From contig NZ_FTOB01000001.1 in NCBI RefSeq assembly GCF_900156625.1, forward strand, positions 434,001 to 498,000: a DNA stretch of 64,000 bases. The letters are read 5' to 3'. Below are positions 1-64,000 of the stretch, in pieces (positions within the stretch are counted from its first letter, which is position 1; each line of letters starts with the position of its first letter). The notes below the pieces were generated by a model. That model was not told the DNA's origin and ran no database searches. It saw only the letters and a list, made by a program, of their open reading frames with translations. The DNA is from Zobellia uliginosa. Its GTDB lineage: Bacteria; Bacteroidota; Bacteroidia; Flavobacteriales; Flavobacteriaceae. The translations under genes and the position numbers were made by a program.

Positions 1-161
1 TCATCTAATGAAACTACGGTAAGGCATACGCCGTTATGCGCTACGCTCTGGTCAATTTTGAGTTCTGGGGCCAAAGAAGATTTTACCCTTATGTGAAGGT
101 TTCCGCCTTCATGTTGCAATTGCTGTATTTCGCCCAAAGTTTCGATAATGCCCGTAAACAT
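1..161 (-). CDS. ribE: Riboflavin synthase, N-terminal part (cut by window edge)
   Basis: The reverse strand from ATG at 161 reads MFTGIIETLGEI and then continues to a V-x-H-N-G-V-C-L-T-V motif before leaving the window. MFTGIIE is the invariant start of the riboflavin synthase alpha chain, which dismutates two 6,7-dimethyl-8-ribityllumazine molecules to riboflavin and a pyrimidinedione in the cytosol. Only the first 53 residues of a family usually near 200 are present, covering part of the first lumazine-binding barrel. The gene diverges from pdxA across about 60 bases. Both are cofactor biosynthesis genes, and each has a -7-like box in the shared gap. Identity is secure; the length cannot be judged. 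Confidence 0.9.
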   Translation of the reverse strand, partial: MFTGIIETLGEIQQLQHEGGNLHIRVKSSLAPELKIDQSVAHNGVCLTVVSLD

Positions 162-178
162 GTTCCGTTAAATTTAAG

Positions 179-186
179 TAGTTTTG
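179..186 (+). promoter_or_regulatory. Bacteroidetes -7 promoter box for pdxA
   Basis: TAGTTTTG fits the phylum consensus TAnnTTTG and lies 34 bases upstream of the pdxA ATG. No clear -33 TTG is seen at the usual spacing. Confidence 0.5.
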
Positions 187-203
187 TACCTTATATGATT
201 AGG

Positions 204-211
204 CAAAGGTA
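204..211 (-). promoter_or_regulatory. Bacteroidetes -7 promoter box for ribE
   Basis: The reverse complement reads TACCTTTG, an exact TAnnTTTG match, 42 bases upstream of the ribE ATG. It sits inside the pdxA leader, so the two divergent transcription units overlap. Confidence 0.5.
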
Positions 212-220
212 AAGAATAAG

Positions 221-1267
221 ATGCAGGAAGAAGGAAAAATTAGACTCGGTATTTCAATAGGCGATTTGAACGGAATAGGTTGCGAGGTCGCACTCAAGAC
301 CTTTGAAGATACCCGTATGCTCGATTTTTGCACCCCGGTTATCTTTGCTTCTAACAAAACCATTTCTTTTCAGAAAAAGGAATTGGGGCTCGATATCAAC
401 TATCACGGTGTAAGTGATGCTTCAAAAGCGGTGGACGGTAAGATAAACGTGGTAAATGTCTGGAAGGAGGTTCCGAAAATCAAATTCGGCGAAGCCACGC
501 CAGAAGCGGGTAAGTTTGCCATTGCATCTTTACGTGCGGCGGTCGGGGCATTGAAAAACGACAGCATAGACGTTTTGGTTACGGCCCCGATCAATAAAAA
601 CAATATTCAAGCCGATGATTTTAAGTTTCCCGGACATACCGACTTCTTGGCACAAGAGCTGGAAGGGGAGAGCTTGATGTTTATGGTCACCGACGATCTT
701 AAGGTGGGCTTGCTAACCGATCACCTTGCGGTAAAAGATGTTTCCGCCGCAATCAATCCGATTTTAATTCGGGATAAAGTGCGAACCATAGAAAAATCGC
801 TTCAGATGGATTTTGGCATACGCGCGCCTAAAATAGCTTTGTTGGGCATTAACCCGCATAGTGGCGATAACGGCGTTATCGGCAAAGAAGACGATGAGGT
901 GTTGAAACCGGTCATTAAAGAAATGTCAGATGCGGGCCATTTGGTTTTCGGGCCTTACTCTGCCGATAGCTTTTTCGGTTCCGATGCCTATAAGGGTTTT
1001 GATGCCATATTGGCCGCATATCACGACCAAGGGCTTATTCCTTTTAAAACCTTGTCGTTTGGCAAAGGAGTCAACTATACGGCGGGCCTTTCAAAGGTGC
1101 GGACTTCCCCCGATCACGGTACGGCCTACGAGATTGCCGGAAAAGGAAAGGCCGATCCCAGCTCGTTCAAAGAAGCGGTGTTTACCGCCTTGCATATATT
1201 TAAGAATCGAAAAGAGTACCAAGAGCTTACTGCAAACCCCTTGCAAAAGCAGCGAATTCGCCGTTAA
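221..1267 (+). CDS. pdxA: 4-hydroxythreonine-4-phosphate dehydrogenase PdxA
   Basis: PdxA oxidises 4-phosphohydroxy-L-threonine with NAD to 3-amino-1-hydroxyacetone phosphate, a step in deoxyxylulose-5-phosphate-dependent pyridoxal phosphate synthesis. The 348-residue length is normal. The metal-binding histidines of the family are visible at about 168 (TDHLA), 213 (NPHSGDNG) and 268 (AAYHDQGLIPFK), and the substrate-binding GHTDF motif is near 138-142. ATG at 221 is chosen because it directly precedes the conserved IRLGISIGDLNGIG N-terminus. The gene is followed by DUF177-rpmF-fabH-accBC, an order I associate with Bacteroidetes. The downstream operon has its own promoter at 1356-1385, so pdxA may be transcribed separately. 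Confidence 0.97.
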   Translation: MQEEGKIRLGISIGDLNGIGCEVALKTFEDTRMLDFCTPVIFASNKTISFQKKELGLDINYHGVSDASKAVDGKINVVNVWKEVPKIKFGEATPEAGKFAIASLRAAVGALKNDSIDVLVTAPINKNNIQADDFKFPGHTDFLAQELEGESLMFMVTDDLKVGLLTDHLAVKDVSAAINPILIRDKVRTIEKSLQMDFGIRAPKIALLGINPHSGDNGVIGKEDDEVLKPVIKEMSDAGHLVFGPYSADSFFGSDAYKGFDAILAAYHDQGLIPFKTLSFGKGVNYTAGLSKVRTSPDHGTAYEIAGKGKADPSSFKEAVFTALHIFKNRKEYQELTANPLQKQRIRR

Positions 1268-1355
1268 AATCGGGCTTTTGCCACGTGCAAGCCTCTAAAT
1301 TCCAATAAATGGTCTAAAAGATAGGCGAACTTCTTGAAATCCAATTAAAAAAGCG

Positions 1356-1385
1356 TTGGAATTTTACTAAAAAATAGTATCTTTG
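1356..1385 (+). promoter_or_regulatory. Promoter of the DUF177-rpmF-fabH-acc operon
   Basis: TTG at 1356-1358 and TATCTTTG at 1378-1385 are separated by exactly 19 bases, the textbook -33/-7 arrangement for Bacteroidetes sigma-ABfr. Transcription would start near 1390, about 40 bases before the first gene. Confidence 0.8.
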
Positions 1386-1427
1386 CACCCGCCTTTAATC
1401 AGGCGGTATATTAAAATCAGTGTTGAA

Positions 1428-1952
1428 ATGATGAAGCAAAAGGAGTTTTACATTCCTTTCTCGGGGTTAGGACAAGGAAAACACGAATTTGAGTATACGA
1501 TCAACAACCCGTTCTTTGAATCTTTTGGGTACGACGAATTCAACGCCGCCGACATCGATTTGCATGTGGTCTTGAATAAAATGAGCACTATGCTCGAGTT
1601 CGAGATGAAAGCCCAAGGCACGGTTAATGTAAATTGCGACCTGACCAACGAACCTTTTGATCAGCCTATTGGGGCAGATTTGGAATTGGTGGTCAAGTTC
1701 GGGAGTGAGTTTAATGACGAAGATGATGAGATTCTGATTATTCCCCATGGAGAACATCAGGTCAATATTGCGCAATACGTATACGAAATGTTAGTGTTGG
1801 CCGTACCACAAAAAAGAATTCACCCAGGGGTTTTAGATGGTACGTTGCAGTCGGAAGCTTTAAAAAAGCTAGAAGAATTGCAGCCCAAGGAAGAGAAAAA
1901 AGAGAGTGATCCCAGATGGGACGAATTAAAGAAACTGTTAACGGATAAATAA
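1428..1952 (+). CDS. DUF177/YceD family protein
   Basis: A 174-residue member of the DUF177 (YceD) family, almost always encoded directly upstream of ribosomal protein L32. Its exact role is unsettled; plant and bacterial homologues have been linked to 23S rRNA accumulation. The sequence has the family's cysteine C-DLTNEPFDQPI region and an acidic stretch (NDEDDEI) after it. An ATG at 1428 or 1431 is preferred over upstream codons because the promoter's start site lies near 1390 and homologues begin with a short lead into FYIPFSGL. The C-terminus is lysine/glutamate-rich. rpmF follows 7 bases after the stop, so the two are surely cotranscribed. Confidence 0.85.
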   Translation: MMKQKEFYIPFSGLGQGKHEFEYTINNPFFESFGYDEFNAADIDLHVVLNKMSTMLEFEMKAQGTVNVNCDLTNEPFDQPIGADLELVVKFGSEFNDEDDEILIIPHGEHQVNIAQYVYEMLVLAVPQKRIHPGVLDGTLQSEALKKLEELQPKEEKKESDPRWDELKKLLTDK

Positions 1953-1959
1953 GTTTTAA

Positions 1960-2157
1960 ATGGCACATCCTAAGAGAAAAATATCGAAAACCAGAAGGGA
2001 TAAAAGAAGAACCCACTATAAAGCGGTAGCGCCAACTTTGGCAAAAGACCCTACTACTGGCGAGATGCACCTGTTTCACAGAGCACACTGGCATGAAGGT
2101 AAGCTTTATTACAAAGGTCAGGTTTTAATTGACAAGACTGAAGAAGCCGAAGCATAA
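1960..2157 (+). CDS. rpmF: 50S ribosomal protein L32
   Basis: A 65-residue basic protein beginning [20 protein letters not shown], the typical bacterial L32 N-terminus, with the conserved HRAHW segment in the middle. L32 is a late-assembling large-subunit protein near the peptidyl-transferase centre. This is a version without the zinc-binding cysteine pairs. It is the second gene of the operon, 7 bases after DUF177. A strong hairpin terminator follows at 2189-2218, so much of the transcription from the 1356-1385 promoter may stop here, giving more L32 message than fabH message. Confidence 0.97.
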
Positions 2158-2188
2158 ATGTCTTTGGTTATCTTATAATGAATTCACG

Positions 2189-2218
2189 ACTCCCGTATTT
2201 TATGACGGGAGTTTTTTA
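2189..2218 (+). terminator. Rho-independent terminator after rpmF
   Basis: ACTCCCGT (2189-2196) pairs with ACGGGAGT (2205-2212) around an 8-base loop and is followed by a run of six T. It lies between rpmF and fabH. Confidence 0.85.
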
Positions 2219-2336
2219 TTTCTAGTACTCAAATCTCAAAAACGCTTAGTTTTAAAACAAAAATTCGTAAAAATTGATTAATTTTCACCAATTTTGAGGC
2301 ATTTTTGAAGGTTTCTGATATCAAATCAACTTTAAG

Positions 2337-3329
2337 ATGAGTAAAACAACAGCAGCGATTACAGCTGTAGGAGGATATGTTCCTAATTTTGTTCTAACCA
2401 ATAAAATGCTGGAAGATATGGTAGAGACAAATGATGAATGGATTGTCTCTAGAACGGGGATTAAAGAAAGAAGGGTGTTAAAACCCGAAGAAGGTCAGGG
2501 TACATCGTACTTGGCCATAAAAGCCGCTGAAGACCTTATCAAAAGAAAGAATATTGATCCAAAAGAAATAGACCTTGTTATTGTCGCCACGGCCACACCT
2601 GATAGTATGGTGGCATCGACCGCAGCCTTTGTAGCATCTAAAATAGGTGCCGTTGATGCGTATGCCTACGACCTTTTGGCCGCCTGTTCAAGTTTCTTGT
2701 TCGGGATGTCTTCTGCGGCAAGCTATATTGAATCGGGAAGGTATAAAAAAGTACTCTTGATCGGGGCCGATAAAATGTCGTCGATCATAGATTATACGGA
2801 TCGCACCACTTGTATTATTTTTGGAGATGGTGCCGGTGCGGCATTGTTCGAACCGAACGAGGATGGTTTTGGTCTGCAAGACGAATACCTGAGGGCCGAT
2901 GGTTCGGGAAGACAATATTTGGGCATGGATGCCGGAGGTTCCCTGATGCCGGCTACAGAAGAGACCGTTAAGAACAGAAAGCACTTTATCTATCAAGATG
3001 GTAGAACGGTGTTCAAGTTTGCCGTTTCGAATATGGCCGACGTTGCCGAAAAAATTATGAAAAGGAACGACCTTGAGCATACCGATGTTTCTTGGTTGGT
3101 GCCCCATCAGGCGAACAAAAGAATTATTGATGCCACGGCCAATAGAATGGGTCTCGACAATTCTAAAGTGCTAATGAACATAGAAAAATACGGGAATACC
3201 ACATCGGCTACCCTGCCTTTGTTATTGTCCGATTTTGAAAGTAAATTGAAAAAAGGTGACAACCTTGTTTTTGCCGCTTTTGGAGGCGGTTTTACATGGG
3301 GTTCCATCTACCTAAAGTGGGCCTACTAA
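2337..3329 (+). CDS. fabH: Beta-ketoacyl-ACP synthase III
   Basis: FabH condenses an acyl-CoA primer with malonyl-ACP to start fatty-acid synthesis in the cytosol; in this phylum it also sets branched-chain primers. At 330 residues it has normal length. The catalytic triad is visible: Cys117 in AYDLLAACSSF, His257 in VPHQANKRI and Asn287 in KYGNTTSA. The glycine-rich C-terminal AFGGGFTWG motif is present. The gene starts 120 bases after the rpmF terminator and 34 bases before accB, so fabH-accB-accC form a transcription unit for initiation of fatty-acid synthesis. The plsX gene found between rpmF and fabH in Escherichia coli is absent here. Confidence 0.96.
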   Translation: MSKTTAAITAVGGYVPNFVLTNKMLEDMVETNDEWIVSRTGIKERRVLKPEEGQGTSYLAIKAAEDLIKRKNIDPKEIDLVIVATATPDSMVASTAAFVASKIGAVDAYAYDLLAACSSFLFGMSSAASYIESGRYKKVLLIGADKMSSIIDYTDRTTCIIFGDGAGAALFEPNEDGFGLQDEYLRADGSGRQYLGMDAGGSLMPATEETVKNRKHFIYQDGRTVFKFAVSNMADVAEKIMKRNDLEHTDVSWLVPHQANKRIIDATANRMGLDNSKVLMNIEKYGNTTSATLPLLLSDFESKLKKGDNLVFAAFGGGFTWGSIYLKWAY

Positions 3330-3363
3330 TAAAATACCGATCATTTAAATAAAATCAAATTCC

Positions 3364-3855
3364 ATGGATATTAAAGAAATTCAAACCCTGATCAAATTTG
3401 TTGCAAAGTCGGGAGCCAGTGAAGTAAAGTTAGAGATGGAGGATTTAAAAATTACCATCAAGACCGGTTCTTCCGATTCTGGAAACGAAACGACTTACGT
3501 ACAACAAATCCCAATGGCGCAGCCTCAAATGATGGCTTCCCCCCAACCGCCTGTGCAGAGCATTGAAGCAGGTTCTACCGATAAAAAGGCAGAAAAAAAG
3601 GAAGACGATTCAAAGTATATTACCATCAAATCACCTATCATAGGTACTTTTTACAGAAAGCCATCACCAGATAAAAGCCCCTTTGTAGAGGTGGGCAGTA
3701 CTATCGGTAAAGGTGATGTCCTTTGTGTTATCGAGGCCATGAAACTTTTCAACGATATAGAGTCTGAGGTTTCAGGTAAAATCGTGAAAATTTTGGTTGA
3801 AGATTCTTCTCCGGTAGAATTCGACCAGCCCTTGTTTTTGGTAGATCCTTCATAA
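3364..3855 (+). CDS. accB: Biotin carboxyl carrier protein of acetyl-CoA carboxylase
   Basis: A 163-residue carrier subunit of acetyl-CoA carboxylase. The N-terminal helical segment (1-35) begins MDIKEIQTLIKFVAKSG as in other BCCPs. A proline- and glutamine-rich flexible linker follows (about 45-70), then the biotinyl domain (about 85-163) with the biotinylation motif EAMKLFND, the acceptor being Lys127. The thumb-like insert around 95-103 (TFYRKPSPD) is typical of bacterial BCCP. The gene sits 34 bases after fabH and 85 bases before accC, its catalytic partner. Confidence 0.96.
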   Translation: MDIKEIQTLIKFVAKSGASEVKLEMEDLKITIKTGSSDSGNETTYVQQIPMAQPQMMASPQPPVQSIEAGSTDKKAEKKEDDSKYITIKSPIIGTFYRKPSPDKSPFVEVGSTIGKGDVLCVIEAMKLFNDIESEVSGKIVKILVEDSSPVEFDQPLFLVDPS

Positions 3856-3940
3856 ATGTAAATTCTGAATCCCAAATTATTGTCCCCGAACCGGGATTGC
3901 ATTTTTGGTACTTGGATTTTAGAATTTAAATTGAAAAAGT

Positions 3941-5293
3941 ATGTTCAAAAAAATATTGATTGCAAATAGGGGAGAGATTGCACTTCGGGTTATACGTACC
4001 TGTAAGGAAATGGGTATAAAAACCGTTGCTGTCTACTCTAAGGCAGATGAAGAAAGTTTGCATGTGCGCTTTGCGGATGAGGCTGTCTGTATAGGTCCGG
4101 CCCCGAGTAATGAGTCGTACCTTAAAATACCGAATATTATTGCGGCAGCTGAAATTACCAGTGCCGATGCCATTCACCCAGGTTATGGTTTTCTTTCGGA
4201 AAACTCTAAGTTTTCTAAAATTTGTGCCGAACACGATATAAAGTTTATCGGTGCTTCCGGAGAGCATATTGACCGTATGGGAGATAAGTCTTCCGCCAAA
4301 AAAACCATGAAAGAGGCCGGTGTACCTACCGTGCCTGGATCCGATGGTCTTTTGAAAGATGTCACCGACGCCAAAAAGATTGCCAAAAAAATGGGCTATC
4401 CCGTTATGATAAAGGCAACCGCAGGTGGTGGTGGAAAAGGTATGCGCGCCGTATGGAAAGAAGAGGAAATGGAAGACCTCTTTGAAAGTGCCGTTCAAGA
4501 AGCTACGGCTGCTTTCGGTAACGGTGGTATGTATATGGAAAAATTGATCGAAGAACCAAGGCATATTGAAATCCAGATTGTAGGAGACCAATATGGTAAG
4601 GCCTGCCACCTTTCTGAAAGGGATTGTTCCATTCAACGTAGGCACCAAAAGCTGACCGAAGAAACGCCTTCTCCGTTTATGACCGACAAGCTTCGTGAAG
4701 ATATGGGCAAAGCGGCCGTAAAGGCAGCCGAGTACATCAAATACGAAGGTGCGGGTACTATTGAGTTTTTGGTAGATAAACACCGGAACTTCTACTTTAT
4801 GGAGATGAACACGCGTATTCAGGTAGAGCATCCTATTACCGAGCAAGTTATCGATTACGATTTGATCCGTGAGCAGATCTTGGTAGCGGGCGGCGTGCCG
4901 ATCTCAGGTAAAAACTACCTGCCGAAATTACATTCTATAGAGTGTAGGATCAATGCCGAAGACCCGTATAACAACTTTAGGCCTTCGCCAGGTAGAATAA
5001 CTACCTTGCATATTCCGGGTGGCCACGGTGTTCGTATGGATACCCATGTGTACAGCGGATACAGCATTCCTCCGAACTATGACTCCATGATAGCCAAACT
5101 GATAACCACGGCGCAAACCCGCGAAGAGGCTATCAATAAAATGAAAAGGGCGCTTGACGAATTCGTAATCGAAGGCGTGAAAACGACCATTCCTTTTCAC
5201 AGACAATTAATGGATCATCCTGATTATTTGGCCGGTAACTATACCACCAAATTTATGGAAGACTTTAAAATGGATCCTCCCCCAGCGGAATAA
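3941..5293 (+). CDS. accC: Biotin carboxylase of acetyl-CoA carboxylase
   Basis: This ATP-grasp enzyme carboxylates biotin on AccB. Its 450 residues match AccC (about 450). The N-terminal [19 protein letters not shown], the glycine-rich ATP loop [12 protein letters not shown] (near 159-170), the [12 protein letters not shown] motif, and the catalytic [10 protein letters not shown] segment are all intact. It is last in the fabH-accB-accC unit and is closed by a symmetric terminator 13 bases downstream. The carboxyltransferase subunits are not in the window. Confidence 0.97.
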
Positions 5294-5305
5294 TCCATAT
5301 ACCAT

Positions 5306-5340
5306 AAAAAAAAGACCGTGATCATATCACGGTCTTTTTT
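5306..5340. terminator. Bidirectional terminator between accC and the frameshifted lipoprotein
   Basis: A perfect 12-base inverted repeat, AAAGACCGTGAT (5311-5322) and ATCACGGTCTTT (5326-5337), with a CAT loop, A-rich on the left and T-rich on the right. It can end accC on the plus strand and the convergent lipoprotein gene on the minus strand. Confidence 0.88.
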
Positions 5341-5360
5341 GCTTTAGGGTGCAGTGCTTC

Positions 5361-6480
5361 TTACTCTTCAAAAGCAATGCTGTATTCGGTAAGGGCGTGG
5401 TAACCCGATTCGTCGATCGTAACTACACGAGAGTTGTTCGGATTCTCTTTAATAGTATTGTACTCTTCAAGGGTTACTGAGCCGGTTAAGCTTACCTCGT
5501 TGGCTGAGCCAATTTGATTTGCGAAGTAGTTTTTGACCTCTATCCCACCAATTTTGACCGAATAAATGTCATAATCTTCATAGTCACTTAGTTTATTGTC
5601 GTGAAACTTCACAATGAATTGAAGTGGTGCCGTTGCGTGGTTTGGGCCATAGAGATATACAGTTTGTACATCGGCACTAGTTGGGCTGTATTCGTTTACC
5701 CGTAATTGAAGACCTTGGTTGACACTTTTGGAATAATACGTTTGACCGGTATTGGAGTTCCAGGTTGAATGCCATCCAACTTCAAACTCAAGGTTGTAAG
5801 TTGTATTGGTTTCGGGTATATCTTCCTTGTCAAAATGAAAGGTCCGTGAACCGTCTTCGTTATTTGTGCTATATATGCCATCTAATGTGAACTTTTCTCC
5901 ATCTAGATAGAAGCTGTTTACGTTGTAGCCTACTTTAGAATAGATTTCCGGTAGGGTGAAGACGGATGTAGGCCCCGGAACTACCTCTATTACGGTAAAA
6001 GTGGAAGGGGGCGTTGGGTCGGTGGTTATTTCCAAGGTGTTGCTAAAGGTCTTTCCTCCCTTACGGTCGGTAGCCCTTACCTGAACTTTATAGGTAGTGT
6101 TGCCCTGTAGGTCATCGTGGCGGGTGCTTCCCGCTCCTATGGTGACGGTACTTCCGAATTTTTCTTCGGTGGCGTTTACATCATCTACGAACAATTGATA
6201 TTTTAAACTACCCTCATTATCTGGGTCGGTCGACTCTGCAATATCGATTTGGAACGAAAAGAAGGTTTTGTCCAACAAAGTAATCTTAAAAGGAGTTGGT
6301 GGGGCATTATAAAGGGTCAACACTGCCTTCAGGGTCTATGGCGGTGGTCCAATTTATTTCGGCCGTAGTGGCCGAAACTTCGTCTAGGCTTAGTTCAAAA
6401 CCCTTGGGGGAAAGGTTGCCATTTTCGTCTTTTGAACACGAAGAGAGGGCAAGCACCGCTATCAATAAATGTGTGAACAC
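5361..6480 (-). pseudogene. Fibronectin type III-like lipoprotein, frameshifted
   Basis: Two overlapping reverse-strand frames together make one secreted lipoprotein. From GTG at 6480 the first frame reads a short signal peptide MFTHLLIAVLALSSC, a lipobox with Cys at residue 15, then about 40 residues ending IDPEGSVDPL at a stop at 6307-6309. The second frame, open from 6323 down to 5361 (320 codons), continues into TPFKITLLD and STDPDNEGSLKYQL, a fibronectin type III-like domain, then a C-terminal region of about 200 residues that I do not recognise. The second frame has no signal peptide or convincing start. The join needs one surplus base, or a two-base loss, near 6310-6325. This may be a real lesion or a sequencing error. 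A conventional Met-Lys-Lys start is also missing, so a second lesion upstream is possible. No function can be assigned. Confidence 0.7.
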
Positions 6481-6604
6481 TTTATTTTCTTTGGGTACTT
6501 TAGGGGAACAAATTTGAGCATATGTTTATTTTTAGGATATTTTAACGAAGCTATGGTCTATATATTTCGATGGCGTGCGCTAAATAAGCTATCTAAAAAC
6601 CAAG

Positions 6605-6612
6605 TAATTTTG
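6605..6612 (+). promoter_or_regulatory. Bacteroidetes -7 promoter box for the FAD oxidoreductase
   Basis: TAATTTTG, an exact TAnnTTTG match, ends 18 bases before the TTG start at 6631. The expected transcript leader would be only about a dozen bases. Confidence 0.5.
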
Positions 6613-6630
6613 TAACTAATCTTAACTGTC

Positions 6631-7746
6631 TTGAAACTAAGTTATTGGGAGTATAAAACCTGGTTGACCAATATCGACTTTACTATTGTTGGCAGTGGTA
6701 TTGTAGGGCTTAACTGTGCCCTGCGGCTGCGTGAGCGATTTCCAAAAGCGAAAATATTGATTTTGGAAAAAGGCTTTTTGCCCCAAGGGGCCAGCACCAA
6801 AAATGCCGGTTTTGCCTGTTTCGGGAGTATTTCCGAAGTTGTGGCCGATTTGGGGAGCCATAGCGAACAAGAGGTGATCGACCTCGTGGCCCAACGTTGG
6901 AAGGGCATAGGCTTGCTCCGAAAGAAACTCGGAGATCAAAGTATCGATTTTCAAGTGAACGGCGGACATGAATTGTTTCTCGATTCGGCCGAGGCGCTCT
7001 ATCTCGACTGTGCGGAACGGCTTCCTGAAATCAACAAACTCTTGCATTCGGTCTATGGGGCCGATGCCTTTCACTTGGGGCCCAATACGTTCGGCTTCCA
7101 TAAAGTGAAGGAAAAATACATTACCAATAGCTTCGAAGGGCAATTGCATACCGGTAAAATGATGAAGGGACTATTGCGCTTGGTACAGGCGGCAGGGGTT
7201 CTGCAATTGAACTCCATCACCGTAGAGGATTTCTCGGGCAAAGCATCGGGCGTGCACGTAAAGACCGACAGGTTTGAGTTTGTGACCCGTAAGTTGTTTA
7301 TTGCCACCAATGGTTTTGCCGCCCACCTGTTGAACGAGGAAGTTCAACCGGCCAGGGCACAAGTATTGATTACCGAGCCTATCGCTGACCTTCATGTTAA
7401 GGGGACCTTTCATTTCGATGAGGGCTATTATTATTTCAGGAATATCGATAACCGTATTTTGTTCGGGGGAGGAAGGAATCTCGACCTAAAAGGTGAGGAA
7501 ACCGACCGGTTCGGTTGTACGCCACGCATTCAAGAACGTCTGGAAATGCTGCTTAAGGAAGTCATCTTGCCCGAAACACCCCATAAGGTTGCCCAAAGGT
7601 GGAGCGGGATCATGGGCACGGGGCCGCAGAAGAAACCGATTGTCAAACCGGTTTCCGACCATGTCTATTGCGGACTGCGCTTGGGAGGGATGGGAATAGC
7701 CATAGGAAGCACCGTAGGGGCAGAGTTGGCCGACTTGACGGAGTAG
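6631..7746 (+). CDS. FAD-dependent oxidoreductase, D-amino-acid-oxidase (DAO) family
   Basis: A 371-residue flavoprotein of the DAO superfamily, which oxidises amines or 2-hydroxy acids using FAD. The N-terminal dinucleotide fold FTIVGSGIVGLNCALRLR (about 17-34) is followed by ILILEKGFLPQGASTKNAG, where the Glu binds the FAD ribose. A C-terminal G-LRLGGMGIAIGSTVGAELA segment closes the FAD site. The predicted start is TTG at 6631, placed just after a -7 promoter box; no ATG precedes the dinucleotide fold. There is no signal peptide, so the protein is cytosolic. The substrate cannot be read from the sequence. It lies 130 bases before the sugar-acid dehydratase gene, and a shared role is possible but unproven. 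Confidence 0.8.
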   Translation: MKLSYWEYKTWLTNIDFTIVGSGIVGLNCALRLRERFPKAKILILEKGFLPQGASTKNAGFACFGSISEVVADLGSHSEQEVIDLVAQRWKGIGLLRKKLGDQSIDFQVNGGHELFLDSAEALYLDCAERLPEINKLLHSVYGADAFHLGPNTFGFHKVKEKYITNSFEGQLHTGKMMKGLLRLVQAAGVLQLNSITVEDFSGKASGVHVKTDRFEFVTRKLFIATNGFAAHLLNEEVQPARAQVLITEPIADLHVKGTFHFDEGYYYFRNIDNRILFGGGRNLDLKGEETDRFGCTPRIQERLEMLLKEVILPETPHKVAQRWSGIMGTGPQKKPIVKPVSDHVYCGLRLGGMGIAIGSTVGAELADLTE

Positions 7747-7876
7747 TAGGCCGTTACACCAAAGAACCTGCTTTAAAACCGAAGAAATGTCTTTTTCTGG
7801 GGGAATAGGCTTTAGGTTTTGTCAACTTGGCTAGAATTGCTACTTTAACTACTTCCAAGTAATTTCTCCTTGATTT

Positions 7877-9598
7877 ATGAAAGACAAGAAACACCTCCGC
7901 AGTAGTGAATGGTTTGGCGGAAAGGATAAAATGGGCTTTGTACATCGCTCATGGTTGAGAAACCAAGGTTATCCCGACGATTATTTTAAAGGCAAACCCG
8001 TAATAGGCATCTGTAATACCTGGTCTGAACTCACACCTTGTAACGGACATCTGCGCGACTTTGCCGAAGTGGTCAAAAAAGGAATCTTGGAAGCCGGCGG
8101 TTTCCCTATGGAGTTTCCGGTCATGTCTTTGGGCGAAACCATTATGAGGCCAACTTCTATGCTGTTCCGCAACCTGGCCAGTATGGATACCGAAGAATCG
8201 ATACGCGCCAATCCACTTGATGGTATCGTGCTATTGACCGGTTGTGATAAAACCACGCCCAGTACCTTAATGGGGGCCTGTAGCGTTGACCTGCCTACTA
8301 TTGTCGTGCCTGGAGGACCTATGCTCAGCGGAAGGTTTCGCGGTGAGAAAATGGGGTCGGGAAGTATGAATTGGATGATTAAGGAAAAACGCAGTGTAGA
8401 AGGTTTTACCGATGATGATTTTACGGAGGCGGAAGTCTGTGTGGCACGGAGTATCGGGCATTGTAATACGATGGGAACGGCCTCTACGATGGCTACTATG
8501 GTGGAAGCCTTAGGGCTGACCTTACCCGGGTTTTCGTCTATTCCCGCAGCCGATTCGAGAAAAAAGTTGTTTGCCCAACTCTCGGGAAGACGAATCGTAG
8601 AGATGGTAAAAGAAGATTTGACCTTGTCTAAAATATTGACCCGACAGGCCTTCGAAAATGCCATAGTGACCAATGCCGCGGTAGGCGGGTCTACTAACCT
8701 CATTATCCATTTGACGGCCATAGCGGGACGGATTGGAGTGGACTTAAACCTTGAGGATTTCGATACCTTGGGAAGTAAGGTTCCCCTTCTGGTCAATATG
8801 AAACCTTCAGGGAAGCATTTAATGGAAGACTTCTTTTATGCGGGCGGAATTTCCGTAGTGTTGAAGGAACTAAGTAAAAAATTACATGCCGATGCATTGA
8901 CCGTAAACGGAAAGTATATTACCGAAAATTATACCCAGGCCGTCTGCTATGATGACGACGTGATCGGAACCATGGAAAAACCCTTTCAGCAAAATGCGGG
9001 CATTGCCGTACTCAAGGGGAACCTGTGCGAAGATGGTGCGGTCATAAAACCATCGGCGGCCTCAAAGGAATTGATGAAGCATTCGGGTAGGGCCGTCGTT
9101 TTTGAGAGTATGGAAGACTACCACACCCGAATAGACGATCCTGATCTTGATATTGACAAAAACAGTGTTATCGTATTAAAAGGTGTGGGACCAAAAGGTT
9201 ATCCCGGTATGCCCGAAGTGGGTAACGTAGATCTTCCAAAAAAACTACTGATGCAAGGAGTTACCGATATGGTACGTATTTCCGATGGTCGGATGAGCGG
9301 AACCGCGGCAGGAACCGTTATTCTACACGTTTCCCCTGAATCTACCGTAGGCGGTACGCTGGCTTTGGTGCAAAATGGCGATTATATCACACTCGATGTC
9401 GAGAACAGAAAGCTTCATTTAGACATTTCAGGGGAGGAATTGGCAAAGCGTAAGGCGGCGTGGAAAGCGCCCGAACCCTTGGCGGATAGGGGTTATGTAA
9501 AAATGTACATAGACCATGTGGAGCAGGCGCATAAAGGTGCCGACCTAGACTTCTTGGTCGGTGGTTCGGGGGCTAAGGTGGATAGGGATTTACATTAG
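7877..9598 (+). CDS. IlvD/Edd-family sugar-acid dehydratase (L-arabinonate dehydratase type)
   Basis: A 573-residue Fe-S dehydratase of the IlvD/Edd family. Cysteines at 55 (TPCNGH), 123 (TGCDKTTP) and 196 (GHCNTMG) are spaced as the [2Fe-2S] ligands of characterised pentonate dehydratases, and the catalytic-serine motif SDGRMSGT is near 474-481. The N-terminal SSEWFGGKD-GFVHRSW segment separates this sugar-acid branch from true dihydroxy-acid dehydratase IlvD. The enzyme should dehydrate an aldonate such as L-arabinonate, D-xylonate or a hexonate to the 2-keto-3-deoxy acid. The exact substrate is not predictable from sequence alone. No sugar dehydrogenase, lactonase or KDG aldolase neighbours it; a small GreA-like gene follows 4 bases after the stop. 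Confidence 0.87.
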   Translation: MKDKKHLRSSEWFGGKDKMGFVHRSWLRNQGYPDDYFKGKPVIGICNTWSELTPCNGHLRDFAEVVKKGILEAGGFPMEFPVMSLGETIMRPTSMLFRNLASMDTEESIRANPLDGIVLLTGCDKTTPSTLMGACSVDLPTIVVPGGPMLSGRFRGEKMGSGSMNWMIKEKRSVEGFTDDDFTEAEVCVARSIGHCNTMGTASTMATMVEALGLTLPGFSSIPAADSRKKLFAQLSGRRIVEMVKEDLTLSKILTRQAFENAIVTNAAVGGSTNLIIHLTAIAGRIGVDLNLEDFDTLGSKVPLLVNMKPSGKHLMEDFFYAGGISVVLKELSKKLHADALTVNGKYITENYTQAVCYDDDVIGTMEKPFQQNAGIAVLKGNLCEDGAVIKPSAASKELMKHSGRAVVFESMEDYHTRIDDPDLDIDKNSVIVLKGVGPKGYPGMPEVGNVDLPKKLLMQGVTDMVRISDGRMSGTAAGTVILHVSPESTVGGTLALVQNGDYITLDVENRKLHLDISGEELAKRKAAWKAPEPLADRGYVKMYIDHVEQAHKGADLDFLVGGSGAKVDRDLH

Positions 9599-9602
9599 CC
9601 AT

Positions 9603-10052
9603 ATGATAACTAAAGAAGAACTCTACCGGTTTTGCGGCACTTTCGTGGCCGAACGTATCGCTAGGATTCAAAAGAACATTGAAGACATTCAAATGTCACT
9701 GACCTCCGAAACCAAAAGTAGTGCGGGAGACAAGCATGAAACAGGGCGTGCCATGTTGCAGTTGGAACGCGAAAAACTGGGGCAGCAGCTCGCGGAAGCC
9801 GAAAAAATGAAGCAGGTGCTGTCTAAAGTCCCCAAAGACGGGAATACCGCCACCGTGGGTCTAGGCAGTTGGGTGGTCACGGCAAGGGCCGATTACTTTT
9901 TGGCGATTTCCGCAGGGGAGTTTAAATCCCGGCAAAAAAGCGTCTATTGCATTTCTGCGGCTACGCCTATCGCTAAATTGCTGTTCGGGAAACAAATCGG
10001 GGATACCGTGGTTTTCAACGGGCAAGACCTAAAGATTGTAGATATAAAATAA
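9603..10052 (+). CDS. GreA/GreB C-terminal-domain protein
   Basis: A 149-residue soluble protein. Residues about 5-80 are charged and heptad-like (LQLEREKLGQQLAEAEKMKQ), predicting an antiparallel coiled coil. The C-terminal part (about 85-149) with CISAATPIAKLLFGKQIGDTVVFN matches the FKBP-like domain of transcription elongation factors GreA/GreB, whose signature is SP-GKALLGK--GD. In Flavobacteria such proteins are often mislabelled as 3-oxoacyl-ACP synthase. True GreA rescues stalled RNA polymerase by inserting acidic residues at the coiled-coil tip; whether this short form does so is unknown. ATG at 9603 is chosen because it lies 4 bases after the dehydratase stop; a longer reading into the dehydratase gene is unlikely. 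Confidence 0.75.
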   Translation: MITKEELYRFCGTFVAERIARIQKNIEDIQMSLTSETKSSAGDKHETGRAMLQLEREKLGQQLAEAEKMKQVLSKVPKDGNTATVGLGSWVVTARADYFLAISAGEFKSRQKSVYCISAATPIAKLLFGKQIGDTVVFNGQDLKIVDIK

Positions 10053-10075
10053 TCACGGCACGGATATGGGAAACA

Positions 10076-10534
10076 CTAGCCCATGCCCTTCATTGATGCC
10101 AAGGTGGCCGACCAAACGATTACCGAAGAAAGAAAAATACCTATGGTATTGGCCCAAAAGGCTTTCGTTTTCTCAATTTTAAAGAGGTATGAGGCAATAC
10201 TTCCGGCATATACGCCCGTACCGGGCATCGGAATCATTACAAAAAATATAAGGCCCCAAAAGCCGTAGCGTTTTATTTTGTCGCCCGAACCGGTCTTGGC
10301 CTTTCGCGCAACGAATATGGCCGATTTCTTATAAAAGCCCCAACGCAAAAAATAACGGTTGATCTTCTCGAGAAAGAAGAGCATTAAGGGAAATACTAGC
10401 ACATTGGCGGCAAAGCAAAAAAGAAATACGAGATAGATATTAAGACCATTGAGCAACCCATAGGGTATACCTACCTTGGCTTCCCCAAAGGGGGAAAGGC
10501 TCCATAATATGGCAATGATAAAATCTATAATCAC
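10076..10534 (-). CDS. Small multi-drug export family membrane protein
   Basis: A 152-residue integral membrane protein resembling the Sm_multidrug_ex family (PF06695). The hallmark PFGEAKVGIPYGLLNGLN lies at about 16-33, between hydrophobic segments. A second conserved polytopic region contains FFVMIPMPGTGVYAGS (about 99-114). Four membrane segments are predicted, near 1-15, 32-55, 93-115 and 127-145. Despite the family name no transport activity is well established. It is convergent with the GreA-like gene, with 23 bases between the stops, and begins a long gap before the cupredoxin gene. Confidence 0.8.
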   Translation of the reverse strand: MIIDFIIAILWSLSPFGEAKVGIPYGLLNGLNIYLVFLFCFAANVLVFPLMLFFLEKINRYFLRWGFYKKSAIFVARKAKTGSGDKIKRYGFWGLIFFVMIPMPGTGVYAGSIASYLFKIEKTKAFWANTIGIFLSSVIVWSATLASMKGMG

Positions 10535-10905
10535 AATAATTTTTTTTAGAGGGCTAAACTACTAATCCACGGGATTTAAGCATCATTTGAACTCATAAAT
10601 AATTCCAAAAATTGCATTGTGGCAAGATAGGCGGTCAAGTTTAACAATTTTTAACTATTCGACGTATGGTGCCATATTGTCTATAAGGGTTTGCGAATAT
10701 AATCCAATTCTATAAGCCAAGTTTGTTAAGCTAACTCTTTCCGCATTAGGATGCCCTGTTTTTCAGTTAATAAACCCCTTTTTTATGTGATCTAAAATCG
10801 GAAATGGAAGATATGGCCCTTGATGATAATAAAGACAACACTTATGCCTAGGCCAAAGGGGGCAAATTTGATGACAATCGCTTGGGTGGTAGCGATATAC
10901 ATAGG
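10535..10905. other. Gap of about 440 bases with a possible gene relic
   Basis: No intact gene is seen between the export-protein start (10534) and the cupredoxin stop (10975). From about 10795 to 10905 the plus strand reads DDNKDNTYA, stop, AKGGKFDDNRLGGSDIHR in one frame. The composition looks protein-like on both sides of a single TAG at 10846-10848 that could derive from CAG. A strong plus-strand terminator follows at 10906-10936 although no plus-strand gene precedes it. This suggests a decayed small gene, but the evidence is weak. Confidence 0.3.
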
Positions 10906-10936
10906 AAAAGGGAACCTGTTCAGGTTCCCTTTTTTG
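10906..10936. terminator. Terminator downstream of the cupredoxin gene
   Basis: AAAAGGGAACC (10906-10916) pairs with GGTTCCCTTTT (10923-10933) around TGTTCA, followed by six or more T on the plus strand. On the minus strand the T run is only four, but it would still serve the cupredoxin gene ending at 10975. Confidence 0.75.
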
Positions 10937-10974
10937 TATTTGGAAGTCCGTAGAACCCCTTGATGTTCCGCAAA

Positions 10975-11364
10975 TTATTTGACAAGAATGGTATTGTCGG
11001 TAGCGGTTGGGTTCATCGGACAGAAATATACATACTCCCCGGCTTCCAAAACTGTGGGTTTAGACGATTGGGTTTTTCCGGTAGCTACAACTTCGGTAAC
11101 ATAAGCGGTTTGAATATGGTTTTCAGGCTTGCTGATATCTTCGCCCTTTTTAACCAAAACAAAACCGACATCGTGCCCAACATCTTTATTGGCAATTTCA
11201 AAGACATAAGTCCCCGGGCTAACCGTAAGTTGCTTTTGGGTAAATTCCCCTGGAGTTTGTTCCAAGGCAATTGTCTTGACCTCTTTTTTGCTCATTTCAT
11301 TTTGGGCATTCGCTGAAAATGCTACGGTAAAAACCAATACTACTGCTGTTATTATATTTTTCAT
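10975..11364 (-). CDS. Secreted cupredoxin-domain protein
   Basis: A 129-residue periplasmic protein with a clear signal peptide (MKNIITAVVLVFTVAFSANA, cleaved about 20/21) and one plastocyanin/azurin-like beta-sandwich. The likely copper ligands are the His of KDVGHDVGFV (about 79) and the Cys of YVYFCPMNPT (about 115). The usual second histidine at Cys+3 (C-x2-H) is Asn here, so the type 1 copper site is non-canonical or absent. Family members shuttle electrons or bind copper. The gene stands alone on the minus strand, about 100 bases downstream of the AhpD-like gene, and ends before a terminator. Confidence 0.8.
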   Translation of the reverse strand: MKNIITAVVLVFTVAFSANAQNEMSKKEVKTIALEQTPGEFTQKQLTVSPGTYVFEIANKDVGHDVGFVLVKKGEDISKPENHIQTAYVTEVVATGKTQSSKPTVLEAGEYVYFCPMNPTATDNTILVK

Positions 11365-11473
11365 AATTTTTAATTTTTGTCCTTTGTTTTAAAAAGACGG
11401 TTGCTTGTAAAGAATGTGTAAATCAAATATGATAGAAAGCCCTAGGTAATATGGTATTGCCTAGGGCTTATAT

Positions 11474-12022
11474 TTAAGCTTCTACGGCCTCTAAGGGTGC
11501 GGCTACGGGAAAGTCTACGGGAACGTCGGTGGTTTTGTGCAGATAGTTAGAGATGGTTTTATCGCCCACCAATACTATGGTGTCTACTAGGTTCTCTTTG
11601 GTCCATCCTGCATTTAAGAACTTTTGTACTACGGCCTCATCGGCTGCTCCTCGGTTTTCCGTGACGTTTTTGGCAAAACCGGCCAAGGCGTCGAGTTTAT
11701 GGTCAAAAGAAGCTTTCCCGGCCCTGAGTTCAAGAATTTCAGAATCACTGAAGCCGTTCATTTTTCCGATCGCGGTGTGTGCCGCAAGACAGTAGCTACA
11801 TTCGTTCACTTGGCTTACGGCTAGGTTTACCACTTCTTTTTGTTTGGCGGTCAAGGAAGTCTTGGCACTGCTCAATGCCAGGTAGTTGGCCAAGGCGTTT
11901 TCCGAATGGGCATAAGTGGCATAAAGATTAGGTACAAAGCCTACCGCTTTTTCCAGATTGTCGAATATGGCTTGGTTGTTTGAACTTACTTCTTCTCTTG
12001 TGGGTACATTAAATTTGCTCAT
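11474..12022 (-). CDS. Carboxymuconolactone decarboxylase/AhpD-like protein
   Basis: A 182-residue member of the CMD/AhpD family. The redox motif is intact: Glu-Cys-x2-Cys-x3-His in NECSYCLAAHTAIGK (about 73-87), the same arrangement as the AhpD active site that relays electrons to peroxiredoxin. These proteins act as alkylhydroperoxidase partners or peroxide-sensing disulfide enzymes. There is no signal peptide, so it is cytosolic. It is followed by the cupredoxin gene and preceded on the same strand by a 50-residue His/Cys-rich gene and an AraC regulator, suggesting a small stress-responsive cluster (inference). Confidence 0.87.
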   Translation of the reverse strand: MSKFNVPTREEVSSNNQAIFDNLEKAVGFVPNLYATYAHSENALANYLALSSAKTSLTAKQKEVVNLAVSQVNECSYCLAAHTAIGKMNGFSDSEILELRAGKASFDHKLDALAGFAKNVTENRGAADEAVVQKFLNAGWTKENLVDTIVLVGDKTISNYLHKTTDVPVDFPVAAPLEAVEA

Positions 12023-12098
12023 AATTTGTGATTGTTATATCATGCGCCCGAACTGTTGTTTTTTTGCTGCGGGCAATGACGGTTAATACGATGTTGTT

Positions 12099-12251
12099 TT
12101 AATATTCTATGTAGGGTCTTTCGGCATCGCAATAAAAATCGTGATGATGTTTTTGCTCACAGTGGGTTTGCACATCTACGGTTTGTAGTTGTCTAGTGGG
12201 CCGAGAGAAAATCTCGATAAGGTTAAAAAGTGATATAGGTTTTAGTTTCAT
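12099..12251 (-). CDS. 50-residue His/Cys-rich small protein
   Basis: The reverse strand from ATG at 12251 gives a 50-residue protein beginning MKLKPISLFNLIEIFSRPTR. Its second half carries a dense metal-ligand-like segment HCEQKHHHDFYCDAE and ends RPYIEY. There is no signal peptide or membrane segment. The gene lies between the AhpD-like gene (77 bases away) and the AraC regulator (91 bases away), all on the same strand. A box one mismatch from TAnnTTTG (CATCTTTG, 12276-12283 on the minus strand) is placed to start its transcript. I do not recognise the family. Metal or haem binding is a guess based only on the Cys/His spacing. Confidence 0.6.
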   Translation of the reverse strand: MKLKPISLFNLIEIFSRPTRQLQTVDVQTHCEQKHHHDFYCDAERPYIEY

Positions 12252-12342
12252 CTTGCGTTGTTTTTAATTACAAGGCAAAGATGCGAATGAAAGAGGGGCA
12301 GGTGTTAGGAATGATTGCCCGACCGCTTGTACAAATTTCCCT

Positions 12343-13191
12343 TTACAGGGCTATTTCTGGTGTTTCGCGGTATTGTGAGGGGGAACATCCCGTCATTTTC
12401 TTGAAAAATCGACTAAAATGGGCCGGGTCGTTAAAACCAAGGTCATAGGCTATTTCTTGGTTTTGCTTGTCGGTAAAATGGATCAATCGCTTCGCTTCAA
12501 GGGCCAGGCGTTCAAGAATAATCTGTTGCGGCGATTTTTGATTGTATATGGAAAAAAGGTTCGACAGCGTTTTCGGACTCTTAAAAAGAAGTTCGGCATA
12601 ATCGCTTACCTTTCTTTTGGTCTTGTAATGTGTATCTACCAATACGTTGAACTTCCTTATAATTTCTACTTGGTCGTTGTTCAGCTTCTTTACGATAAGT
12701 TGTTCTTTGGCCAAGCGCGTACAAATAATGATCAATCGTTTTAAGAGCATTTGGAGCATATCGCCCTGTATGGCATCAGGAGTGGAAAACTCATCTTGAA
12801 ACACCTCGTATAGGGTGTCGAATTTTCGTTTTTGTTCTTTGGGAATGGAAATTATAGGAAGGTCTTGGGTGCCGAAAAACAGTATGCCGTTGCAAGACAC
12901 TTCATGGTCGTGATCATTGATGCAGTAAAATTCGCGATTAAAATGAAAGGCGGTCAAGGGTAATTCCGTCTTTTCGTAGGAAACATGTTGCAGGTATGTG
13001 GTGGTGACCAATTGATTGGGCAATAGCTCTATGGGTATGCCGTCAACATGGAGTTCAAGGGGGGCTTGGTTTCTGTTCCATAGCATATAAATATTGCCCG
13101 ATTTTACCGAAAATTGCTTTTCATGTGCCTTGATGTCGTCGGTAAATCCTAAATGCGATCCTATTTTGGTATCGTTGAACTCGAATTTCAT
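12343..13191 (-). CDS. AraC-family transcriptional regulator
   Basis: A 282-residue regulator. The C-terminal 95 residues form the double helix-turn-helix of AraC/XylS: the first HTH includes KVSDYAELLFKSPKTLSNLF, and the second ends in IAYDLGFNDPAHFSRFFKK, the near-invariant family signature. The N-terminal half (about 1-160) is a beta-rich cupin-like sensor with no recognisable ligand motif. It is encoded upstream of the His/Cys small protein and the AhpD-like gene on the same strand and diverges from the PAS gene at 13350. Either side could be its target. Confidence 0.9.
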   Translation of the reverse strand: MKFEFNDTKIGSHLGFTDDIKAHEKQFSVKSGNIYMLWNRNQAPLELHVDGIPIELLPNQLVTTTYLQHVSYEKTELPLTAFHFNREFYCINDHDHEVSCNGILFFGTQDLPIISIPKEQKRKFDTLYEVFQDEFSTPDAIQGDMLQMLLKRLIIICTRLAKEQLIVKKLNNDQVEIIRKFNVLVDTHYKTKRKVSDYAELLFKSPKTLSNLFSIYNQKSPQQIILERLALEAKRLIHFTDKQNQEIAYDLGFNDPAHFSRFFKKMTGCSPSQYRETPEIAL

Positions 13192-13349
13192 ATACGGTAA
13201 ACAGATTGATTCTTGCTTTTGGTCTGTCTATGGGATAAAAACTTACGAAAGGCGACTAGTGTTAAACATTTGTTGTAATTTGTTAAACAAAATGGCTTTT
13301 TGTACTATTGAGCCTAAGTAAAGCGGGAAGCAATTAAATTTTTTTAAGA

Positions 13350-13859
13350 ATGAAAGTGTACGATAAGGCGGCAAAAAAGTATTACGGTTCCTTAGATATA
13401 ACACCTTTGCCCTTGTTGTCTTGGGATGTACATGCGGCGCACGTTCGCGTGCTGTGTGAAACCGGTAATACCATGGTCGATTTGCGCCAGTTTGCCGAGA
13501 TGAACCGTTGGGCCTATTCAAAACTGAACGATTTGGTTTTGGGGGAAGACGAAGTAGTCGTAATCACCGATCCTAAATTGAGCATTGTCCATACGACTTC
13601 CAATATAAATACAATGACGGGCTATCGACCCGATGAAATTATAGGAGAGACCCCTAAAATGTTCCAAGGGGAAGAAACCGATAAACAGGTCCTCTTAAAA
13701 ATAAGAACGGCCATAGAAGGGAAAAAACCCTTCGAGGCCGTTGTTCTAAATTATAGGAAAGATGGCAGTACGTATTTATGTCAAATACAGGCAGAACCTG
13801 TTTTTGACAAAGCCGGCCAACTCGTGAATTTCATTGCGTACGAAAGGGAGGTGGCCTAA
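13350..13859 (+). CDS. Stand-alone PAS (LOV-like) domain protein
   Basis: A 169-residue soluble protein with one PAS domain at about 65-169. It has the LOV-type order: TGYRPDEIIGETPKMFQG, then NYRKDGSTYLCQIQAEPVFD. In true LOV photoreceptors the motif reads G-x-N-C-R-F-L-Q-G and the Cys bonds to FMN; here that position is Pro, so flavin photochemistry by adduct is not possible. The N-terminal 60 residues contain no known domain. With no output domain it probably works through protein contact. It diverges from the AraC gene (158 bases between starts) and converges on pyk. Confidence 0.8.
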   Translation: MKVYDKAAKKYYGSLDITPLPLLSWDVHAAHVRVLCETGNTMVDLRQFAEMNRWAYSKLNDLVLGEDEVVVITDPKLSIVHTTSNINTMTGYRPDEIIGETPKMFQGEETDKQVLLKIRTAIEGKKPFEAVVLNYRKDGSTYLCQIQAEPVFDKAGQLVNFIAYEREVA

Positions 13860-13891
13860 GAGCTTCCCTCCTTTGAAGCCTGAAATTACGC

Positions 13892-15322
13892 TTATTCTAT
13901 TTCGGTCACCCTTAGCGTGTTGACCATACCTTTGTCTTTGATCGGCATTGCCGCCAAACTGATAAGCATATCGCCACTTTCTAAAAGACCTTTGTCACAT
14001 GCCATTTTGTTTACGTCTTCGATCGTTTGATCGGTAGAAACGTATTTATCGTAATAAAAGGCGCGTACACCCCATAAGAGATTCAATTGCGTAAGTATAC
14101 GTTTGTTGGAGGTGAACACCAAAATGTGGGCACTAGGTCGCCAAGCCGAGATTTGAAAGGCCGTATAGCCACTATTGGTCAATGTAGAAATGGCCTTGGC
14201 CTTGATTTCATTGGCCATAATTGCCGCGTGGTAACAGATCGACTTTGTAATATATCTTTTTGTACGGATATGTGGCGGATCATGTGGTACTTGAATAAGT
14301 TCAGAACTTTCTACACTTCGAAGGATACTGCTCATTTTTTCAATGACCTGTACCGGGTAATTCCCTACTGAGGTTTCCCCAGAGAGCATCACGGCATCGG
14401 CACCATCCATTACGGAGTTCGCTACATCGTTCACCTCTGCACGTGTCGGTGTAAGGCTTGTAATCATCGTTTCCATCATTTGGGTAGCGATTATTACGGG
14501 AATACGGGCTTTCTTGGCCCTAAGAACCAATTGTTTCTGGATTAATGGAACCTCTTGCGCAGGAACTTCAACACCTAAGTCGCCACGGGCCACCATTAGT
14601 CCGTCACAATAGGCAACAATCTTGTCTATGTTTTCAACGGCTTCCGGTTTTTCGATTTTCGCGATAATCGGAATTTTTACATCTGTATGTTCTTTAATGA
14701 TCGCTTGAAGGTCAATAAGGTCTTGGCTAAAACGGACGAAGGAAAGCGCGATCCAATCGACATTTTGAGAAATGGCAAAAATGGCATCTTTCACATCTTT
14801 TTCGGTCAAGGCAGGTAAAGAGATGTTTGTGTTGGGAAGGTTTACGCCTTTTTTAGATCGCAATGGCCCCCCTTGAATAACCTTGGTTTTTACTTGTTCC
14901 TTTCCGTCAGTGGTTATGACTTCGAACATCAGCTTTCCGTCGTCTAGCAAAATGCGCTCACCGGGCTTGACGTCTTGTGGAAAGGCATCATAGTTCATAT
15001 ATACCCTTTCGGCGGTACCTTCAAAAGGTTCTCCCGTAACAAAGGTAATTTCGTCACCAGGGGCTACAACAACTTCACTGGCCATGACACCGACCCTAAG
15101 TTTCGGACCTTGTAAATCGGCCAGAATAGAGGTGTTTCTACCTGTTTCTTCATTGAGTTCCCTAATCATTTTTATACGTTCGGTAACGTCGTTATAATCG
15201 GCATGTGAAAAATTAATGCGAAAGACATCTACGCCGGCTTCCATCATATCTCTCAGCACTTCCTTTTTGCTCGTGGCCGGCCCTAGGGTGGCAACGATTT
15301 TTGTCTTTTTGTTACTTGGCAT
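13892..15322 (-). CDS. pyk: Pyruvate kinase
   Basis: Pyruvate kinase transfers phosphate from phosphoenolpyruvate to ADP in the last step of glycolysis. The 476-residue length is normal for the bacterial form without an extra C-terminal domain. The N-terminal KTKIVATLGPATS, the active-site signature IIAKIEKPEAVENIDKI with the catalytic Lys, and the MVARGDLGVE and MLSGETSVG motifs are intact. The gene begins 3 bases after the IPExxxVDY gene, so it is the distal member of the acpP-fabF-rnc-IPExxxVDY-pyk run, an arrangement I associate with Flavobacteriia. Confidence 0.97.
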   Translation of the reverse strand: MPSNKKTKIVATLGPATSKKEVLRDMMEAGVDVFRINFSHADYNDVTERIKMIRELNEETGRNTSILADLQGPKLRVGVMASEVVVAPGDEITFVTGEPFEGTAERVYMNYDAFPQDVKPGERILLDDGKLMFEVITTDGKEQVKTKVIQGGPLRSKKGVNLPNTNISLPALTEKDVKDAIFAISQNVDWIALSFVRFSQDLIDLQAIIKEHTDVKIPIIAKIEKPEAVENIDKIVAYCDGLMVARGDLGVEVPAQEVPLIQKQLVLRAKKARIPVIIATQMMETMITSLTPTRAEVNDVANSVMDGADAVMLSGETSVGNYPVQVIEKMSSILRSVESSELIQVPHDPPHIRTKRYITKSICYHAAIMANEIKAKAISTLTNSGYTAFQISAWRPSAHILVFTSNKRILTQLNLLWGVRAFYYDKYVSTDQTIEDVNKMACDKGLLESGDMLISLAAMPIKDKGMVNTLRVTEIE

Positions 15323-15325
15323 TGA

Positions 15326-15790
15326 TTAAAAAATTAAATTGTTCTTAGATTTGAGTTTGTCGGTTTCTATGGCGTAAGCCGTAATAATTTTGGGTATGTT
15401 CTGTAGTGTTTTCACAAGGTTTTCCATATTGATGAATCCATCTTGTTCGATCTTTAAAAAGTAATCTACATCTCGATGTTCAGGAACCATATGAAAAGTT
15501 GTGAACGAGGGCTCGTTTTGAAAAAGCCCATTTCTTTCCGCGGTGTCCTCTACAAAACCATTGTTGGTAAACAATGTCCAATACCTATCGTTAATGTCGT
15601 CTTTCCATTCAAAAATTGGAACCGTAACATGCCCCGAAAGGTCAAGGTCTTTACGACATCTCTTAAATTGTGTTTTCAACCCGAGATTAAGGGCGTAGGC
15701 CAGGGCATAATCTTCAAGGCTGCTGTGCAAGGCAACTAAATCGAATGTATCTTCGTAAAAGTCGTTCGTAATTTTATGTACTGCTACCAT
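15326..15790 (-). CDS. IPExxxVDY family protein
   Basis: A 154-residue member of the Bacteroidetes-specific family named after its C-terminal motif, here seen as VPEHRDVDYFLKI. Its function is unknown. It is nearly always encoded between rnc and pyk, as here: pyk starts 3 bases downstream and rnc ends 109 bases upstream. I prefer ATG at 15790 (MVAVHKITNDFYEDTF) to an upstream in-frame codon because the extra 13 residues would be a hydrophobic stretch absent from the family. No signal peptide or membrane segment is present. Confidence 0.85.
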   Translation of the reverse strand: MVAVHKITNDFYEDTFDLVALHSSLEDYALAYALNLGLKTQFKRCRKDLDLSGHVTVPIFEWKDDINDRYWTLFTNNGFVEDTAERNGLFQNEPSFTTFHMVPEHRDVDYFLKIEQDGFINMENLVKTLQNIPKIITAYAIETDKLKSKNNLIF

Positions 15791-15899
15791 AAGGCACAAA
15801 GTGGTAAAGATAATATTAATACCGTACAACGCCTAAATCAAGAAAGAGTAAAATTGGTTTTGAACAAACTATAACATTTTGGTTACATTAAACCACAAT

Positions 15900-16637
15900 T
15901 TATGACTTGTCCATCTTGTCTTGAAGGGCGTAGTAGGCCCTTTTTGAGGCCCGTTCTTCCGCTTTCTTTTTAGAGGTGGCCCTTGCTTTTGCAACAACAT
16001 TGTCCGCAATGGTGAGTTTTACGGCAAAATGTTTTAAAGTGTCGTTTCCGGTGTCTTCGTAAACGTCAAAATCGAATGTTTTTTTCTGTTTCTGACACCA
16101 TTCGATAATCAGGCTCTTATAACTAATGACCTGTCCCTCCAATTGTTCGATATCGACGTATGGGGCAATTACTTTTCGATGAATGAACTTTTCACAGAAC
16201 TTATATCCCCGATCGAGGTAAATGGCCCCGACCAAGGCTTCAAAAACATTGCCATGTATATTTTCCCCAAAATGCGATTTTGGGATACGGCTTTTTACGA
16301 AATGGATCAGGCCCAGATCTTTTCCCAGTTCGTTCAGGTGTTTTCTGCTCACTATTTTCGATCGCATCTTGGTGAGGTAGCCTTCGTCGCCTTCGGGTAC
16401 CTTGTCGTACAGATGTTTTGAAATTATAGTGCCCAACATAGAATCGCCCAAAAATTCAAGGCGTTCATAGTTCAAGGGATTGCCGTCTTCGTCTTTTTCG
16501 TTGGCCGAGCGGTGTAGAAATGCTTTTTTATACACCGAAATGTCTTTGGGCTTGAATCCTAATATTTTGGTCATCCCTCCAAAAAAATCCCCATCCTCTT
16601 TAGAATGGGAATTGAATATATTGGAAGGAAATCGCAT
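15900..16637 (-). CDS. rnc: Ribonuclease III
   Basis: A double-strand-specific endoribonuclease that processes rRNA precursors and structured mRNAs. The 245-residue protein has the catalytic signature NYERLEFLGDSMLG (about 58-71), a second acidic cluster in NVFEALVGAIYLDRG, and a C-terminal double-strand RNA-binding domain ending KARATSKKKAEERASKRAYY. It starts 6 bases after fabF and is cotranscribed with acpP-fabF. It would be the natural processing enzyme if the small RNAs at 22.8-24.0 kb pair with targets (inference). Confidence 0.96.
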   Translation of the reverse strand: MRFPSNIFNSHSKEDGDFFGGMTKILGFKPKDISVYKKAFLHRSANEKDEDGNPLNYERLEFLGDSMLGTIISKHLYDKVPEGDEGYLTKMRSKIVSRKHLNELGKDLGLIHFVKSRIPKSHFGENIHGNVFEALVGAIYLDRGYKFCEKFIHRKVIAPYVDIEQLEGQVISYKSLIIEWCQKQKKTFDFDVYEDTGNDTLKHFAVKLTIADNVVAKARATSKKKAEERASKRAYYALQDKMDKS

Positions 16638-16643
16638 AATAGA

Positions 16644-17897
16644 CTACTCGCTAAATTTTTTGAAAATTACACAAGCATTGTGTCCGCCAAAGCCAAAAGT
16701 GTTGCTCAAGGCTACATTTACTTCACGTTTTTGCGCTTTGTTCAATGTGAGGTTCAGTTTGGGGTCAATATTTTCGTCTACCGTGTTGTGGTTTATAGTC
16801 GGTGGTACCAGACTATGTTTCATGGCCAAAATGGATGCAATGGCCTCAATGGCCCCGGCGGCACCTAATAAGTGACCGGTCATCGATTTGGTAGAGTTGA
16901 TATTGATGTTCGGGGCATGATTGCCAAAGACCTCACTAATGGCCTTTAGCTCCGCTACGTCTCCAAGAGGGGTAGAAGTACCATGGGTATTGATGGCATC
17001 TACATCTTCAGGCTTTAGTCCGGCATCCCTTAAACAGTTTTTCATTACTTGAACTACTCCTATTCCGTCAGGATGCGGAGCGGTCATATGGTAGGCATCG
17101 CTCGATAGTCCGCCTCCGGCGACTTCGGCATATATTTTTGCCCCACGTGCTTTGGCGTGCTCGTACTCTTCAAGAATCAAAGCGCCTGCGCCTTCACCCA
17201 GAACAAATCCGTCGCGAGTAGCATCAAATGGCCTAGAGGCCGTTTCAGGACTTTCGTTACGGGTCGATAATGCGTGCATGGCACCGAAACCACCCATACC
17301 TGCTATGGTAACCGCCGCTTCACTACCTCCGGTAACTACTACGTCGCAATGGCCCAAACGAATATAGTTGAGCGCATCGATCATAGCGTTGGCCGATGAG
17401 GCACAAGCTGAAACCGTAGTGTAGTTAGGCCCCATAAAACCATGTTTGATAGAAATATGCCCTGGGGCAATATCAGCTATCATTTTGGGTATGAAGAAAG
17501 GGTTGAATCTTGGTGTGCCATCACCTTCGGCAAAATTAATAACCTCGTTTTGAAAGGTTTCGAGACCGCCAATACCGGCACCCCAAATAACGCCAACGCG
17601 AAATTTGTCTACTTGTTCTAGGTTTAATCCTGAATCGGCTATCGCTTCATCGGAAGAGACCAAGGCGTATTGCGCGAATCTGTCCAATTTTCTTGCCTCC
17701 TTGCGATCAAAATGATCTAGAGGGTTGAAATTCTTGAGTTCACAGGCAAATTTCACCTTAAATTTTTCGGTATCGTAGTAGGTAACGGGAGCAGAACCGC
17801 TCTTTCCGTTTTTAAGACCTTCCCAATATTCATCAATATTGTTACCAATGGGAGTCAACGCACCCAACCCGGTAACCACAACTCGCTTTAATTGCAT
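16644..17897 (-). CDS. fabF: Beta-ketoacyl-ACP synthase II
   Basis: FabF elongates acyl-ACP with malonyl-ACP. At 417 residues it is full length. The catalytic Cys lies in TVSACASSANAM (about 165), the two active-site histidines in NTHGTSTPLGD and STKSMTGHLLGAAG, and the C-terminal NTFGFGGHNA is intact. It follows acpP by 112 bases and precedes rnc by 6. The acpP-fabF pairing is nearly universal in bacteria. Confidence 0.97.
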   Translation of the reverse strand: MQLKRVVVTGLGALTPIGNNIDEYWEGLKNGKSGSAPVTYYDTEKFKVKFACELKNFNPLDHFDRKEARKLDRFAQYALVSSDEAIADSGLNLEQVDKFRVGVIWGAGIGGLETFQNEVINFAEGDGTPRFNPFFIPKMIADIAPGHISIKHGFMGPNYTTVSACASSANAMIDALNYIRLGHCDVVVTGGSEAAVTIAGMGGFGAMHALSTRNESPETASRPFDATRDGFVLGEGAGALILEEYEHAKARGAKIYAEVAGGGLSSDAYHMTAPHPDGIGVVQVMKNCLRDAGLKPEDVDAINTHGTSTPLGDVAELKAISEVFGNHAPNININSTKSMTGHLLGAAGAIEAIASILAMKHSLVPPTINHNTVDENIDPKLNLTLNKAQKREVNVALSNTFGFGGHNACVIFKKFSE

Positions 17898-18009
17898 TGA
17901 ACCTAATTTTTGGTTTACTTAGTAAGTCAAGCGTAAATTAAAAAAATTATCCATGCGATAAAGGTTACCACATGGATAATTTTGAATCTCGTTCAAGAAA
18001 TCATAAAGA

Positions 18010-18243
18010 TTACTTCGCTTCTTCTATATAGCTAATGGCCTGGCCAACTGTTGCGATGTTCTCAGCTTGATCGTCGGGGATTTGAATATCAAATTCTTTC
18101 TCGAATTCCATGATCAACTCCACGGTATCCAATGAGTCTGCCCCTAGGTCGTTAGTAAAGCTAGCTTCCGTTACTACTTCGTTTTCATCCACACCTAATT
18201 TATCAACGATGATAGCTTTTACTCTTGATGCAATGTCTGACAT
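18010..18243 (-). CDS. acpP: Acyl carrier protein
   Basis: A 77-residue acidic protein. The phosphopantetheine attachment Ser lies in the classic [10 protein letters not shown] motif (Ser about 38). It carries growing acyl chains for FabF, FabH and the rest of type II fatty-acid synthesis. It is the first gene of the leftward acpP-fabF-rnc operon, has a -7 box about 34 bases upstream, and diverges from purN. Confidence 0.97.
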
Positions 18244-18276
18244 AATAATATTGTTTTTAAAAAATTAAATTGATGG

Positions 18277-18284
18277 CAAAAATA
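18277..18284 (-). promoter_or_regulatory. Bacteroidetes -7 promoter box for acpP
   Basis: The minus strand reads TATTTTTG, an exact TAnnTTTG match, 33 bases before the acpP ATG. No matching -33 TTG is seen. Confidence 0.5.
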
Positions 18285-18357
18285 AAAAACTTTGGACTAA
18301 ATCCACTATTTGTCGTTAAAATGTCTTGTAATTTATAAAATTTCAGGATAAGAGCGG

Positions 18358-18365
18358 TATTTTTG
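18358..18365 (+). promoter_or_regulatory. Bacteroidetes -7 promoter box for purN
   Basis: TATTTTTG ends 38 bases before the purN ATG. A -33 TTG at normal spacing is not evident. Confidence 0.45.
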
Positions 18366-18403
18366 ATCTAAATAATTCGCTATCAGTAACGTTTAAAGGC
18401 TAC

Positions 18404-18973
18404 ATGAAAAACATCGTACTATTTGCTTCCGGTTCTGGATCCAATGTTGAAAATATCGTTCGCTACTTTCAAGACAATTCAAAGATAAACATCAGCGCCG
18501 TACTTTCGAATAAAAAGGACGCTAAAGTCTTAGATAGGTGCAATAATTTGAAAATCAATGCACTGTATTTTAATCGAAACGCTTTTTATGCCACTGAATG
18601 TGTGCTCGATATTTTAAAGACGTTCAACCCCGATCTTATCGTTCTGGCCGGCTTTTTGTGGAAAATACCCGAGAACCTTATCGCTGCCTTTCCCGATAAA
18701 ATCGTAAATATTCACCCGGCACTTTTACCCAAATATGGAGGAAAAGGCATGTATGGAAATAATGTACACGAAGCCGTTCGGGCCAATAATGAGACCGAAA
18801 CGGGCATTACTATTCACTATGTCAATGAAAATTACGACGAGGGCGCCGTTATTCGGCAAGTAAAAACGTCAGTTTCGGCAGATGACACCCCAGAAAGCAT
18901 TGCACGGAAAGTGCATGAGCTTGAATACGAATATTTCCCGAAAGTTATTGCGCAATTGTTAGAGGTAGAATAA
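18404..18973 (+). CDS. purN: Phosphoribosylglycinamide formyltransferase
   Basis: PurN formylates GAR using 10-formyl-THF in purine synthesis. The 189-residue protein begins NIVLFASGSGSNVENI, the phosphate-binding loop of the family. The catalytic Asn-His-Asp set is visible as NIHPALLPKYGGKGMYG (Asn and His) and HYVNENYDEGAVI (Asp). Its stop codon shares one base with the start of the RNase H gene (TAATG), implying translational coupling. purF is encoded about 2 kb downstream on the same strand. Confidence 0.95.
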   Translation: MKNIVLFASGSGSNVENIVRYFQDNSKINISAVLSNKKDAKVLDRCNNLKINALYFNRNAFYATECVLDILKTFNPDLIVLAGFLWKIPENLIAAFPDKIVNIHPALLPKYGGKGMYGNNVHEAVRANNETETGITIHYVNENYDEGAVIRQVKTSVSADDTPESIARKVHELEYEYFPKVIAQLLEVE

Positions 18974-19608
18974 TGGCGAAAAAGGCAAAATTCTATACGG
19001 TTTGGCAGGGGAAAAAGCCTGGTATCTACGACTCGTGGTCTGATTGTAAAGCGGCCATCACGGGCTTTAAGGGCGCTCAATACAAGTCTTTTGAAACCTT
19101 TGAGCAGGCCAAAAAGGCCTTTAATGGCAATTACAACGACTTTAAAGGAAAGAAAAAGGGGAAGCCCGTAATGACCCCCGAACAACTGCAAAGGTTCGGC
19201 ACCCCCAACTACCATTCGATTTCGGTAGATGCGGCCTCTAGTGGAAACCCCGGGGTCATGGAATATCAAGGGGTAGATACCAAAACGGGCAAGAAACTTT
19301 TTAGACAGGGGCCTTTTGCCCAGGGAACGAACAATATTGGGGAGTTCTTGGCCATTGTGCACGGGTTGGCCTTTTTAAAACAGAACAAAAGCGACCGTAT
19401 TATCTATACCGATTCCCGTACGGCAATGAGCTGGGTACGTAAAAAGACCTGTAACACAAAATTAAAGGAGACCCCGCAGAACAAAGAACTTTTCGATTTG
19501 ATTCGAAGGGCCTTGGATTGGTTGAAGAACAATTCGTACCAGACCCCCGTTGTAAAGTGGGAAACTAGGGCTTGGGGCGAGATTCCTGCCGATTTCGGAA
19601 GAAAATAA
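18973..19608 (+). CDS. rnhA: Ribonuclease HI with N-terminal hybrid-binding domain
   Basis: A 211-residue viroplasmin-type RNase H. Residues about 3-50 form the hybrid-binding domain (KFYTVWQGKKPGIYDSWSDC), as in eukaryotic RNase H1. The catalytic domain follows a short linker; SISVDAASSGNPGVMEY, GTNNIGEFLAIVHGL and IYTDSRTAMSWV hold acidic metal ligands. It removes RNA from RNA-DNA hybrids. ATG at 18973 overlaps the purN stop by one base. The catalytic DAASSGNPG differs from the Escherichia coli DGSCLGNPG but is usual for this subgroup. Confidence 0.93.
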   Translation: MAKKAKFYTVWQGKKPGIYDSWSDCKAAITGFKGAQYKSFETFEQAKKAFNGNYNDFKGKKKGKPVMTPEQLQRFGTPNYHSISVDAASSGNPGVMEYQGVDTKTGKKLFRQGPFAQGTNNIGEFLAIVHGLAFLKQNKSDRIIYTDSRTAMSWVRKKTCNTKLKETPQNKELFDLIRRALDWLKNNSYQTPVVKWETRAWGEIPADFGRK

Positions 19609-19769
19609 GCTGTTATTCGGTATCGGTGTAGGGTTTAAAATATCCTTTGTGCGGCAATTGAATTGTTAAAAGTGGTTTGGGTTTTTGGGGCTACATTCTT
19701 GTGAGTTGCCGTAGCTGCGGAGCTGGAGAAATCTAAGTTGACCGACTGCCGTTTTTTGTAAGGGTATAA

Positions 19770-19803
19770 TTGCACATATTCGCATTACAAAACCGTATAT
19801 TTG
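19770..19803 (+). promoter_or_regulatory. Promoter of the PfkB-family kinase gene
   Basis: TTG at 19770-19772 and TATATTTG at 19796-19803 are separated by 23 bases, at the upper end of the accepted spacing. The transcript would start near 19808, about 16 bases before the ATG. The rest of the 215-base gap after rnhA shows nothing else. Confidence 0.6.
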
Positions 19804-19824
19804 CAGCTAAATTAAAAAACTTAC

Positions 19825-20751
19825 ATGGGCAAACTTCTAATCGTGGGCACTGTTGCCTTTGACGAAATTGAAACTCCTTTTGGTAAAACCGATAAAATTT
19901 TGGGTGGTGCGGCCACCTTTATTGGTCTTGCCGCTTCACAGTATAATGTAGAATCTGCAATTGTATCGGTCGTAGGTGAAGATCTTCCACAGGCTTACTT
20001 AGATGTATTAAAGGCCAAGAACATCGATCTTACTTCCCTGGAAATTGTAAAAGGGGGAAAGACCTTCTATTGGAAAGGAAAGTATCATAACGACCTTAAC
20101 TCTAGGGATACTTTGGTTACGGAACTAAATACCTTAGCGGACTTTAACCCGGTTGTGCCGGAAGGTTTTAAGGATGCGGATGTGGTAATGTTAGGTAATC
20201 TTCATCCAAGCACCCAGCTGAGTGTTATCAATCAGATGAAAAAACGACCAAGGTTAATAGTATTGGATACTATGAACTTTTGGATGGATAATGCCCTGCC
20301 TGAATTGACCGAGGTCATCAAGCATATTGACGTACTTACCATCAACGATGAGGAAGCGCGCCAACTGACCAAGGAATACTCGTTGGTGAAAGCGGCGAAG
20401 GTCATCCAGGAAATGGGTCCTAAATACTTGGTCATAAAAAAGGGAGAGCACGGAGCGCTCCTATTCCATGAGGGTAAAATTTTCTTTGCCCCGGCCTTGC
20501 CCCTAGAAGAGGTTTTTGACCCCACTGGAGCGGGAGATACCTTTGCCGGTGGTTTTTCAGGCTATTTGGCGGCAACGGAAGACCTTTCGTTCAATAATAT
20601 GAAAAATGCGGTAATACACGGTTCAAACTTGGCGTCGTTCTCTGTTGAAAAATTCGGCACTGATCGCATGCAAGAACTGAAAAAGGACGAAGTAAACAAA
20701 AGGCTGCATCAATTTAAGGCCTTGACCCAATTTGATATAGAATTACAATAA
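19825..20751 (+). CDS. PfkB/ribokinase-family kinase
   Basis: A 308-residue cytosolic small-molecule kinase. It opens LLIVGTVAFDEIETPFG and has a GGAATF substrate-binding segment. The C-terminal PfkB signature DPTGAGDTFAGGFSG (about 231-245) supplies the anion hole and catalytic Asp. The substrate cannot be fixed: sugars or nucleosides are possible, and adjacency to purF makes a nucleoside kinase attractive (inference). A small hairpin terminator lies in the 45-base gap before purF, so the two are partly uncoupled. Confidence 0.85.
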   Translation: MGKLLIVGTVAFDEIETPFGKTDKILGGAATFIGLAASQYNVESAIVSVVGEDLPQAYLDVLKAKNIDLTSLEIVKGGKTFYWKGKYHNDLNSRDTLVTELNTLADFNPVVPEGFKDADVVMLGNLHPSTQLSVINQMKKRPRLIVLDTMNFWMDNALPELTEVIKHIDVLTINDEEARQLTKEYSLVKAAKVIQEMGPKYLVIKKGEHGALLFHEGKIFFAPALPLEEVFDPTGAGDTFAGGFSGYLAATEDLSFNNMKNAVIHGSNLASFSVEKFGTDRMQELKKDEVNKRLHQFKALTQFDIELQ

Positions 20752-20757
20752 CGACAC

Positions 20758-20780
20758 GCCCCAAATTTAGGGGCTTTTTT
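20758..20780 (+). terminator. Short terminator between the PfkB kinase gene and purF
   Basis: GCCCC (20758-20762) pairs with GGGGC (20770-20774), with an AAATTTA loop and six T. The five-pair stem is short, so read-through into purF, which starts 17 bases later, is likely. Confidence 0.65.
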
Positions 20781-20796
20781 AATATGCAGATTTACA

Positions 20797-22695
20797 ATGA
20801 GTGACGCTATCAAACATGAATGTGGTATTTCGGTAATTCGCTTGCTTAAGCCTTTGGAATACTATAAGGAGAAGTACGGTACGGCCTTTTACGGGGTGAA
20901 CAAAATGTACCTGATGATGGAAAAGCAACACAACCGAGGCCAAGATGGTGCCGGCTTTGCCAGCATAAAGCTTGATGTTGCACCAGGGGAGCGTTATATG
21001 AGCCGGGTGAGGTCAATAGCCCAGCAGCCGATACAAGACATTTTTGCCCAGATCAACGACCGGATCAATACGACCCTTCAGGAGCATCCTGAATATGTCG
21101 ACGACGTTGCGGCGCAGAAAAAGAATATACCTTATATAGGGGAAGTACTTTTAGGGCACGTGCGTTACGGAACCTTTGGTAAGAATAGTATAGAGAGTGT
21201 GCATCCTTTCTTAAGGCAGAACAATTGGATGCACCGTAATATTATTGTTGCGGGGAACTTTAACATGACCAACGTGCATGAGTTGTTCGACAATTTGATC
21301 CAAATAGGGCAGCATCCTAAGGAAATGGCCGATACGGTAACCGTAATGGAGAAAATCGGTCACTTTTTAGATGATGCCGTTGCCAAGTTGTATAAGCAGA
21401 TCAAGAAAGAGGGATATACCAAGCAGGAGGCTTCACCAATTATAGCGGAACGCTTGAAAGTGCACAAAATATTGAGAAGGGCAGCCAAAAACTGGGACGG
21501 GGGTTACGCCATGGCCGGTCTTTTGGGCCATGGGGATGCTTTTGTACTCAGAGACCCCGCAGGTATTCGCCCTACCTATTATTACCAAGATGACGAAGTG
21601 GTCGTAGTGGCTTCCGAACGCCCCGCGATACAAACCGTCTTTAACGTGCCTTACGAATCGGTCAAGGAGTTGGATCCGGGACACGCCATTATTGTCAAAA
21701 AAGACGGTACTTCTTCCATAAACCAAATTTTAGAACCTGTAGAGCGAAAGGCCTGCTCTTTTGAACGGATCTATTTTTCTAGGGGAAGCGATAAAGAAAT
21801 TTATCAAGAACGAAAGAAATTGGGGCGCCTGGTTTTTCCACAAATCCTTAAGGCCATTGACCATGATATAAAGAATACGGTGTTTTCCTATATACCCAAC
21901 ACGGCCGAAACTTCTTTTTTCGGAATGGTGAGGGAGGCACAAAACTACCTGAACAAAAGAAAAGAAGAGCAAATTCTTTCCATTGGTTCGGAAATTACCA
22001 GCCAAGAGCTGCATGAAATTTTGGAAGTTCGCCCGCGGATCGAGAAAGTGGCCATCAAAGATGCAAAGCTGCGTACCTTTATTACACAAGATAGCAGCCG
22101 AGACGATTTGGTAACGCACGTATACGACATTTCATACGGTTCTGTAAAGAAGGGAGACAACCTGGTCATTATAGACGATAGTATTGTTAGGGGAACGACC
22201 TTAAAGAAAAGTATACTTCGCATACTCGATAGATTGTCGCCCAAAAAGATAATTGTGGTATCGTCGGCACCGCAGATCAGATACCCTGATTGTTATGGTA
22301 TAGATATGGCCAAGTTAGAAGACTTTATTGCCTTTAGGGCGGCCTTGGCCTTGCATGAAGAGCGCAAGACGATGAGCCATGTGGAAGACATCTATAACAA
22401 ATGTCTAAAACAGCTGAACACTAAAGATAAAGACGTAATCAATTACGTTAGGGAATTCTATGCACCGTTTACCGCGGACGAGATTTCACAAAAAATTGGG
22501 GAGCTGCTCAGTCCTGAAGACATTAAAGCGGAAGTAGAGATCATTTATCAGAGCGTTGAGTCGCTTCACGAGGCTTGTCCTAAGAATTTGGGGGATTGGT
22601 ATTTCACCGGAAACTATCCGACACCAGGGGGCAACCGCGTGGTGAACAAGGCCTTTATCAACTTCTATGAAGGAAAGAACGAAAGGGCATATTAA
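20797..22695 (+). CDS. purF: Amidophosphoribosyltransferase, long Bacteroidetes form
   Basis: PurF makes phosphoribosylamine from PRPP and glutamine, the first step of purine synthesis. The glutaminase nucleophile is Cys9 in KHECGISV, so an eight-residue leader must be removed to expose it, as in Bacillus-type PurF. Further motifs are QHNRGQDGAG, GHVRYGT and, in the phosphoribosyltransferase half, the PRPP loop NLVIIDDSIVRGTTL (about 453-467). At 632 residues it is about 130 longer than Escherichia coli PurF, with an insert between the glutaminase strands (about 60-110) and a C-terminal extension after about 535. I see no cysteine cluster typical of the Fe-S PurF class, though isolated cysteines occur in the C-terminal part. 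Six small-RNA units follow directly downstream. Confidence 0.93.
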   Translation: MSDAIKHECGISVIRLLKPLEYYKEKYGTAFYGVNKMYLMMEKQHNRGQDGAGFASIKLDVAPGERYMSRVRSIAQQPIQDIFAQINDRINTTLQEHPEYVDDVAAQKKNIPYIGEVLLGHVRYGTFGKNSIESVHPFLRQNNWMHRNIIVAGNFNMTNVHELFDNLIQIGQHPKEMADTVTVMEKIGHFLDDAVAKLYKQIKKEGYTKQEASPIIAERLKVHKILRRAAKNWDGGYAMAGLLGHGDAFVLRDPAGIRPTYYYQDDEVVVVASERPAIQTVFNVPYESVKELDPGHAIIVKKDGTSSINQILEPVERKACSFERIYFSRGSDKEIYQERKKLGRLVFPQILKAIDHDIKNTVFSYIPNTAETSFFGMVREAQNYLNKRKEEQILSIGSEITSQELHEILEVRPRIEKVAIKDAKLRTFITQDSSRDDLVTHVYDISYGSVKKGDNLVIIDDSIVRGTTLKKSILRILDRLSPKKIIVVSSAPQIRYPDCYGIDMAKLEDFIAFRAALALHEERKTMSHVEDIYNKCLKQLNTKDKDVINYVREFYAPFTADEISQKIGELLSPEDIKAEVEIIYQSVESLHEACPKNLGDWYFTGNYPTPGGNRVVNKAFINFYEGKNERAY

Positions 22696-22800
22696 CGATT
22701 TATTTCGATGAAATGCATTTTTTAATGTAGTTCGTCGATCATATAAGCTATTTAGCGTGTTTTTAACTTCTTACAGATGTTGTGGGACTACATTTGGTCT

Positions 22801-22877
22801 TGCCATAGCATAAGTAGGTTAAGTTCATGGTAAGATTTGGGGCAAAAAGGTGGAGATTTCTCCACCTTTTTATTTTT
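22801..22877 (+). ncRNA. Array small RNA, copy 1
   Basis: The -7 box TACATTTG (22789-22796) precedes the conserved core (22804-22842). The terminator stem GGTGGAG (22849-22855) / CTCCACC (22860-22866) is followed by TTTTTATTTTT. The predicted transcript is about 75 bases. The stem has a T-A pair where copies 2-4 have C-G, a compensated change. The start site is inferred from the -7 box. Confidence 0.75.
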
Positions 22878-23036
22878 ACAGACTTTTCTAACCACCTATA
22901 AGATTTTTTACCCTTTGCTGTATTGCATTTCTTTTTGCAATATACCTTTTCCGCTCATTTCGTGTCTTTTATCCGATTTTTATACGGTTCGGCAAAGATG
23001 TTTTTGCCTGCCTTAACACCGCTGTATATTTGTAGG

Positions 23037-23111
23037 ACCATAGCATAAGTAGGTTAAGTTCATGGTAAGATTTGGGGAAAAAGGCGGAGTCAAACTCCGC
23101 CTTTTTATTTT
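23037..23111 (+). ncRNA. Array small RNA, copy 2
   Basis: The best promoter of the array: TTG (23004-23006), 18 bases, TATATTTG (23025-23032). The core is 23039-23077. The stem GGCGGAGT (23083-23090) pairs with ACTCCGCC (23094-23101) and a TTTTTATTTT tail ends the RNA. The following spacer is shared with copies 3 and 4. Confidence 0.8.
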
Positions 23112-23276
23112 CAAAACCATTTTAATCCCTTTCTCGGATAGTTCTCTTTTCCATAGTATAGCTCCAAAACATTGTAAATAATCCGGATTTTATTGATAAA
23201 GAGGTATTTCAGCCACGGTTTTGATCGTTCGTCCGAAACCTTTTTTCCAAGCTTCATAGCGCTTTATATTCGTAGG

Positions 23277-23351
23277 ACCATAGCATAAGTAGGTTAAGTT
23301 CATGGTAAGATTTGGGGAAAAAGGCGGAGTCAAACTCCGCCTTTTTATTTT
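23277..23351 (+). ncRNA. Array small RNA, copy 3
   Basis: The -7 box is TATATTCG (23265-23272), one base off consensus, with no clear -33 TTG. The core (23279-23317) and the terminator (stem 23323-23330 with 23334-23341) are identical to copy 2. It may be less active than copies 2 and 5. Confidence 0.75.
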
Positions 23352-23524
23352 CGAAAAGATTCAAAGCCATTTTACTCTTCCTTCGATAGTTCTCTTTTCC
23401 ATAGCATAGCTCGAAAACATTGTAAATAATCCGGATTTTATTGATAAAGAGGTATTTCAGCCACGGTTTTGATCGTTCGTCCGAAACCTTTTTCCCAAGC
23501 TTCATGGCGCTTTATATTAGTAGG

Positions 23525-23599
23525 ACCATAGCATAAGTAGGTTAAGTTCATGGTAAGATTTGGGGAAAAAGGCGGAGTTTGACTCCGCCTTTTTATTTT
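23525..23599 (+). ncRNA. Array small RNA, copy 4
   Basis: The -7 box is TATATTAG (23513-23520), one base off consensus. The core is 23527-23565. The stem GGCGGAGT (23571-23578) / ACTCCGCC (23582-23589) has a TTG loop, where copies 2 and 3 have CAA: the loop changed while the stem was kept. Confidence 0.75.
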
Positions 23600-23772
23600 C
23601 GAAAAGATTCAAAGCCATTTTACCCTTCCTTCGATAGTTCTCTTTTCCATAGCATAGCTCCAAAACATTGTAAATAATCCGGATTTTATTGATAAAGAGG
23701 TATTTCAGCCACGGTTTTGATCGTTCGTCCGAAACCTTCTTCTCAAGCCCCTTGAGAGCTTACATTTGTAGG

Positions 23773-23847
23773 ACCATAGCATAAGTAGGTTAAGTTCATG
23801 GTAAGATTTGGGGAAAAAAGGTGGAGCTATGCTCCGCCTTTTTTATT
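23773..23847 (+). ncRNA. Array small RNA, copy 5
   Basis: The -7 box TACATTTG (23761-23768) is exact. The core is 23775-23813. The stem GGTGGAGC (23820-23827) pairs with GCTCCGCC (23831-23838) through one G-T wobble, with a TAT loop and a TTTTTTATT tail. Confidence 0.78.
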
Positions 23848-23968
23848 ATACAAACCCTTGTAAATATAAGACCTGACGGGCTTTTCGGGCGTTTTTGTCA
23901 ACAATTGGGTTTAAAAAAAACCCCGAAAATAGTTTTTTTATTTCCCACAATACCAGTATTTTAGTATC

Positions 23969-24045
23969 GCCATAGCATAAGTAGGTTAAGTTTATGGTAA
24001 GATTTGGGACGAAAAGGGTGGAGTTTACTCCGCCCTTTTCTATTT
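23969..24045 (+). ncRNA. Array small RNA, copy 6 (most diverged)
   Basis: The -7-like box is TATTTTAG (23957-23964). The core (23971-24009) has two substitutions, TTCATGG to TTTATGG and the final G to A. The stem is extended to nine pairs: GGGTGGAGT (24016-24024) with ACTCCGCCC (24027-24035). Its upstream spacer is unrelated to those of copies 3-5. Confidence 0.72.
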
Positions 24046-24059
24046 TAAATAAGGAACTA

Positions 24060-24096
24060 AAAAAACCGCTACGAACTAGATCGTAGCGGTTTTTTG
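24060..24096. terminator. Bidirectional terminator between the RNA array and sodA
   Basis: ACCGCTACGA (24065-24074) and TCGTAGCGGT (24081-24090) form a perfect ten-pair stem with A-rich and T-rich flanks. It can stop sodA from the right and any read-through of the array from the left. Confidence 0.85.
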
Positions 24097-24127
24097 TGTT
24101 TTACAAGAGTAAATTCTCGGCTGCTTC

Positions 24128-24736
24128 TTACTTGTTGGCAGCGTAAAGTTCGGCAACTTTATTCCAATTGATAACATTGAAAAAAGCGCTGATGTAATCA
24201 GGTCTCTTGTTTTGATAGTTTAAGTAATATGCGTGTTCCCAAACATCAAGACCTAGGATCGGAAATCCGTCACAGCCTGTTTCGGGCATCAAAGGGTTGT
24301 CTTGGTTAGGAGTGGAGCACACTTCCAACTTGCCTCCCTTATGTACACAAAGCCATGCCCAGCCTGAACCAAAACGGGTAGCGGCGGCGGCACTGAATTT
24401 TTCCTTGAAAGCCTCAAAAGAACCGAAGGCACTGTTGATGGCATCTGCAAGTTCGCCAGATGGCTCTCCTCCTCCATTAGGTGACATAATTTCCCAAAAA
24501 AGTGAGTGGTTATAAAAACCGCCTCCATTGTTTCTAACGGCACCGTTGGACATGTCTAGGTTCTCAAGGATCTCTTCGATCGATTTGCCGGCCAATGCAG
24601 TTCCTTCAATAGCACCGTTCAATTTGGTTGTGTAACCATTGTGGTGTTTTGTATGGTGGATTTCCATTGTTCTAGCGTCAATATGTGGTTCCAATGCGTC
24701 GTACGCATAGGGTAATTTTGGTAAATCAAAAGCCAT
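24128..24736 (-). CDS. sodA: Fe/Mn superoxide dismutase
   Basis: This enzyme converts superoxide to peroxide and oxygen in the cytosol. The 202-residue protein has the four metal ligands of the family: His27 in [11 protein letters not shown], a His in [11 protein letters not shown] (about 77), and Asp and His in the signature [13 protein letters not shown] (about 165-169). The GGGFYNH form is common in Mn-type enzymes, but metal choice is not safe from sequence. A -7 box lies 36 bases upstream. It converges on the small-RNA array and is separated from it by a strong bidirectional terminator. Confidence 0.96.
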
Positions 24737-24771
24737 TTTATATGTGTTTTTAGATTAAAAATTAACGAAAT

Positions 24772-24779
24772 CAAATTTA
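24772..24779 (-). promoter_or_regulatory. Bacteroidetes -7 promoter box for sodA
   Basis: The minus strand reads TAAATTTG, an exact TAnnTTTG match, 35 bases upstream of the sodA ATG. A CAA at 24794-24796 (TTG on this strand) is only 14 bases away, so the -33 element is doubtful. Confidence 0.5.
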
Positions 24780-24855
24780 CAGTTTTTAACATACAAAATC
24801 ACTAAATAATTTGTTAAGAACCTTTTTAGAATTAGTATTTTGCATAAAAAAGCAC

Positions 24856-27800
24856 TTGCAACACAGCACTTTTAAAATATACAACGCTTCGGCGGGCTCG
24901 GGAAAGACCCATACGCTGACCAAAGAGTACCTTAAAATCGTACTCTCGCCAGGAGACCGTTTCAGTAAAATTTTGGCCATTACGTTTACCAACAAAGCGG
25001 TAAACGAAATGAAGCACCGTATTTTGGACAGTTTGTTCAAATTTGGTCAAGTAAAGGACGAGGCCGAGGCCCCCGCACTTTTTCTTGACCTCATGAAAGA
25101 ACTTGGCATCGATGCCGCTGAATTGCGCCAACGTTCTAAGCAGACCTTAAAGCAAATTCTGCACAACTATGCATTTTTCGATATTTCTACGATCGATAAG
25201 TTTACCCACAGGTTGATTCGAACCTTTGCCAAAGATTTAAAATTGCCCCAAAATTTTGAAGTGGTCTTAGATACCGACCTATTACTCGATGAAGCGGTGG
25301 CAAAACTCGTGCACAAAGCGGGAACGGATAAACAGTTGACCCAGGTTTTATTGGATTTTGCCTTGGAAAAAATTGACGATGATAAGAGTTGGGATATTGC
25401 CTATGACCTAGGAAATATAGGTAAGCTGCTCTTTAGGGAAAACCATGCCGAGCACCTGCAGAACCTCAGGGATAAAAACATTGACGATTTTTTGGGGTTG
25501 AAAAAAACCTTGCGCTCCAGAATAAAGGCTAGCCAAGAAAGCCTTGTGGGCTTTGCTGACCTGGCCCTGCAGTTAATCGAGCAAAATGGGTTGGAATTCC
25601 CTGATTTTACGAGGTCTTATTTTCCAAAATTCATGGAAAAAATTGCCAGTGGGGATTTGGCTATTGATTTCAACGCGGGTTGGAAGCAAAATTTTGATGA
25701 TGCCGTACTTTACAATAAGTCTACTGCAGAAGCTACTAAGGCCACATTAGATGATTTGCATCCGCAGTTCTCGGAAATCTTCAATAAGATAAAGCATACG
25801 TTCTACGAGCTTTCCTTTCTGAAAAATGCCTATTCGAACCTAGTACCTTTAACGGTGCTGAACGCCATACAAAGGGAGGTGAAAAATTTACAGAACGAAC
25901 GCGATCAACTTTCCATTGCGGAGTTCAATACCATTATATCGAAAGAAATAAGAAATCAGCCTGCTCCTTTTATTTATGAGCGGTTGGGTGAAAAATACCG
26001 CCATTATTTTGTTGATGAGTTTCAAGATACCTCAACCTTGCAATGGAATAACCTTATCCCCTTGATCGGTCATGCCTTAGAGGGGGAAGACCTGCAAGGA
26101 AATAAAGGCTCCTTGTTTTTGGTGGGCGATGCCAAGCAGGCCATTTATCGCTGGCGAGGTGGCCGCGCAGAACAGTTTCTTGATTTGGTCAATAAAACGG
26201 CGAGTCCCTTCGCAATCCCTGCCGAGACCGAATCCCTGCCTACCAATTGGCGTAGTTATGATGAGGTGATCAAGTTTAATAACGACTTTTTCACCGCCAC
26301 CAGTCCCTTTTTGAACAATGCCATGTACAATGCCATGTTCGTCGAAGGGAACCGGCAGGGCTGTAATTCAAAACAGGGGGGCACGGTACAGCTCAAGTTC
26401 ATCGATAAAGACGACGATAAGACCAAAGATGAACAGTACTGTGAAGAAGTGTTGGCCACTATTGCGGCCGTCATCGAAAAAAAATACGGCTACGAAGACA
26501 TTTGTATTTTGGTCAGGGGCAATCGGCAGGGGGTCTTGTTGGCCGATTTTCTCACCCAAGAACAAATACCTACCATTTCATCGGAGAGTCTTTTGCTGAA
26601 CAGTAGCGATAGGGTGCGTTTTTTGGCCGACCTTATTGGGTATATCGGCAACCCCGAAAACCTGGAAATCGCCTATAACCTGCTTACTTTTCTTTCAAAA
26701 GGAAGCCAAAGCAGGCACCAATACATTTCAGGGCACCTAAAAAGACTGCCCGAACTGCTTAAAAACGAATTCGGTCTTGATGTTGAAGAACTGAAAGAGC
26801 TTTCGGTATACGATGGTATGGAACGGGTGATACGCCAATGCAATTTGGTGGAAGGCTCTGATGCCTACGTTACTTTTTTTATGGATTTTGTTCTGGAAAC
26901 CGAACAAAAAGAGGGTACGGGCATTCAGGCTTTTTTGAACCTTTGGGAGAAGAAGAAGGGTAAACTTAGTATTTCGGCCCCCGACAATATCGATGCGGTA
27001 CGTATAATGACCGTTCATAAGTCGAAAGGGCTCGAATTTCCGATCGTGATATTTCCTTTTGCCAATGAGAATATCTACAAGCGAATGGATAAAAAGATAT
27101 GGCTTCCGCTAAATGCCGAAGCTTTTGACGGGTTCGAGGAAATTTTAGTGACCGAGAAAAAGGAGGTAGAGAACTATGGCGAAGAAGCTGCACGGATCTA
27201 TTCCGAAGAAGAACACAAAATGGAACTTGATGCCCTTAACCTTTTATATGTAGCATTGACACGGGCCGAAAAGGCGCTCTATGTTATATCGGAAAAGGAT
27301 TTGGCCAGGGGGCAGCATAAAACGGATTATTATTCAGGACTCTTTATTGAATACCTAAAAGGAAAGGGCTTGTGGTCCGATGACGAATTGACCTATGCCT
27401 TTGGTGAACTTGAGGAAGCACCGGAAGTACATCAAACAAAGGCCTTACGGAAAATCGATTATAGCTTTACCCATAAGGACAGGTCTGGGTTCAAGATTTT
27501 GACGCGTTCGGGAATGTTGTGGGATACCGATAGGGAAACCGCAATATCAAAAGGAAACCTTATACATTATATATTAGGATGTATAGAAACCGAAGAGGAT
27601 ATAGAGGCCGCATTGAACAAGGCAGTTCGGCAGGGCGAAATAGAAAAGCAGGAAATCGATGAAGTACGGGGCAAGCTAGAACGCATCGTAAAACATCCGA
27701 AGTTGAATACCTATTATATAAAAGGGAATACGGTCAAGAACGAAAAGGATATTATTACCGCCGAAGGCCAAATTGTAAGGCCCGATAGAATTGTCATAAA

Positions 27801-27963
27801 CGGAAACCGGGCGACCCTTATCGATTACAAGACCGGTAAGGCCAATCCGAAGTATAAAGAGCAGCTCTATTTCTATGCCGATGCCTTGACCAACATGGGC
27901 TATGTTGTAGAAAATAAGATCATTGTCTATATTAATGATGACATAATACCAGAATTCATATAA
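24856..27963 (+). CDS. UvrD/RecB-type helicase-nuclease (AddA-like)
   Basis: A superfamily 1A helicase of about 1035 residues with a C-terminal nuclease. The Walker A motif [18 protein letters not shown] lies at the very N-terminus (about 9-26). Motif II is [15 protein letters not shown] and motif III is [16 protein letters not shown] late helicase motif is [20 protein letters not shown]. The C-terminal PD-(D/E)xK nuclease core is [20 protein letters not shown]. With the nuclease-helicase at 30704 it should form an AddAB/RecBCD-like enzyme that resects double-strand breaks. TTG at 24856, giving an N-terminus [11 protein letters not shown], is the most likely start; an upstream TTG at 24811 would add 15 residues. 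kbl starts 11 bases after the stop. Confidence 0.88.
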
Positions 27964-27974
27964 TAGAGGAAGAG

Positions 27975-29168
27975 ATGTACGGAAAAATTCAGGAGCACCT
28001 AAAGAAAGAACTGGCGCAGATCAAGGAAGAAGGTCTTTATAAAAGCGAACGGATTATTACGTCACCACAAGGGGCGGTGATCAAAATTTCAACGGGAGAA
28101 GAGGTCATCAACTTCTGTGCGAACAATTATTTGGGACTTTCGTCCCATCCGGAAGTGATACAGGCGGCCAAAGATACCCTTGATAGCCATGGCTTTGGTA
28201 TGTCGTCGGTACGCTTTATTTGTGGCACCCAAGACATACATAAAGAGCTCGAAAGGAAAATAGCCGATTTTTACGGGACGGAAGATACCATATTATATGC
28301 TGCGGCCTTTGATGCCAATGGTGGGGTCTTTGAGCCCTTGCTTACCGCGGAAGATGCCATCATATCCGATGCGCTCAACCACGCATCCATTATTGATGGG
28401 GTGAGATTGTGCAAGGCCAAACGTTACCGCTATGCCAATAGCGACATGGAAGACCTTGAAAAACAATTGAAGCAGGCCGAGGCAGATGGGGCACGGTTCA
28501 AGATAATCGTAACCGATGGCGTATTCTCTATGGACGGACTCGTGGCTCCCTTGGACCAGATCTGTGACTTGGCGGATCAATACGATGCCCTCGTTATGAT
28601 AGATGAATGTCACGCAACCGGGTTTATAGGCCCGACCGGAAAAGGCACTTTGGAGGAAAAAGATGTTATGGGCCGTATCGATATCATTACGGGTACCTTG
28701 GGTAAAGCCCTTGGTGGTGCCATGGGCGGGTATACTACCGGTAAAAAGGAAATCATAGAAATTCTACGACAACGCTCCAGGCCCTATCTGTTTTCCAATT
28801 CCTTGGCGCCCGCCATCGTAGGGGCTTCCATAAAGGTGTTCGAACTTCTTGAAAATGATGCTTCCCTACGTAATAAGGTGCAGGAAAACGCGGCCTATTT
28901 CAAGGAAGGAATGAAGAAGGCCGGCTTCGATATTATAGATGGGGAATCGGCAATTGTGCCCGTTATGTTGTATGATGCCAAATTGGCGCAGGAAATGGCG
29001 AGTCGTTTGTTGGAAAAAGGAATTTATGTAATAGGATTTTTCTTCCCTGTAGTCCCAAAAGGGAAGGCGAGAATACGTGTTCAGCTATCTGCTGCCCATG
29101 AAATCAAGCATTTAGACCGTGCGATAGACGCTTTTATCGAAGTTGGAAAGGACTTAAAAATCGTTTAA
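27975..29168 (+). CDS. kbl: Glycine C-acetyltransferase (2-amino-3-ketobutyrate CoA ligase)
   Basis: This PLP-dependent alpha-oxoamine synthase converts 2-amino-3-oxobutyrate and CoA to glycine and acetyl-CoA in threonine breakdown. The 397-residue length is exact for Kbl. The N-terminal [15 protein letters not shown], the [15 protein letters not shown] segment with the PLP-contacting Asp and His, and the Schiff-base Lys in [15 protein letters not shown] are all clear. The gene begins 11 bases after the AddA-like gene, so it is cotranscribed with it, although no functional link is known. No threonine dehydrogenase gene is adjacent. Confidence 0.94.
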
Positions 29169-29217
29169 ATGCACTATTTACGGCATTAAATGCGTTAAAA
29201 AAAATAAGAAATTGATT

Positions 29218-29247
29218 TTGTTAATAATATTTAACAACTTACATTTG
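29218..29247 (+). promoter_or_regulatory. Strong Bacteroidetes promoter of the OmpA-family gene
   Basis: TTG (29218-29220), a 19-base spacer and TACATTTG (29240-29247) match the -33/-7 consensus in sequence and spacing. The start site would be near 29252, about 30 bases before the ATG. Confidence 0.85.
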
Positions 29248-29281
29248 CAGCTAATAAACACTTAAACTTAAAAATTTGAAC

Positions 29282-30640
29282 ATGAAACATCTTAGCAAAT
29301 TATTGGTTGTTGCTGTCCTTATTGTAGGCATCAATAACATACAAGCGCAAGACGAGAATAATCCATGGCAAGTACAATTCGGAGTTAATGCCATAGATGT
29401 GTACCCGACAAGCGATGACAATTTCCCGACACAGACTAGTTCTTTCGGTAATGAGCTTATGAACGCTTCGGACCACTGGAATATTCTTCCTTCTATCTCC
29501 TATGTTGGTGTGTCAAGATCTGTAGGTGACGGTCTTTCCGTTGGTGTTAGAGGATCGTTGAACAAAATCAGCAAATTAGGTGATATAGGTGTAGATGATC
29601 TTTCGCACTACGCTTTAGATGGTACAATTAAATATAACTTCCTTAAGGAAAAAGTTGTAGATCCATTCGTTGAAGTAGGTGGAGGTTATACCTGGGTTGA
29701 CGAAATTGGTGCTGGTACCGTTAACGGTGGTGTTGGTGTAAACTTCTGGTTTACTGACAACATCGGTCTTACTGTACAGACTGTTTACAAGCACGCTTTC
29801 GAAGATTACGGTCGTAAGCACTGGCAACATTTAGCAGGTATCTCTGTTAAGTTTGGTGGTACCGATACTGACGGAGACGGTGTATATGACAAAGATGATG
29901 CTTGTCCAGAAGTTGCTGGTCTAGAAGCTTTCAACGGTTGTCCTGATGCTGACGGTGACGGAATCGAAGACAGCAAAGATGCTTGTCCTAACGAAGCTGG
30001 TTCTAAAGAAATGAACGGTTGTCCTGATGCTGACGGAGACGGTGTTGCCGATAAAGATGACAAGTGTCCTAACGAAGCCGGATTGGCTAACCTAGCAGGT
30101 TGTCCTGATGCTGACGGAGACGGTGTTGCCGATGGTGACGATGAGTGTCCTAACGAAGCAGGTCCTGCCGAAAACAAAGGATGCCCATGGCCTGATACTG
30201 ACGGTGACGGTGTATTGGACAAAGATGATAAATGTCCAGAGGTTGCTGGTACAGTAGCTAACGCTGGTTGTCCTGAAGTAACTGAAGAAGTTCAAAAACA
30301 ATTGAACGACTACGCTAGAACTATCTTGTTCGATACAGGTAAGTCTTCTATCAAAGCTGAGTCTACTTCTGTAATGGTTGACATCATCACTATCTTGAAA
30401 GAGTACCCAACTGCTAAATTTACAGTAGAAGGTCACACTGATAGCGTTGGTAGCAAGAAATTGAACCAAAGCCTTTCTGAATCAAGAGCACTTGCTGTAA
30501 AAGAGTTCTTAGTAGACAAGGGTATCGAAGAGTTCAGATTGTCTGCTGTAGGTTACGGTGAAGACAAGCCAATCGCTTCTAACAACACAAGAAGTGGTAG
30601 AAAAGAAAACAGAAGAGTTGAAATCAACTTAGTGAAGTAA
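29282..30640 (+). CDS. OmpA-family outer membrane protein with thrombospondin type 3 repeats
   Basis: A 452-residue outer membrane protein. A signal peptide ([23 protein letters not shown]) is cleaved near 23. Residues about 30-190 form an OmpA-like beta-barrel ending [15 protein letters not shown]. Five calcium-binding thrombospondin type 3 repeats (D-DGDG pattern, each ending in a GCP-type cysteine) follow. The C-terminal OmpA domain (about 340-452) has the peptidoglycan-binding signature [22 protein letters not shown]. It anchors the outer membrane to peptidoglycan. Strong promoter, strong terminator and a codon choice more biased than its neighbours suggest very high expression. ATG at 29282 is preferred over an in-frame TTG two codons earlier. 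Confidence 0.95.
29864..30280 (+). repeat. Five tandem thrombospondin type 3 repeats inside the OmpA gene
   Basis: The DNA is directly repetitive: segments resembling CCTGATGCTGACGGAGACGG recur with a period of about 75-84 bases. Each encodes DxDGDG followed by DDxCP and a spacer ending GCP. The acidic loops bind calcium in family members. Confidence 0.9.
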
Positions 30641-30663
30641 TTTCTCTCAACTAAATAAATTGA

Positions 30664-30698
30664 AAAGCCCCGACATTTGTCGGGGCTTTTTTTATTTT
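30664..30698 (+). terminator. Terminator of the OmpA-family gene
   Basis: AAAGCCCCGAC (30664-30674) pairs perfectly with GTCGGGGCTTT (30679-30689) around ATTT, followed by a long T run. The T run also contains the -7-like box of the next gene. Confidence 0.92.
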
Positions 30699-30700
30699 TG
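30693..30700 (+). promoter_or_regulatory. -7-like box for the AddB-like gene, inside the ompA terminator tail
   Basis: TATTTTTG matches TAnnTTTG and ends 3 bases before the ATG at 30704. If used, the mRNA would be leaderless or nearly so. No -33 TTG is seen at normal spacing. Confidence 0.35.
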
Positions 30701-30703
30701 GCT

Positions 30704-33460
30704 ATGCAGAGTTTTTTAGAGGAAGTAGTCAAAGAAGTTTGGAAAAAGCACAGTTCGCATGAGCATATTGTTTTTGTGCTGCCGAGCAAGCGTGCGGGTA
30801 CATTTCTAAAAAATGCTATCGCCAAATCGGCCGATAGCACATTTTTTGCCCCAGAGATATACAGCATCGAAACCTTTATCGAACAGATTGCGGGTTTGTC
30901 GTATGCTACCAATACCCAGCAACTCTTCATCTTATACAACACCTATCTTAAGGAGTCTTCCAAAGAGAAGGATAGTTTTTACAGTTTCTCAAATTGGGCG
31001 CAGACCCTTTTACAGGATTTTAACGAGATCGACCGCTATTTGGTTGATGCCAAAAGGCTATTCTCTAATCTTGCCGCCATTCAAGAATTGACGCATTGGT
31101 CCGTTCAGAAGGAGAAAACCCAAATGATGGAAGATTACCTCCGTTTTTGGCACAATCTCGAATCGCTCTATAGCAATTTTAACGAGGCCTTGTTGTCTTC
31201 CGGCCTTGGCCACCAGGGTTTGGTATATCGCGAAGCTTATGATAAGTTGGGCGGCTATCTCGACGAAAACCCAGGCAAGTTCTTCGTTTTTATAGGGTTC
31301 AATGCCTTGAATACGGCGGAAACCAAAATCATACAGCATATTCTCGATCATGCCGACTCCGATATCTATTGGGATATAGACTCTTATTTTCTTGAGGACA
31401 AGGTGCACGATGCAGGCTTTTTTTTAAGACAGCATCTCAAGACATGGCCTTATCTTAAGGCGAACGCCCTAAAAGGCGTAAGCTCGTATTACCTTGGCGA
31501 TAAGAATATCAATATTATCGGGGTGCCCAAAAATGTATCGCAAGCTAAGTATACGGCACACTTACTAGAGGAAATACAGGCCAAACAACCCGCTGATTTA
31601 GCCCGTACCGCGGTAGTGTTGGGCGATGAATCCCTTTTAAACCCCGTATTGAATTCTATACCGGAAAGCATCGTAAGGGTCAATGTTACCATGGGCTATC
31701 CTTTGAACAAGATTCCCTTGGCCAGTTTGTTCGACCAGTTTATCAATTTATATATCAATAGAAACGAACAGGGCTGGTTTTACCAGAACCTTTTGTCATT
31801 TTTGGCGCATCCGTACGTGCAGACCCTTTTGCATGCTGAAAATGCGGCCGAAAGGGGGCATTCTATTGAGGCAACCATTAAAAGTAAGAACTGGGTCTAT
31901 ATAAATGCGGATCAGATCAAGCGGATTGAAGGGGGCGAAGGAGGGGCTAGTCAGCTCCTATTTCATAAGGAAACTCCTTCACCCAAAGAAATTTTGGAAC
32001 TCTGTTTACGTATTATCACGGTCCTAAAAGACCGGCTTCAGAATGCTAAGGATGCCTTGGCAATGGAGTATCTTTATAGGTATTTCAATCTGTTCAACCA
32101 GTTATCTGACCTGGTCACGAAGTACGAGTTTATAACCGACCTTAAATCTTTATTGGGACTTTATCGTGAGTTATTGTCATCTGAAACCCTTGACTTTCAA
32201 GGGGAGCCTTTAGAAGGCTTACAGGTAATGGGAATGCTCGAAAGCCGTAACCTAGATTTTGAGACCGTGATCATTACCTCGGTCAACGAAGGCATCCTAC
32301 CTTCGGGAAAATCGAACAACTCTTTTATTCCTTTCGATCTTAAGGTGCAATTGGGACTTCCTACCTATAAAGAAAAGGATGCGGTTTACACCTATCACTT
32401 TTATCGATTGTTGCAAAGGGCAAAAAATGTCTATATCCTTTACAACACCGAACCTGATGTATTGGAAGGCGGTGAGCGCAGTAGGCTTATCAACCAATTG
32501 CTGACCGATGAAAATAGAAGTTCGGCCATACATGAGAGCGTAGCCTCTCCCGTAATAGTACCGAAACGGCATGCCTTGGAATCGATAGAAAAAGACACCG
32601 GTTTAATCGAATTGATAAAGGCCCACGCCTTAAGGGGATTTTCGCCGACCTCGCTGAGCAATTATGTACGCAACCCCATTGATTTTTATAAGCGGAATTT
32701 ACTCGGTATAGACGATGTGTTAGAAGTGGAAGAAACCATAGCTGCCAATACTTTCGGAACGATTGTTCACGACACCTTGGAAGAGCTCTATACGCCTTTT
32801 GTAGGAAGCATTTTGACTGAGGAAAAGCTGGTGGATGCCAAAACAAAAGTGGCGGAACTGGTAAAAAAACACTTTGCCAAGACTTATTTGGACGGCGATA
32901 TCTCTAGGGGGAAGAACCTCATAGCGTTTAATGTAGTGCTCCGTTATATCGAGAATTTCATCAATCTTGAAATTGCCGATGTCAAAAAGCATCAGATCAA
33001 AATCATTGGTTTGGAGGAAAATTTAAAGGTAGCCCTAGATATTGACGGGATTGATTTTCCGATCAACTTAAAAGGAAAACTCGATAGGATCGATGAGGTT
33101 GATGGTACCTTGCGGATTATAGACTACAAAACAGGTAGCGTTGAACGCAATCAGTTGGAAATTGTAGATGGTACATCCATTACCTCCGATTACAAGTTCA
33201 GTAAAGCGTTTCAGCTGCTGTGCTACGCGAGCATGTATTCATCGGAACACCCAGGGGTGCTTATGGAAGCGGGAATCATATCATTTAAAAAGCTGGGATC
33301 GGGCGTTATGAAGTTCGCGACCAAGGATAAGGCGGGAAATGGGGCTAAAAAGGAAACAAAAATAGGGAAAGAAACCCTTTCCCTATTCTCTACCGAGCTT
33401 AGCGCCCTAATTACCGAAATCTGTGATATAAACATTCCCTTCACCGAAAAGGAAGTCTAG
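30704..33460 (+). CDS. PD-(D/E)xK nuclease-inactivated helicase (AddB-like)
   Basis: A 918-residue partner of the AddA-like helicase. The N-terminal region has the degenerate helicase start HIVFVLPSKRAGTFLKNAI, lacking the Walker A GKT, as in AddB. A middle helicase-like segment reads LQVMGMLESRNLDFETVII. The C-terminal RecB-type nuclease contains SPTSLSNYVRNPIDFYKR, LKGKLDRIDEVDGTLRIIDYKTGS and QLLCYASMY, carrying the Asp, Asp and Lys of the active site. No Fe-S cysteine cluster like that of Firmicutes AddB is evident. ATG at 30704 follows the ompA terminator; the longer reading would start inside the terminator hairpin and is unlikely. It is separated from the AddA-like gene by kbl and ompA. 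Confidence 0.88.
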   Translation: MQSFLEEVVKEVWKKHSSHEHIVFVLPSKRAGTFLKNAIAKSADSTFFAPEIYSIETFIEQIAGLSYATNTQQLFILYNTYLKESSKEKDSFYSFSNWAQTLLQDFNEIDRYLVDAKRLFSNLAAIQELTHWSVQKEKTQMMEDYLRFWHNLESLYSNFNEALLSSGLGHQGLVYREAYDKLGGYLDENPGKFFVFIGFNALNTAETKIIQHILDHADSDIYWDIDSYFLEDKVHDAGFFLRQHLKTWPYLKANALKGVSSYYLGDKNINIIGVPKNVSQAKYTAHLLEEIQAKQPADLARTAVVLGDESLLNPVLNSIPESIVRVNVTMGYPLNKIPLASLFDQFINLYINRNEQGWFYQNLLSFLAHPYVQTLLHAENAAERGHSIEATIKSKNWVYINADQIKRIEGGEGGASQLLFHKETPSPKEILELCLRIITVLKDRLQNAKDALAMEYLYRYFNLFNQLSDLVTKYEFITDLKSLLGLYRELLSSETLDFQGEPLEGLQVMGMLESRNLDFETVIITSVNEGILPSGKSNNSFIPFDLKVQLGLPTYKEKDAVYTYHFYRLLQRAKNVYILYNTEPDVLEGGERSRLINQLLTDENRSSAIHESVASPVIVPKRHALESIEKDTGLIELIKAHALRGFSPTSLSNYVRNPIDFYKRNLLGIDDVLEVEETIAANTFGTIVHDTLEELYTPFVGSILTEEKLVDAKTKVAELVKKHFAKTYLDGDISRGKNLIAFNVVLRYIENFINLEIADVKKHQIKIIGLEENLKVALDIDGIDFPINLKGKLDRIDEVDGTLRIIDYKTGSVERNQLEIVDGTSITSDYKFSKAFQLLCYASMYSSEHPGVLMEAGIISFKKLGSGVMKFATKDKAGNGAKKETKIGKETLSLFSTELSALITEICDINIPFTEKEV

Positions 33461-33480
33461 CCTATACCACGGGTTTCAAC

Positions 33481-34191
33481 TTATTTTTTATCCGGTCTTG
33501 TAGGTCGTACCTCTATTTTGCTTGGCAAGGTACGCGGATGCATTTTCAACAGGTCATATACAAGTTCGCCAATGTCTTCGGGCTGTATTTTCCAGGCATC
33601 CTTTTCATTGGTTTCGTGACCGGCAAAATCGGTCGCCACCGAACCGGGCATAATAGTAGATACCTTGATGTCATACTTGCGCAAATCTAGCATGGCCGCT
33701 TGGGTAAAACCGACCACTCCAAATTTTGAGGCGTTATATCCGGCTCCTGAAGCAAAAAAGTTGGTGCCTGCCAAACTCGCCAGGGTAATATAGTAGCCCT
33801 TTGATTTTTTTAAGGCTTCTACAGATGCCTTCAAGGTGTGGAATACACCGCTCAAGTTCGTGTCTATCATTTGGTGCCAGGCATCCTCTTCAAGTTCGTC
33901 TACCGGGGCAAAATGGCCTACACCGGCGTTGGCAACGACTACATCTAACTGGCCCCATGTATCCAATATCTTTTGAACGGCTGCCTTTTCATCGCCATGA
34001 TTGGCAACGTTTGATGCCAAGGCTAGAACACGGCCTTCTGCGTCGAGCTGCTTTGCGGCTTCCTTTACGGTTTCAAGCGTGCGTCCACTAATGGCCACTC
34101 GGGCCCCTGACGCTAATAATTTGGCGGCTACCCCGTAACCGATTCCCTTTGATCCTCCCGTGATATATACTACTTTATCCTTTATATCCAT
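33481..34191 (-). CDS. Short-chain dehydrogenase/reductase
   Basis: A 236-residue classical SDR oxidoreductase. The cofactor loop TGGSKGIGYG lies at 11-20. VVVANAGVG gives the NNAG-like motif. The catalytic Ser is in YYITLASLAGT and the Tyr-x3-Lys in GAGYNASKFG. The Arg after the second strand (AISGRTLET) suggests NADP. The substrate cannot be predicted. The gene converges on the AddB-like gene and diverges from the uxaC operon with a 311-base gap, so its links to uronate metabolism are only positional. Confidence 0.88.
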   Translation of the reverse strand: MDIKDKVVYITGGSKGIGYGVAAKLLASGARVAISGRTLETVKEAAKQLDAEGRVLALASNVANHGDEKAAVQKILDTWGQLDVVVANAGVGHFAPVDELEEDAWHQMIDTNLSGVFHTLKASVEALKKSKGYYITLASLAGTNFFASGAGYNASKFGVVGFTQAAMLDLRKYDIKVSTIMPGSVATDFAGHETNEKDAWKIQPEDIGELVYDLLKMHPRTLPSKIEVRPTRPDKK

Positions 34192-34502
34192 GTGTTTCGT
34201 TTTTTTTATAAAATTAAATCGATTTAAATAGAGAAGAAAGGGAAGGGCGTTATACTTTTCTTAAATGCGTCATCTTGGCCGTTTTATTGCCGAATATGGT
34301 CAATACGATACTATTTATGCAATTTTAACAGTCGACTTTGTTAATATTGGCTAGTGTTTGGTGCCCTAACGTTGATTGTGTAGTTTTTCTTGCCTATACC
34401 AGAATAGTAACCTATTTTAGAGGCAGCAGGTTGCTTCTAAAACCACCGGAAAGTCCTGCACAAGAAAAAAGAAGTTCGAACTACGTTGAAAAACCAATAA
34501 AA
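34192..34502. other. 311-base divergent control region between the SDR gene and uxaC
   Basis: An AT-rich gap between divergent genes. It must hold promoters for both, but I find no perfect TAnnTTTG box. Although a frame stays open upstream of uxaC, its translation is unlike any UxaC N-terminus. No regulator gene for the uronate operon is adjacent. Confidence 0.5.
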
Positions 34503-35900
34503 GTGACCAAATTTTTAGACGATAATTTTTTGCTTGAGAGCAAACAGGCACAGACACTCTATCACGAGTATGCCGCCCAGATGCCCATTATCGATTACCA
34601 CAACCATTTGCCGCCAAAAGACCTAGCTGAAAACCGGGTTTTTACGAGTATTACAAAGGCTTGGATCGATGGGGACCATTATAAGTGGAGAGCCATGCGT
34701 ACCCTCGGTATCGATGAGAAATACATAACGGGCGACGCCACCGATAAAGAAAAATTCATGAAATGGGCCCAAGCGGTTCCGCATACGATGCGCAACCCAT
34801 TGTACCATTGGACACATCTTGAGTTGTCGCGTTATTTTGGAATTACGGAGACCCTGAGCGAAAAGAACGCTTCATCGGTATACGATGCCACTACCGAAAT
34901 GCTACAGTCCCAAGACTACGGTGCTAGGGGGCTTATTACTAAAATGAACGTAGATGTACTTTGTACTACCGAAGACCCGATCGATACATTGGAATATCAC
35001 CAGCAATTGGTGAAAAGCAATTTTAAGACCAAGGTGAGCACGGCCTTTAGGCCCGACAAGGCCATTTTGATCGGTAGCGAAACCTATAATGATTATGTCG
35101 ATAGTTTGTCAAAGGTTTGCGATACCGAAATTACTACCTATGACGAGCTGTGCGATGCACTTCGGCAACGAATCGAATATTTTAATTCTAACGGTTGTTT
35201 CGTGTGCGACCACGGTCTGTCGCACCTGTATGCCGAAGATTTTACCGAATCGGAAGTAAAAGCTATTTTCAAACAAAGAAGAGGTGGAAGTCCCGTAAGC
35301 CCCTTGGAAGCGGCGAAATTTCAGAGTGCCCTCCTGTTGTTTCTTTCAGAGACTTACCACGAATTTGGTTGGGTACAACAGTTTCATTTGGGGGCCTTGC
35401 GTAACAACAATACGAGAATGCTTTCCGAATTGGGTCCCGATACGGGATGGGATTCCATAGGCGATTATAGCCAAGGCGAAAGTCTTTCTAAATTTCTTGA
35501 TACCCTCGACAGCAAAAACAAACTTACCAAGACCATACTCTATAACTTAAACCCTTGGGACAATGCCTTAATGGCGACCATGACCGGAAACTTTAACGAT
35601 GGTAGTGTCAAGGGCAAGGTACAATGGGGCTCCGGATGGTGGTTCTTGGATCAAAAGCACGGTATGATCGATCAGATCAACACCTCGTCGAATATGGGGC
35701 TTATCAGCTGTTTTATCGGGATGCTCACAGATTCAAGAAGTTTCCTTTCCTTTCCTAGGCACGAATATTTCCGTCGGATTCTCTGTAACCTGTTCGGCAA
35801 TGAAATGGCCAAGGGCGAACTTCCCAACGATATGGAATGGATCGGTACCATGGTACGGAACATCTGCTACAATAATGCAAAAGAATACTTCGATCTTTAA
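34503..35900 (+). CDS. uxaC: Glucuronate isomerase
   Basis: UxaC isomerises D-glucuronate to D-fructuronate and D-galacturonate to D-tagaturonate in the cytosol. From GTG at 34503 the protein is 465 residues, the normal length, and starts TKFLDDNFLLES as in homologues. An upstream reading adds 55 residues that look non-coding. The metal-binding HxH is in PIIDYHNHLPP (His33, His35). Conserved downstream segments include NNNTRMLSELGPDTGWDSIGD and MLTDSRSFLSFPRHEYFRRILCN. The TRAP genes follow at 11, 1 and 5 bases, forming one operon, so the transporter very likely brings in the uronate. Confidence 0.95.
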   Translation: MTKFLDDNFLLESKQAQTLYHEYAAQMPIIDYHNHLPPKDLAENRVFTSITKAWIDGDHYKWRAMRTLGIDEKYITGDATDKEKFMKWAQAVPHTMRNPLYHWTHLELSRYFGITETLSEKNASSVYDATTEMLQSQDYGARGLITKMNVDVLCTTEDPIDTLEYHQQLVKSNFKTKVSTAFRPDKAILIGSETYNDYVDSLSKVCDTEITTYDELCDALRQRIEYFNSNGCFVCDHGLSHLYAEDFTESEVKAIFKQRRGGSPVSPLEAAKFQSALLLFLSETYHEFGWVQQFHLGALRNNNTRMLSELGPDTGWDSIGDYSQGESLSKFLDTLDSKNKLTKTILYNLNPWDNALMATMTGNFNDGSVKGKVQWGSGWWFLDQKHGMIDQINTSSNMGLISCFIGMLTDSRSFLSFPRHEYFRRILCNLFGNEMAKGELPNDMEWIGTMVRNICYNNAKEYFDL

Positions 35901-35911
35901 TTAAGAGCTAC

Positions 35912-36892
35912 ATGAAACTATATTTAAAAGTTGTTTTTTTCAGCCTAGGTATGCTGTTGGTAAATGGCTGTGGCGAGCTTAGCGGCACCCGTACCTTGCG
36001 TTTGGCCCACGGGCTCGATGTCAATCATTCGGTACATAAGGCTATGGTTAAGATGGGTGATGACCTGAAAAAGATTTCAGGGGGCAAAATGAGGCTTGAA
36101 ATTTACCCGAACCAGCAATTGGGTACAGAGCGCCAATGTTTGGAACTCCTGCAAATTGGTAGTTTGGATATGACCAAGGTGTCGGTAGGGACCTTGGAGA
36201 ACTTTGCACCCAAAATGAAAGTATTGGGCTTGCCTTTTTTGTTTAGGGACAGGCAGCATTCGTTCAATGTTTTAGACGGCCCCATCGGGCAGGAATTGCT
36301 GAACGACGGTGAGCAATATTGGCTTAAGGGATTGGGGTATTACGATGCCGGAAGCCGTAGTTTTTATACCAAAGACCGACCCATAAATAGCCCTGAAGAT
36401 TTGGGAGGTTTAAAGATCAGGGTTATGGAAAGTGTTACGGCCATGGACATGGTAAAAGACTTGGGAGGTTCGCCAACACCCATTTCTTGGGGCGAACTGT
36501 ATACGGCCCTGCAACAAGGTGTTGTCGACGGTGCGGAGAACAACCCGCCTAGTTTCTATCTTTCCCGACATTACGAAGTCTGTAAATTTTATACCCTAGA
36601 TGAACATACCGTATTGCCCGATGTACTATTGGCAGGTACCCATTTGTGGGATAGCCTTTCCGAAGAGGAACAAGGCTGGCTCAAGCAGGCCGTTGACGGA
36701 TCCATCGGTTACCAACGTAAACTATGGGCCGAATCGGAGGAGGAAGCATTGGCCGAGGTAAAAAAGGCAGGGGTTGAAATTATTAGGCCCGATAAAAGTC
36801 TCTTTTCCGAAAAAATCAAAGATTCTTTTGACAAGTATAAGGATGACGAGGCCATTTATAAATTGATTCAAGAAATTCAAGCAACCAAATAA
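35912..36892 (+). CDS. dctP: TRAP transporter substrate-binding lipoprotein (DctP-like)
   Basis: A 326-residue DctP-family binding protein. The N-terminal signal MKLYLKVVFFSLGMLLVNGC ends in a lipobox with Cys20, so it is a lipid-anchored receptor rather than a free periplasmic one. The mature part reads LRLAHGLDVNHSVHKAM, and the anion-binding Arg is expected in GLKIRVMES. Typical QGVVDGAENNPPSFY follows. It delivers an organic acid to the DctQM permease, driven by a sodium or proton gradient. Coupling with uxaC points to glucuronate or galacturonate. It starts 11 bases after uxaC. Confidence 0.93.
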   Translation: MKLYLKVVFFSLGMLLVNGCGELSGTRTLRLAHGLDVNHSVHKAMVKMGDDLKKISGGKMRLEIYPNQQLGTERQCLELLQIGSLDMTKVSVGTLENFAPKMKVLGLPFLFRDRQHSFNVLDGPIGQELLNDGEQYWLKGLGYYDAGSRSFYTKDRPINSPEDLGGLKIRVMESVTAMDMVKDLGGSPTPISWGELYTALQQGVVDGAENNPPSFYLSRHYEVCKFYTLDEHTVLPDVLLAGTHLWDSLSEEEQGWLKQAVDGSIGYQRKLWAESEEEALAEVKKAGVEIIRPDKSLFSEKIKDSFDKYKDDEAIYKLIQEIQATK

Positions 36893-36893
36893 T

Positions 36894-37352
36894 ATGGAAT
36901 TACGGAAAAACATAGACAAGGTGTTGGCCTATTTTCTCGTTACGATAATGGGCATTATGGTGTTAAACGTTTTGTGGCAGGTGTTCAGCCGATTTTTATT
37001 GGGCTCTCCAAGCTCTTTTACGGATGAATTGGCCAGGTATCTTATGATTTGGATCGGGATATTGGGTGCGGCATATGTGTCGGGAAAGAACCTGCATGTG
37101 GCCATAGATGTTCTGCCAAAACGCTTCAGTGAAAGAACCCAGCGCAAACTACAGCTTGTGGTCCATTGGCTGGTGATACTCTTCAGCTTAGGGGCCTTGG
37201 TCATCGGAGGGTCTCGATTGGTGTATATTACACATGTACTCGACCAACATTCTCCGGCCTTGCAAGTTCCTTTATCCGTGGTATACCTCGTGATACCCAT
37301 AAGTGGCTTGCTGATTATCTATTATAAAATATCTGACCTTCTTAACGATTAA
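36894..37352 (+). CDS. dctQ: TRAP transporter small permease (DctQ-like)
   Basis: A 152-residue four-helix membrane subunit. Hydrophobic segments lie near 10-30, 50-65, 88-110 and 125-145. The motif SSFTDELARYLMIWIGILGAAYV in its middle is typical of DctQ. It pairs with the large permease to form the integral membrane part of the TRAP system. It starts 1 base after dctP and ends 5 bases before dctM, implying translational coupling. Confidence 0.93.
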   Translation: MELRKNIDKVLAYFLVTIMGIMVLNVLWQVFSRFLLGSPSSFTDELARYLMIWIGILGAAYVSGKNLHVAIDVLPKRFSERTQRKLQLVVHWLVILFSLGALVIGGSRLVYITHVLDQHSPALQVPLSVVYLVIPISGLLIIYYKISDLLND

Positions 37353-37357
37353 GTATT

Positions 37358-38653
37358 ATGGAGTATTTACCAATTTTAGTTTTGGTGCTGAGTTTTGTGG
37401 TTTTACTGGCCATTGGAACCCCAGTTGCCTGGAGTATCGCCATATCATCTGTGCTTACCATGTTGGTGAGCATTCCGGTGTTACCGGCATTTACAACGGT
37501 TTCCCAACGTATAGGGACAGGACTAGACAGTTTCGCGCTTTTGGCGATTCCGCTCTTTATTCTTTCTGGGGAATTGATGAACAAGGGAGGTATCGCACAC
37601 CGTTTGATCGCCTTTGCAAAGACCCTGGTGGGGGCTTTGCCCGGTGGTTTGGCCCTGATTAACATTGTTTCCGCCATGCTCATGGGGGCCATTGCAGGTT
37701 CTTCTATGGCCGCTGCGTCTGCCATGGGAAGTATTTTGGGACCGGAGATGGAAAGGGAGGGCTATTCCCGTGAATTTGGTGCTGCCGTAAATATAACGGC
37801 CGCCACGACCGGTCTTGTCATTCCTCCGAGTAACGTACTTATCGTTTATTCCTTGGCAAGTGGAGGGGCTTCGATTGCGGCCCTGTTCTTGGCAGGGTAT
37901 ATTCCTGGAATATTGACGGGACTCTTCCTGATGATCGTTGCTTCATTCTGGGCCAAGAAAAAGGGATATAAAGTTGGGGAACGCAGCTCGTTTAAACAGA
38001 TCTTTAAGACATTTGTCGATGCCCTTCCAAGCCTTTTTATGTTGGTGGTCGTTATTGGCGGTATAGTTGTGGGGGTCTTTACGGCAACCGAAGCTTCGGC
38101 CATAGCCGTACTGTACAGTCTGTTATTGGGGCTCTTTTATAAAGAAATTTCATTCGACCGGCTTCCTAAGATTTTATTGGATTCTACCTCTACGACCGCT
38201 ATTGTCATGCTCTTGATCGGTGCTTCCATGAGTATGTCTTGGGCCTTGTCGTACGAGAATATTCCCCAAGAAATAAGTTCTGGGCTTTTGGGCATCAGCG
38301 ACAATAAAATCGTAATACTGCTTATCATCAACTTACTGCTTTTATTTGTTGGTATTTTTATGGATATGACCCCGGCGGTACTGATATTTACGCCCATATT
38401 CTTGCCGGTAGTAACCAAATTAGGATTGGATCCCGTGCATTTTGGTATTATTATGGTCTTGAACCTTTGTATCGGACTCTGTACGCCGCCCGTGGGCTCA
38501 GTGCTCTTTGTGGGGGTCGGTATAGCCAATACTACCATAGAAAAGGTTATAAAACCGCTATTTCCGTTGTTTATTGCCATGATTATAGCCCTACTGCTCG
38601 TAACCTATATTCCGCAGCTTAGCCTGTGGTTGCCTAGTTTGTTCGATTTGTAG
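37358..38653 (+). CDS. dctM: TRAP transporter large permease (DctM-like)
   Basis: A 431-residue polytopic protein with about 12 membrane segments, the catalytic permease of the TRAP transporter. Family motifs include AGSSMAAASAMGSILGPEMEREGY, TAATTGLVIPPSNVLIVYSLASGG and the C-terminal NLCIGLCTPPVGSVLF. It completes the uxaC-dctP-dctQ-dctM operon. TRAP systems are far less common in Bacteroidetes than in Proteobacteria, which makes the set notable. Confidence 0.95.
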   Translation: MEYLPILVLVLSFVVLLAIGTPVAWSIAISSVLTMLVSIPVLPAFTTVSQRIGTGLDSFALLAIPLFILSGELMNKGGIAHRLIAFAKTLVGALPGGLALINIVSAMLMGAIAGSSMAAASAMGSILGPEMEREGYSREFGAAVNITAATTGLVIPPSNVLIVYSLASGGASIAALFLAGYIPGILTGLFLMIVASFWAKKKGYKVGERSSFKQIFKTFVDALPSLFMLVVVIGGIVVGVFTATEASAIAVLYSLLLGLFYKEISFDRLPKILLDSTSTTAIVMLLIGASMSMSWALSYENIPQEISSGLLGISDNKIVILLIINLLLLFVGIFMDMTPAVLIFTPIFLPVVTKLGLDPVHFGIIMVLNLCIGLCTPPVGSVLFVGVGIANTTIEKVIKPLFPLFIAMIIALLLVTYIPQLSLWLPSLFDL

Positions 38654-38696
38654 GATGCTCTAGTGTAGTGGACCGATTTATGAACAGATTATAGTT

Positions 38697-38728
38697 GTGG
38701 GGTGCTCGTATGCACCCCACTCTGATTT
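38697..38728. terminator. Hairpin between the TRAP operon and the GH1 gene
   Basis: GTGGGGTGC (38697-38705) pairs perfectly with GCACCCCAC (38712-38720) around TCGTAT. It lacks a clean T run, so terminator function is likely but not certain. The remaining gap to 38870 shows nothing else. Confidence 0.55.
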
Positions 38729-38869
38729 TAAGGCTAGCGAGGTGATTTCACGCTTAACACAAGCATAATAAAGCCCTAATCTTAGGGTTACGGTCAGGGT
38801 TCGAATAAGGGTCATCTTTGCCGTGCAATATCCGGCATACGTTCTTATTTGGATTAGCTTGAATAATAT

Positions 38870-40285
38870 TCAGCCGATGGGGACATCGGTTTTTTGGGTT
38901 TTAACGGCTTTCGGGTGTTTTCTTCCTTTTAAGAACGTACTGTACCATTTTCCCGAAGCCTTGATGGTGCGTTTTAAGGTTTTAAAATCGATATGTACCA
39001 AACCGAACCTAGGGTGATAGCCTTCGGCCCACTCAAAATTGTCGGTAAAGGTCCAAACAAAATAACCCGAGACTTTTAGTCCTTCCGAACGGGCCTTGTG
39101 CACTTGTGCGAGGTAGTTTTGAAGATAGGAGGTTCGCTGGGTGTCATTGACTTCCCCTTCCTCCATACGGTCTTTAAAGGCGGCCCCGTTTTCGGTAATC
39201 AAAATTTGGTTTACGCCCTGGTAGGCGTTGAATTTTTTCAACATCTCGTAGATGCTGGGCGGGTAGACTTCCCAATCCATTAAGGTCGTTGTGACGTTTC
39301 GCTCCGTGGCCTTTACAATTTTAGCCCTTAAATAGGGTACCGTATAGCTGTGGCGAACGACTTCCCGGGTATAGTTTTGAATACCGATAAAATCAAACTC
39401 AAAAACGCTGTTCTGGGCATCTTCGGGTCTTTGGTATTTTTTTATTTTTCGAAGGACAGGTATACTTTCATTGGGGTAACCAAGGCCCAGGCTTGGTTCA
39501 ATAAACAGTCGGTTCAAAAGCGTGTCGGCCTTGTGGGCCGCCTTGATATCCTTTTTGCTTTTTGAGCGAGGTGTAATTTGCGAACAGGAAAAAGTGGTTC
39601 CGATTACCGCCTTTGGTACGGTTCTGCGTAATATCTTTCCGCCCAAGGCCTGACATAGAACGGCGTGGTGTATGGCGGGAAGAAAGTTTTTGAGTCCCTT
39701 TTTACCAGGGGCGTGTACGCCTAAAAAATAGCCCGCCCCGGTAAACACCATAGGTTCATTGAGTACCATCCAATGTTTGACGCGGTCACCAAAATTTTCG
39801 GCACAAATTTGTACATAGGCTTCGAACCAATGAAGTATTTTTCTATTGGTCCAACCGCCTAGGTCTTCAAGGGCCTGGGGTAGGTCCCAATGGTAGAGCG
39901 TGACCCAAGGGGTAATACCACACTCGAGACAAAAATCAATAAGGGCGTTATAGAAGTCGATTCCTTTTTGATTCACCTTACCCGTGCCGTTGGGCAGTAT
40001 TCTCGACCATGACAATGAAAAACGGAAATGGTCGATGTTCATTGATTTCATTAGAAGAATATCGGCTTTGTACCTGTTGTAGAAATCGCAGGCGATCTGC
40101 CCGTGTTGGTCTTGAAAAATGCTTCCTTTTTTGGTCACGAAGCCATCCCAAATAGATTTTCCTTTTCCGTCGGCTTTATAGGCGCCTTCAATCTGATAGG
40201 CTGCGGTAGAAACGCCCCAGACAAAATCGGTTCCAAAATCTTCAGCTTGCAAGTCAAATATGGGAGTCCCACTAGTATGCGTCAT
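38870..40285 (-). CDS. Family 1 glycoside hydrolase (beta-glucosidase type)
   Basis: A 471-residue GH1 enzyme with the full (beta/alpha)8 signature: DFVWGVSTAAYQIEGA near the N-terminus, acid/base Glu177 in MVLNEPMVF and nucleophile Glu365 in ILITENGAAF. GH1 members cleave beta-linked glucose, galactose or 6-phospho-sugars. There is no signal peptide, so it acts in the cytosol. The C-terminus carries a short basic tail (KGRKHPKAVKTQKTD). The ATG follows the stop of the glycosyltransferase gene with no gap, so it is the last gene of a three-gene operon. The combination with a glycosyltransferase suggests glycolipid or storage-glycan turnover (inference). Confidence 0.93.
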   Translation of the reverse strand: MTHTSGTPIFDLQAEDFGTDFVWGVSTAAYQIEGAYKADGKGKSIWDGFVTKKGSIFQDQHGQIACDFYNRYKADILLMKSMNIDHFRFSLSWSRILPNGTGKVNQKGIDFYNALIDFCLECGITPWVTLYHWDLPQALEDLGGWTNRKILHWFEAYVQICAENFGDRVKHWMVLNEPMVFTGAGYFLGVHAPGKKGLKNFLPAIHHAVLCQALGGKILRRTVPKAVIGTTFSCSQITPRSKSKKDIKAAHKADTLLNRLFIEPSLGLGYPNESIPVLRKIKKYQRPEDAQNSVFEFDFIGIQNYTREVVRHSYTVPYLRAKIVKATERNVTTTLMDWEVYPPSIYEMLKKFNAYQGVNQILITENGAAFKDRMEEGEVNDTQRTSYLQNYLAQVHKARSEGLKVSGYFVWTFTDNFEWAEGYHPRFGLVHIDFKTLKRTIKASGKWYSTFLKGRKHPKAVKTQKTDVPIG

Positions 40286-41299
40286 TTAAAGAGGTCTGTT
40301 TTTTTGAACCGTTAACGATTCTTGTAATACCGATTCGATTATTTCATCGGTAATATCGGGGTAGTGTACGTCTAACCTGACTTCGGTATCTACCCAATTT
40401 TTTATTTTGTCAAGATGCTTCATCTTTAGTGATTTGATCACCGGAACCCCCATTTCTTTTAGGGCGGCGGCATTGCACTGCTGTTCATATTGACCTTTCA
40501 TGGGGATGACCAAAAGTTTCTTCTGCATATGTAAGGCTTCGGCCGGGGTCTCAAAACCTGCGCCACAAAGCACCCCCTTACTGCTTGCCATACTATTTAT
40601 AAAAGCCTCGTTGGTAATGGGGCTAATGGTGATGTTGTTCGAAAAAATCTCTTTTTGGTTGTGCTTAGAGAACACCTGCCATTTTACGGCCTTAATTTGA
40701 GAGAGCATATGGAGGAGTTTCTCATCGCTGTAGGAAGGTAGGTAAACGGTGTAGTGTTCTCCCGAGGTGCGGGTAGTGGACCTTACATCTTGTCTGATGA
40801 TCGGGGTAAATATGCGTTCGTCATAAGCTTTAAAATGAAATCCGTATTGGGTGGTCGACGGCGCGTATTTTTCGAGTATGATCTTACCTATGGGGTCGTT
40901 CTTCTTCGGTTTGGGGGCATAGCGTGATAAAACGGCCGCCTGATGGCTCAGTGCCACACAGGGTAAATTCTTGGTCTTGCAGGCCCATGCCGAAATGGGT
41001 TCAAAATCGTTGATGACCAAATCATATGCCGCTACCGGAACGCTTTTGATTTCCTTCTTTATCCTGGCGGAATTTGTTTTTAGATAGGTGCTCCACATAT
41101 CAACACCACCTTTTTTTCCGAATATAAAACTCCATCCGCTTAGCTGGTATTTTACGGGATAGGGAAGTTTAATATCGGCTTGGGTGCCACTGACCAGTAT
41201 ATCTAGTTCTATATTCTTTTTCATTAAGGCGGGAATGATGTCGCGAGCCCTGCTCAAATGCCCATTTCCCGTGCCTTGTATGGCGTAGAGTACTTTCAT
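40286..41299 (-). CDS. MurG-like glycosyltransferase (Glyco_trans_1_3 type)
   Basis: A 337-residue GT-B glycosyltransferase. The N-terminal VLYAIQGTGNGHLSRARDIIPAL is the glycine-rich acceptor loop seen in MurG-like and monogalactosyl-lipid synthases. The C-terminal donor site reads GVLCGAGFETPAEALHMQKKLLVIPMKGQYEQQCNA, the family hallmark with a Glu that binds the nucleotide-sugar ribose. There is no membrane segment. It probably transfers a sugar to a lipid at the inner membrane. It lies 22 bases after the LpxH-like gene; this pair recurs in Bacteroidetes as far as I know. Confidence 0.85.
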   Translation of the reverse strand: MKVLYAIQGTGNGHLSRARDIIPALMKKNIELDILVSGTQADIKLPYPVKYQLSGWSFIFGKKGGVDMWSTYLKTNSARIKKEIKSVPVAAYDLVINDFEPISAWACKTKNLPCVALSHQAAVLSRYAPKPKKNDPIGKIILEKYAPSTTQYGFHFKAYDERIFTPIIRQDVRSTTRTSGEHYTVYLPSYSDEKLLHMLSQIKAVKWQVFSKHNQKEIFSNNITISPITNEAFINSMASSKGVLCGAGFETPAEALHMQKKLLVIPMKGQYEQQCNAAALKEMGVPVIKSLKMKHLDKIKNWVDTEVRLDVHYPDITDEIIESVLQESLTVQKNRPL

Positions 41300-41321
41300 C
41301 TACCTTGTTTTTTGAGGTGGG

Positions 41322-42185
41322 TCATTTACTTACTTTTGATGCGACCATATCGTTGAACTCTGACATAAGGCTCTGGAAAAGTTCTTTTTTTTCCAGCATA
41401 TCAATATGGTCGTTGTGGTCTGAATTGTAGGACTGAATGTACATGTCGTCTTCGTACCTGTATAGCTCCCATTCGCCTTTGGTGTATTCAAGTGCGGTAA
41501 GGTTTTCGATCCAATCTCCTGAATTGAGGTAGATTACCGAACCGTTGTCGGTTTCTATGGATTTGATCTCAGGTTGGTGGATATGGCCGCATACGACGTA
41601 ATCAAACTCGTTTTCTATGGCAATATCCGCAGCGGTTTGTTCGAAGTTATTGATAAATTTTACTGCCGATTTTACACTGTTCTTTATTTTTTTGGACATG
41701 GAAACAGGACCCTTTCCAAACTTTTTATAACAGAAATTTACCGCGCTATTGATGAGTATGAGGGTGTCGTATCCAATGGCCCCCAATTTTGCCAACCATT
41801 TTGAATGCTGCATGGTAACATCAAAAACATCACCGTGAAAGATCCAGGCCTGCTTGCCATGAACCGTTAAGACCAGTTTGTTGACGATACTGAAGGAACC
41901 CAGTTTAAAACCGGAAAACTTACGCATCATTTCATCATGGTTGCCGGTAATGTAATGTACCTGTACACCTTTGGCGATCCACTCCATAAGCAATTTTACC
42001 ACCTTCATGTGCGATTTGGGCCAGTACCGTTTGTTGAACTGCCATATATCTACAATATCGCCGTTGAGCACTACTTGCTTCGGGTTGATAGATTTTAGGT
42101 ACTTGATAAGTTCTTTGGCGTGGCAACCATAGGTGCCAAGGTGTACGTCTGAAATGACAACAATATCAACAGGTCTTTTTTTCAT
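41322..42185 (-). CDS. LpxH-like metallophosphoesterase
   Basis: A 287-residue calcineurin-like phosphoesterase close to UDP-2,3-diacylglucosamine hydrolase LpxH. The metal-binding motifs are complete: VISDVHLGTYGCHAK, NGDIVDIWQF, TGNHDEMM, FHGDVFD and CGHIHQPE. In lipid A synthesis LpxH cleaves UMP from UDP-diacylglucosamine. This branch, longer than Escherichia coli LpxH (240), is often found beside a glycosyltransferase and may act on another lipid pyrophosphate. It is the first gene of the operon with the glycosyltransferase and GH1 genes. Confidence 0.82.
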   Translation of the reverse strand: MKKRPVDIVVISDVHLGTYGCHAKELIKYLKSINPKQVVLNGDIVDIWQFNKRYWPKSHMKVVKLLMEWIAKGVQVHYITGNHDEMMRKFSGFKLGSFSIVNKLVLTVHGKQAWIFHGDVFDVTMQHSKWLAKLGAIGYDTLILINSAVNFCYKKFGKGPVSMSKKIKNSVKSAVKFINNFEQTAADIAIENEFDYVVCGHIHQPEIKSIETDNGSVIYLNSGDWIENLTALEYTKGEWELYRYEDDMYIQSYNSDHNDHIDMLEKKELFQSLMSEFNDMVASKVSK

Positions 42186-42563
42186 GGTTACGAAGGGGGC
42201 TATGCTTTCTTATTTTTTTGAATTTTAGGGGTGGAAATAGCTTCTAAATTGTGAAATTAGAATGTGGGCCATAAGGGCGGATAGGTATACCGGAACTATT
42301 TTCATACAGAGAAAACAAGTTTCGATAAAGATTGGGTTTTTAGTTGACTCGGCCGTAAACTCAAGATTAACAATTTGTTAGTTAATCCTTATGCGTGAAG
42401 GGTGGTTTTTAGGCATGAAAAAACCGGTGTATGAGACAAATACACCGGTTTTACTAAACTAACTCAAACTAGACTAACTCAAATAATCACAGGGCAAAAT
42501 TCGTTTAAACACACTGTTGGGGAGTTAACTTAATATCAAGCTATCATTATGAAAATCATTGTT
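42186..42563. other. 378-base gap between the LpxH-like operon and the organophosphorus locus
   Basis: The gap holds the promoter region of the LpxH-like gene (no exact -7 box found) and the minus-strand terminator at 42418-42452. Bases 42453-42490 have a short direct-repeat-like run with ACTAACTCAAA. No gene is seen. Confidence 0.5.
42418..42452 (-). terminator. Terminator closing the organophosphorus operon
   Basis: On the minus strand AAAACCGGTGTAT pairs with ATACACCGGTTTT (13 pairs, 7-base loop), followed by TTTTTT. It lies 112 bases after the stop of the last gene of the susC-initiated run. Confidence 0.85.
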
Positions 42564-43649
42564 TCAATCCTTGTTTAAGGATAGGGTTTTTCCAGGCATG
42601 TTCGGCGCTTCGGGTTTAAGATCCAATGCCTTTAGAACCGTTGGTGCAATCTGGTTGCTGTATAGTTGTTTCGGGCTTGAGATTTCACCATGGGCGGAAA
42701 CGCCTTTTCCAAATAAAATCATCCATACCTGTCCGGCACCTTTTATTTTGTCGCCGTGGCTTTTCCAAGTTTCCAAAGGTTGGGTGCCCCTTCCGTGGTC
42801 GGTAGTGATTATAAATAGGGTTTTGTCTTTGTAAAAAGGGTCTTGCTGAGTGAAATCGTATAGGTTTTTGAGCAGGGCATCGGTGTTATGTGCCGATGTC
42901 AAGTAGGCTTCGTAGTTGCCGTCATGGGCAAAGTCATCGGTTTCCCCATAGGCGATATAGGTTAATTGGGGATGGTTTTTTTTCATATGCTCAATAGCAT
43001 AGTAGTGGGTAAACGCATCTAAACGAACAGTGCCCCATGGGCTGGGAACCTTTGGCTGTAGTTCGTTCAAGAATTTTTCGCGTTCGCTGAGCTGATCGCC
43101 TTTGGCAATTTCAAATCCGGCATTTACCGGTACCCCGGAACGTTCTTCGTTTACGATGAAAGGAAAAACATCCCAACTGCCAAAAGCGGCAACTTTGTTC
43201 TTATAACGCTCATCCGAATGGGCGATTTCAAGAATGGTGGTGTTGGGATTGGGAATTTTGTCGTTACTGTTTACACGTTTATCATCGGCCTTTCCGGTCA
43301 ATATTTCATTGTATCCCGGATATGAAAACCACATTTGATTGGTGAGGTCTACCTTGCTTCCGAGGTTTCGATTGCCGTGTATTTGTCCTTTTTGCGAAAG
43401 GGTATTCCATACAAAGGGCATTAAGGCCTTCCTTCTTTCTTGGGGTGTTGGTTTCCAAAACCGGGATTTCAATGCCGTGGTATCGTGAACGTAGGTACGG
43501 TTTGACACCAAAAGGGAATCCGCTCCGGAAAAGAGTTCTTGCCACCGTAGCCCATCCAAAGTAATCAATATCACTTTTGTATTGCTCTTTTGAGCTTGGG
43601 CATTTACAAATAGGAGGAGTCCAAAAAGACAGAATATTAGCTTTTTCAT
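42564..43649 (-). CDS. Secreted alkaline-phosphatase-superfamily hydrolase
   Basis: A 361-residue exported enzyme. The signal peptide is MKKLIFCLFGLLLFVNAQAQ (cleaved about 20). The metal sites of the superfamily are visible: ILITLDGLRWQELFSGAD, a nucleophile region NQMWFSYPGYNEILTG (Ser), YGETDDFAHDGNYEAY and FIITTDHGRG. The layout is of the phosphodiesterase/nucleotide-pyrophosphatase kind rather than classical PhoA. It should hydrolyse a phosphate mono- or diester, or a phosphonate ester, in the periplasm. Its ATG overlaps the stop of the purple-acid-phosphatase-like gene by four bases (ATGA). It is the last gene of the susC-led run. Confidence 0.87.
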   Translation of the reverse strand: MKKLIFCLFGLLLFVNAQAQKSNTKVILITLDGLRWQELFSGADSLLVSNRTYVHDTTALKSRFWKPTPQERRKALMPFVWNTLSQKGQIHGNRNLGSKVDLTNQMWFSYPGYNEILTGKADDKRVNSNDKIPNPNTTILEIAHSDERYKNKVAAFGSWDVFPFIVNEERSGVPVNAGFEIAKGDQLSEREKFLNELQPKVPSPWGTVRLDAFTHYYAIEHMKKNHPQLTYIAYGETDDFAHDGNYEAYLTSAHNTDALLKNLYDFTQQDPFYKDKTLFIITTDHGRGTQPLETWKSHGDKIKGAGQVWMILFGKGVSAHGEISSPKQLYSNQIAPTVLKALDLKPEAPNMPGKTLSLNKD

Positions 43650-45241
43650 GGGGTGTTGGTTTTAAAGGTTAAGGTGTTCGACCAGTCGCTCCAATTTAGG
43701 TGTTGGTCGCGATAACGAACGCGCCAGAAATAGGTAGAGTCTGGCTTTAGTCTTTTGGAGGGCTCATCGGTAAGGTCATCGCCTTCCTGCCTATTTTCTC
43801 GATAATACCAATTTTCAGATTGTTTCCAGTTGTCTAAGACCAAATCAGAAAAATCGGCCTTGGTCGCAATTTGCCAATGTGTCGCGGCATGGTAGGCTCC
43901 CTCAAATGAACTGGCAAAATTACCGGCTTTTAGTGTGGTACCGGTAAATGCGATGTTTCCTCCTTTTGGGGAAATGGCTTCGGGTGTTTCGGGCTTTTGG
44001 CTTTTGGCGTAAACGGTAATTTCATCGGTCTTTTCGTTTGACCTTGAGATGTGTTCATTGCCCCTGCTTATTCGTTTTAAAGTAAATTTAGGACGGCCCT
44101 CGGTAGCATCTACCTCTACCATGACAAAACCATATTCATCTTGGGTTACGGTAAATTCGTCATAATCACGACCTTCAAATTCGCCCCAGTTGTCTATAGC
44201 CCCTCCGGCCGAAGCAACATTTACCCAAAGATGTTTGTGGTCTTTCGACTGCCCTCGGGAATAGCCATGGGTGTGTCCGAAGAAGTGAATACTGGGTTTG
44301 CCGGTTTTTGTGGTAAAATCTTCAAGGAGCTTAATTACTTTTCCGGTAGATTCCTCTTCTCCGGGTATCCATAATTCCGATTTATGCGGATGGTGTAATT
44401 GGGCGAATACAAAGTCGATATCGGGGGCTTTGGCCGCTTCTGCCAAAACTTCCTTCAACCAGGTGTATTGCTGTTCTATTTCTCGATAGCCCTCATTGGA
44501 ATTCAGGCCGATGATGCGTGTGTTGCCATAATCTTTATACCACCAGTGTTCGGCATAGGCGGGTGTTCCGTTTTTGGGCAGGCTGAAGTATTTGAAGTAA
44601 TAGGCCGAATTCTTTTCATGGTTGCCCAGTACGGGGTAAACGGGAACCTCTGAGAACAGTTTTTGTGCCGGGGCAAAGAAGTCGTCCTTCCACTGCTCGT
44701 ATTTGGTGCCGTTTTCCACAAGGTCGCCAGGTACTAAAACCAATGCGAGGTTATCGGGAAGTTTCTTGCCGTACTCCGTTTTAATATAGGGAAGAATACC
44801 CTCGTTTACGATTTCAGAAAACTTATCGGGATTCAAGTGGTCTTTTTGTATATCGCTCATGGCAAGCATATTGAACGATTGGTTGTCGCTTGCAAAAGGG
44901 GGAGTCTTGAACTGGAAGATGTCCGATACCGTTTTTCCGGTGCGTACACGGTAAAAATAGGTAGTAAATCTTTTGAGGTTTTCTATTTGAACTTCGTGTA
45001 TTCGAGAATCGGTAAAGTTGACGTCGAAGGCTTTACCCCTTGTTTTTTTGCCCAGTTTCTGGGTCGTGCCCCACTCTACGATACTCTCTTCGCCGCTAGA
45101 GGTTTGCCACATTATTTTGATGGAATTCGGGGAGGCGTCCTGTAAGTACGGACGTACCAATATGCTAGGTTGTTCGCTTTGCCCATATACTAGCGTAAAG
45201 AGCATAAAGGTTAAAATAAATAGAGGTAAGGTATTTTTCAT
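43646..45241 (-). CDS. Secreted purple-acid-phosphatase-like metallophosphoesterase
   Basis: A 531-residue exported protein, signal peptide about 1-20. An N-terminal fibronectin-like purple-acid-phosphatase domain (about 25-115; RPYLQDASPNSIKIMWQT) precedes the metallophosphoesterase core: MLAMSDIQKDH, LVPGDLVENGTKYEQW, PVLGNHEKN, FAQLHHPHKSELW and HFFGHTHGYSRG. A C-terminal fibronectin type III-like domain (about 420-531) includes STYFWRVRYRDQHLNWSDWS. The Asp of the first motif is followed by Ile-Gln where the family usually has Asp/Tyr-x-His, so metal binding may be altered. It should act on phosphate esters at the cell surface. It starts 12 bases after the class III aminotransferase gene. 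Confidence 0.85.
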   Translation of the reverse strand: MKNTLPLFILTFMLFTLVYGQSEQPSILVRPYLQDASPNSIKIMWQTSSGEESIVEWGTTQKLGKKTRGKAFDVNFTDSRIHEVQIENLKRFTTYFYRVRTGKTVSDIFQFKTPPFASDNQSFNMLAMSDIQKDHLNPDKFSEIVNEGILPYIKTEYGKKLPDNLALVLVPGDLVENGTKYEQWKDDFFAPAQKLFSEVPVYPVLGNHEKNSAYYFKYFSLPKNGTPAYAEHWWYKDYGNTRIIGLNSNEGYREIEQQYTWLKEVLAEAAKAPDIDFVFAQLHHPHKSELWIPGEEESTGKVIKLLEDFTTKTGKPSIHFFGHTHGYSRGQSKDHKHLWVNVASAGGAIDNWGEFEGRDYDEFTVTQDEYGFVMVEVDATEGRPKFTLKRISRGNEHISRSNEKTDEITVYAKSQKPETPEAISPKGGNIAFTGTTLKAGNFASSFEGAYHAATHWQIATKADFSDLVLDNWKQSENWYYRENRQEGDDLTDEPSKRLKPDSTYFWRVRYRDQHLNWSDWSNTLTFKTNTP

Positions 45242-45253
45242 TTTTGAGTTGGT

Positions 45254-46612
45254 TTAAAGGTTTAGCGAAGTAAGGGAATTATCGACAATTTGAATGGCCT
45301 CTTTAAGCTTATCTTCGGTAATGGTGAGGGCAGGGGCCAGTTGGAGTACGTTACCGGCCGAGACCTTAAAGCTAAGTCCGTGCTTTAGACATTCGTACAT
45401 AACTTTTTCCGCTTCGTTTATGGCCTTCTTTTTGGTCGTATGGTTCTTTACCAGCTCAATGCCCCAGAGTAGGCCCAAACCGCGAACATCGCCTATAATA
45501 TCATGCTTTGCTTGAAGCCTGTTCATTTCTCGGTACATTAAGCCCTTATCTTTTTTCACTTTGTTCAGCAGTCCTTCTTCTTCGATGATTTCTAGGGTTG
45601 TCAAGGCTGCGGCGGCTCCGAGGGGACTCTTTTCATGGGTGTAGTGGCCCAAGGAAATATCACTGAATTTGTTATAGGCATCACGGGCAACGATGGCGGC
45701 TTGAGGAAAGATACCACCTCCAAGGCCCTTTCCCAAACAAAGTATGTCCGGTTCTATATCGTAATGCTCAAACGCAAACATTTTTCCCGTCCGGCCCAGG
45801 GCTATGGGAATTTCATCTAAAATCAATAGCACGCCATATCTATCACAAAGTTTGCGGGCTTCTTTCCAAAAAGCTTTGGAGGGAACCTGTACATCGGTAT
45901 TCCGTACGGTCTCGGCCAAGAAAGCCCCTATATCGCCTTCCTTTGCAAATACGTACTCTAGATATTCTAGGCATTTCGATTCATTGTTTTCATAAATACC
46001 ACGGTAGGTCACTGGTGGTGGAATACGCTCTACCCCTGGCATCATCGGTCCCATGTGTTCCCTGAAAACAGATTCCCCGCCCACGCTAATGGCATCTAAC
46101 GAGGCACCGTGAAAGGAGTCCCAAAATGAAACTACCTTGAATTTGCCGGTGACCGCCCGTGCCAGTTTAAGGGCGATACCAATGGCGGCACTTCCATTGG
46201 GGGTCATAAGGGTACGGTTGAGGTCCGATGGCAAAAGCGAAGCCAGTTTTTCGGCAAAATTAATGGCCGTTTCATTGGTGTACCGCCGGGTAGAAAAGGT
46301 CAGCGATTGCAGTTGTTCGGTAAGGCGCTGTACGAGTTTGGGGTGCGAAAACCCCAACTGATGCACGTTGTTGCCATGAAAATCAAGATATCTTTTACCG
46401 GAAAGGTTTTCTATATAGGGCCCCTCACAGTTTGAAAGCACGTCTAAACAGGGAGATGATAAGGCCTGATGAAAAAAATAACGGGCATCTTTTTCAAGAA
46501 GGGCTTTTGTGCTTTCATCGACCTCATGGTCTAACCAAGCTTGTCTGGCGGGGGTGTAGTTAATATCGCCCTCGGTTCTTTTGTTAGGTTTTATTTTTTT
46601 ATTCGGATGCAT
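45254..46612 (-). CDS. Class III PLP-dependent aminotransferase/lyase (PbfA- or ETNPPL-like)
   Basis: A PLP enzyme of 452 residues from the Met at 46612. The Schiff-base Lys is in ILCLGKGLGGGIFP (about 295) and the cofactor Asp in ILDEIPIALGRTG (about 266). The N-terminal LDFHGNNVHQLGFSHP segment is typical of the branch holding ethanolamine-phosphate phospho-lyase and (R)-1-hydroxy-2-aminoethylphosphonate ammonia-lyase PbfA. Those enzymes release ammonia from an aminoethyl phosphate or phosphonate. In this locus, with a phosphonatase-like HAD gene nearby, a PbfA-like reaction yielding phosphonoacetaldehyde fits best, but an ordinary transaminase cannot be excluded. There is no signal peptide. 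The start overlaps the end of the metallo-beta-lactamase-fold gene by 14 bases; a start at 46633 would extend the overlap. Confidence 0.78.
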   Translation of the reverse strand: MHPNKKIKPNKRTEGDINYTPARQAWLDHEVDESTKALLEKDARYFFHQALSSPCLDVLSNCEGPYIENLSGKRYLDFHGNNVHQLGFSHPKLVQRLTEQLQSLTFSTRRYTNETAINFAEKLASLLPSDLNRTLMTPNGSAAIGIALKLARAVTGKFKVVSFWDSFHGASLDAISVGGESVFREHMGPMMPGVERIPPPVTYRGIYENNESKCLEYLEYVFAKEGDIGAFLAETVRNTDVQVPSKAFWKEARKLCDRYGVLLILDEIPIALGRTGKMFAFEHYDIEPDILCLGKGLGGGIFPQAAIVARDAYNKFSDISLGHYTHEKSPLGAAAALTTLEIIEEEGLLNKVKKDKGLMYREMNRLQAKHDIIGDVRGLGLLWGIELVKNHTTKKKAINEAEKVMYECLKHGLSFKVSAGNVLQLAPALTITEDKLKEAIQIVDNSLTSLNL

Positions 46613-47870
46613 AGGGACCGTGTTCTGATACAAGCTCGCGCTGTTCTGAGCTATCGTTCAATATAAATATTTTATAGGCTTTTCCTCCTCTTTCAACCCG
46701 TACGACCACATGTCCGTTTTGGCTTCTGTACTGATCTAATCGGTTGCCAATGACCTCTTTGTTGGCTTGCAAAAGAACCGTGCTAAAAATGTCACGTTCT
46801 CCCGGATAGAGTTTTTGGGAGGTAATCCGGCTCAAGACTTCTTCTCCCGGATGGTCGCTAGACCAATTTTGTTGTATCCAGATGCGGGGCCTTAAGCTGC
46901 GTACGTACAAGCTGTTTTGGGAATCGCGATTGCCATGGTGGTTTAAGGTGGCTACATCAACAGGGCCGACGATAGGGGCAATGTTAGATTCCAATGAAGC
47001 AATATCGGTGCCGCCAAAAGTGTCGATACCGCTGATATCCCCTCCGGTAAAATAGTCGAAATCGCCATAACTGATTTTGAGGCAAGTGCTCAAGGGGTTC
47101 TCGCCGGAATATTCGCCCTTTTTGAATAGTGAAAAGGTTTCGTTTGAACGGCCGGTCCATATACGACCGTTAACCGCAATGTTCCGGATACTGAAACCTG
47201 GAAAATCGTTGGCTTGTGTTTTAAGTGCGATCTGGTTTACTAGGCCCGCTTCAAATGGTTTATGTTGGAGTCCGGTAGCCTTTGTTTGATGGGAAATGAA
47301 CTTCCAGTAGTTCTGAAGCGTGGGAATCATTCCATAGGCATCGTTTTTATCGATTTTCTTTTGGGTTTCAGTATCCTTGAGGTCGATAGGAAAGTGGCTT
47401 CCGCGGTCTAGAAGGGTTTTAATGGGGATGTGGTGGCCTACTTCGGTTATTCCGGTCAGGGCGTAATTCCCTTCTTTTATTAGTTTTCGATTGGGGTCCA
47501 TTTCCCCAAAATGGTCATCATGGTAATGGGTGATAAGGGCGTAATCGAGTTGTAGGGTTTTGTCTTTTGGAGCGAATTGCCGGATATAGTCAACAATCCA
47601 TTCCGGAGCCGATTTGGAACCGTTTGGCACCAATTTGGCATTTCTTGCGGAAAGGGTCCGGGCATGGGTCTCTGACATATCGCCCGCATCAATCAAAAGC
47701 GTAGTGCCGTCCGGAAGAATGAAAAAAGCAGCATCGCCACGGCCAGTGTTGATATGGTGTATGTCTAGCATGCCATATTCCCAAGGGGCCAGTTCGGTAC
47801 TATTTTGCTGGGCACAAACAGTAGTGCCCAGCGAAAACAGCGTTATAAAACAAAAATTGAGAAACTTCAT
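46599..47870 (-). CDS. Secreted metallo-beta-lactamase-fold hydrolase
   Basis: A 423-residue exported MBL-fold enzyme. The signal peptide is MKFLNFCFITLFSLGTTVCAQ. The metal motif HxHxDH is exact in LITHYHDDHFGEMD, with FTGGDISG and ATLNHHGNRDS as later ligands. The overall pattern (DIHHINTGRGDAAFFILPDG) resembles the ComEC/Rec2-type beta-lactamase domain, but it is freestanding and secreted. Members cleave phosphodiesters, including phosphorylcholine esters. The ATG follows the stop of the PA14-bearing phosphodiesterase gene with no gap. Confidence 0.85.
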   Translation of the reverse strand: MKFLNFCFITLFSLGTTVCAQQNSTELAPWEYGMLDIHHINTGRGDAAFFILPDGTTLLIDAGDMSETHARTLSARNAKLVPNGSKSAPEWIVDYIRQFAPKDKTLQLDYALITHYHDDHFGEMDPNRKLIKEGNYALTGITEVGHHIPIKTLLDRGSHFPIDLKDTETQKKIDKNDAYGMIPTLQNYWKFISHQTKATGLQHKPFEAGLVNQIALKTQANDFPGFSIRNIAVNGRIWTGRSNETFSLFKKGEYSGENPLSTCLKISYGDFDYFTGGDISGIDTFGGTDIASLESNIAPIVGPVDVATLNHHGNRDSQNSLYVRSLRPRIWIQQNWSSDHPGEEVLSRITSQKLYPGERDIFSTVLLQANKEVIGNRLDQYRSQNGHVVVRVERGGKAYKIFILNDSSEQRELVSEHGPYASE

Positions 47871-49517
47871 TTAATTGGCGATCAATAAAGGGTGGCTTAA
47901 AATTTGTTTGACCGTGTCTCCTTCCTCTACGAAAACATCAAGCCAGCCATCGCCCCCACCGTTAAACCAAAGGACTTTGAGGGTGTGTAGGCCGCGTTTT
48001 AAATTGATCGAACCGTCTTTGGTCCTTACCCCGTGGTCTCCGTCGTTATCCACTACCAGTTCGTTATCGATAAAGAGCTGACTGCCGTCGTCTGAACGTA
48101 GGTAAAACCTAAAATTTTTGGTTTCGTCCACCTGTATGTTAGCGGTGAATCGCACTGCCGTGTTGGGTTTTATTTTATCCCGTATCTCATCGGAAGTAAT
48201 TTCGAAAGAACTTCCTATTATATCTGGCTTTTGCGAGCCCAGGGCAGGTAGAAAGGAAAGATGGTCTTTATAGAAAATTTCATATTTCACGGGCGTTTTA
48301 AGGTCTCTTGGGTGGATTCTAAAAAAAGCCTCTGCTATCGGACTGTTAATTTTTCCATCTCTGAACATCGCACTTTTTACTACCGTATTTTGGGTTAGCG
48401 GGATGGTCTTTTCGTAGGTTTTGGAAGTTTTTGTAGGCAATGAACCGTCAAGCGTATATCGGATCGTTCCGATTGCATTGGGGTTTTCGATTTTCAGGGA
48501 AGCCTTTTCGACGAAAAGTCCGCCTGCCTTTTTGTAACCATCTCCTTTTGGGGAGAAAAGAGGTTCCTTCAACTGCTCAAGAAGCGTATAGTTATCTTTA
48601 ATTTGATAACCTTCAAAAGCCGAGAGTACAGGTTTTCCGATCCAAGCATATGGGGTTTTTAGGCCCAGGGCAAAAGCAACGGTAGCCGCATTGTCATACT
48701 GGTATATCGGATGGGCGATCTTGTAGTTTTTCTTGACCCCCTTGCCCCAAACAATAAATGGAATTTCAATTTCCTTGAGTGATTCTCCACCGTGGCCTTT
48801 TCCTAAGCCGCCATGGTCGGCACTAACAATGATTAGGGTTTTGTCCTCTAGACCAGATGCTGCAATTGCCTGTAAAACTTGCTTTAAAAGCTGATCGGCT
48901 TTTTCTACGGATTCGTAGTACTTTGGCGTTCCATGGCCGTACTCGTGGCCGGCGTGGTCTACATGGTCAAAATGGACGAAGGTAAGTTTTGGTCTTTTGG
49001 TTTTAATGTAAGAACTGGCCAAAACTGCGGTTTCATCTTCCGTTTCCGGACTCACATCATAATCGACCGCACTTTTCTCGAACAACCTTCCAAAACCGCC
49101 CCAGTGGTAAATGGCACCTATTTCGGCGGAAGCAATCTGGTCATGGGTCAATTGAAAAATGGTGGGGAATATGAACTCCTCACTTTGTGTAACCGCGGGA
49201 AGCGTAAAATTATCACGTTCCCAAGCATTGGACGTTATACCATGTTGCTCGGGTCCGGCTCCCATAATCATTGAGGCCCAATTGGTACTTGAACTGGTAG
49301 GAAGCACAGCCCTGGCATGCAAGGAATAGGCACCTTCTTGCATTAATTTGTCAAAGGTAGGGGTGTTTGCGTTTTGGAGCCCATCTGGACTCAGTCCGTC
49401 AAAACCTATGACCACTACGTGTTCAATGTCTAAAGTAGGTACTTCTTGACCACTAACGCTTCTGGACCATATTCCGCAGAGCGCTAGCATAGGCATGAGT
49501 AACTTCATTGGTTTCAT
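47871..49517 (-). CDS. Secreted phosphodiesterase with chitobiase-like and PA14 domains
   Basis: A 548-residue exported enzyme. Signal peptide about 1-22. The alkaline-phosphatase/NPP catalytic domain (about 30-315) shows VVVIGFDGLSPDGL, nucleophile region PTSSSTNWASM, HFDHVDHAGHEYGHG and IIVSADHGGLGKGHGG. A chitobiase C-terminal-like domain (about 335-410) contains GTIRYTLDGSLPTKTSKTYE. A PA14 domain follows (about 420-540; RFYLRSDDGSQLFIDNELV and FNGGGDGWLDVFVE), which usually binds glycans. The architecture suggests docking on a glycoconjugate or glycan while the catalytic domain removes phospho- or phosphono-groups. It starts 77 bases after susD. Confidence 0.88.
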   Translation of the reverse strand: MKPMKLLMPMLALCGIWSRSVSGQEVPTLDIEHVVVIGFDGLSPDGLQNANTPTFDKLMQEGAYSLHARAVLPTSSSTNWASMIMGAGPEQHGITSNAWERDNFTLPAVTQSEEFIFPTIFQLTHDQIASAEIGAIYHWGGFGRLFEKSAVDYDVSPETEDETAVLASSYIKTKRPKLTFVHFDHVDHAGHEYGHGTPKYYESVEKADQLLKQVLQAIAASGLEDKTLIIVSADHGGLGKGHGGESLKEIEIPFIVWGKGVKKNYKIAHPIYQYDNAATVAFALGLKTPYAWIGKPVLSAFEGYQIKDNYTLLEQLKEPLFSPKGDGYKKAGGLFVEKASLKIENPNAIGTIRYTLDGSLPTKTSKTYEKTIPLTQNTVVKSAMFRDGKINSPIAEAFFRIHPRDLKTPVKYEIFYKDHLSFLPALGSQKPDIIGSSFEITSDEIRDKIKPNTAVRFTANIQVDETKNFRFYLRSDDGSQLFIDNELVVDNDGDHGVRTKDGSINLKRGLHTLKVLWFNGGGDGWLDVFVEEGDTVKQILSHPLLIAN

Positions 49518-49594
49518 AATTTGAAAAATTAATTATAACAATGCTTTTGCCTTGGTTGTTACGATGGGCAAAAGCATTGCTGTTTATAAGAAGG

Positions 49595-51040
49595 TTAGTA
49601 CCTTGTTCCGGTCTCCCACCATCCCTTAGAGTTTATATTATCCCCACCAATTGCTTCTACTGCAGCTTTATAGTTTATTTCGTTCAATGTTTGTTCAGAA
49701 GAAGGGTATAGAAATCTAACCGGGTAAAGACCTTGGTTTTCATTGTCCGGTCCGGCTTCAAGTGCAGGAAGGCCTGTTCTCCTATAATCGAACCAACCTT
49801 GGTAATCTACATTCCAAAGTGCTAGTGTTTTTTGGGTCATTAGTAATTCAATGCTTCCATCGTAAGCTACGGAAGGCTGTGCTAAGTAAGCATCAATAAC
49901 CGCATCGTCTGTTACGCCCCAATACTTCATGCTTTGGCGAATTCCTTCATTGTAAAAAGTTTCGGCATCACCGGAAATAAATCCTCTTTCTGCGGCTTCG
50001 GCCAAAATAAAGTTCACCTCAGAGCTTTTTATAATATAGGCCTCAGCCTCAGTTCTTGAAAAGTAGAACAATTCAACATCTAAACGGCTAGGGCTGTTGG
50101 CATCGTCATACGCTCTAGCATTATCTTGGTTTAGGCCAATAGGGATGCCCACATATTCTCCATTATTGTTACGGTCAAACCAAATATCCAATCTAGGGTC
50201 GTTAAAACGGGTAAGGTATTCAAGTCCGGTAGTACACAAGCTTTTCTCGTCAAAACCACCAATACGGCCTGTACTTTCCGGCCAAGAGTCAGTATTTGAA
50301 GTTCCGCTGAAAGTTAAGGTAGCATTGTCATCATTGGTCATAATATAGTTTCCGGCACTAACAATAGCTTGCATTTGGGCCGATACGTCTCTTTGTTTTG
50401 AGATTCGCAACAAGTAACGTAAGCGAAGGGAATTTGCTAGTTTTCTCCATTTTGAAGCATCACCATCAAAAATAACATCTCCGGTTGAGCCTGTAATGGC
50501 TTCACCTAGGGCCAAAGCAGCATCGGCATCAACTAAATCTTGAAGAACACCGTTGTAAACCGTTTCTTGATCATCATATTTTGGGGTGAAGACCGCATCT
50601 GTTTTTCCGGTAATAGCTTCCGTATAAGGAACGTTCGCATAAAGATCCGTTAAATTGGCATAACAAAGGGCTCTTAGGGTTAGGGCTATGCCTTCATAAG
50701 TGCTGTTCTTTGTTTCCTCTGCTCTAGAGATTTCTAGAATATCCGTTACTTCCGGTAAAATTTCATAGAAAAAATTCCAAAGTCCTTGATCTCCCCATTC
50801 AAATTGACCAAAACCAGGGAAGTTATTCTTTGCCATTAGCTGGGTAAGAGTATTTCCGTCTGAATATCCTTCAGATGTTAAAGTGCGGGCAATTTGTGAA
50901 GTTGCCGTAGCGGTAAGTAGATTGGCACTTACCATTTCGGGAGCATTGGGGTTGGTATTGGTTTCTTCAAAATCTGCGGTACAGCCCGTTAAGCTTAAGC
51001 CGGCTAGAAGAATTATGGTAAATATTTTTGATGTTTTCAT
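49595..51040 (-). CDS. SusD/RagB-family nutrient-binding outer membrane lipoprotein
   Basis: A 481-residue surface lipoprotein. The signal MKTSKIFTIILLAGLSLTGC ends at lipobox Cys20. The following TADFEETNTNPNAPEMV and TLTQLMAKNN segments resemble the SusD-like-2 subfamily, often paired with TonB receptors for peptides or other non-starch ligands. The TPR-like core includes ALTLRALCYANLTDLYANVPYTEA. It forms the lid of the adjacent SusC-like transporter. The gene starts 31 bases after susC. Confidence 0.93.
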   Translation of the reverse strand: MKTSKIFTIILLAGLSLTGCTADFEETNTNPNAPEMVSANLLTATATSQIARTLTSEGYSDGNTLTQLMAKNNFPGFGQFEWGDQGLWNFFYEILPEVTDILEISRAEETKNSTYEGIALTLRALCYANLTDLYANVPYTEAITGKTDAVFTPKYDDQETVYNGVLQDLVDADAALALGEAITGSTGDVIFDGDASKWRKLANSLRLRYLLRISKQRDVSAQMQAIVSAGNYIMTNDDNATLTFSGTSNTDSWPESTGRIGGFDEKSLCTTGLEYLTRFNDPRLDIWFDRNNNGEYVGIPIGLNQDNARAYDDANSPSRLDVELFYFSRTEAEAYIIKSSEVNFILAEAAERGFISGDAETFYNEGIRQSMKYWGVTDDAVIDAYLAQPSVAYDGSIELLMTQKTLALWNVDYQGWFDYRRTGLPALEAGPDNENQGLYPVRFLYPSSEQTLNEINYKAAVEAIGGDNINSKGWWETGTRY

Positions 51041-51071
51041 CTTGAATATGTATTGTATTGATTAATTCTAG

Positions 51072-54000
51072 TTAGAATTCTATGTTTATGTTAAATCCAT
51101 AGCTTCTTGTGCTTGGCAGGGCCATATCCTCTACGCCGGGAACTACACTTCCGCCCGAAAAAGATATGGTTTCCGGGTCTACATGGGGGTTTTCCGTCCA
51201 TAGTGCCAGGTTACGTCCAACAAGAGAAATACTGGCGGAAGCAATTGGGGTTTGGGCGAACATCTTTTTAGGGAAGTTGTAACCGAATTTTACTTCTCTA
51301 AGCTTTACATAACTAGCATCGTACATTGTAGTCTCCTCATTGCTTCGGTTGTACACGGTAGAGTAGTACCCGGATGCTGGAACATTTATGGTGTTCTTTT
51401 CATAAACTGGGTTCTCTGCAGTTCCGGTATTTATTACTCCTTCGGCAACAATACCCGTTTCACGCCCTTCCGTAGTAAAATCCAATAGGCCTGTAGTACC
51501 ACCAATGGAGACTGTTCTTGAATGGTAAACACCACCTTGTCTCCAATCAAAAAGAACGCCTAGATTTAGGTTCTTGTAACGGAAACTATTTTGAAACCCT
51601 AGCATAAAATCAGGGTTGTAGTTCCCTAAGTTTCTAAGTTCACTGTCTCTTGAAGGGAGGCCCGTATCTGAATTGATAATCCACTTTCCATAATGAGGAC
51701 TGTTGGTGTCCGTTACTTTTACGAAACCTGTACCGTATAGATCGCCCATTCTCTCTCCTACCTCGGCCCCTACAATAAGGTAGTTTTCTTTTATCTGATA
51801 AAAAGGAAGCTCGTCTGCTAGTGCTATAATTTTACCTCTGTTGGTGGTGAAGTTAATGTTGGAGTTCCAAGTAAAGTTTTCAGATTTGATCGGGGTGGCG
51901 TTCAAAGTAATTTCAAGACCTTCGTTTCTAACCTGGCCGGCATTGATTACCGTTTTGTTGTAACCTGAAGTATTGGAAACAGGTAACGAAATAATTTGGT
52001 TCTTGGTTTCCGATCTATATAATGCCACGTCTAGTCCCAAACGATTACTAAACAACCTTAAGTCCGCTCCAACCTCAAAAGAATTGGTTCTTTCTGGTTT
52101 TAAGTCCGGTAGTTTTAATTCGGAAGGAGAATTAACTCGTGAAAAACCATTGAATGTTGTTCCAAAGCCGTAGGTCGATAATAAGTTGTACGGGTCAGTA
52201 TCGTTACCTACACTTGCCCAACCTGCCCTTAATTTTGCAAAAGTTATGGTTTTGGGGAAGGTGAACATATCCGATAGAATTAAACTAAGACCTGCCGAAG
52301 GATAAAAATAACTGCTGTTCTCTAAAGGAAGGGTGGAAGACCAATCGTTTCTTCCGGTTACATCTAAGAACAGATAATCTTTGTAGCCAAAATTTGCGAA
52401 AGCGTACAGACTGTTAATTTCCTTTTTATCATCATAATCGCTAGACGTTAGGGGTTCTGCCGCATTTCCGAAATTATATATACCGGGAATTGAAAGCGAG
52501 TTGGCACTTACTCTTTGATATCTATTTTTAACGATACGGTTATTGCCCCCAAAAGAAAGGCCAAAATCAAAGTCATCATTGAACGTAGTGTTGTAGCCAA
52601 GAAGGAAATCGGTGTTCTGCTCAAAAGCATAGATATTATCTTCTCTATACTGGCCCTTTGGAAACCGCTGCGTAGAATAAGCTCTTTTACGCATGTTCAG
52701 TTCGTTGGCATAATCAAATCCGGTTCTGAACATAAAATCTAGACCTTTGGCCAGTTTAATGTCTGCACGCATATTGGTAATAACACGGTCCTTGTCAAGA
52801 CTGTTCGTGTTTTCGTAAACGTTAAAGAAAGGGTTGTCGTGGTAGTTGTAATTGTAATTGTACTGTTGTACGCCCTCTAAACCTGGTTGCCAGTAATCGC
52901 GCAGCGAGTCCATATCAACATGTTGTCCGAACCAAACCCATAAGTACATAATATTCTCGGTGCCGTACGAGTTTACAGGGCGGTTTCCGGAATTACTGTT
53001 TACGTAGTTCATAGAACCGGAGACCTTAAGCCAATCGGAAAGTTGATACGATCCGTTAAGTGCATACGAACGTCTATTGTAATCTGTATTGGGTACAATG
53101 CCCTCGCTTTGCAAATCGGTAAAAGAGAGTCTAAAGTTTCCTTTATCGTTTCCCCCGGTTAGTGCAATGTTGTTACTTATGGTATGACCGGTCTCAAAAA
53201 AACTTTTAATATTGCCGGGTCTCGATAAAAACGGAGTAGCAATAATTTCATCGGAAAAAGTGCCATCCGCATTTCTTGGTCGCACATGAACATCACCCGC
53301 ACGCAAACCGCTGGTTGTTGGGCTGTCATGCTGTGCAATCAATTGGCCGTTTAAAGCAGGTCCCCAACTTTCGTCAACATGATCGTTTACACCTCCTGTA
53401 ATGGAACGGTTTTGACCACCATCGGCAAAGGCGAACTGACCGTTTGATCCTTGACCATATTCGTATTGGTATTCTGGAAATGTTAGAATAGACTCAAATG
53501 TGGTGTTGTTGGTGTAAGAAACACCTATACCTTTGTTGTTCTTTCCTGATTTTGTGGTTATCAATATAACCCCGTTGGCACCTCTTGAGCCGTAAAGGGC
53601 TGTGGCACTTGGTCCTTTTAGAACGTTCATGGTCTCTATGTCGTCTGGGTTAATGTCTTGGGCGCCGTTTCCGTAGTCTACTTCCATGTTACCTTCGTTA
53701 GAACGGCTACTTACACTGTTGTTGATGGGAATACCGTCAACTACGAAAAGTGGTGAATTCGCGTTTGGACTTGGGTTTAATGAACTTTCCCCACGGATAA
53801 TAATTTGAGAAGATGAACCTACTCCAGAATTGCCACCGGTAACTTGCACACCTGCAAGTTTACCCGCTAAGGAGTTGACTACGTTTGTTTCTTTTGCTTT
53901 GGAGATGTCTTCTCCCGAAACTTTTTGAACAGCATAGGCCAATTTCTTAGCTTCCCTTTTAATACCCAAAGCCGTTACTACAACCTCGCCCAGTTGCTCT

Positions 54001-54290
54001 GAGTTGGGCTGTAAAACGATAGTTGCCGTTGTTTTTCCGGAGGTGTCGAATTCCGAAGGGATGTATCCGAGATAGGATACTACTAAAATTTCATTTCCTT
54101 GGGGTAGCTCTATGCTGAAATTACCGTCAAAATCTGTAGCAACACCAGTGGAACTTCCTTTAATAACTAAGGAGGCACCTGGTAATGGTATTTGGTTTTC
54201 ATCTAGTACCGTTCCCGTAAAAGTCGTCTGTGCACGGGCGGCCATACTGACCAATAAAGTGAATAAGGCTAAAAGAACTGTTCTTTTCAT
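51072..54290 (-). CDS. SusC/RagA-family TonB-dependent outer membrane transporter
   Basis: A 1072-residue TonB-dependent transporter. The signal peptide is [20 protein letters not shown]. A carboxypeptidase-regulatory-like domain (about 22-105; [20 protein letters not shown]) is followed by the plug with the family signature [13 protein letters not shown], then [31 protein letters not shown], and a large beta-barrel ending in phenylalanine (NINIEF). It imports the ligand gathered by the SusD-like lipoprotein, using TonB energy. It leads the minus-strand run of degradative genes and diverges from the XRE-cupin regulator across 272 bases. Confidence 0.96.
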   Translation of the reverse strand: [1072 protein letters not shown]

Positions 54291-54537
54291 TTTTTCGTAT
54301 TTGTAAACTTTGGTTAATTATTATGCAACAAATATCCAATGAACAGGTTAAGCGAAATGTCTTTAAATATTAAGTTATTGCAAGATTTTTGCGAGTGTTA
54401 TTATAAAAATGTTATCTTAATGTTATTTACAAATAGTCAAATAAACATTTTGTAATTATGACTAGATAATCGGAGGGATATCACCTGAAAACCGTATTCT
54501 ATTTGTAGGTTTAGGTGTTATAAAATTCTTTTGGTAG

Positions 54538-54545
54538 TAAGTTTG
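54538..54545 (+). promoter_or_regulatory. Bacteroidetes -7 promoter box for the XRE-cupin regulator
   Basis: TAAGTTTG fits TAnnTTTG and ends 17 bases before the regulator ATG. The 272-base gap to susC is AT-rich and probably also contains the susC promoter and the regulator's operator. The best minus-strand candidate is a TATTTG at 54329-54334, not an exact box. Confidence 0.45.
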
Positions 54546-54562
54546 TACAGTAAATTTTAGTT

Positions 54563-55129
54563 ATGGAAGATTACCTAATAGGTATAGGAAAACGAATAAA
54601 GGAAATACGAAAAGAGAACAATAAGACCATTAGCGATATCGCACGCGTAGCCGAAGTGACCGGTGGTTTGATTTCGCGAATAGAGAATGGCCGTACCATA
54701 CCATCTTTACCGGTACTGTTGAAAATCATCAATTCATTGGAAGTTGAGGTAACCGATTTTTTCAACGGCATGGCCCAGGTAAACGGCGCCAAATTTATCG
54801 TTTCCCGTAAAGAGGATAATACCAGTATTGAAAAGGAGGATAGTGCCGTAGGTTTTAATTATACCTATATTTTCGGCAAACAACTTTCCTCATTAGGTTT
54901 TGAGACCATTTTACTTGAAATACAGCCCAATTCGGAGCGGGAGAAGGTAACGACCGATGCCTATGAGTTTAAATATATGCTATCGGGGGAATGTTATTAT
55001 ATTATTGATGAAGAAGAGGTGTTGTTAAAAGCCGGCGATTCCATTTTCTTTGATGGCCGCATTCCACATGTGCCGATCAACCGAAGTACCGTGCCCACCA
55101 AAATGTTGGTTGTTTATTTTTTCATCTGA
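54563..55129 (+). CDS. XRE-type regulator with C-terminal cupin
   Basis: A 188-residue two-domain transcription factor. The helix-turn-helix (about 7-65) reads IGKRIKEIRKENNKTISDIA and GLISRIENGRTIPSLPVLLK. The cupin sensor (about 110-188) contains YEFKYMLSGECYYIIDEEEV and AGDSIFFDGRIPHVPINRS, with a His that could coordinate metal or ligand. Members such as PuuR and MppR-type proteins sense small amines or amino acids. Its position between susC and the phosphonatase-like trio makes it the likely local regulator of both (inference). It is transcribed alone and ends at a hairpin. Confidence 0.9.
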   Translation: MEDYLIGIGKRIKEIRKENNKTISDIARVAEVTGGLISRIENGRTIPSLPVLLKIINSLEVEVTDFFNGMAQVNGAKFIVSRKEDNTSIEKEDSAVGFNYTYIFGKQLSSLGFETILLEIQPNSEREKVTTDAYEFKYMLSGECYYIIDEEEVLLKAGDSIFFDGRIPHVPINRSTVPTKMLVVYFFI

Positions 55130-55143
55130 ACATTATAAAAACG

Positions 55144-55183
55144 AAACGATCCGTTACCATGTTGGGTAACAGATCGTTTGTTG
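55144..55183. terminator. Hairpin between the XRE-cupin and HAD genes
   Basis: AAACGATCcGTTACC (55144-55158) pairs with GGTAACaGATCGTTT (55165-55179), with one mismatch and a six-base loop. The minus strand has a T run after it, so it should end the HAD operon, and probably the regulator gene as well. Confidence 0.75.
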
Positions 55184-55209
55184 TAGCCCTATACCGCTAT
55201 GGTAGCAAC

Positions 55210-55887
55210 TTAACCCATGATATAATGGGGAAGCTCTACAAGTGAGCCCAATACATAGGTAGGCTCGGCAGATTGTAATTGTGCTGCCGTGTGGGCCCCG
55301 GTGCTTACACCAATGGTTACACCACACCGTGCATTCTTTCCTTCTTCTATATCAATGATGGAGTCACCGGCTTTCAATACTTTACCGGCATCGCTTACTT
55401 CTAATAGTTCCATGGCTTTAGAGATCATAGCCGGGTGGGGGCGTCCTTCCGATACATCGTCAGCCGTAACGAGTGCGTCGTATTGCTGGCCTTTTATCCA
55501 GTCCATTTTTTGTAGTAGCAATTCGGCAATGGCCCTGTTATAGCCTGTGTTCAAGGCAATTTTTATTTTGCGCGATTTTAGTTCGGCCAGCATATCTTCT
55601 ACCCCTTCAAATGAAGCGACCTTCAATTCACGATAGGCATCATCTAGCAATTGCTTAAAATCTTGAAAAATAGCTTCGGAAGCTTGGTCTTTATGAATGT
55701 CAAGGGCTTTTAGGATATCTTTTATGGCCTGATGTTTCTCTTTTCCAGCGCCATGTTCAAGAACGAAATCTAGATGTAGTTCGTGACCGGTCTTGTTAAT
55801 GGCCTTTTGGAGGGTTTTGTAAACGATATTGTTTTCGTTAACGACCGTTCCGGCCATGTCAAATACTGCTAATTCTATGTTATGCAT
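55210..55887 (-). CDS. Phosphonatase-like HAD hydrolase
   Basis: A 225-residue HAD enzyme. The nucleophile motif FDMAGTVVNE (Asp10) has the AGT of phosphonoacetaldehyde hydrolase PhnX. Motif II is IALNTGYN. The region SEGRPHPAMISKAMELL matches the phosphonatase GRPxPWM-x-KNAMEL pattern. Motif III is KAGDSIIDIEEGKNA. The cap has GAGKEKHQAI near 46-55, where Lys49 or Lys51 could play the role of the PhnX Schiff-base lysine; alignment is needed. This appears to be the TIGR03351 phosphonatase-like group, which occurs beside an FAD oxidoreductase as here. It would cleave the C-P bond of phosphonoacetaldehyde to acetaldehyde and phosphate. Its ATG lies inside the FAD gene's last codons (8-base overlap). 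Confidence 0.85.
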   Translation of the reverse strand: MHNIELAVFDMAGTVVNENNIVYKTLQKAINKTGHELHLDFVLEHGAGKEKHQAIKDILKALDIHKDQASEAIFQDFKQLLDDAYRELKVASFEGVEDMLAELKSRKIKIALNTGYNRAIAELLLQKMDWIKGQQYDALVTADDVSEGRPHPAMISKAMELLEVSDAGKVLKAGDSIIDIEEGKNARCGVTIGVSTGAHTAAQLQSAEPTYVLGSLVELPHYIMG

Positions 55888-57049
55888 CTTGTAAATTAAA
55901 TATTGAATTGATGTTTTCTTTGGCAAAGCCTGCACTACCGGTCATGCCTTTACCACCTATGCCGGTTACGATATGAATGTTTCGGTCTATGGTCCGTTGG
56001 TAGATATCGGCCGATTTGCATTGGGAATAGAGACCGTACCAACGGTTTTGGATCCTATAGGTAGGAAGGTCGAATATCTTTTTGGCTTCTTGGAGAATGA
56101 AGTGGTCAATATCCATATTCAAATCTATTCCCAATTCTTCTATGCGCGATGCCGGTGCGTATTCGTGAGAGTCGCCGATAATGATAGAACCGTCTGCGGC
56201 CTGCTTAAAAAGGATGTGTACACCCCATTTTTTTTCAAGGGATTCATGGTTTTCCTTGGCCTTGATGGCCGAATAGGAAGGGCATTCCGCAAAAGCCTCA
56301 TAACGACGTATGGAAAGACCGGTCAGAACGGAGCTGGGTAATTTATAATTGGGTTGTGGTTGGGTCTGCATCATCTGTAATTTTGATACGATAAGGTCGC
56401 TTTCGGCAAATTTGTTCGGATATAAATTTTTAAAATCGCTACCGTTACAAATAATGACCTTGGTGCCCGAAAGGGTCGTGTTGTCCGTACTGTGTACTTG
56501 TACCCAGTTCGTAAGTGCATTGCACTCTATGACCGTTTTATTGAAAAAGATTTCCAGGCCTAATTCCCTTAGATAATCTTGGAGTCTGCCTATCATCAGC
56601 CGGGGTTCTACCATTATCTCCTCGGGAAAGAAGAGTCCCATTTTTACATAATCGCTACGGAGGCCTGGGTATTTTTCAAGGCATTCCCCTTGGGTCAATA
56701 ATTTTGAAGGATATGCATTGGCGAGGTTTATGGCATTAAGCTCGAGCAAGAGTTGCGTTTCTTCTTCGTTGGAGGCTATATAGATGCTGCCCTCCTGGCG
56801 GACCGATATATCGAATTTTGATTGGATGCTTTTGTAAATGGCTAAGCTTTCGCGTCCGTAAAGTTGCCATTTGGAGTCCATGCCCGAGGGCACTACCTGG
56901 CCAAAATTCCGTACCGTGGCACCTTGGGGTTTTCCGTCTTTTTCAAGTAAGGCCACCTTAAGGCCTTTTTTTATGGCATGGTAGGCATGAAAGGTCCCTA
57001 GAGCACCCCCGCCAACTACGATCAGGTCATATTTATTCTCCATGGTCAT
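55880..57049 (-). CDS. FAD-dependent amine oxidoreductase associated with phosphonate use
   Basis: A 389-residue cytosolic flavoprotein of the DAO superfamily. The N-terminal fold reads LIVVGGGALGTFHAYHAIKKG (about 8-28), then VALLEKDGKPQGATVRNFGQV. The C-terminal HIVTGIGGKGMTGSAGFAK closes the FAD site. It resembles TIGR03364, a family proposed from gene context to act in phosphonate catabolism. Related enzymes oxidise 2-aminoethylphosphonate or its N-methyl form to phosphonoacetaldehyde. The product would feed the overlapping HAD gene. The start overlaps the stop of the DUF5690 gene by four bases (ATGA), so all three are translationally coupled. Confidence 0.85.
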   Translation of the reverse strand: MTMENKYDLIVVGGGALGTFHAYHAIKKGLKVALLEKDGKPQGATVRNFGQVVPSGMDSKWQLYGRESLAIYKSIQSKFDISVRQEGSIYIASNEEETQLLLELNAINLANAYPSKLLTQGECLEKYPGLRSDYVKMGLFFPEEIMVEPRLMIGRLQDYLRELGLEIFFNKTVIECNALTNWVQVHSTDNTTLSGTKVIICNGSDFKNLYPNKFAESDLIVSKLQMMQTQPQPNYKLPSSVLTGLSIRRYEAFAECPSYSAIKAKENHESLEKKWGVHILFKQAADGSIIIGDSHEYAPASRIEELGIDLNMDIDHFILQEAKKIFDLPTYRIQNRWYGLYSQCKSADIYQRTIDRNIHIVTGIGGKGMTGSAGFAKENINSIFNLQDA

Positions 57050-58338
57050 ACTATCTGTAGTTCATTTTTTAATGTCAGTTGTTCCCGTCTGTATTTTTTC
57101 TTAAAGTAGCGTAATGAGCAAGTGGCCACGACAAGACCGATAAAGGCTATGGCATAGGTTCCATAGCTAAAGAACTGTAGCCACGAGACGGAACCTTGGC
57201 CGAAATTCTTGTAGAGTAAAACCGCCATGCTTCCTAGGTATCCGAAGGCATCGGCTATATAGATGAGGTAGCCTGCATTGCCTTCGATCTTAAACGTAGC
57301 TATCATCCTGTCAAAAAAAATACAATTGAAGGGGACGTAGCAGATGTAGAGCCCCAAGCCAATTAGAATCATCCAAAGTACAGGGCCTATGGCTTGGTTT
57401 TGAAATAGTAATGTACTGAGGCCAATTAATAGGGCGCCGAAAATGAGTAGGTAGTGATAGGTGACAAAGGCGCGGTAGTTGTTCTTTACAAAAGCAAAGA
57501 GTCCGATGGACAATAGTACGATCACTGCTACCGGAAGTTCCGAAAGCGTATAGATAGAGGCATTGTTTTTAAAACCGACGGCGTCCCATATTTCTCGTGA
57601 AAAATTATCCCGAAAATCGCGTATGGCCGTAAGGCTGATATAGAAAAAGACAAGAATCAAGATAGGAAAGAAAAAGTTGGACAACACCTTTTTGCGATCG
57701 GCCCGACTCATGGGCTTGCGTTCTTTTCGCAAGATTTTATCCTCTTCCGTGGGTTTGGGAATACGGTCGAGCAAGATGGCAAAAGCCAAAAAGGGAATCA
57801 GGAAGACGGCGCCTGTCAGGGCGGGCATCCAAATTTCGGAAGCACCCGTGGCCCGCATCAATAAGAGTCCCGATGATTTTACCGCCCCACTGGAAACAAT
57901 GAAACTCGAACAGAGGGTAACCCCTAAAATTTCTGTAAATTTTCTTCCTTCCAGATATGAAAAAACAATACCCCAGATCATTCCTAAGGAGAGACCGTTA
58001 AAAAACATAAATACAATGTTATAAGGAGGAGGGGTCAGTCCGAAAAGAACCAAACTCAATTCGGCGAGGGATATCATGAGCAGAAGGTAGGGCAGTCTAT
58101 TGTTGGCCCGAAGCTCTGAAATAAGCTTAATACCAATGAATTTGGAAAGCATATACCCTAAGACCTGGGTGATTATCAAAATGATTTTGTAATCGATACC
58201 CATAAATGAAAGTTGCTCGTAAGTGGCAACGGTAAAAGGTTTGCGAAATGCGTACATACAAAAATAGGTGCCGAAGGAAGCAAAGGTACCATAGGCAAGA
58301 AATCGTATGTCTTTATGTTGTATGCTAATAGCTGCCAA
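57046..58338 (-). CDS. DUF5690/MFS-like membrane protein
   Basis: A 430-residue protein with about 12 hydrophobic segments, resembling the DUF5690 family and related to major facilitator permeases. The N-terminal half has FASFGTYFCMYAFRKPFTVATY, recalling glycerol-3-phosphate/hexose-phosphate antiporters (GlpT/UhpT), whose start is also M-YAxRKPF-VA. A charged central loop (about 190-215; DRIPKPTEEDKILRKERKPMS) joins two halves. It is the first gene of the coupled trio, so it likely imports the phosphonate or phosphate ester across the inner membrane, possibly in exchange for phosphate (inference). Confidence 0.8.
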   Translation of the reverse strand: MAAISIQHKDIRFLAYGTFASFGTYFCMYAFRKPFTVATYEQLSFMGIDYKIILIITQVLGYMLSKFIGIKLISELRANNRLPYLLLMISLAELSLVLFGLTPPPYNIVFMFFNGLSLGMIWGIVFSYLEGRKFTEILGVTLCSSFIVSSGAVKSSGLLLMRATGASEIWMPALTGAVFLIPFLAFAILLDRIPKPTEEDKILRKERKPMSRADRKKVLSNFFFPILILVFFYISLTAIRDFRDNFSREIWDAVGFKNNASIYTLSELPVAVIVLLSIGLFAFVKNNYRAFVTYHYLLIFGALLIGLSTLLFQNQAIGPVLWMILIGLGLYICYVPFNCIFFDRMIATFKIEGNAGYLIYIADAFGYLGSMAVLLYKNFGQGSVSWLQFFSYGTYAIAFIGLVVATCSLRYFKKKYRREQLTLKNELQIV

Positions 58339-58490
58339 AAGTTTACTAATAGTAAATATTGAAATGCAAAATTGACTACAATTTCACTATTTGTAAATTT
58401 TAGGGCGTTAAGAAAAGCTTACGAGGTAATTATTTAATTGTGAAGGAAAGGGGGGTAAAACCTGCTATTTTTTGTTTTGGGCGAAGGTGT

Positions 58491-58739
58491 TTAGTGTTCC
58501 GCTTTGCTGTAATCGATAGATACGGAACCGTTGACCAATCTGTTTTCGTTATCGATACCACTAAAGACCCCATCATGTTTTTCGCTATCTTCTTTTAAGA
58601 AGTAAGTTTTAAAATACACATCTACATGGTCAAAAGCGATAATTCCGGCAAAATCGAAACTAAAACGAAGCACCGACCCTTTGTTCATCAAGTCTAAATT
58701 GTCTTTTTCGAAGTATACGTTCTCTGTCTGGACGACCAT
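58491..58739 (-). CDS. Small hypothetical protein
   Basis: An 82-residue soluble protein, acidic, with alternating hydrophobic and charged residues (RFSFDFAGIIAFDHVDVYFKTYFLKE) suggesting a small beta-rich fold. No signal peptide, membrane segment or known motif is seen. It stands alone between the DUF5690 gene (152 bases away) and a long AT-rich gap. I do not recognise the family. Confidence 0.55.
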   Translation of the reverse strand: MVVQTENVYFEKDNLDLMNKGSVLRFSFDFAGIIAFDHVDVYFKTYFLKEDSEKHDGVFSGIDNENRLVNGSVSIDYSKAEH

Positions 58740-59209
58740 TTTGTAATTGGCGACCTGTCACAACTCAGGGAAGCCTTTAATATTTCTTAATAAAATGTTA
58801 ATTCAAGTATTCGTGATTTCAAGGGGGTTTTGCTGATTGATTCAAGATTATACTTTTTTAAATTGAATTATCATCTTCTTTCTGTGTGAAGTATTGATAA
58901 ATATATATCGATTTAAGTATATCTGTGAAAATAATTTATCGATATGCTGTTTTCTCGGTGAAAGATGTATTTACTTTAAGCTTCATAAGCATACCTACTT
59001 TTGTTGCAAATTGAAGAAACGTAGTAAATCAAGCCCCCCTTTTTTTAGGTTCCTTGGTTTGCCTTCCCCAATGTTTTTTCACTTTCATTGGGTTTCAACC
59101 TATTGAATAAATAGGGGTCTATTTAGAAGGGCAATGTCATATCCCCATATTTTAGATTCCGAGAACAGCAGTTCGATAGTTGATACTTTTTGTCTTATAA
59201 CTTAAAGAG
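58740..59209. other. 470-base AT-rich gap upstream of the sugar transferase gene
   Basis: The gap contains a possible -7 box TACTTTTG at 58996-59003 on the plus strand, about 210 bases before the sugar transferase ATG. If used, the mRNA would have an unusually long leader. A short open frame from 58894 looks non-coding. No hairpin or repeat stands out. Confidence 0.45.
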
Positions 59210-60565
59210 ATGATGTGTATGAAAAAGTCTTTGTTGATCATTCCGTTTTCAGTTCTAATGCATTTATGTATTGTTAATGGGGTACTTTACTTCATGACCC
59301 CCATTACATATTTGGAAGGAAGCAATGCGCTCTATTATAATTTGGCTTGGCTCATTGCAGCTTTCAGTCTTAATTACTACCCTACGGAAAGAAGGGAAAG
59401 GTTTGAGACCAATCTGGGCAAATATTTTAGGTTGCTAGGTATTTTTGGGCTTGCCTATTTTGCGCTTTATGGCTTTAAATCTAATGGAGTTTATGCTTTT
59501 GAATACCGTGCTTCGGTCTATTTGGTCATTTGTTTGTTCATAACCATTTATAGGTCTTTCTTCTATTGGGTTAGGACCAAGTACAGGTTGTACGGCGGAA
59601 ACTTTAGAAACGTAGTTGTAGTTGGCCGGGATAAAAACCTCAAGAAAATCAGGAAGGTTTTTGATCAACCTGAATTGGGGTATCGGTACAAGGGTTTTTT
59701 TGACGACCGTCCTTCTGTGAGTCCCACCTATTTGGGAAAGATGAACGATTGTTTTAAATACGTGCTTGAAAATGATGTTGACTATATCTATTGCGTGACA
59801 TCGAACCTTTCAAAAAAGGAGCTGGAGTACCTTATTACTTTCGCCGATAACAATTTGAAGAAATTGATGATCATTCCCGATAACAAGGAGATTTTTACAC
59901 GTTCCATGTCTATTGAACTCTATGACAATATACCGGTTCTCGCAATGCGAAAATCGCCATTAGAACTTGAATATGCACCGATCATAAAACGGACCTTCGA
60001 TCTTTTGTTCTCGTCCTTTGTGATTCTTACGGTATTGTCATGGCTTACCCCTATTCTCTTTGTGTTGATGAAATTAGAGTCAAAGGGTCCCCTGTTTTTC
60101 AAGCAAAAAAGACATGGGGTCAATAGAAAGCCTTTTTGGTGCTATAAGTTTAGGTCTATGACACAGAATGCCGAGTCGGATACCCTTATGGCCACTAAAA
60201 ACGATATGCGGGTTACCCGTATCGGTAGAATATTACGAAAGACCAGTATCGATGAGTTACCTCAGTTTATCAACGTTTTTCTGGGCAATATGAGTGTGGT
60301 CGGCCCAAGGCCACATATGGAGTCGCACACGGAAATGTACGAGACCTCTATTGATAAGTACCTAGTTCGGCATTTTGTAAAACCGGGCATTACGGGCTTG
60401 GCACAGATAAAGGGCTATCGGGGGGAGATTATGAAAAAGGCCGATATTGTCAATCGTATTCGGTTCGATATTTTTTATACCGAGAGCTGGTCTCTCGGAC
60501 TTGATTTGAGTATAATTTATTTTACGGTAGTAAATGCCATCCGTGGAGAGGAAAAGGCATATTAG
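59210..60565 (+). CDS. Polyprenyl-phosphate sugar-1-phosphate transferase (WcaJ-like)
   Basis: A 451-residue membrane enzyme of exopolysaccharide synthesis. Four hydrophobic segments lie in the first 130 residues, followed by a Rossmann-like domain (VVVVGRDKNLKKIRKVF). A fifth segment at about 263-290 precedes the C-terminal sugar transferase domain with KRTFDLLFSS, KSMT-like FRSMTQNAE, RKTSIDELPQFINVFLGNMSVVGPRPH and KPGITGLAQIKGYRGE. It loads the first sugar-1-phosphate onto undecaprenyl phosphate. ATG at 59210 and 59219 are both possible. It is not accompanied by other capsule genes here, so it may supply a scattered or shared pathway. Confidence 0.92.
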   Translation: MMCMKKSLLIIPFSVLMHLCIVNGVLYFMTPITYLEGSNALYYNLAWLIAAFSLNYYPTERRERFETNLGKYFRLLGIFGLAYFALYGFKSNGVYAFEYRASVYLVICLFITIYRSFFYWVRTKYRLYGGNFRNVVVVGRDKNLKKIRKVFDQPELGYRYKGFFDDRPSVSPTYLGKMNDCFKYVLENDVDYIYCVTSNLSKKELEYLITFADNNLKKLMIIPDNKEIFTRSMSIELYDNIPVLAMRKSPLELEYAPIIKRTFDLLFSSFVILTVLSWLTPILFVLMKLESKGPLFFKQKRHGVNRKPFWCYKFRSMTQNAESDTLMATKNDMRVTRIGRILRKTSIDELPQFINVFLGNMSVVGPRPHMESHTEMYETSIDKYLVRHFVKPGITGLAQIKGYRGEIMKKADIVNRIRFDIFYTESWSLGLDLSIIYFTVVNAIRGEEKAY

Positions 60566-60615
60566 ACCGGTTAAGATGATTAGGCTTGAATCGTCTGCCA
60601 GAGAAGTATAAAAGG

Positions 60616-60645
60616 GAACCGCCAATTGTTTTAGGCGGTTTTTTT
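60616..60645 (+). terminator. Terminator of the sugar transferase gene
   Basis: AACCGCC (60616-60622) pairs with GGCGGTT (60633-60639), followed by eight T. The rest of the gap up to the histidine kinase at 60884 is AT-rich; I see no clear box. Confidence 0.8.
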
Positions 60646-60883
60646 TGAAGTATTACGGAGGCCTTGGCCAACTACGAGATTCGCTTATAGATGCCCTATA
60701 TTCCGGTCTTTCCATGTTTCAGGGTCTATTTTTCGAAACAGAAAAGGAGGTTTAGATAGTGTAATTTACAAACTATAGGGTTTTGATGGGGTTGTGATTT
60801 GATATTCAGTGTTTTGTAATCGTTAAAGAAAGTTTTTCCCTACATTTTTTTGTTGTACATTAAATGAATCTAAACCTAGGTGA

Positions 60884-62086
60884 ATGATTAAACCGGAAAT
60901 TCCACTTAACGAAGAGTACAGGCTCAAGGCCTTGGAAAGTTTTCATATCCTGAATACCTTGGAAGAGGAAGAATACGATGCCATAACCCATATTGCTGCA
61001 GATATCTGTAATACGCCTATGGCCCTGGTCTCCTTGGTAGATTCAAATCGGCAGTGGTTTAAATCGCATTACGGTATCGATGCCACGGAAACACCCCGTG
61101 ACCTTGCTTTTTGTGCCCATGCCATTAATGCGCCCGAAGACTTGTTCGTTGTTGAAGATGCGAGTCAAGATGACCGTTTTCACGATAATCCTTTAGTTAC
61201 GGGCGGGCCAGGGGTTCAGTTCTATGCCGGGGCACCTTTGACGACCAAAGAGGGGCATTCCATCGGTACCCTATGTGTTATTGATACCAAGGCTAGAAAC
61301 AACTTCACCGATCGACAAAAGGCTTCCTTAAAGGCGTTGGCCAATCAGGTAATGGCCCAATTGGAACTTCGCCGCCAAAACATCCTTCAAAAAAGAATAA
61401 ATAATGAACTAAGTGTAAAGAATGCCCAACTCAAGCATTTTACCTATCGGTTGGCCCATGATTTAAAGACGCCCCTTTTAGATATTAGCGCTTTGGTCGG
61501 CTTTATAAAGGAAGATTACTCCCATTTATTGAAGAATACCGAAATTGCTGAGTGGCTTGATACGATAGACAATCGTGTGGGGTATATGGATACTTCTTTC
61601 CATGGTATTATGAACTATATCAACATCATGAACGATGAAATCGAGGTGCAAGGTTTTCACATTGAAACGGAAATCAACGAAATCGTGAAAAAGTCCGGTA
61701 GAACCACTACTATCGATTTGAAACTTGAAAATTGCGATCACGAAATAGTTCAGTCTTTAAAAAGCTTCGTTCAGATATTTTTTGAATTGATAATGAATTC
61801 CGTAAAATTTTCGGACCGATCGGTGACCGAAATTCAAATTGTATTCTCGAAAGACAACGATGGTTATAATTTTACCTACCAAGATAACGGGCCGGGCATA
61901 CCAGAGAAATATTGGGATAAGGTTTTTGTTATGTTTGAAACTTTAAGTTTTGAAAACACCATGGATACAGGCATTGGTCTGGCCACTATCAAGGCTATTG
62001 TAGAAAAGCTTGGCGGAACGATAGAGTTAGGCCATAGGCCCGATAAGCGACCAGGGGTCTATTTTTGCCTGAGGCTTCCCAAGTGA
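60884..62086 (+). CDS. GAF-domain sensor histidine kinase
   Basis: A 400-residue soluble kinase. The GAF domain (about 20-165) contains RLKALESFHILNTLEEEEYD, TPRDLAFCAHAI and GHSIGTLCVID, the pattern of many bacterial GAF kinases. The dimerisation and phosphoacceptor helix has His192 in YRLAHDLKTPLLD. The ATP-binding domain has the N box ELIMNSVKFS, G1 YQDNGPGIP and G2 DTGIGLATIKAIVEKLGG. There is no membrane segment. No response regulator is adjacent, so its partner is elsewhere. It converges on the SIMPL gene. Confidence 0.92.
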   Translation: MIKPEIPLNEEYRLKALESFHILNTLEEEEYDAITHIAADICNTPMALVSLVDSNRQWFKSHYGIDATETPRDLAFCAHAINAPEDLFVVEDASQDDRFHDNPLVTGGPGVQFYAGAPLTTKEGHSIGTLCVIDTKARNNFTDRQKASLKALANQVMAQLELRRQNILQKRINNELSVKNAQLKHFTYRLAHDLKTPLLDISALVGFIKEDYSHLLKNTEIAEWLDTIDNRVGYMDTSFHGIMNYINIMNDEIEVQGFHIETEINEIVKKSGRTTTIDLKLENCDHEIVQSLKSFVQIFFELIMNSVKFSDRSVTEIQIVFSKDNDGYNFTYQDNGPGIPEKYWDKVFVMFETLSFENTMDTGIGLATIKAIVEKLGGTIELGHRPDKRPGVYFCLRLPK

Positions 62087-62272
62087 ACATAGGGGGCGAC
62101 CCAACGTATTCTACATTGTTTTGTACAATGAATGGTTAGAAAACGCCAGGTAAACGTGTTCCTCCCCCTATGCCTTTGGGGCAACTTCTCTCTTGCAACC
62201 CGCTATGGGTTGGGTGAATACCCGTGCTTCCACTGATTTTACCAAGATAGAACCTTTGCTACTCCTAATGGC

Positions 62273-62896
62273 TTACTTAAGTTCATAGGTTACCGCAATG
62301 TCGTAGTAAAATTCACCTGGTGGTCTATCGTAGTATAGGCTAACCCCATATTGTTTTCCGTAAACGCTTCCATTTTCTTGTACCGATATGATGTCACCTA
62401 AATCTTTATGCATGGTTTTGGCAAGAAGCGAGGCTTTTTCATATGATTTGTCAAAGGCCATCTGGGTGATTTTTTCTGCTTCGTTGTTATCGATATGAAT
62501 ATTTGAGGTCATATTCAGGCTCTGTATAAGGGGAGATTTGATTTTCAAAAACTGTCTCATGTTCTCGGCCGATTTGGTCTCATATTGATAGATAATACCT
62601 TCTTTATTATATCCCATTGTTTCAAAACCAAAGATGCCCGGATGCTCTTTTATATCCTTCCAAGACAAGCCGTTATCCTCGATTAGTTTTTTAAAGTGGG
62701 CTCTCATTTGATCGATCTGCATTTTGTTGATGCTTTGGTCGGAATAACTGTCGGTTAAGGAGATGTCTGCCCTAAAAACAGGTTCCGGGTCGATATAGGT
62801 CACTCTTGCGTTCACTTTTATCGTATTCGGTTGCTGTTGCGCCATTGATAAGCTGCAGAGGAATAATAGAAGTAGTGTTATGCTTTGTGTCTTCAT
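62273..62896 (-). CDS. Exported SIMPL-domain (DUF541) protein
   Basis: A 207-residue protein with a signal peptide (MKTQSITLLLLFLCSLSMAQ). The mature part resembles DUF541/SIMPL proteins of the cell envelope: KVNARVTYIDPEP at the start and AFDKSYEKASLLAKTMHKDLGDIISVQEN in the second half, which is the characteristic segment. The molecular role is unknown. ATG at 62896 is chosen because it precedes the signal peptide; the 31 upstream in-frame residues look non-coding. Confidence 0.82.
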   Translation of the reverse strand: MKTQSITLLLLFLCSLSMAQQQPNTIKVNARVTYIDPEPVFRADISLTDSYSDQSINKMQIDQMRAHFKKLIEDNGLSWKDIKEHPGIFGFETMGYNKEGIIYQYETKSAENMRQFLKIKSPLIQSLNMTSNIHIDNNEAEKITQMAFDKSYEKASLLAKTMHKDLGDIISVQENGSVYGKQYGVSLYYDRPPGEFYYDIAVTYELK

Positions 62897-63000
62897 ATTT
62901 GTTTTTTTATGATAAGGTAATTTGGGTGAGAATGTTTTGTTCTTGTACCGTTGGTAGACTTCTGCCTCAAGAAGAAAGCCTATTGCCAAGGTTTAGGTAG

Positions 63001-63030
63001 AAAAAAGGAGGCCGTTAACAGCCTCCTTTT
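63001..63030 (-). terminator. Terminator of the collagen-like lipoprotein gene
   Basis: AAAAGGAGGC (63003-63012) pairs with GCCTCCTTTT (63021-63030) around an eight-base loop. On the minus strand the hairpin is followed by six T. It lies 11 bases after the gene's stop. Confidence 0.85.
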
Positions 63031-63040
63031 AGAACTGGCT

Positions 63041-63670
63041 TTATTTGGGAATATTAAAATGTGCCACGATCTCGTCATAGCTCATTTTGGCATAGTCTAG
63101 ATGCTGTTGCTTAGATAGACTACCCGGACCTTCGTTGCCTTCGCTTGATTGTCCGCCCGGTATGAGCACATAGCGGTATTTTTCGAAATAAGGTGATCCT
63201 ACAGAGGAACCATCTGTTGAGAGAATGGTTATTCTGATCGTACCGACTTTTTCCAGCCTAAAGGCGTGTTGGTTGTTGCCGACGACCTGTGGTAACGGAA
63301 AGATGTCGTTACCCGTAAATAATTCTTCGTTTCTGCCATAGACTATGACCACGCCATCGTTCATAATATCATTGGTCAATCGCTCGGCCTCTATATCAAT
63401 GCCTGCTCCGGTAGCTACAATGTTATTGTCGAATGTCGATGGAATCCAATCGGAAAAGATAACATTGGCCGTGCCCGTGGCACCATCTTCACCATCTTCA
63501 CCGGGTTCCCCCTGCGCTCCATCCGCTCCATCTTGGCCGTCTGCACCAGCGGGTCCAGTCTCTCCTTGTATGCCTTGAGGTCCTTCCGGCCCTCGGTCTC
63601 CTTCTTTGGAACAGGCGATGGTAAGCAATCCGAATAATGTTAGAAAAAGTACGTTTCTTAAAGTTTTCAT
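63041..63670 (-). CDS. Lipoprotein with a collagen-like triple-helix repeat
   Basis: A 209-residue surface lipoprotein. The signal MKTLRNVLFLTLFGLLTIAC ends at lipobox Cys20. About 14 Gly-x-y triplets (residues about 24-65; GPEGPQGIQGETGPAGADG) predict a short collagen triple helix, acidic and probably trimeric. The C-terminal part (about 70-190) is a beta-rich domain with VIFSDWIPSTFD and KVGTIRITILSTDGSS; similar C-terminal domains are common behind such repeats in Bacteroidetes. A Ser/Gly-rich tail follows. The function is unknown, perhaps adhesion or envelope structure. ATG at 63670 is chosen for the signal peptide. Confidence 0.85.
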   Translation of the reverse strand: MKTLRNVLFLTLFGLLTIACSKEGDRGPEGPQGIQGETGPAGADGQDGADGAQGEPGEDGEDGATGTANVIFSDWIPSTFDNNIVATGAGIDIEAERLTNDIMNDGVVIVYGRNEELFTGNDIFPLPQVVGNNQHAFRLEKVGTIRITILSTDGSSVGSPYFEKYRYVLIPGGQSSEGNEGPGSLSKQQHLDYAKMSYDEIVAHFNIPK

Positions 63671-63884
63671 AGTAATTGTTTTTAGTTTATAATTCACTTG
63701 ATTTAATAGAAAGGAATCGTTGCTTCCCCTTATTTTAATTGTTGTTGTTCTTGAATGTCAAAGTGTTCTATAGGCTTGCTAGTGTTGATTTTTTCGACAT
63801 GGAAACTTTTCTTGTTAAGGTTACCGATGCAAACCTAATCGTTAAGGGAAAGGGGCGAGTCCTGTATCTTTCGCATTTAAAAAA

Positions 63885-64000
63885 TCAGGATAATAGGCAG
63901 CAATCGTTCTTGTACTGTAGTGGGGTAAGGCCCGTATGTTTTTTAAAGGCCGAATAAAAGGCGGATTTTGAATTGAACCCGGCTTCGAGGCCTAAGGAAA
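63885..64000 (-). CDS. AraC-family regulator, C-terminal end (cut by window edge)
   Basis: The reverse strand reads [19 protein letters not shown] then [11 protein letters not shown] to a stop at 63885-63887. This is the second helix-turn-helix of AraC/XylS proteins (AGF-s-S-F-x-F--GxTPxxYR). Only about 38 residues are in the window. It lies upstream of the collagen-like gene on the same strand, 214 bases away; that gap shows no gene. Confidence 0.8.

Follow-up and report, generated by a model that had tools for sequence, protein, structure and literature searches.

A tandem array of small RNA genes conserved in Flavobacteriaceae and its predicted pairing with operator-linked start regions

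The window, that is, the whole stretch of 64,000 nucleotides of Zobellia uliginosa DNA that was analyzed, contains between purF and sodA a tandem array of six units that are almost certainly small RNA genes. Comparison with related sequences points to family-wide conservation of the array, a 5′ hairpin in the predicted RNA, a putative direct-repeat operator shared with other genes, and an enriched complementarity between the RNA core and the starts of those genes. The explanation that we favor, and regard as probable, is that the units encode sibling trans-acting RNAs, which would silence a surface regulon whose operator also drives them. The array RNA would be a regulator of an ordinary kind, unusually well conserved and with a concrete network. 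The shared direct-repeat operator, the separate promoter of the last copy (class C), and the operator-linked complementarity to the core are new here. Few small RNAs of Bacteroidota are well characterized; those considered here are from Bacteroides and, in one case, Flavobacterium.

Array between purF and sodA

The flanking labels purF and sodA fit, with both NCBIfam matches under the curated cut-offs (134 versus 350 bits for purF and 252 versus 363 bits for sodA). A preliminary description of this DNA had placed six promoter-driven small RNA genes in the interval, and the sequence bears this out: each unit consists of a 39-base core, a TAnnTTTG-like box that starts about 13 nt upstream of the core (6/6 units), and a terminator (Table 1). 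The start-to-start distances are 235, 240, 248, 248, and 196. The core is identical in five of the six copies, and copy 6 differs by a single C-to-T change. A G+C-rich hairpin and a T run, differing in sequence among the units, lie 3′ of each core; inverted repeats were detected for units 1–4, and the folding of units 1, 2, 4, 5, and 6 gave z values of −2.99 to −4.10. The array RNA contains the stretch AAGUAGGUUAAGUUCAUGG. A search of the own genome with the first 21 core bases, allowing up to three mismatches, returned exactly six matches and no seventh copy, and the reversed control returned 0. By sequence, these are near-identical copies, each with its own promoter and terminator, as in multicopy trans-acting small RNAs. 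No tRNA was found, and a phage origin was dismissed after 0 exact 20-mer matches in viral contigs. At positions 24055–24100 of the window, between the array and sodA, A and T runs accompany a strong inverted repeat that probably acts as a terminator in both directions.

Table 1. Positions in the window of the small RNA copies and putative promoter elements
Feature	Positions	Strand	Remarks
Operator before acpP	18287..18324	−	acpP 18010-18243, fabF 16644-17897, both minus
Operator of copy 1	22727..22764	+	20.1 bits, array weight matrix
Small RNA copy 1 (class A)	22803..22876	+	core 22803-22841, terminator to 22876; −7-like box TACATTTG 22789-22796
Operator of copy 2	22964..23001	+	22.3 bits, array weight matrix
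Small RNA copy 2 (class B)	23038..23111	+	−7-like box TATATTTG 23025-23032
Operator of copy 3	23204..23241	+	28.1 bits, array weight matrix
Small RNA copy 3 (class B)	23278..23351	+	−7-like box TATATTCG 23265-23272
Operator of copy 4	23452..23489	+	28.1 bits, array weight matrix
Small RNA copy 4 (class B)	23526..23599	+	−7-like box TATATTAG 23513-23520
Operator of copy 5	23700..23737	+	28.1 bits, array weight matrix
Small RNA copy 5 (class B)	23774..23849	+	−7-like box TACATTTG 23761-23768
Class C promoter block TTATTTCCCACAATACCAGTATTTTAG	23938..23964	+	no direct repeat; nearly frozen in relatives
Small RNA copy 6 (class C, last)	23970..24045	+	core TTTATGG, linker GGGACG; −7-like box TATTTTAG 23957-23964

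Distribution and conservation in relatives

The covariance-model search that the preliminary description had proposed was made with a model of 64 diverse units. It matched 240 of the 299 sampled Flavobacteriaceae genomes, which represent 193 of 236 genera; among the 249 good genomes, 213 were matched. Each matched genome has one to seven copies. Strong matches in a phylum draw (25/296 genomes) and an order draw (39/296) were all in Flavobacteriaceae, with one borderline match elsewhere in the former (G436) and four outside the family in the latter (G052, G614, G664, and G777); all three draws, like the FopS genome search described below, are samples with stricter filters that lose weak matches. 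A match in G049 was discarded because it covers the terminator part only (query 56–81). An exact 21-mer scan of a species-genome collection found at least 116 stretches, the titles of which name flavobacterial genera or metagenome-assembled genomes labeled Flavobacteriaceae, Flavobacteriales, or Bacteroidetes. Among the matches listed, 112 of the 116 stretches have PurF and/or SodA next to the RNA, and 75 have both. PurF was present at 47/47 and SodA at 43/47 of the loci L183–L229, which include Flavobacterium-type loci and the window itself (L213), and one or both at 22/23 of the loci L012–L034. Five loci (L095, L106, L109, L117, and L022) carry the array RNA with no PurF or SodA similarity in reach and are possibly relocated copies.

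Units 2–5 sit in 248-bp repeats, so that their similarity alone could reflect recent copying. Together with a few decayed copies (L053, L226, and L229), these repeats would suit a plain repeat homogenized by duplication and gene conversion, with no function as a regulatory RNA. Such a reading is scarcely credible, because the core, promoter box, and terminator are kept across the family as the spacers diverge, also where a single copy is found. This is the opposite of a drifting core between conserved flanks, the pattern that the preliminary description had named as contrary to its claim of selection on the core. That claim holds well, since in relatives the core is nearly frozen, in contrast to the terminator stems, the spacers, and a large part of the promoter DNA. 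The compensated variation of the terminator stems also recurs in relatives, where three pairs are altered on both sides, in 8–12 sequences each.

Anatomy of the predicted RNA

The preliminary description had envisaged an unpaired recognition segment of about 40 bases followed by a terminator hairpin. The terminator is upheld, but a single unpaired segment is not, since the first ~28–30 nt of the core are predicted to form a 5′ hairpin with the stem ACCAU-AGC-UAA/UUA-GUU-AUGGU. Among the 64 units, a G-U pair of this stem has changed to A-U in 13 and an A-U pair to G-C in one (L034), and there is one broken cell. Almost no change is seen in the hairpin loop AGUAGGUU or in the linker UGGUA(A)GAUUUGGGG, and the spacer between GGUA and GAUUU shows a one-base difference between clades. 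Recognition is predicted to be split between the hairpin top and loop and the GAUUUGGGG linker, and the parts assigned to the predicted pairing are CAUAAGUAGG and GAUUUGGGG. A small protein encoded in the core was ruled out by reading, in view of a one-base core difference between clades and the variable terminator length. Three classes of copy can be told apart at many loci, with A in first position, B in the middle, and C at the end, and each of the 12 genomes used for the pairing tests has one class C copy. Variant cores that lie beside intact copies (L053:6647-6718, L226, L229, and L099) could reveal which bases matter.

Promoters of the array

In all classes but C, a putative operator made up of two TTYATC-like half-sites, about −70 and −50 from the core, was found in 285 of the 350 promoters. 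The half-site spacing is 20–21 bp, mostly 20. The pair is present in 85/118 class A, 123/147 class B, 57/64 class S, and 20/21 class F promoters, compared with means of 0.65, 0.85, 0.4, and 0.1, respectively, in mononucleotide-shuffled promoters. Class C promoters have 0/94 (shuffled mean 1.15). They carry a block of ~27 bases that reaches to the −7 box, and this block was found nowhere else in the stretches scanned, the best non-array match scoring 12.8 bits.

A direct repeat with a period of about two helical turns would suit a regulator of the LytTR or the AraC type. The canonical spacing of LytTR repeats is 21–22, as compared with the 20–21 bp, mostly 20, of the array. The half-site is presumably similar to the LytTR consensus, and an AraC-type binder is possible too. 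We name a LytTR-type regulator as the driver only tentatively. One LytTR response regulator, in a single genome, is itself operator-linked (L478:806-1495; G006). Its operator is weak (14.5 bits) and lies 23 nt upstream of the start, and the leader is two-box-like; it is a candidate for an autoregulated driver.

Operator at acpP and at surface genes

A weight matrix was made from 254 array operators. In 864 kb of the own genome, a sample picked for many SusC genes, the single strong hit outside the array lay before acpP (24.4 bits; the next scored 12.9). This operator scores 18–25 bits in the window, in three other genomes of the genus Zobellia, and in five further genera, and at the remaining 22 acpP loci the score was nowhere above 10.3 bits. 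It is 21 bp nearer the −7 box than in the array and lies over the −33 region; the operator at acpP could repress fatty-acid synthesis.

A profile search of 12 genomes of nine genera brought up many further operator sites. We examined 112 of these, taken among the matches listed after removal of the array and acpP sites, one of which (G231:1332389) was assigned to acpP by position only; the listed sites G001:3495990, G002:3414090, and G002:3551617 were left out. As many as 106 of the 112 lie outside open reading frames of 100 amino acids or more, compared with an ORF coverage of about 82% (a conservative count) of the sampled genome. Products of operator-linked genes include lipoproteins that weakly resemble pectate lyases and have a cadherin-like domain (above the Pfam cut-off in one of two), DUF1800 proteins, a member of the PorP/SprF family, and a protein similar to zinc metalloproteases, this last match being below the cut-off; the operator also precedes gyrA. 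The labels gyrA and MBOAT were given by reading, as were those of the sugar-nucleotide enzymes and the glycosyltransferase at L368 (G000 C13:624000-636000), where they accompany two operator-bearing lipoproteins in what reads as an exopolysaccharide synthesis cluster. A family of MxCLECxxxLGYTDHK-like small proteins was also reached via the operator in eight genomes (L479, L360, L433, L441, L353, L409, L462, and L469); the member tested (L479) has no Pfam or NCBIfam match. The operator-to-promoter spacing at targets is scattered (16 cases scored), which lends activation no support.

Complementarity of the core to operator-linked starts

After exclusion of six sites in open reading frames and 36 without a start in range, the 112 sites gave 70 starts (66 distinct), with gene starts taken from our own ORF calls. 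Pairing with the core was compared with a background of 557 sampled starts of the own genome. Under the 2% tail of this background fell 22 of the 70 operator-linked starts, where 1.4 are expected (Mann–Whitney, 6e-11). The count was 21/66 for distinct starts, spread over 10 of the 12 genomes, and 9/41 (0.8 expected) with one member per gene family, families being grouped by simple string likeness; the remaining 45 of the 66 show no unusual pairing. Among control starts, i.e., other starts of the same loci and of the relatives' acpP loci, 4/187 were in the tail (Fisher, 1.5e-10), and two of the eight strongest (L434 and L346) resemble targets by eye. The antisense-type action on mRNA starts suggested in the preliminary description is thus supported by sequence. 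With 40 shuffled whole cores, the mean shifted by at most −2.5 kcal/mol, compared with −4.25 for the real core. The parts taken singly are less distinctive: for the loop part, one of 60 shuffles shifts the mean further (−1.81 versus −1.72 for the real one) and shuffles put up to 10 starts in the tail versus 8 observed, and for the linker part the best shuffle ties the observed tail count of 7.

The best target sites have two boxes, CCCAAATC and AACCTACTTATG, the latter over the start codon, and these match the two frozen parts of the RNA. Two boxes in order occur at 16 of the 70 starts (4/41 by first family member) versus 4/557 of the background, and CCTACTTA occurs in 4/41 families versus 0/557. 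In the own genome, the leader GUCCCCAAAUCCCAAAUCUUAACACCUACUUAUG of a lipoprotein beginning MKIIKLKVINL is predicted to pair with both frozen parts at −35.7 kcal/mol, versus −28.7 for the best of the 557 sampled starts. Its orthologues in a second Zobellia genome and a Pseudozobellia-type genome keep CCCAAATCC..AATCTTAACACCTACTTATG while the leader upstream differs, a conservation that covers three genomes and two genera. In the MxCLECN family, a CCCAAATC-like and a TTGACCTACT-like box stand in order in 7/8 genomes, with an insert of variable length. A search for CTACTWATGAAA made blind to the operator reached another SKDTDLL lipoprotein (L408, G257), which carries CCCAAAG as well as AACCTACTTATG, and CCCAAA-type boxes at other starts (L498, L382, and L503). 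Complementarity to mRNA starts beyond chance was found in 12 genomes of nine genera, and base pairing of the RNA with operator-linked starts in Zobellia and relatives is, as far as sequence can tell, very likely.

The target prediction with the core, another check put forward in the preliminary description, had a mixed outcome, with enrichment among operator-linked starts and none in the strong tail of the 557 own-genome starts, although their whole-core mean was lower (−16.9 versus −15.5, sd 0.45). The lack of a strong-tail excess implies that targets are a minority of genes. The complements CCCCAA and AACCTAC were not enriched near the 557 starts of the 864-kb sample, and long single-seed matches received no support. 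fabF, the top loop-part hit among the 557 starts, was dropped because its leader is not conserved; the acpP–fabF gap is only ~10–20 nt in many genera. SusC targets of the FopS kind were likewise set aside: in the own genome, the 17-base complement of the linker plus AUG matches a single place outside the array at two mismatches.

The flat tail among the 557 starts is also what would be expected of decoy RNAs similar to CsrB or RsmZ, in which the hairpin and the GGGG linker would bind an RNA-binding protein and copy number would set the capacity. The many equal copies fit this as well, and the hairpin and linker are nearly frozen in their entirety, stem sequence included, which exceeds the needs of a pairing seed. 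Decoys would not, however, predict complementary boxes in the right order at the starts of genes under the same operator, and the one protein partner looked for, the RRM family, was not found in this genome; we consider titration unlikely.

A co-variation test failed in Flavobacterium. If the seed pairs with CUACUUAUG, Flavobacterium, with its CAUUAG RNA (CATTAG core confirmed for 16 of 21 genomes), would be expected to prefer CUACUAAUG, and two-box sites there would carry CCUACUAAUG. In 90 fetched CTACTWATGAAA matches, the counts at Flavobacterium starts were T 7/A 2, where A was expected, and those at start codons of CATAAG-core genomes were T 9/A 2. Among the matches listed, T/A was 18/12 in CATAAG-core genomes (7 of 23 genomes) versus 55/65 in Flavobacterium (20 of 21), and the CTACTWATGAAA pattern was not above its reversed control in either (97 versus 90 and 128 versus 136, respectively). 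Either targets are few in Flavobacterium, or other boxes are used, or the role differs there. Owing to these failures, support for the pairing is confined to Zobellia and eight further genera, and the chance that the RNA has the same role across Flavobacteriaceae is about even.

Proposed mechanism

Here, we propose that the array gives rise to ~75-nt trans-acting base-pairing small RNAs. Each RNA probably begins about one base before CCATAG, and would fold into a 5′ hairpin (ACCAU-AGC-UAA stem and GUAGG loop), with the linker GGUAAGAUUUGGGG left single-stranded between this hairpin and the terminator of the unit. Pairing with the leader boxes CCCAAAUC and AACCUACUUAUG would involve GAUUUGGG in the linker and CAUAAGUAGGUU at the hairpin top. 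Because AACCUACUUAUG spans the start codon in the best targets, translation initiation should be blocked, and repression of the targets seems likely. Some MxCLECN leaders show a hairpin-like CCCCC..GGGG between the boxes, as might be seen if pairing opened an inhibitory leader, with operator and RNA acting in the same direction (coherent feed-forward). Activating RNAs of this kind are nonetheless improbable, as box 2 of the best targets (ACCUACUUAUG) includes the start codon and pairing over a start codon normally blocks initiation. In the silencing that we propose, the operator of copies 1–5, which also lies upstream of many predicted targets (among them surface lipoproteins of an exopolysaccharide-type locus), would be activated by its binder, and the RNAs would form the RNA arm of the surface regulon, capping it via an incoherent feed-forward loop. 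The last copy, with its separate promoter, may give a constant or differently signaled output. The fullest form of the proposal has perhaps an even chance: one locus would hold a battery of small RNAs throughout the family, recognizing leaders with two boxes, CCCAAAUC and, over the start codon, AACCUACUUAUG, under a direct-repeat (LytTR-like) operator shared with the surface-polysaccharide and secreted-protein genes that they silence, the last copy standing under a separate frozen promoter.

If this is true, most sampled Flavobacteriaceae have in common a regulator with a named operator, candidate targets, and a two-box recognition rule. It would also be relevant to start-site recognition by small RNAs in these bacteria, in which, to our knowledge, Shine–Dalgarno sequences are rarely used and Hfq is mostly absent.

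Comparison with known small RNAs

No Rfam family matched the window at its gathering score, and all 94 matches at E ≤ 10 in positions 22700–24110 were below theirs; Flavo-1, the family that was to be checked first, was neither at gathering in the window nor among the 94. The preliminary description, which could name no known family, is thus in agreement with Rfam. A literature search with the core letters and related reports found no description of the array RNA, most subscription papers being outside its coverage.

The nearest system in the same phylum is FopS/GibS, multicopy Bacteroides RNAs of ~65–70 nt that, according to the accessible part of PMC11697453, have sigma-ABfr promoters and pair at the translation starts of surface-protein mRNAs, which is a precedent for start-site blocking. 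FopS has fourteen copies in B. thetaiotaomicron, and one tandem locus is not described in that part of the paper, which also names LhrC1-7 of Listeria (PMC11697453). The array RNA could be seen as a divergent form of this family, both being multicopy and about 70 nt long with a short shared stretch, UUCAUGGUA--AGAUUU, which 16 of 2000 shuffles align equally well before allowing for the number of families. We consider such descent very unlikely: the array units score at best 19.3 bits with the FopS model (RF04319) against a gathering score of 56, the genome search with that model reports another place and not the array, and the array pairing relies mainly on other bases. The FopS model is without the 5′ hairpin of the array RNA, and the target boxes differ. 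In addition, the RbpB-type RRM partner (PF00076) had 0 matches in the own genome, whereas 2 of 14 control genomes match. FopS-model hits below gathering at G053 C1:2970447 (L272, 43.9 bits) and G414 C18:28835 (L273, 36.4 bits), in genomes other than the two that match FopS in full, are perhaps divergent FopS RNAs.

Within the family, Rfp18 of Flavobacterium psychrophilum is a small RNA linked to secreted proteins, and the part of PMC9723704 that was available describes it with at least a third stem-loop, whereas the array RNA has two hairpins; the comparison is by description only. The array RNA may be among the 85 newly described F. psychrophilum RNAs of the same paper (PMC9723704).

By description and not by sequence, the array is like Qrr in being a set of sibling RNAs that have a core in common and a promoter each. 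The Qrr RNAs of Vibrio answer to a common response regulator, are based on sigma-54/LuxO and Hfq, and come from scattered loci. LhrC1-7 are multicopy, partly tandem, and two-component-driven, with surface-protein mRNAs as targets. LhrC directs C-rich seeds against Shine–Dalgarno regions, whereas the array RNA would direct AGUAGG and GAUUUGGGG against start regions.
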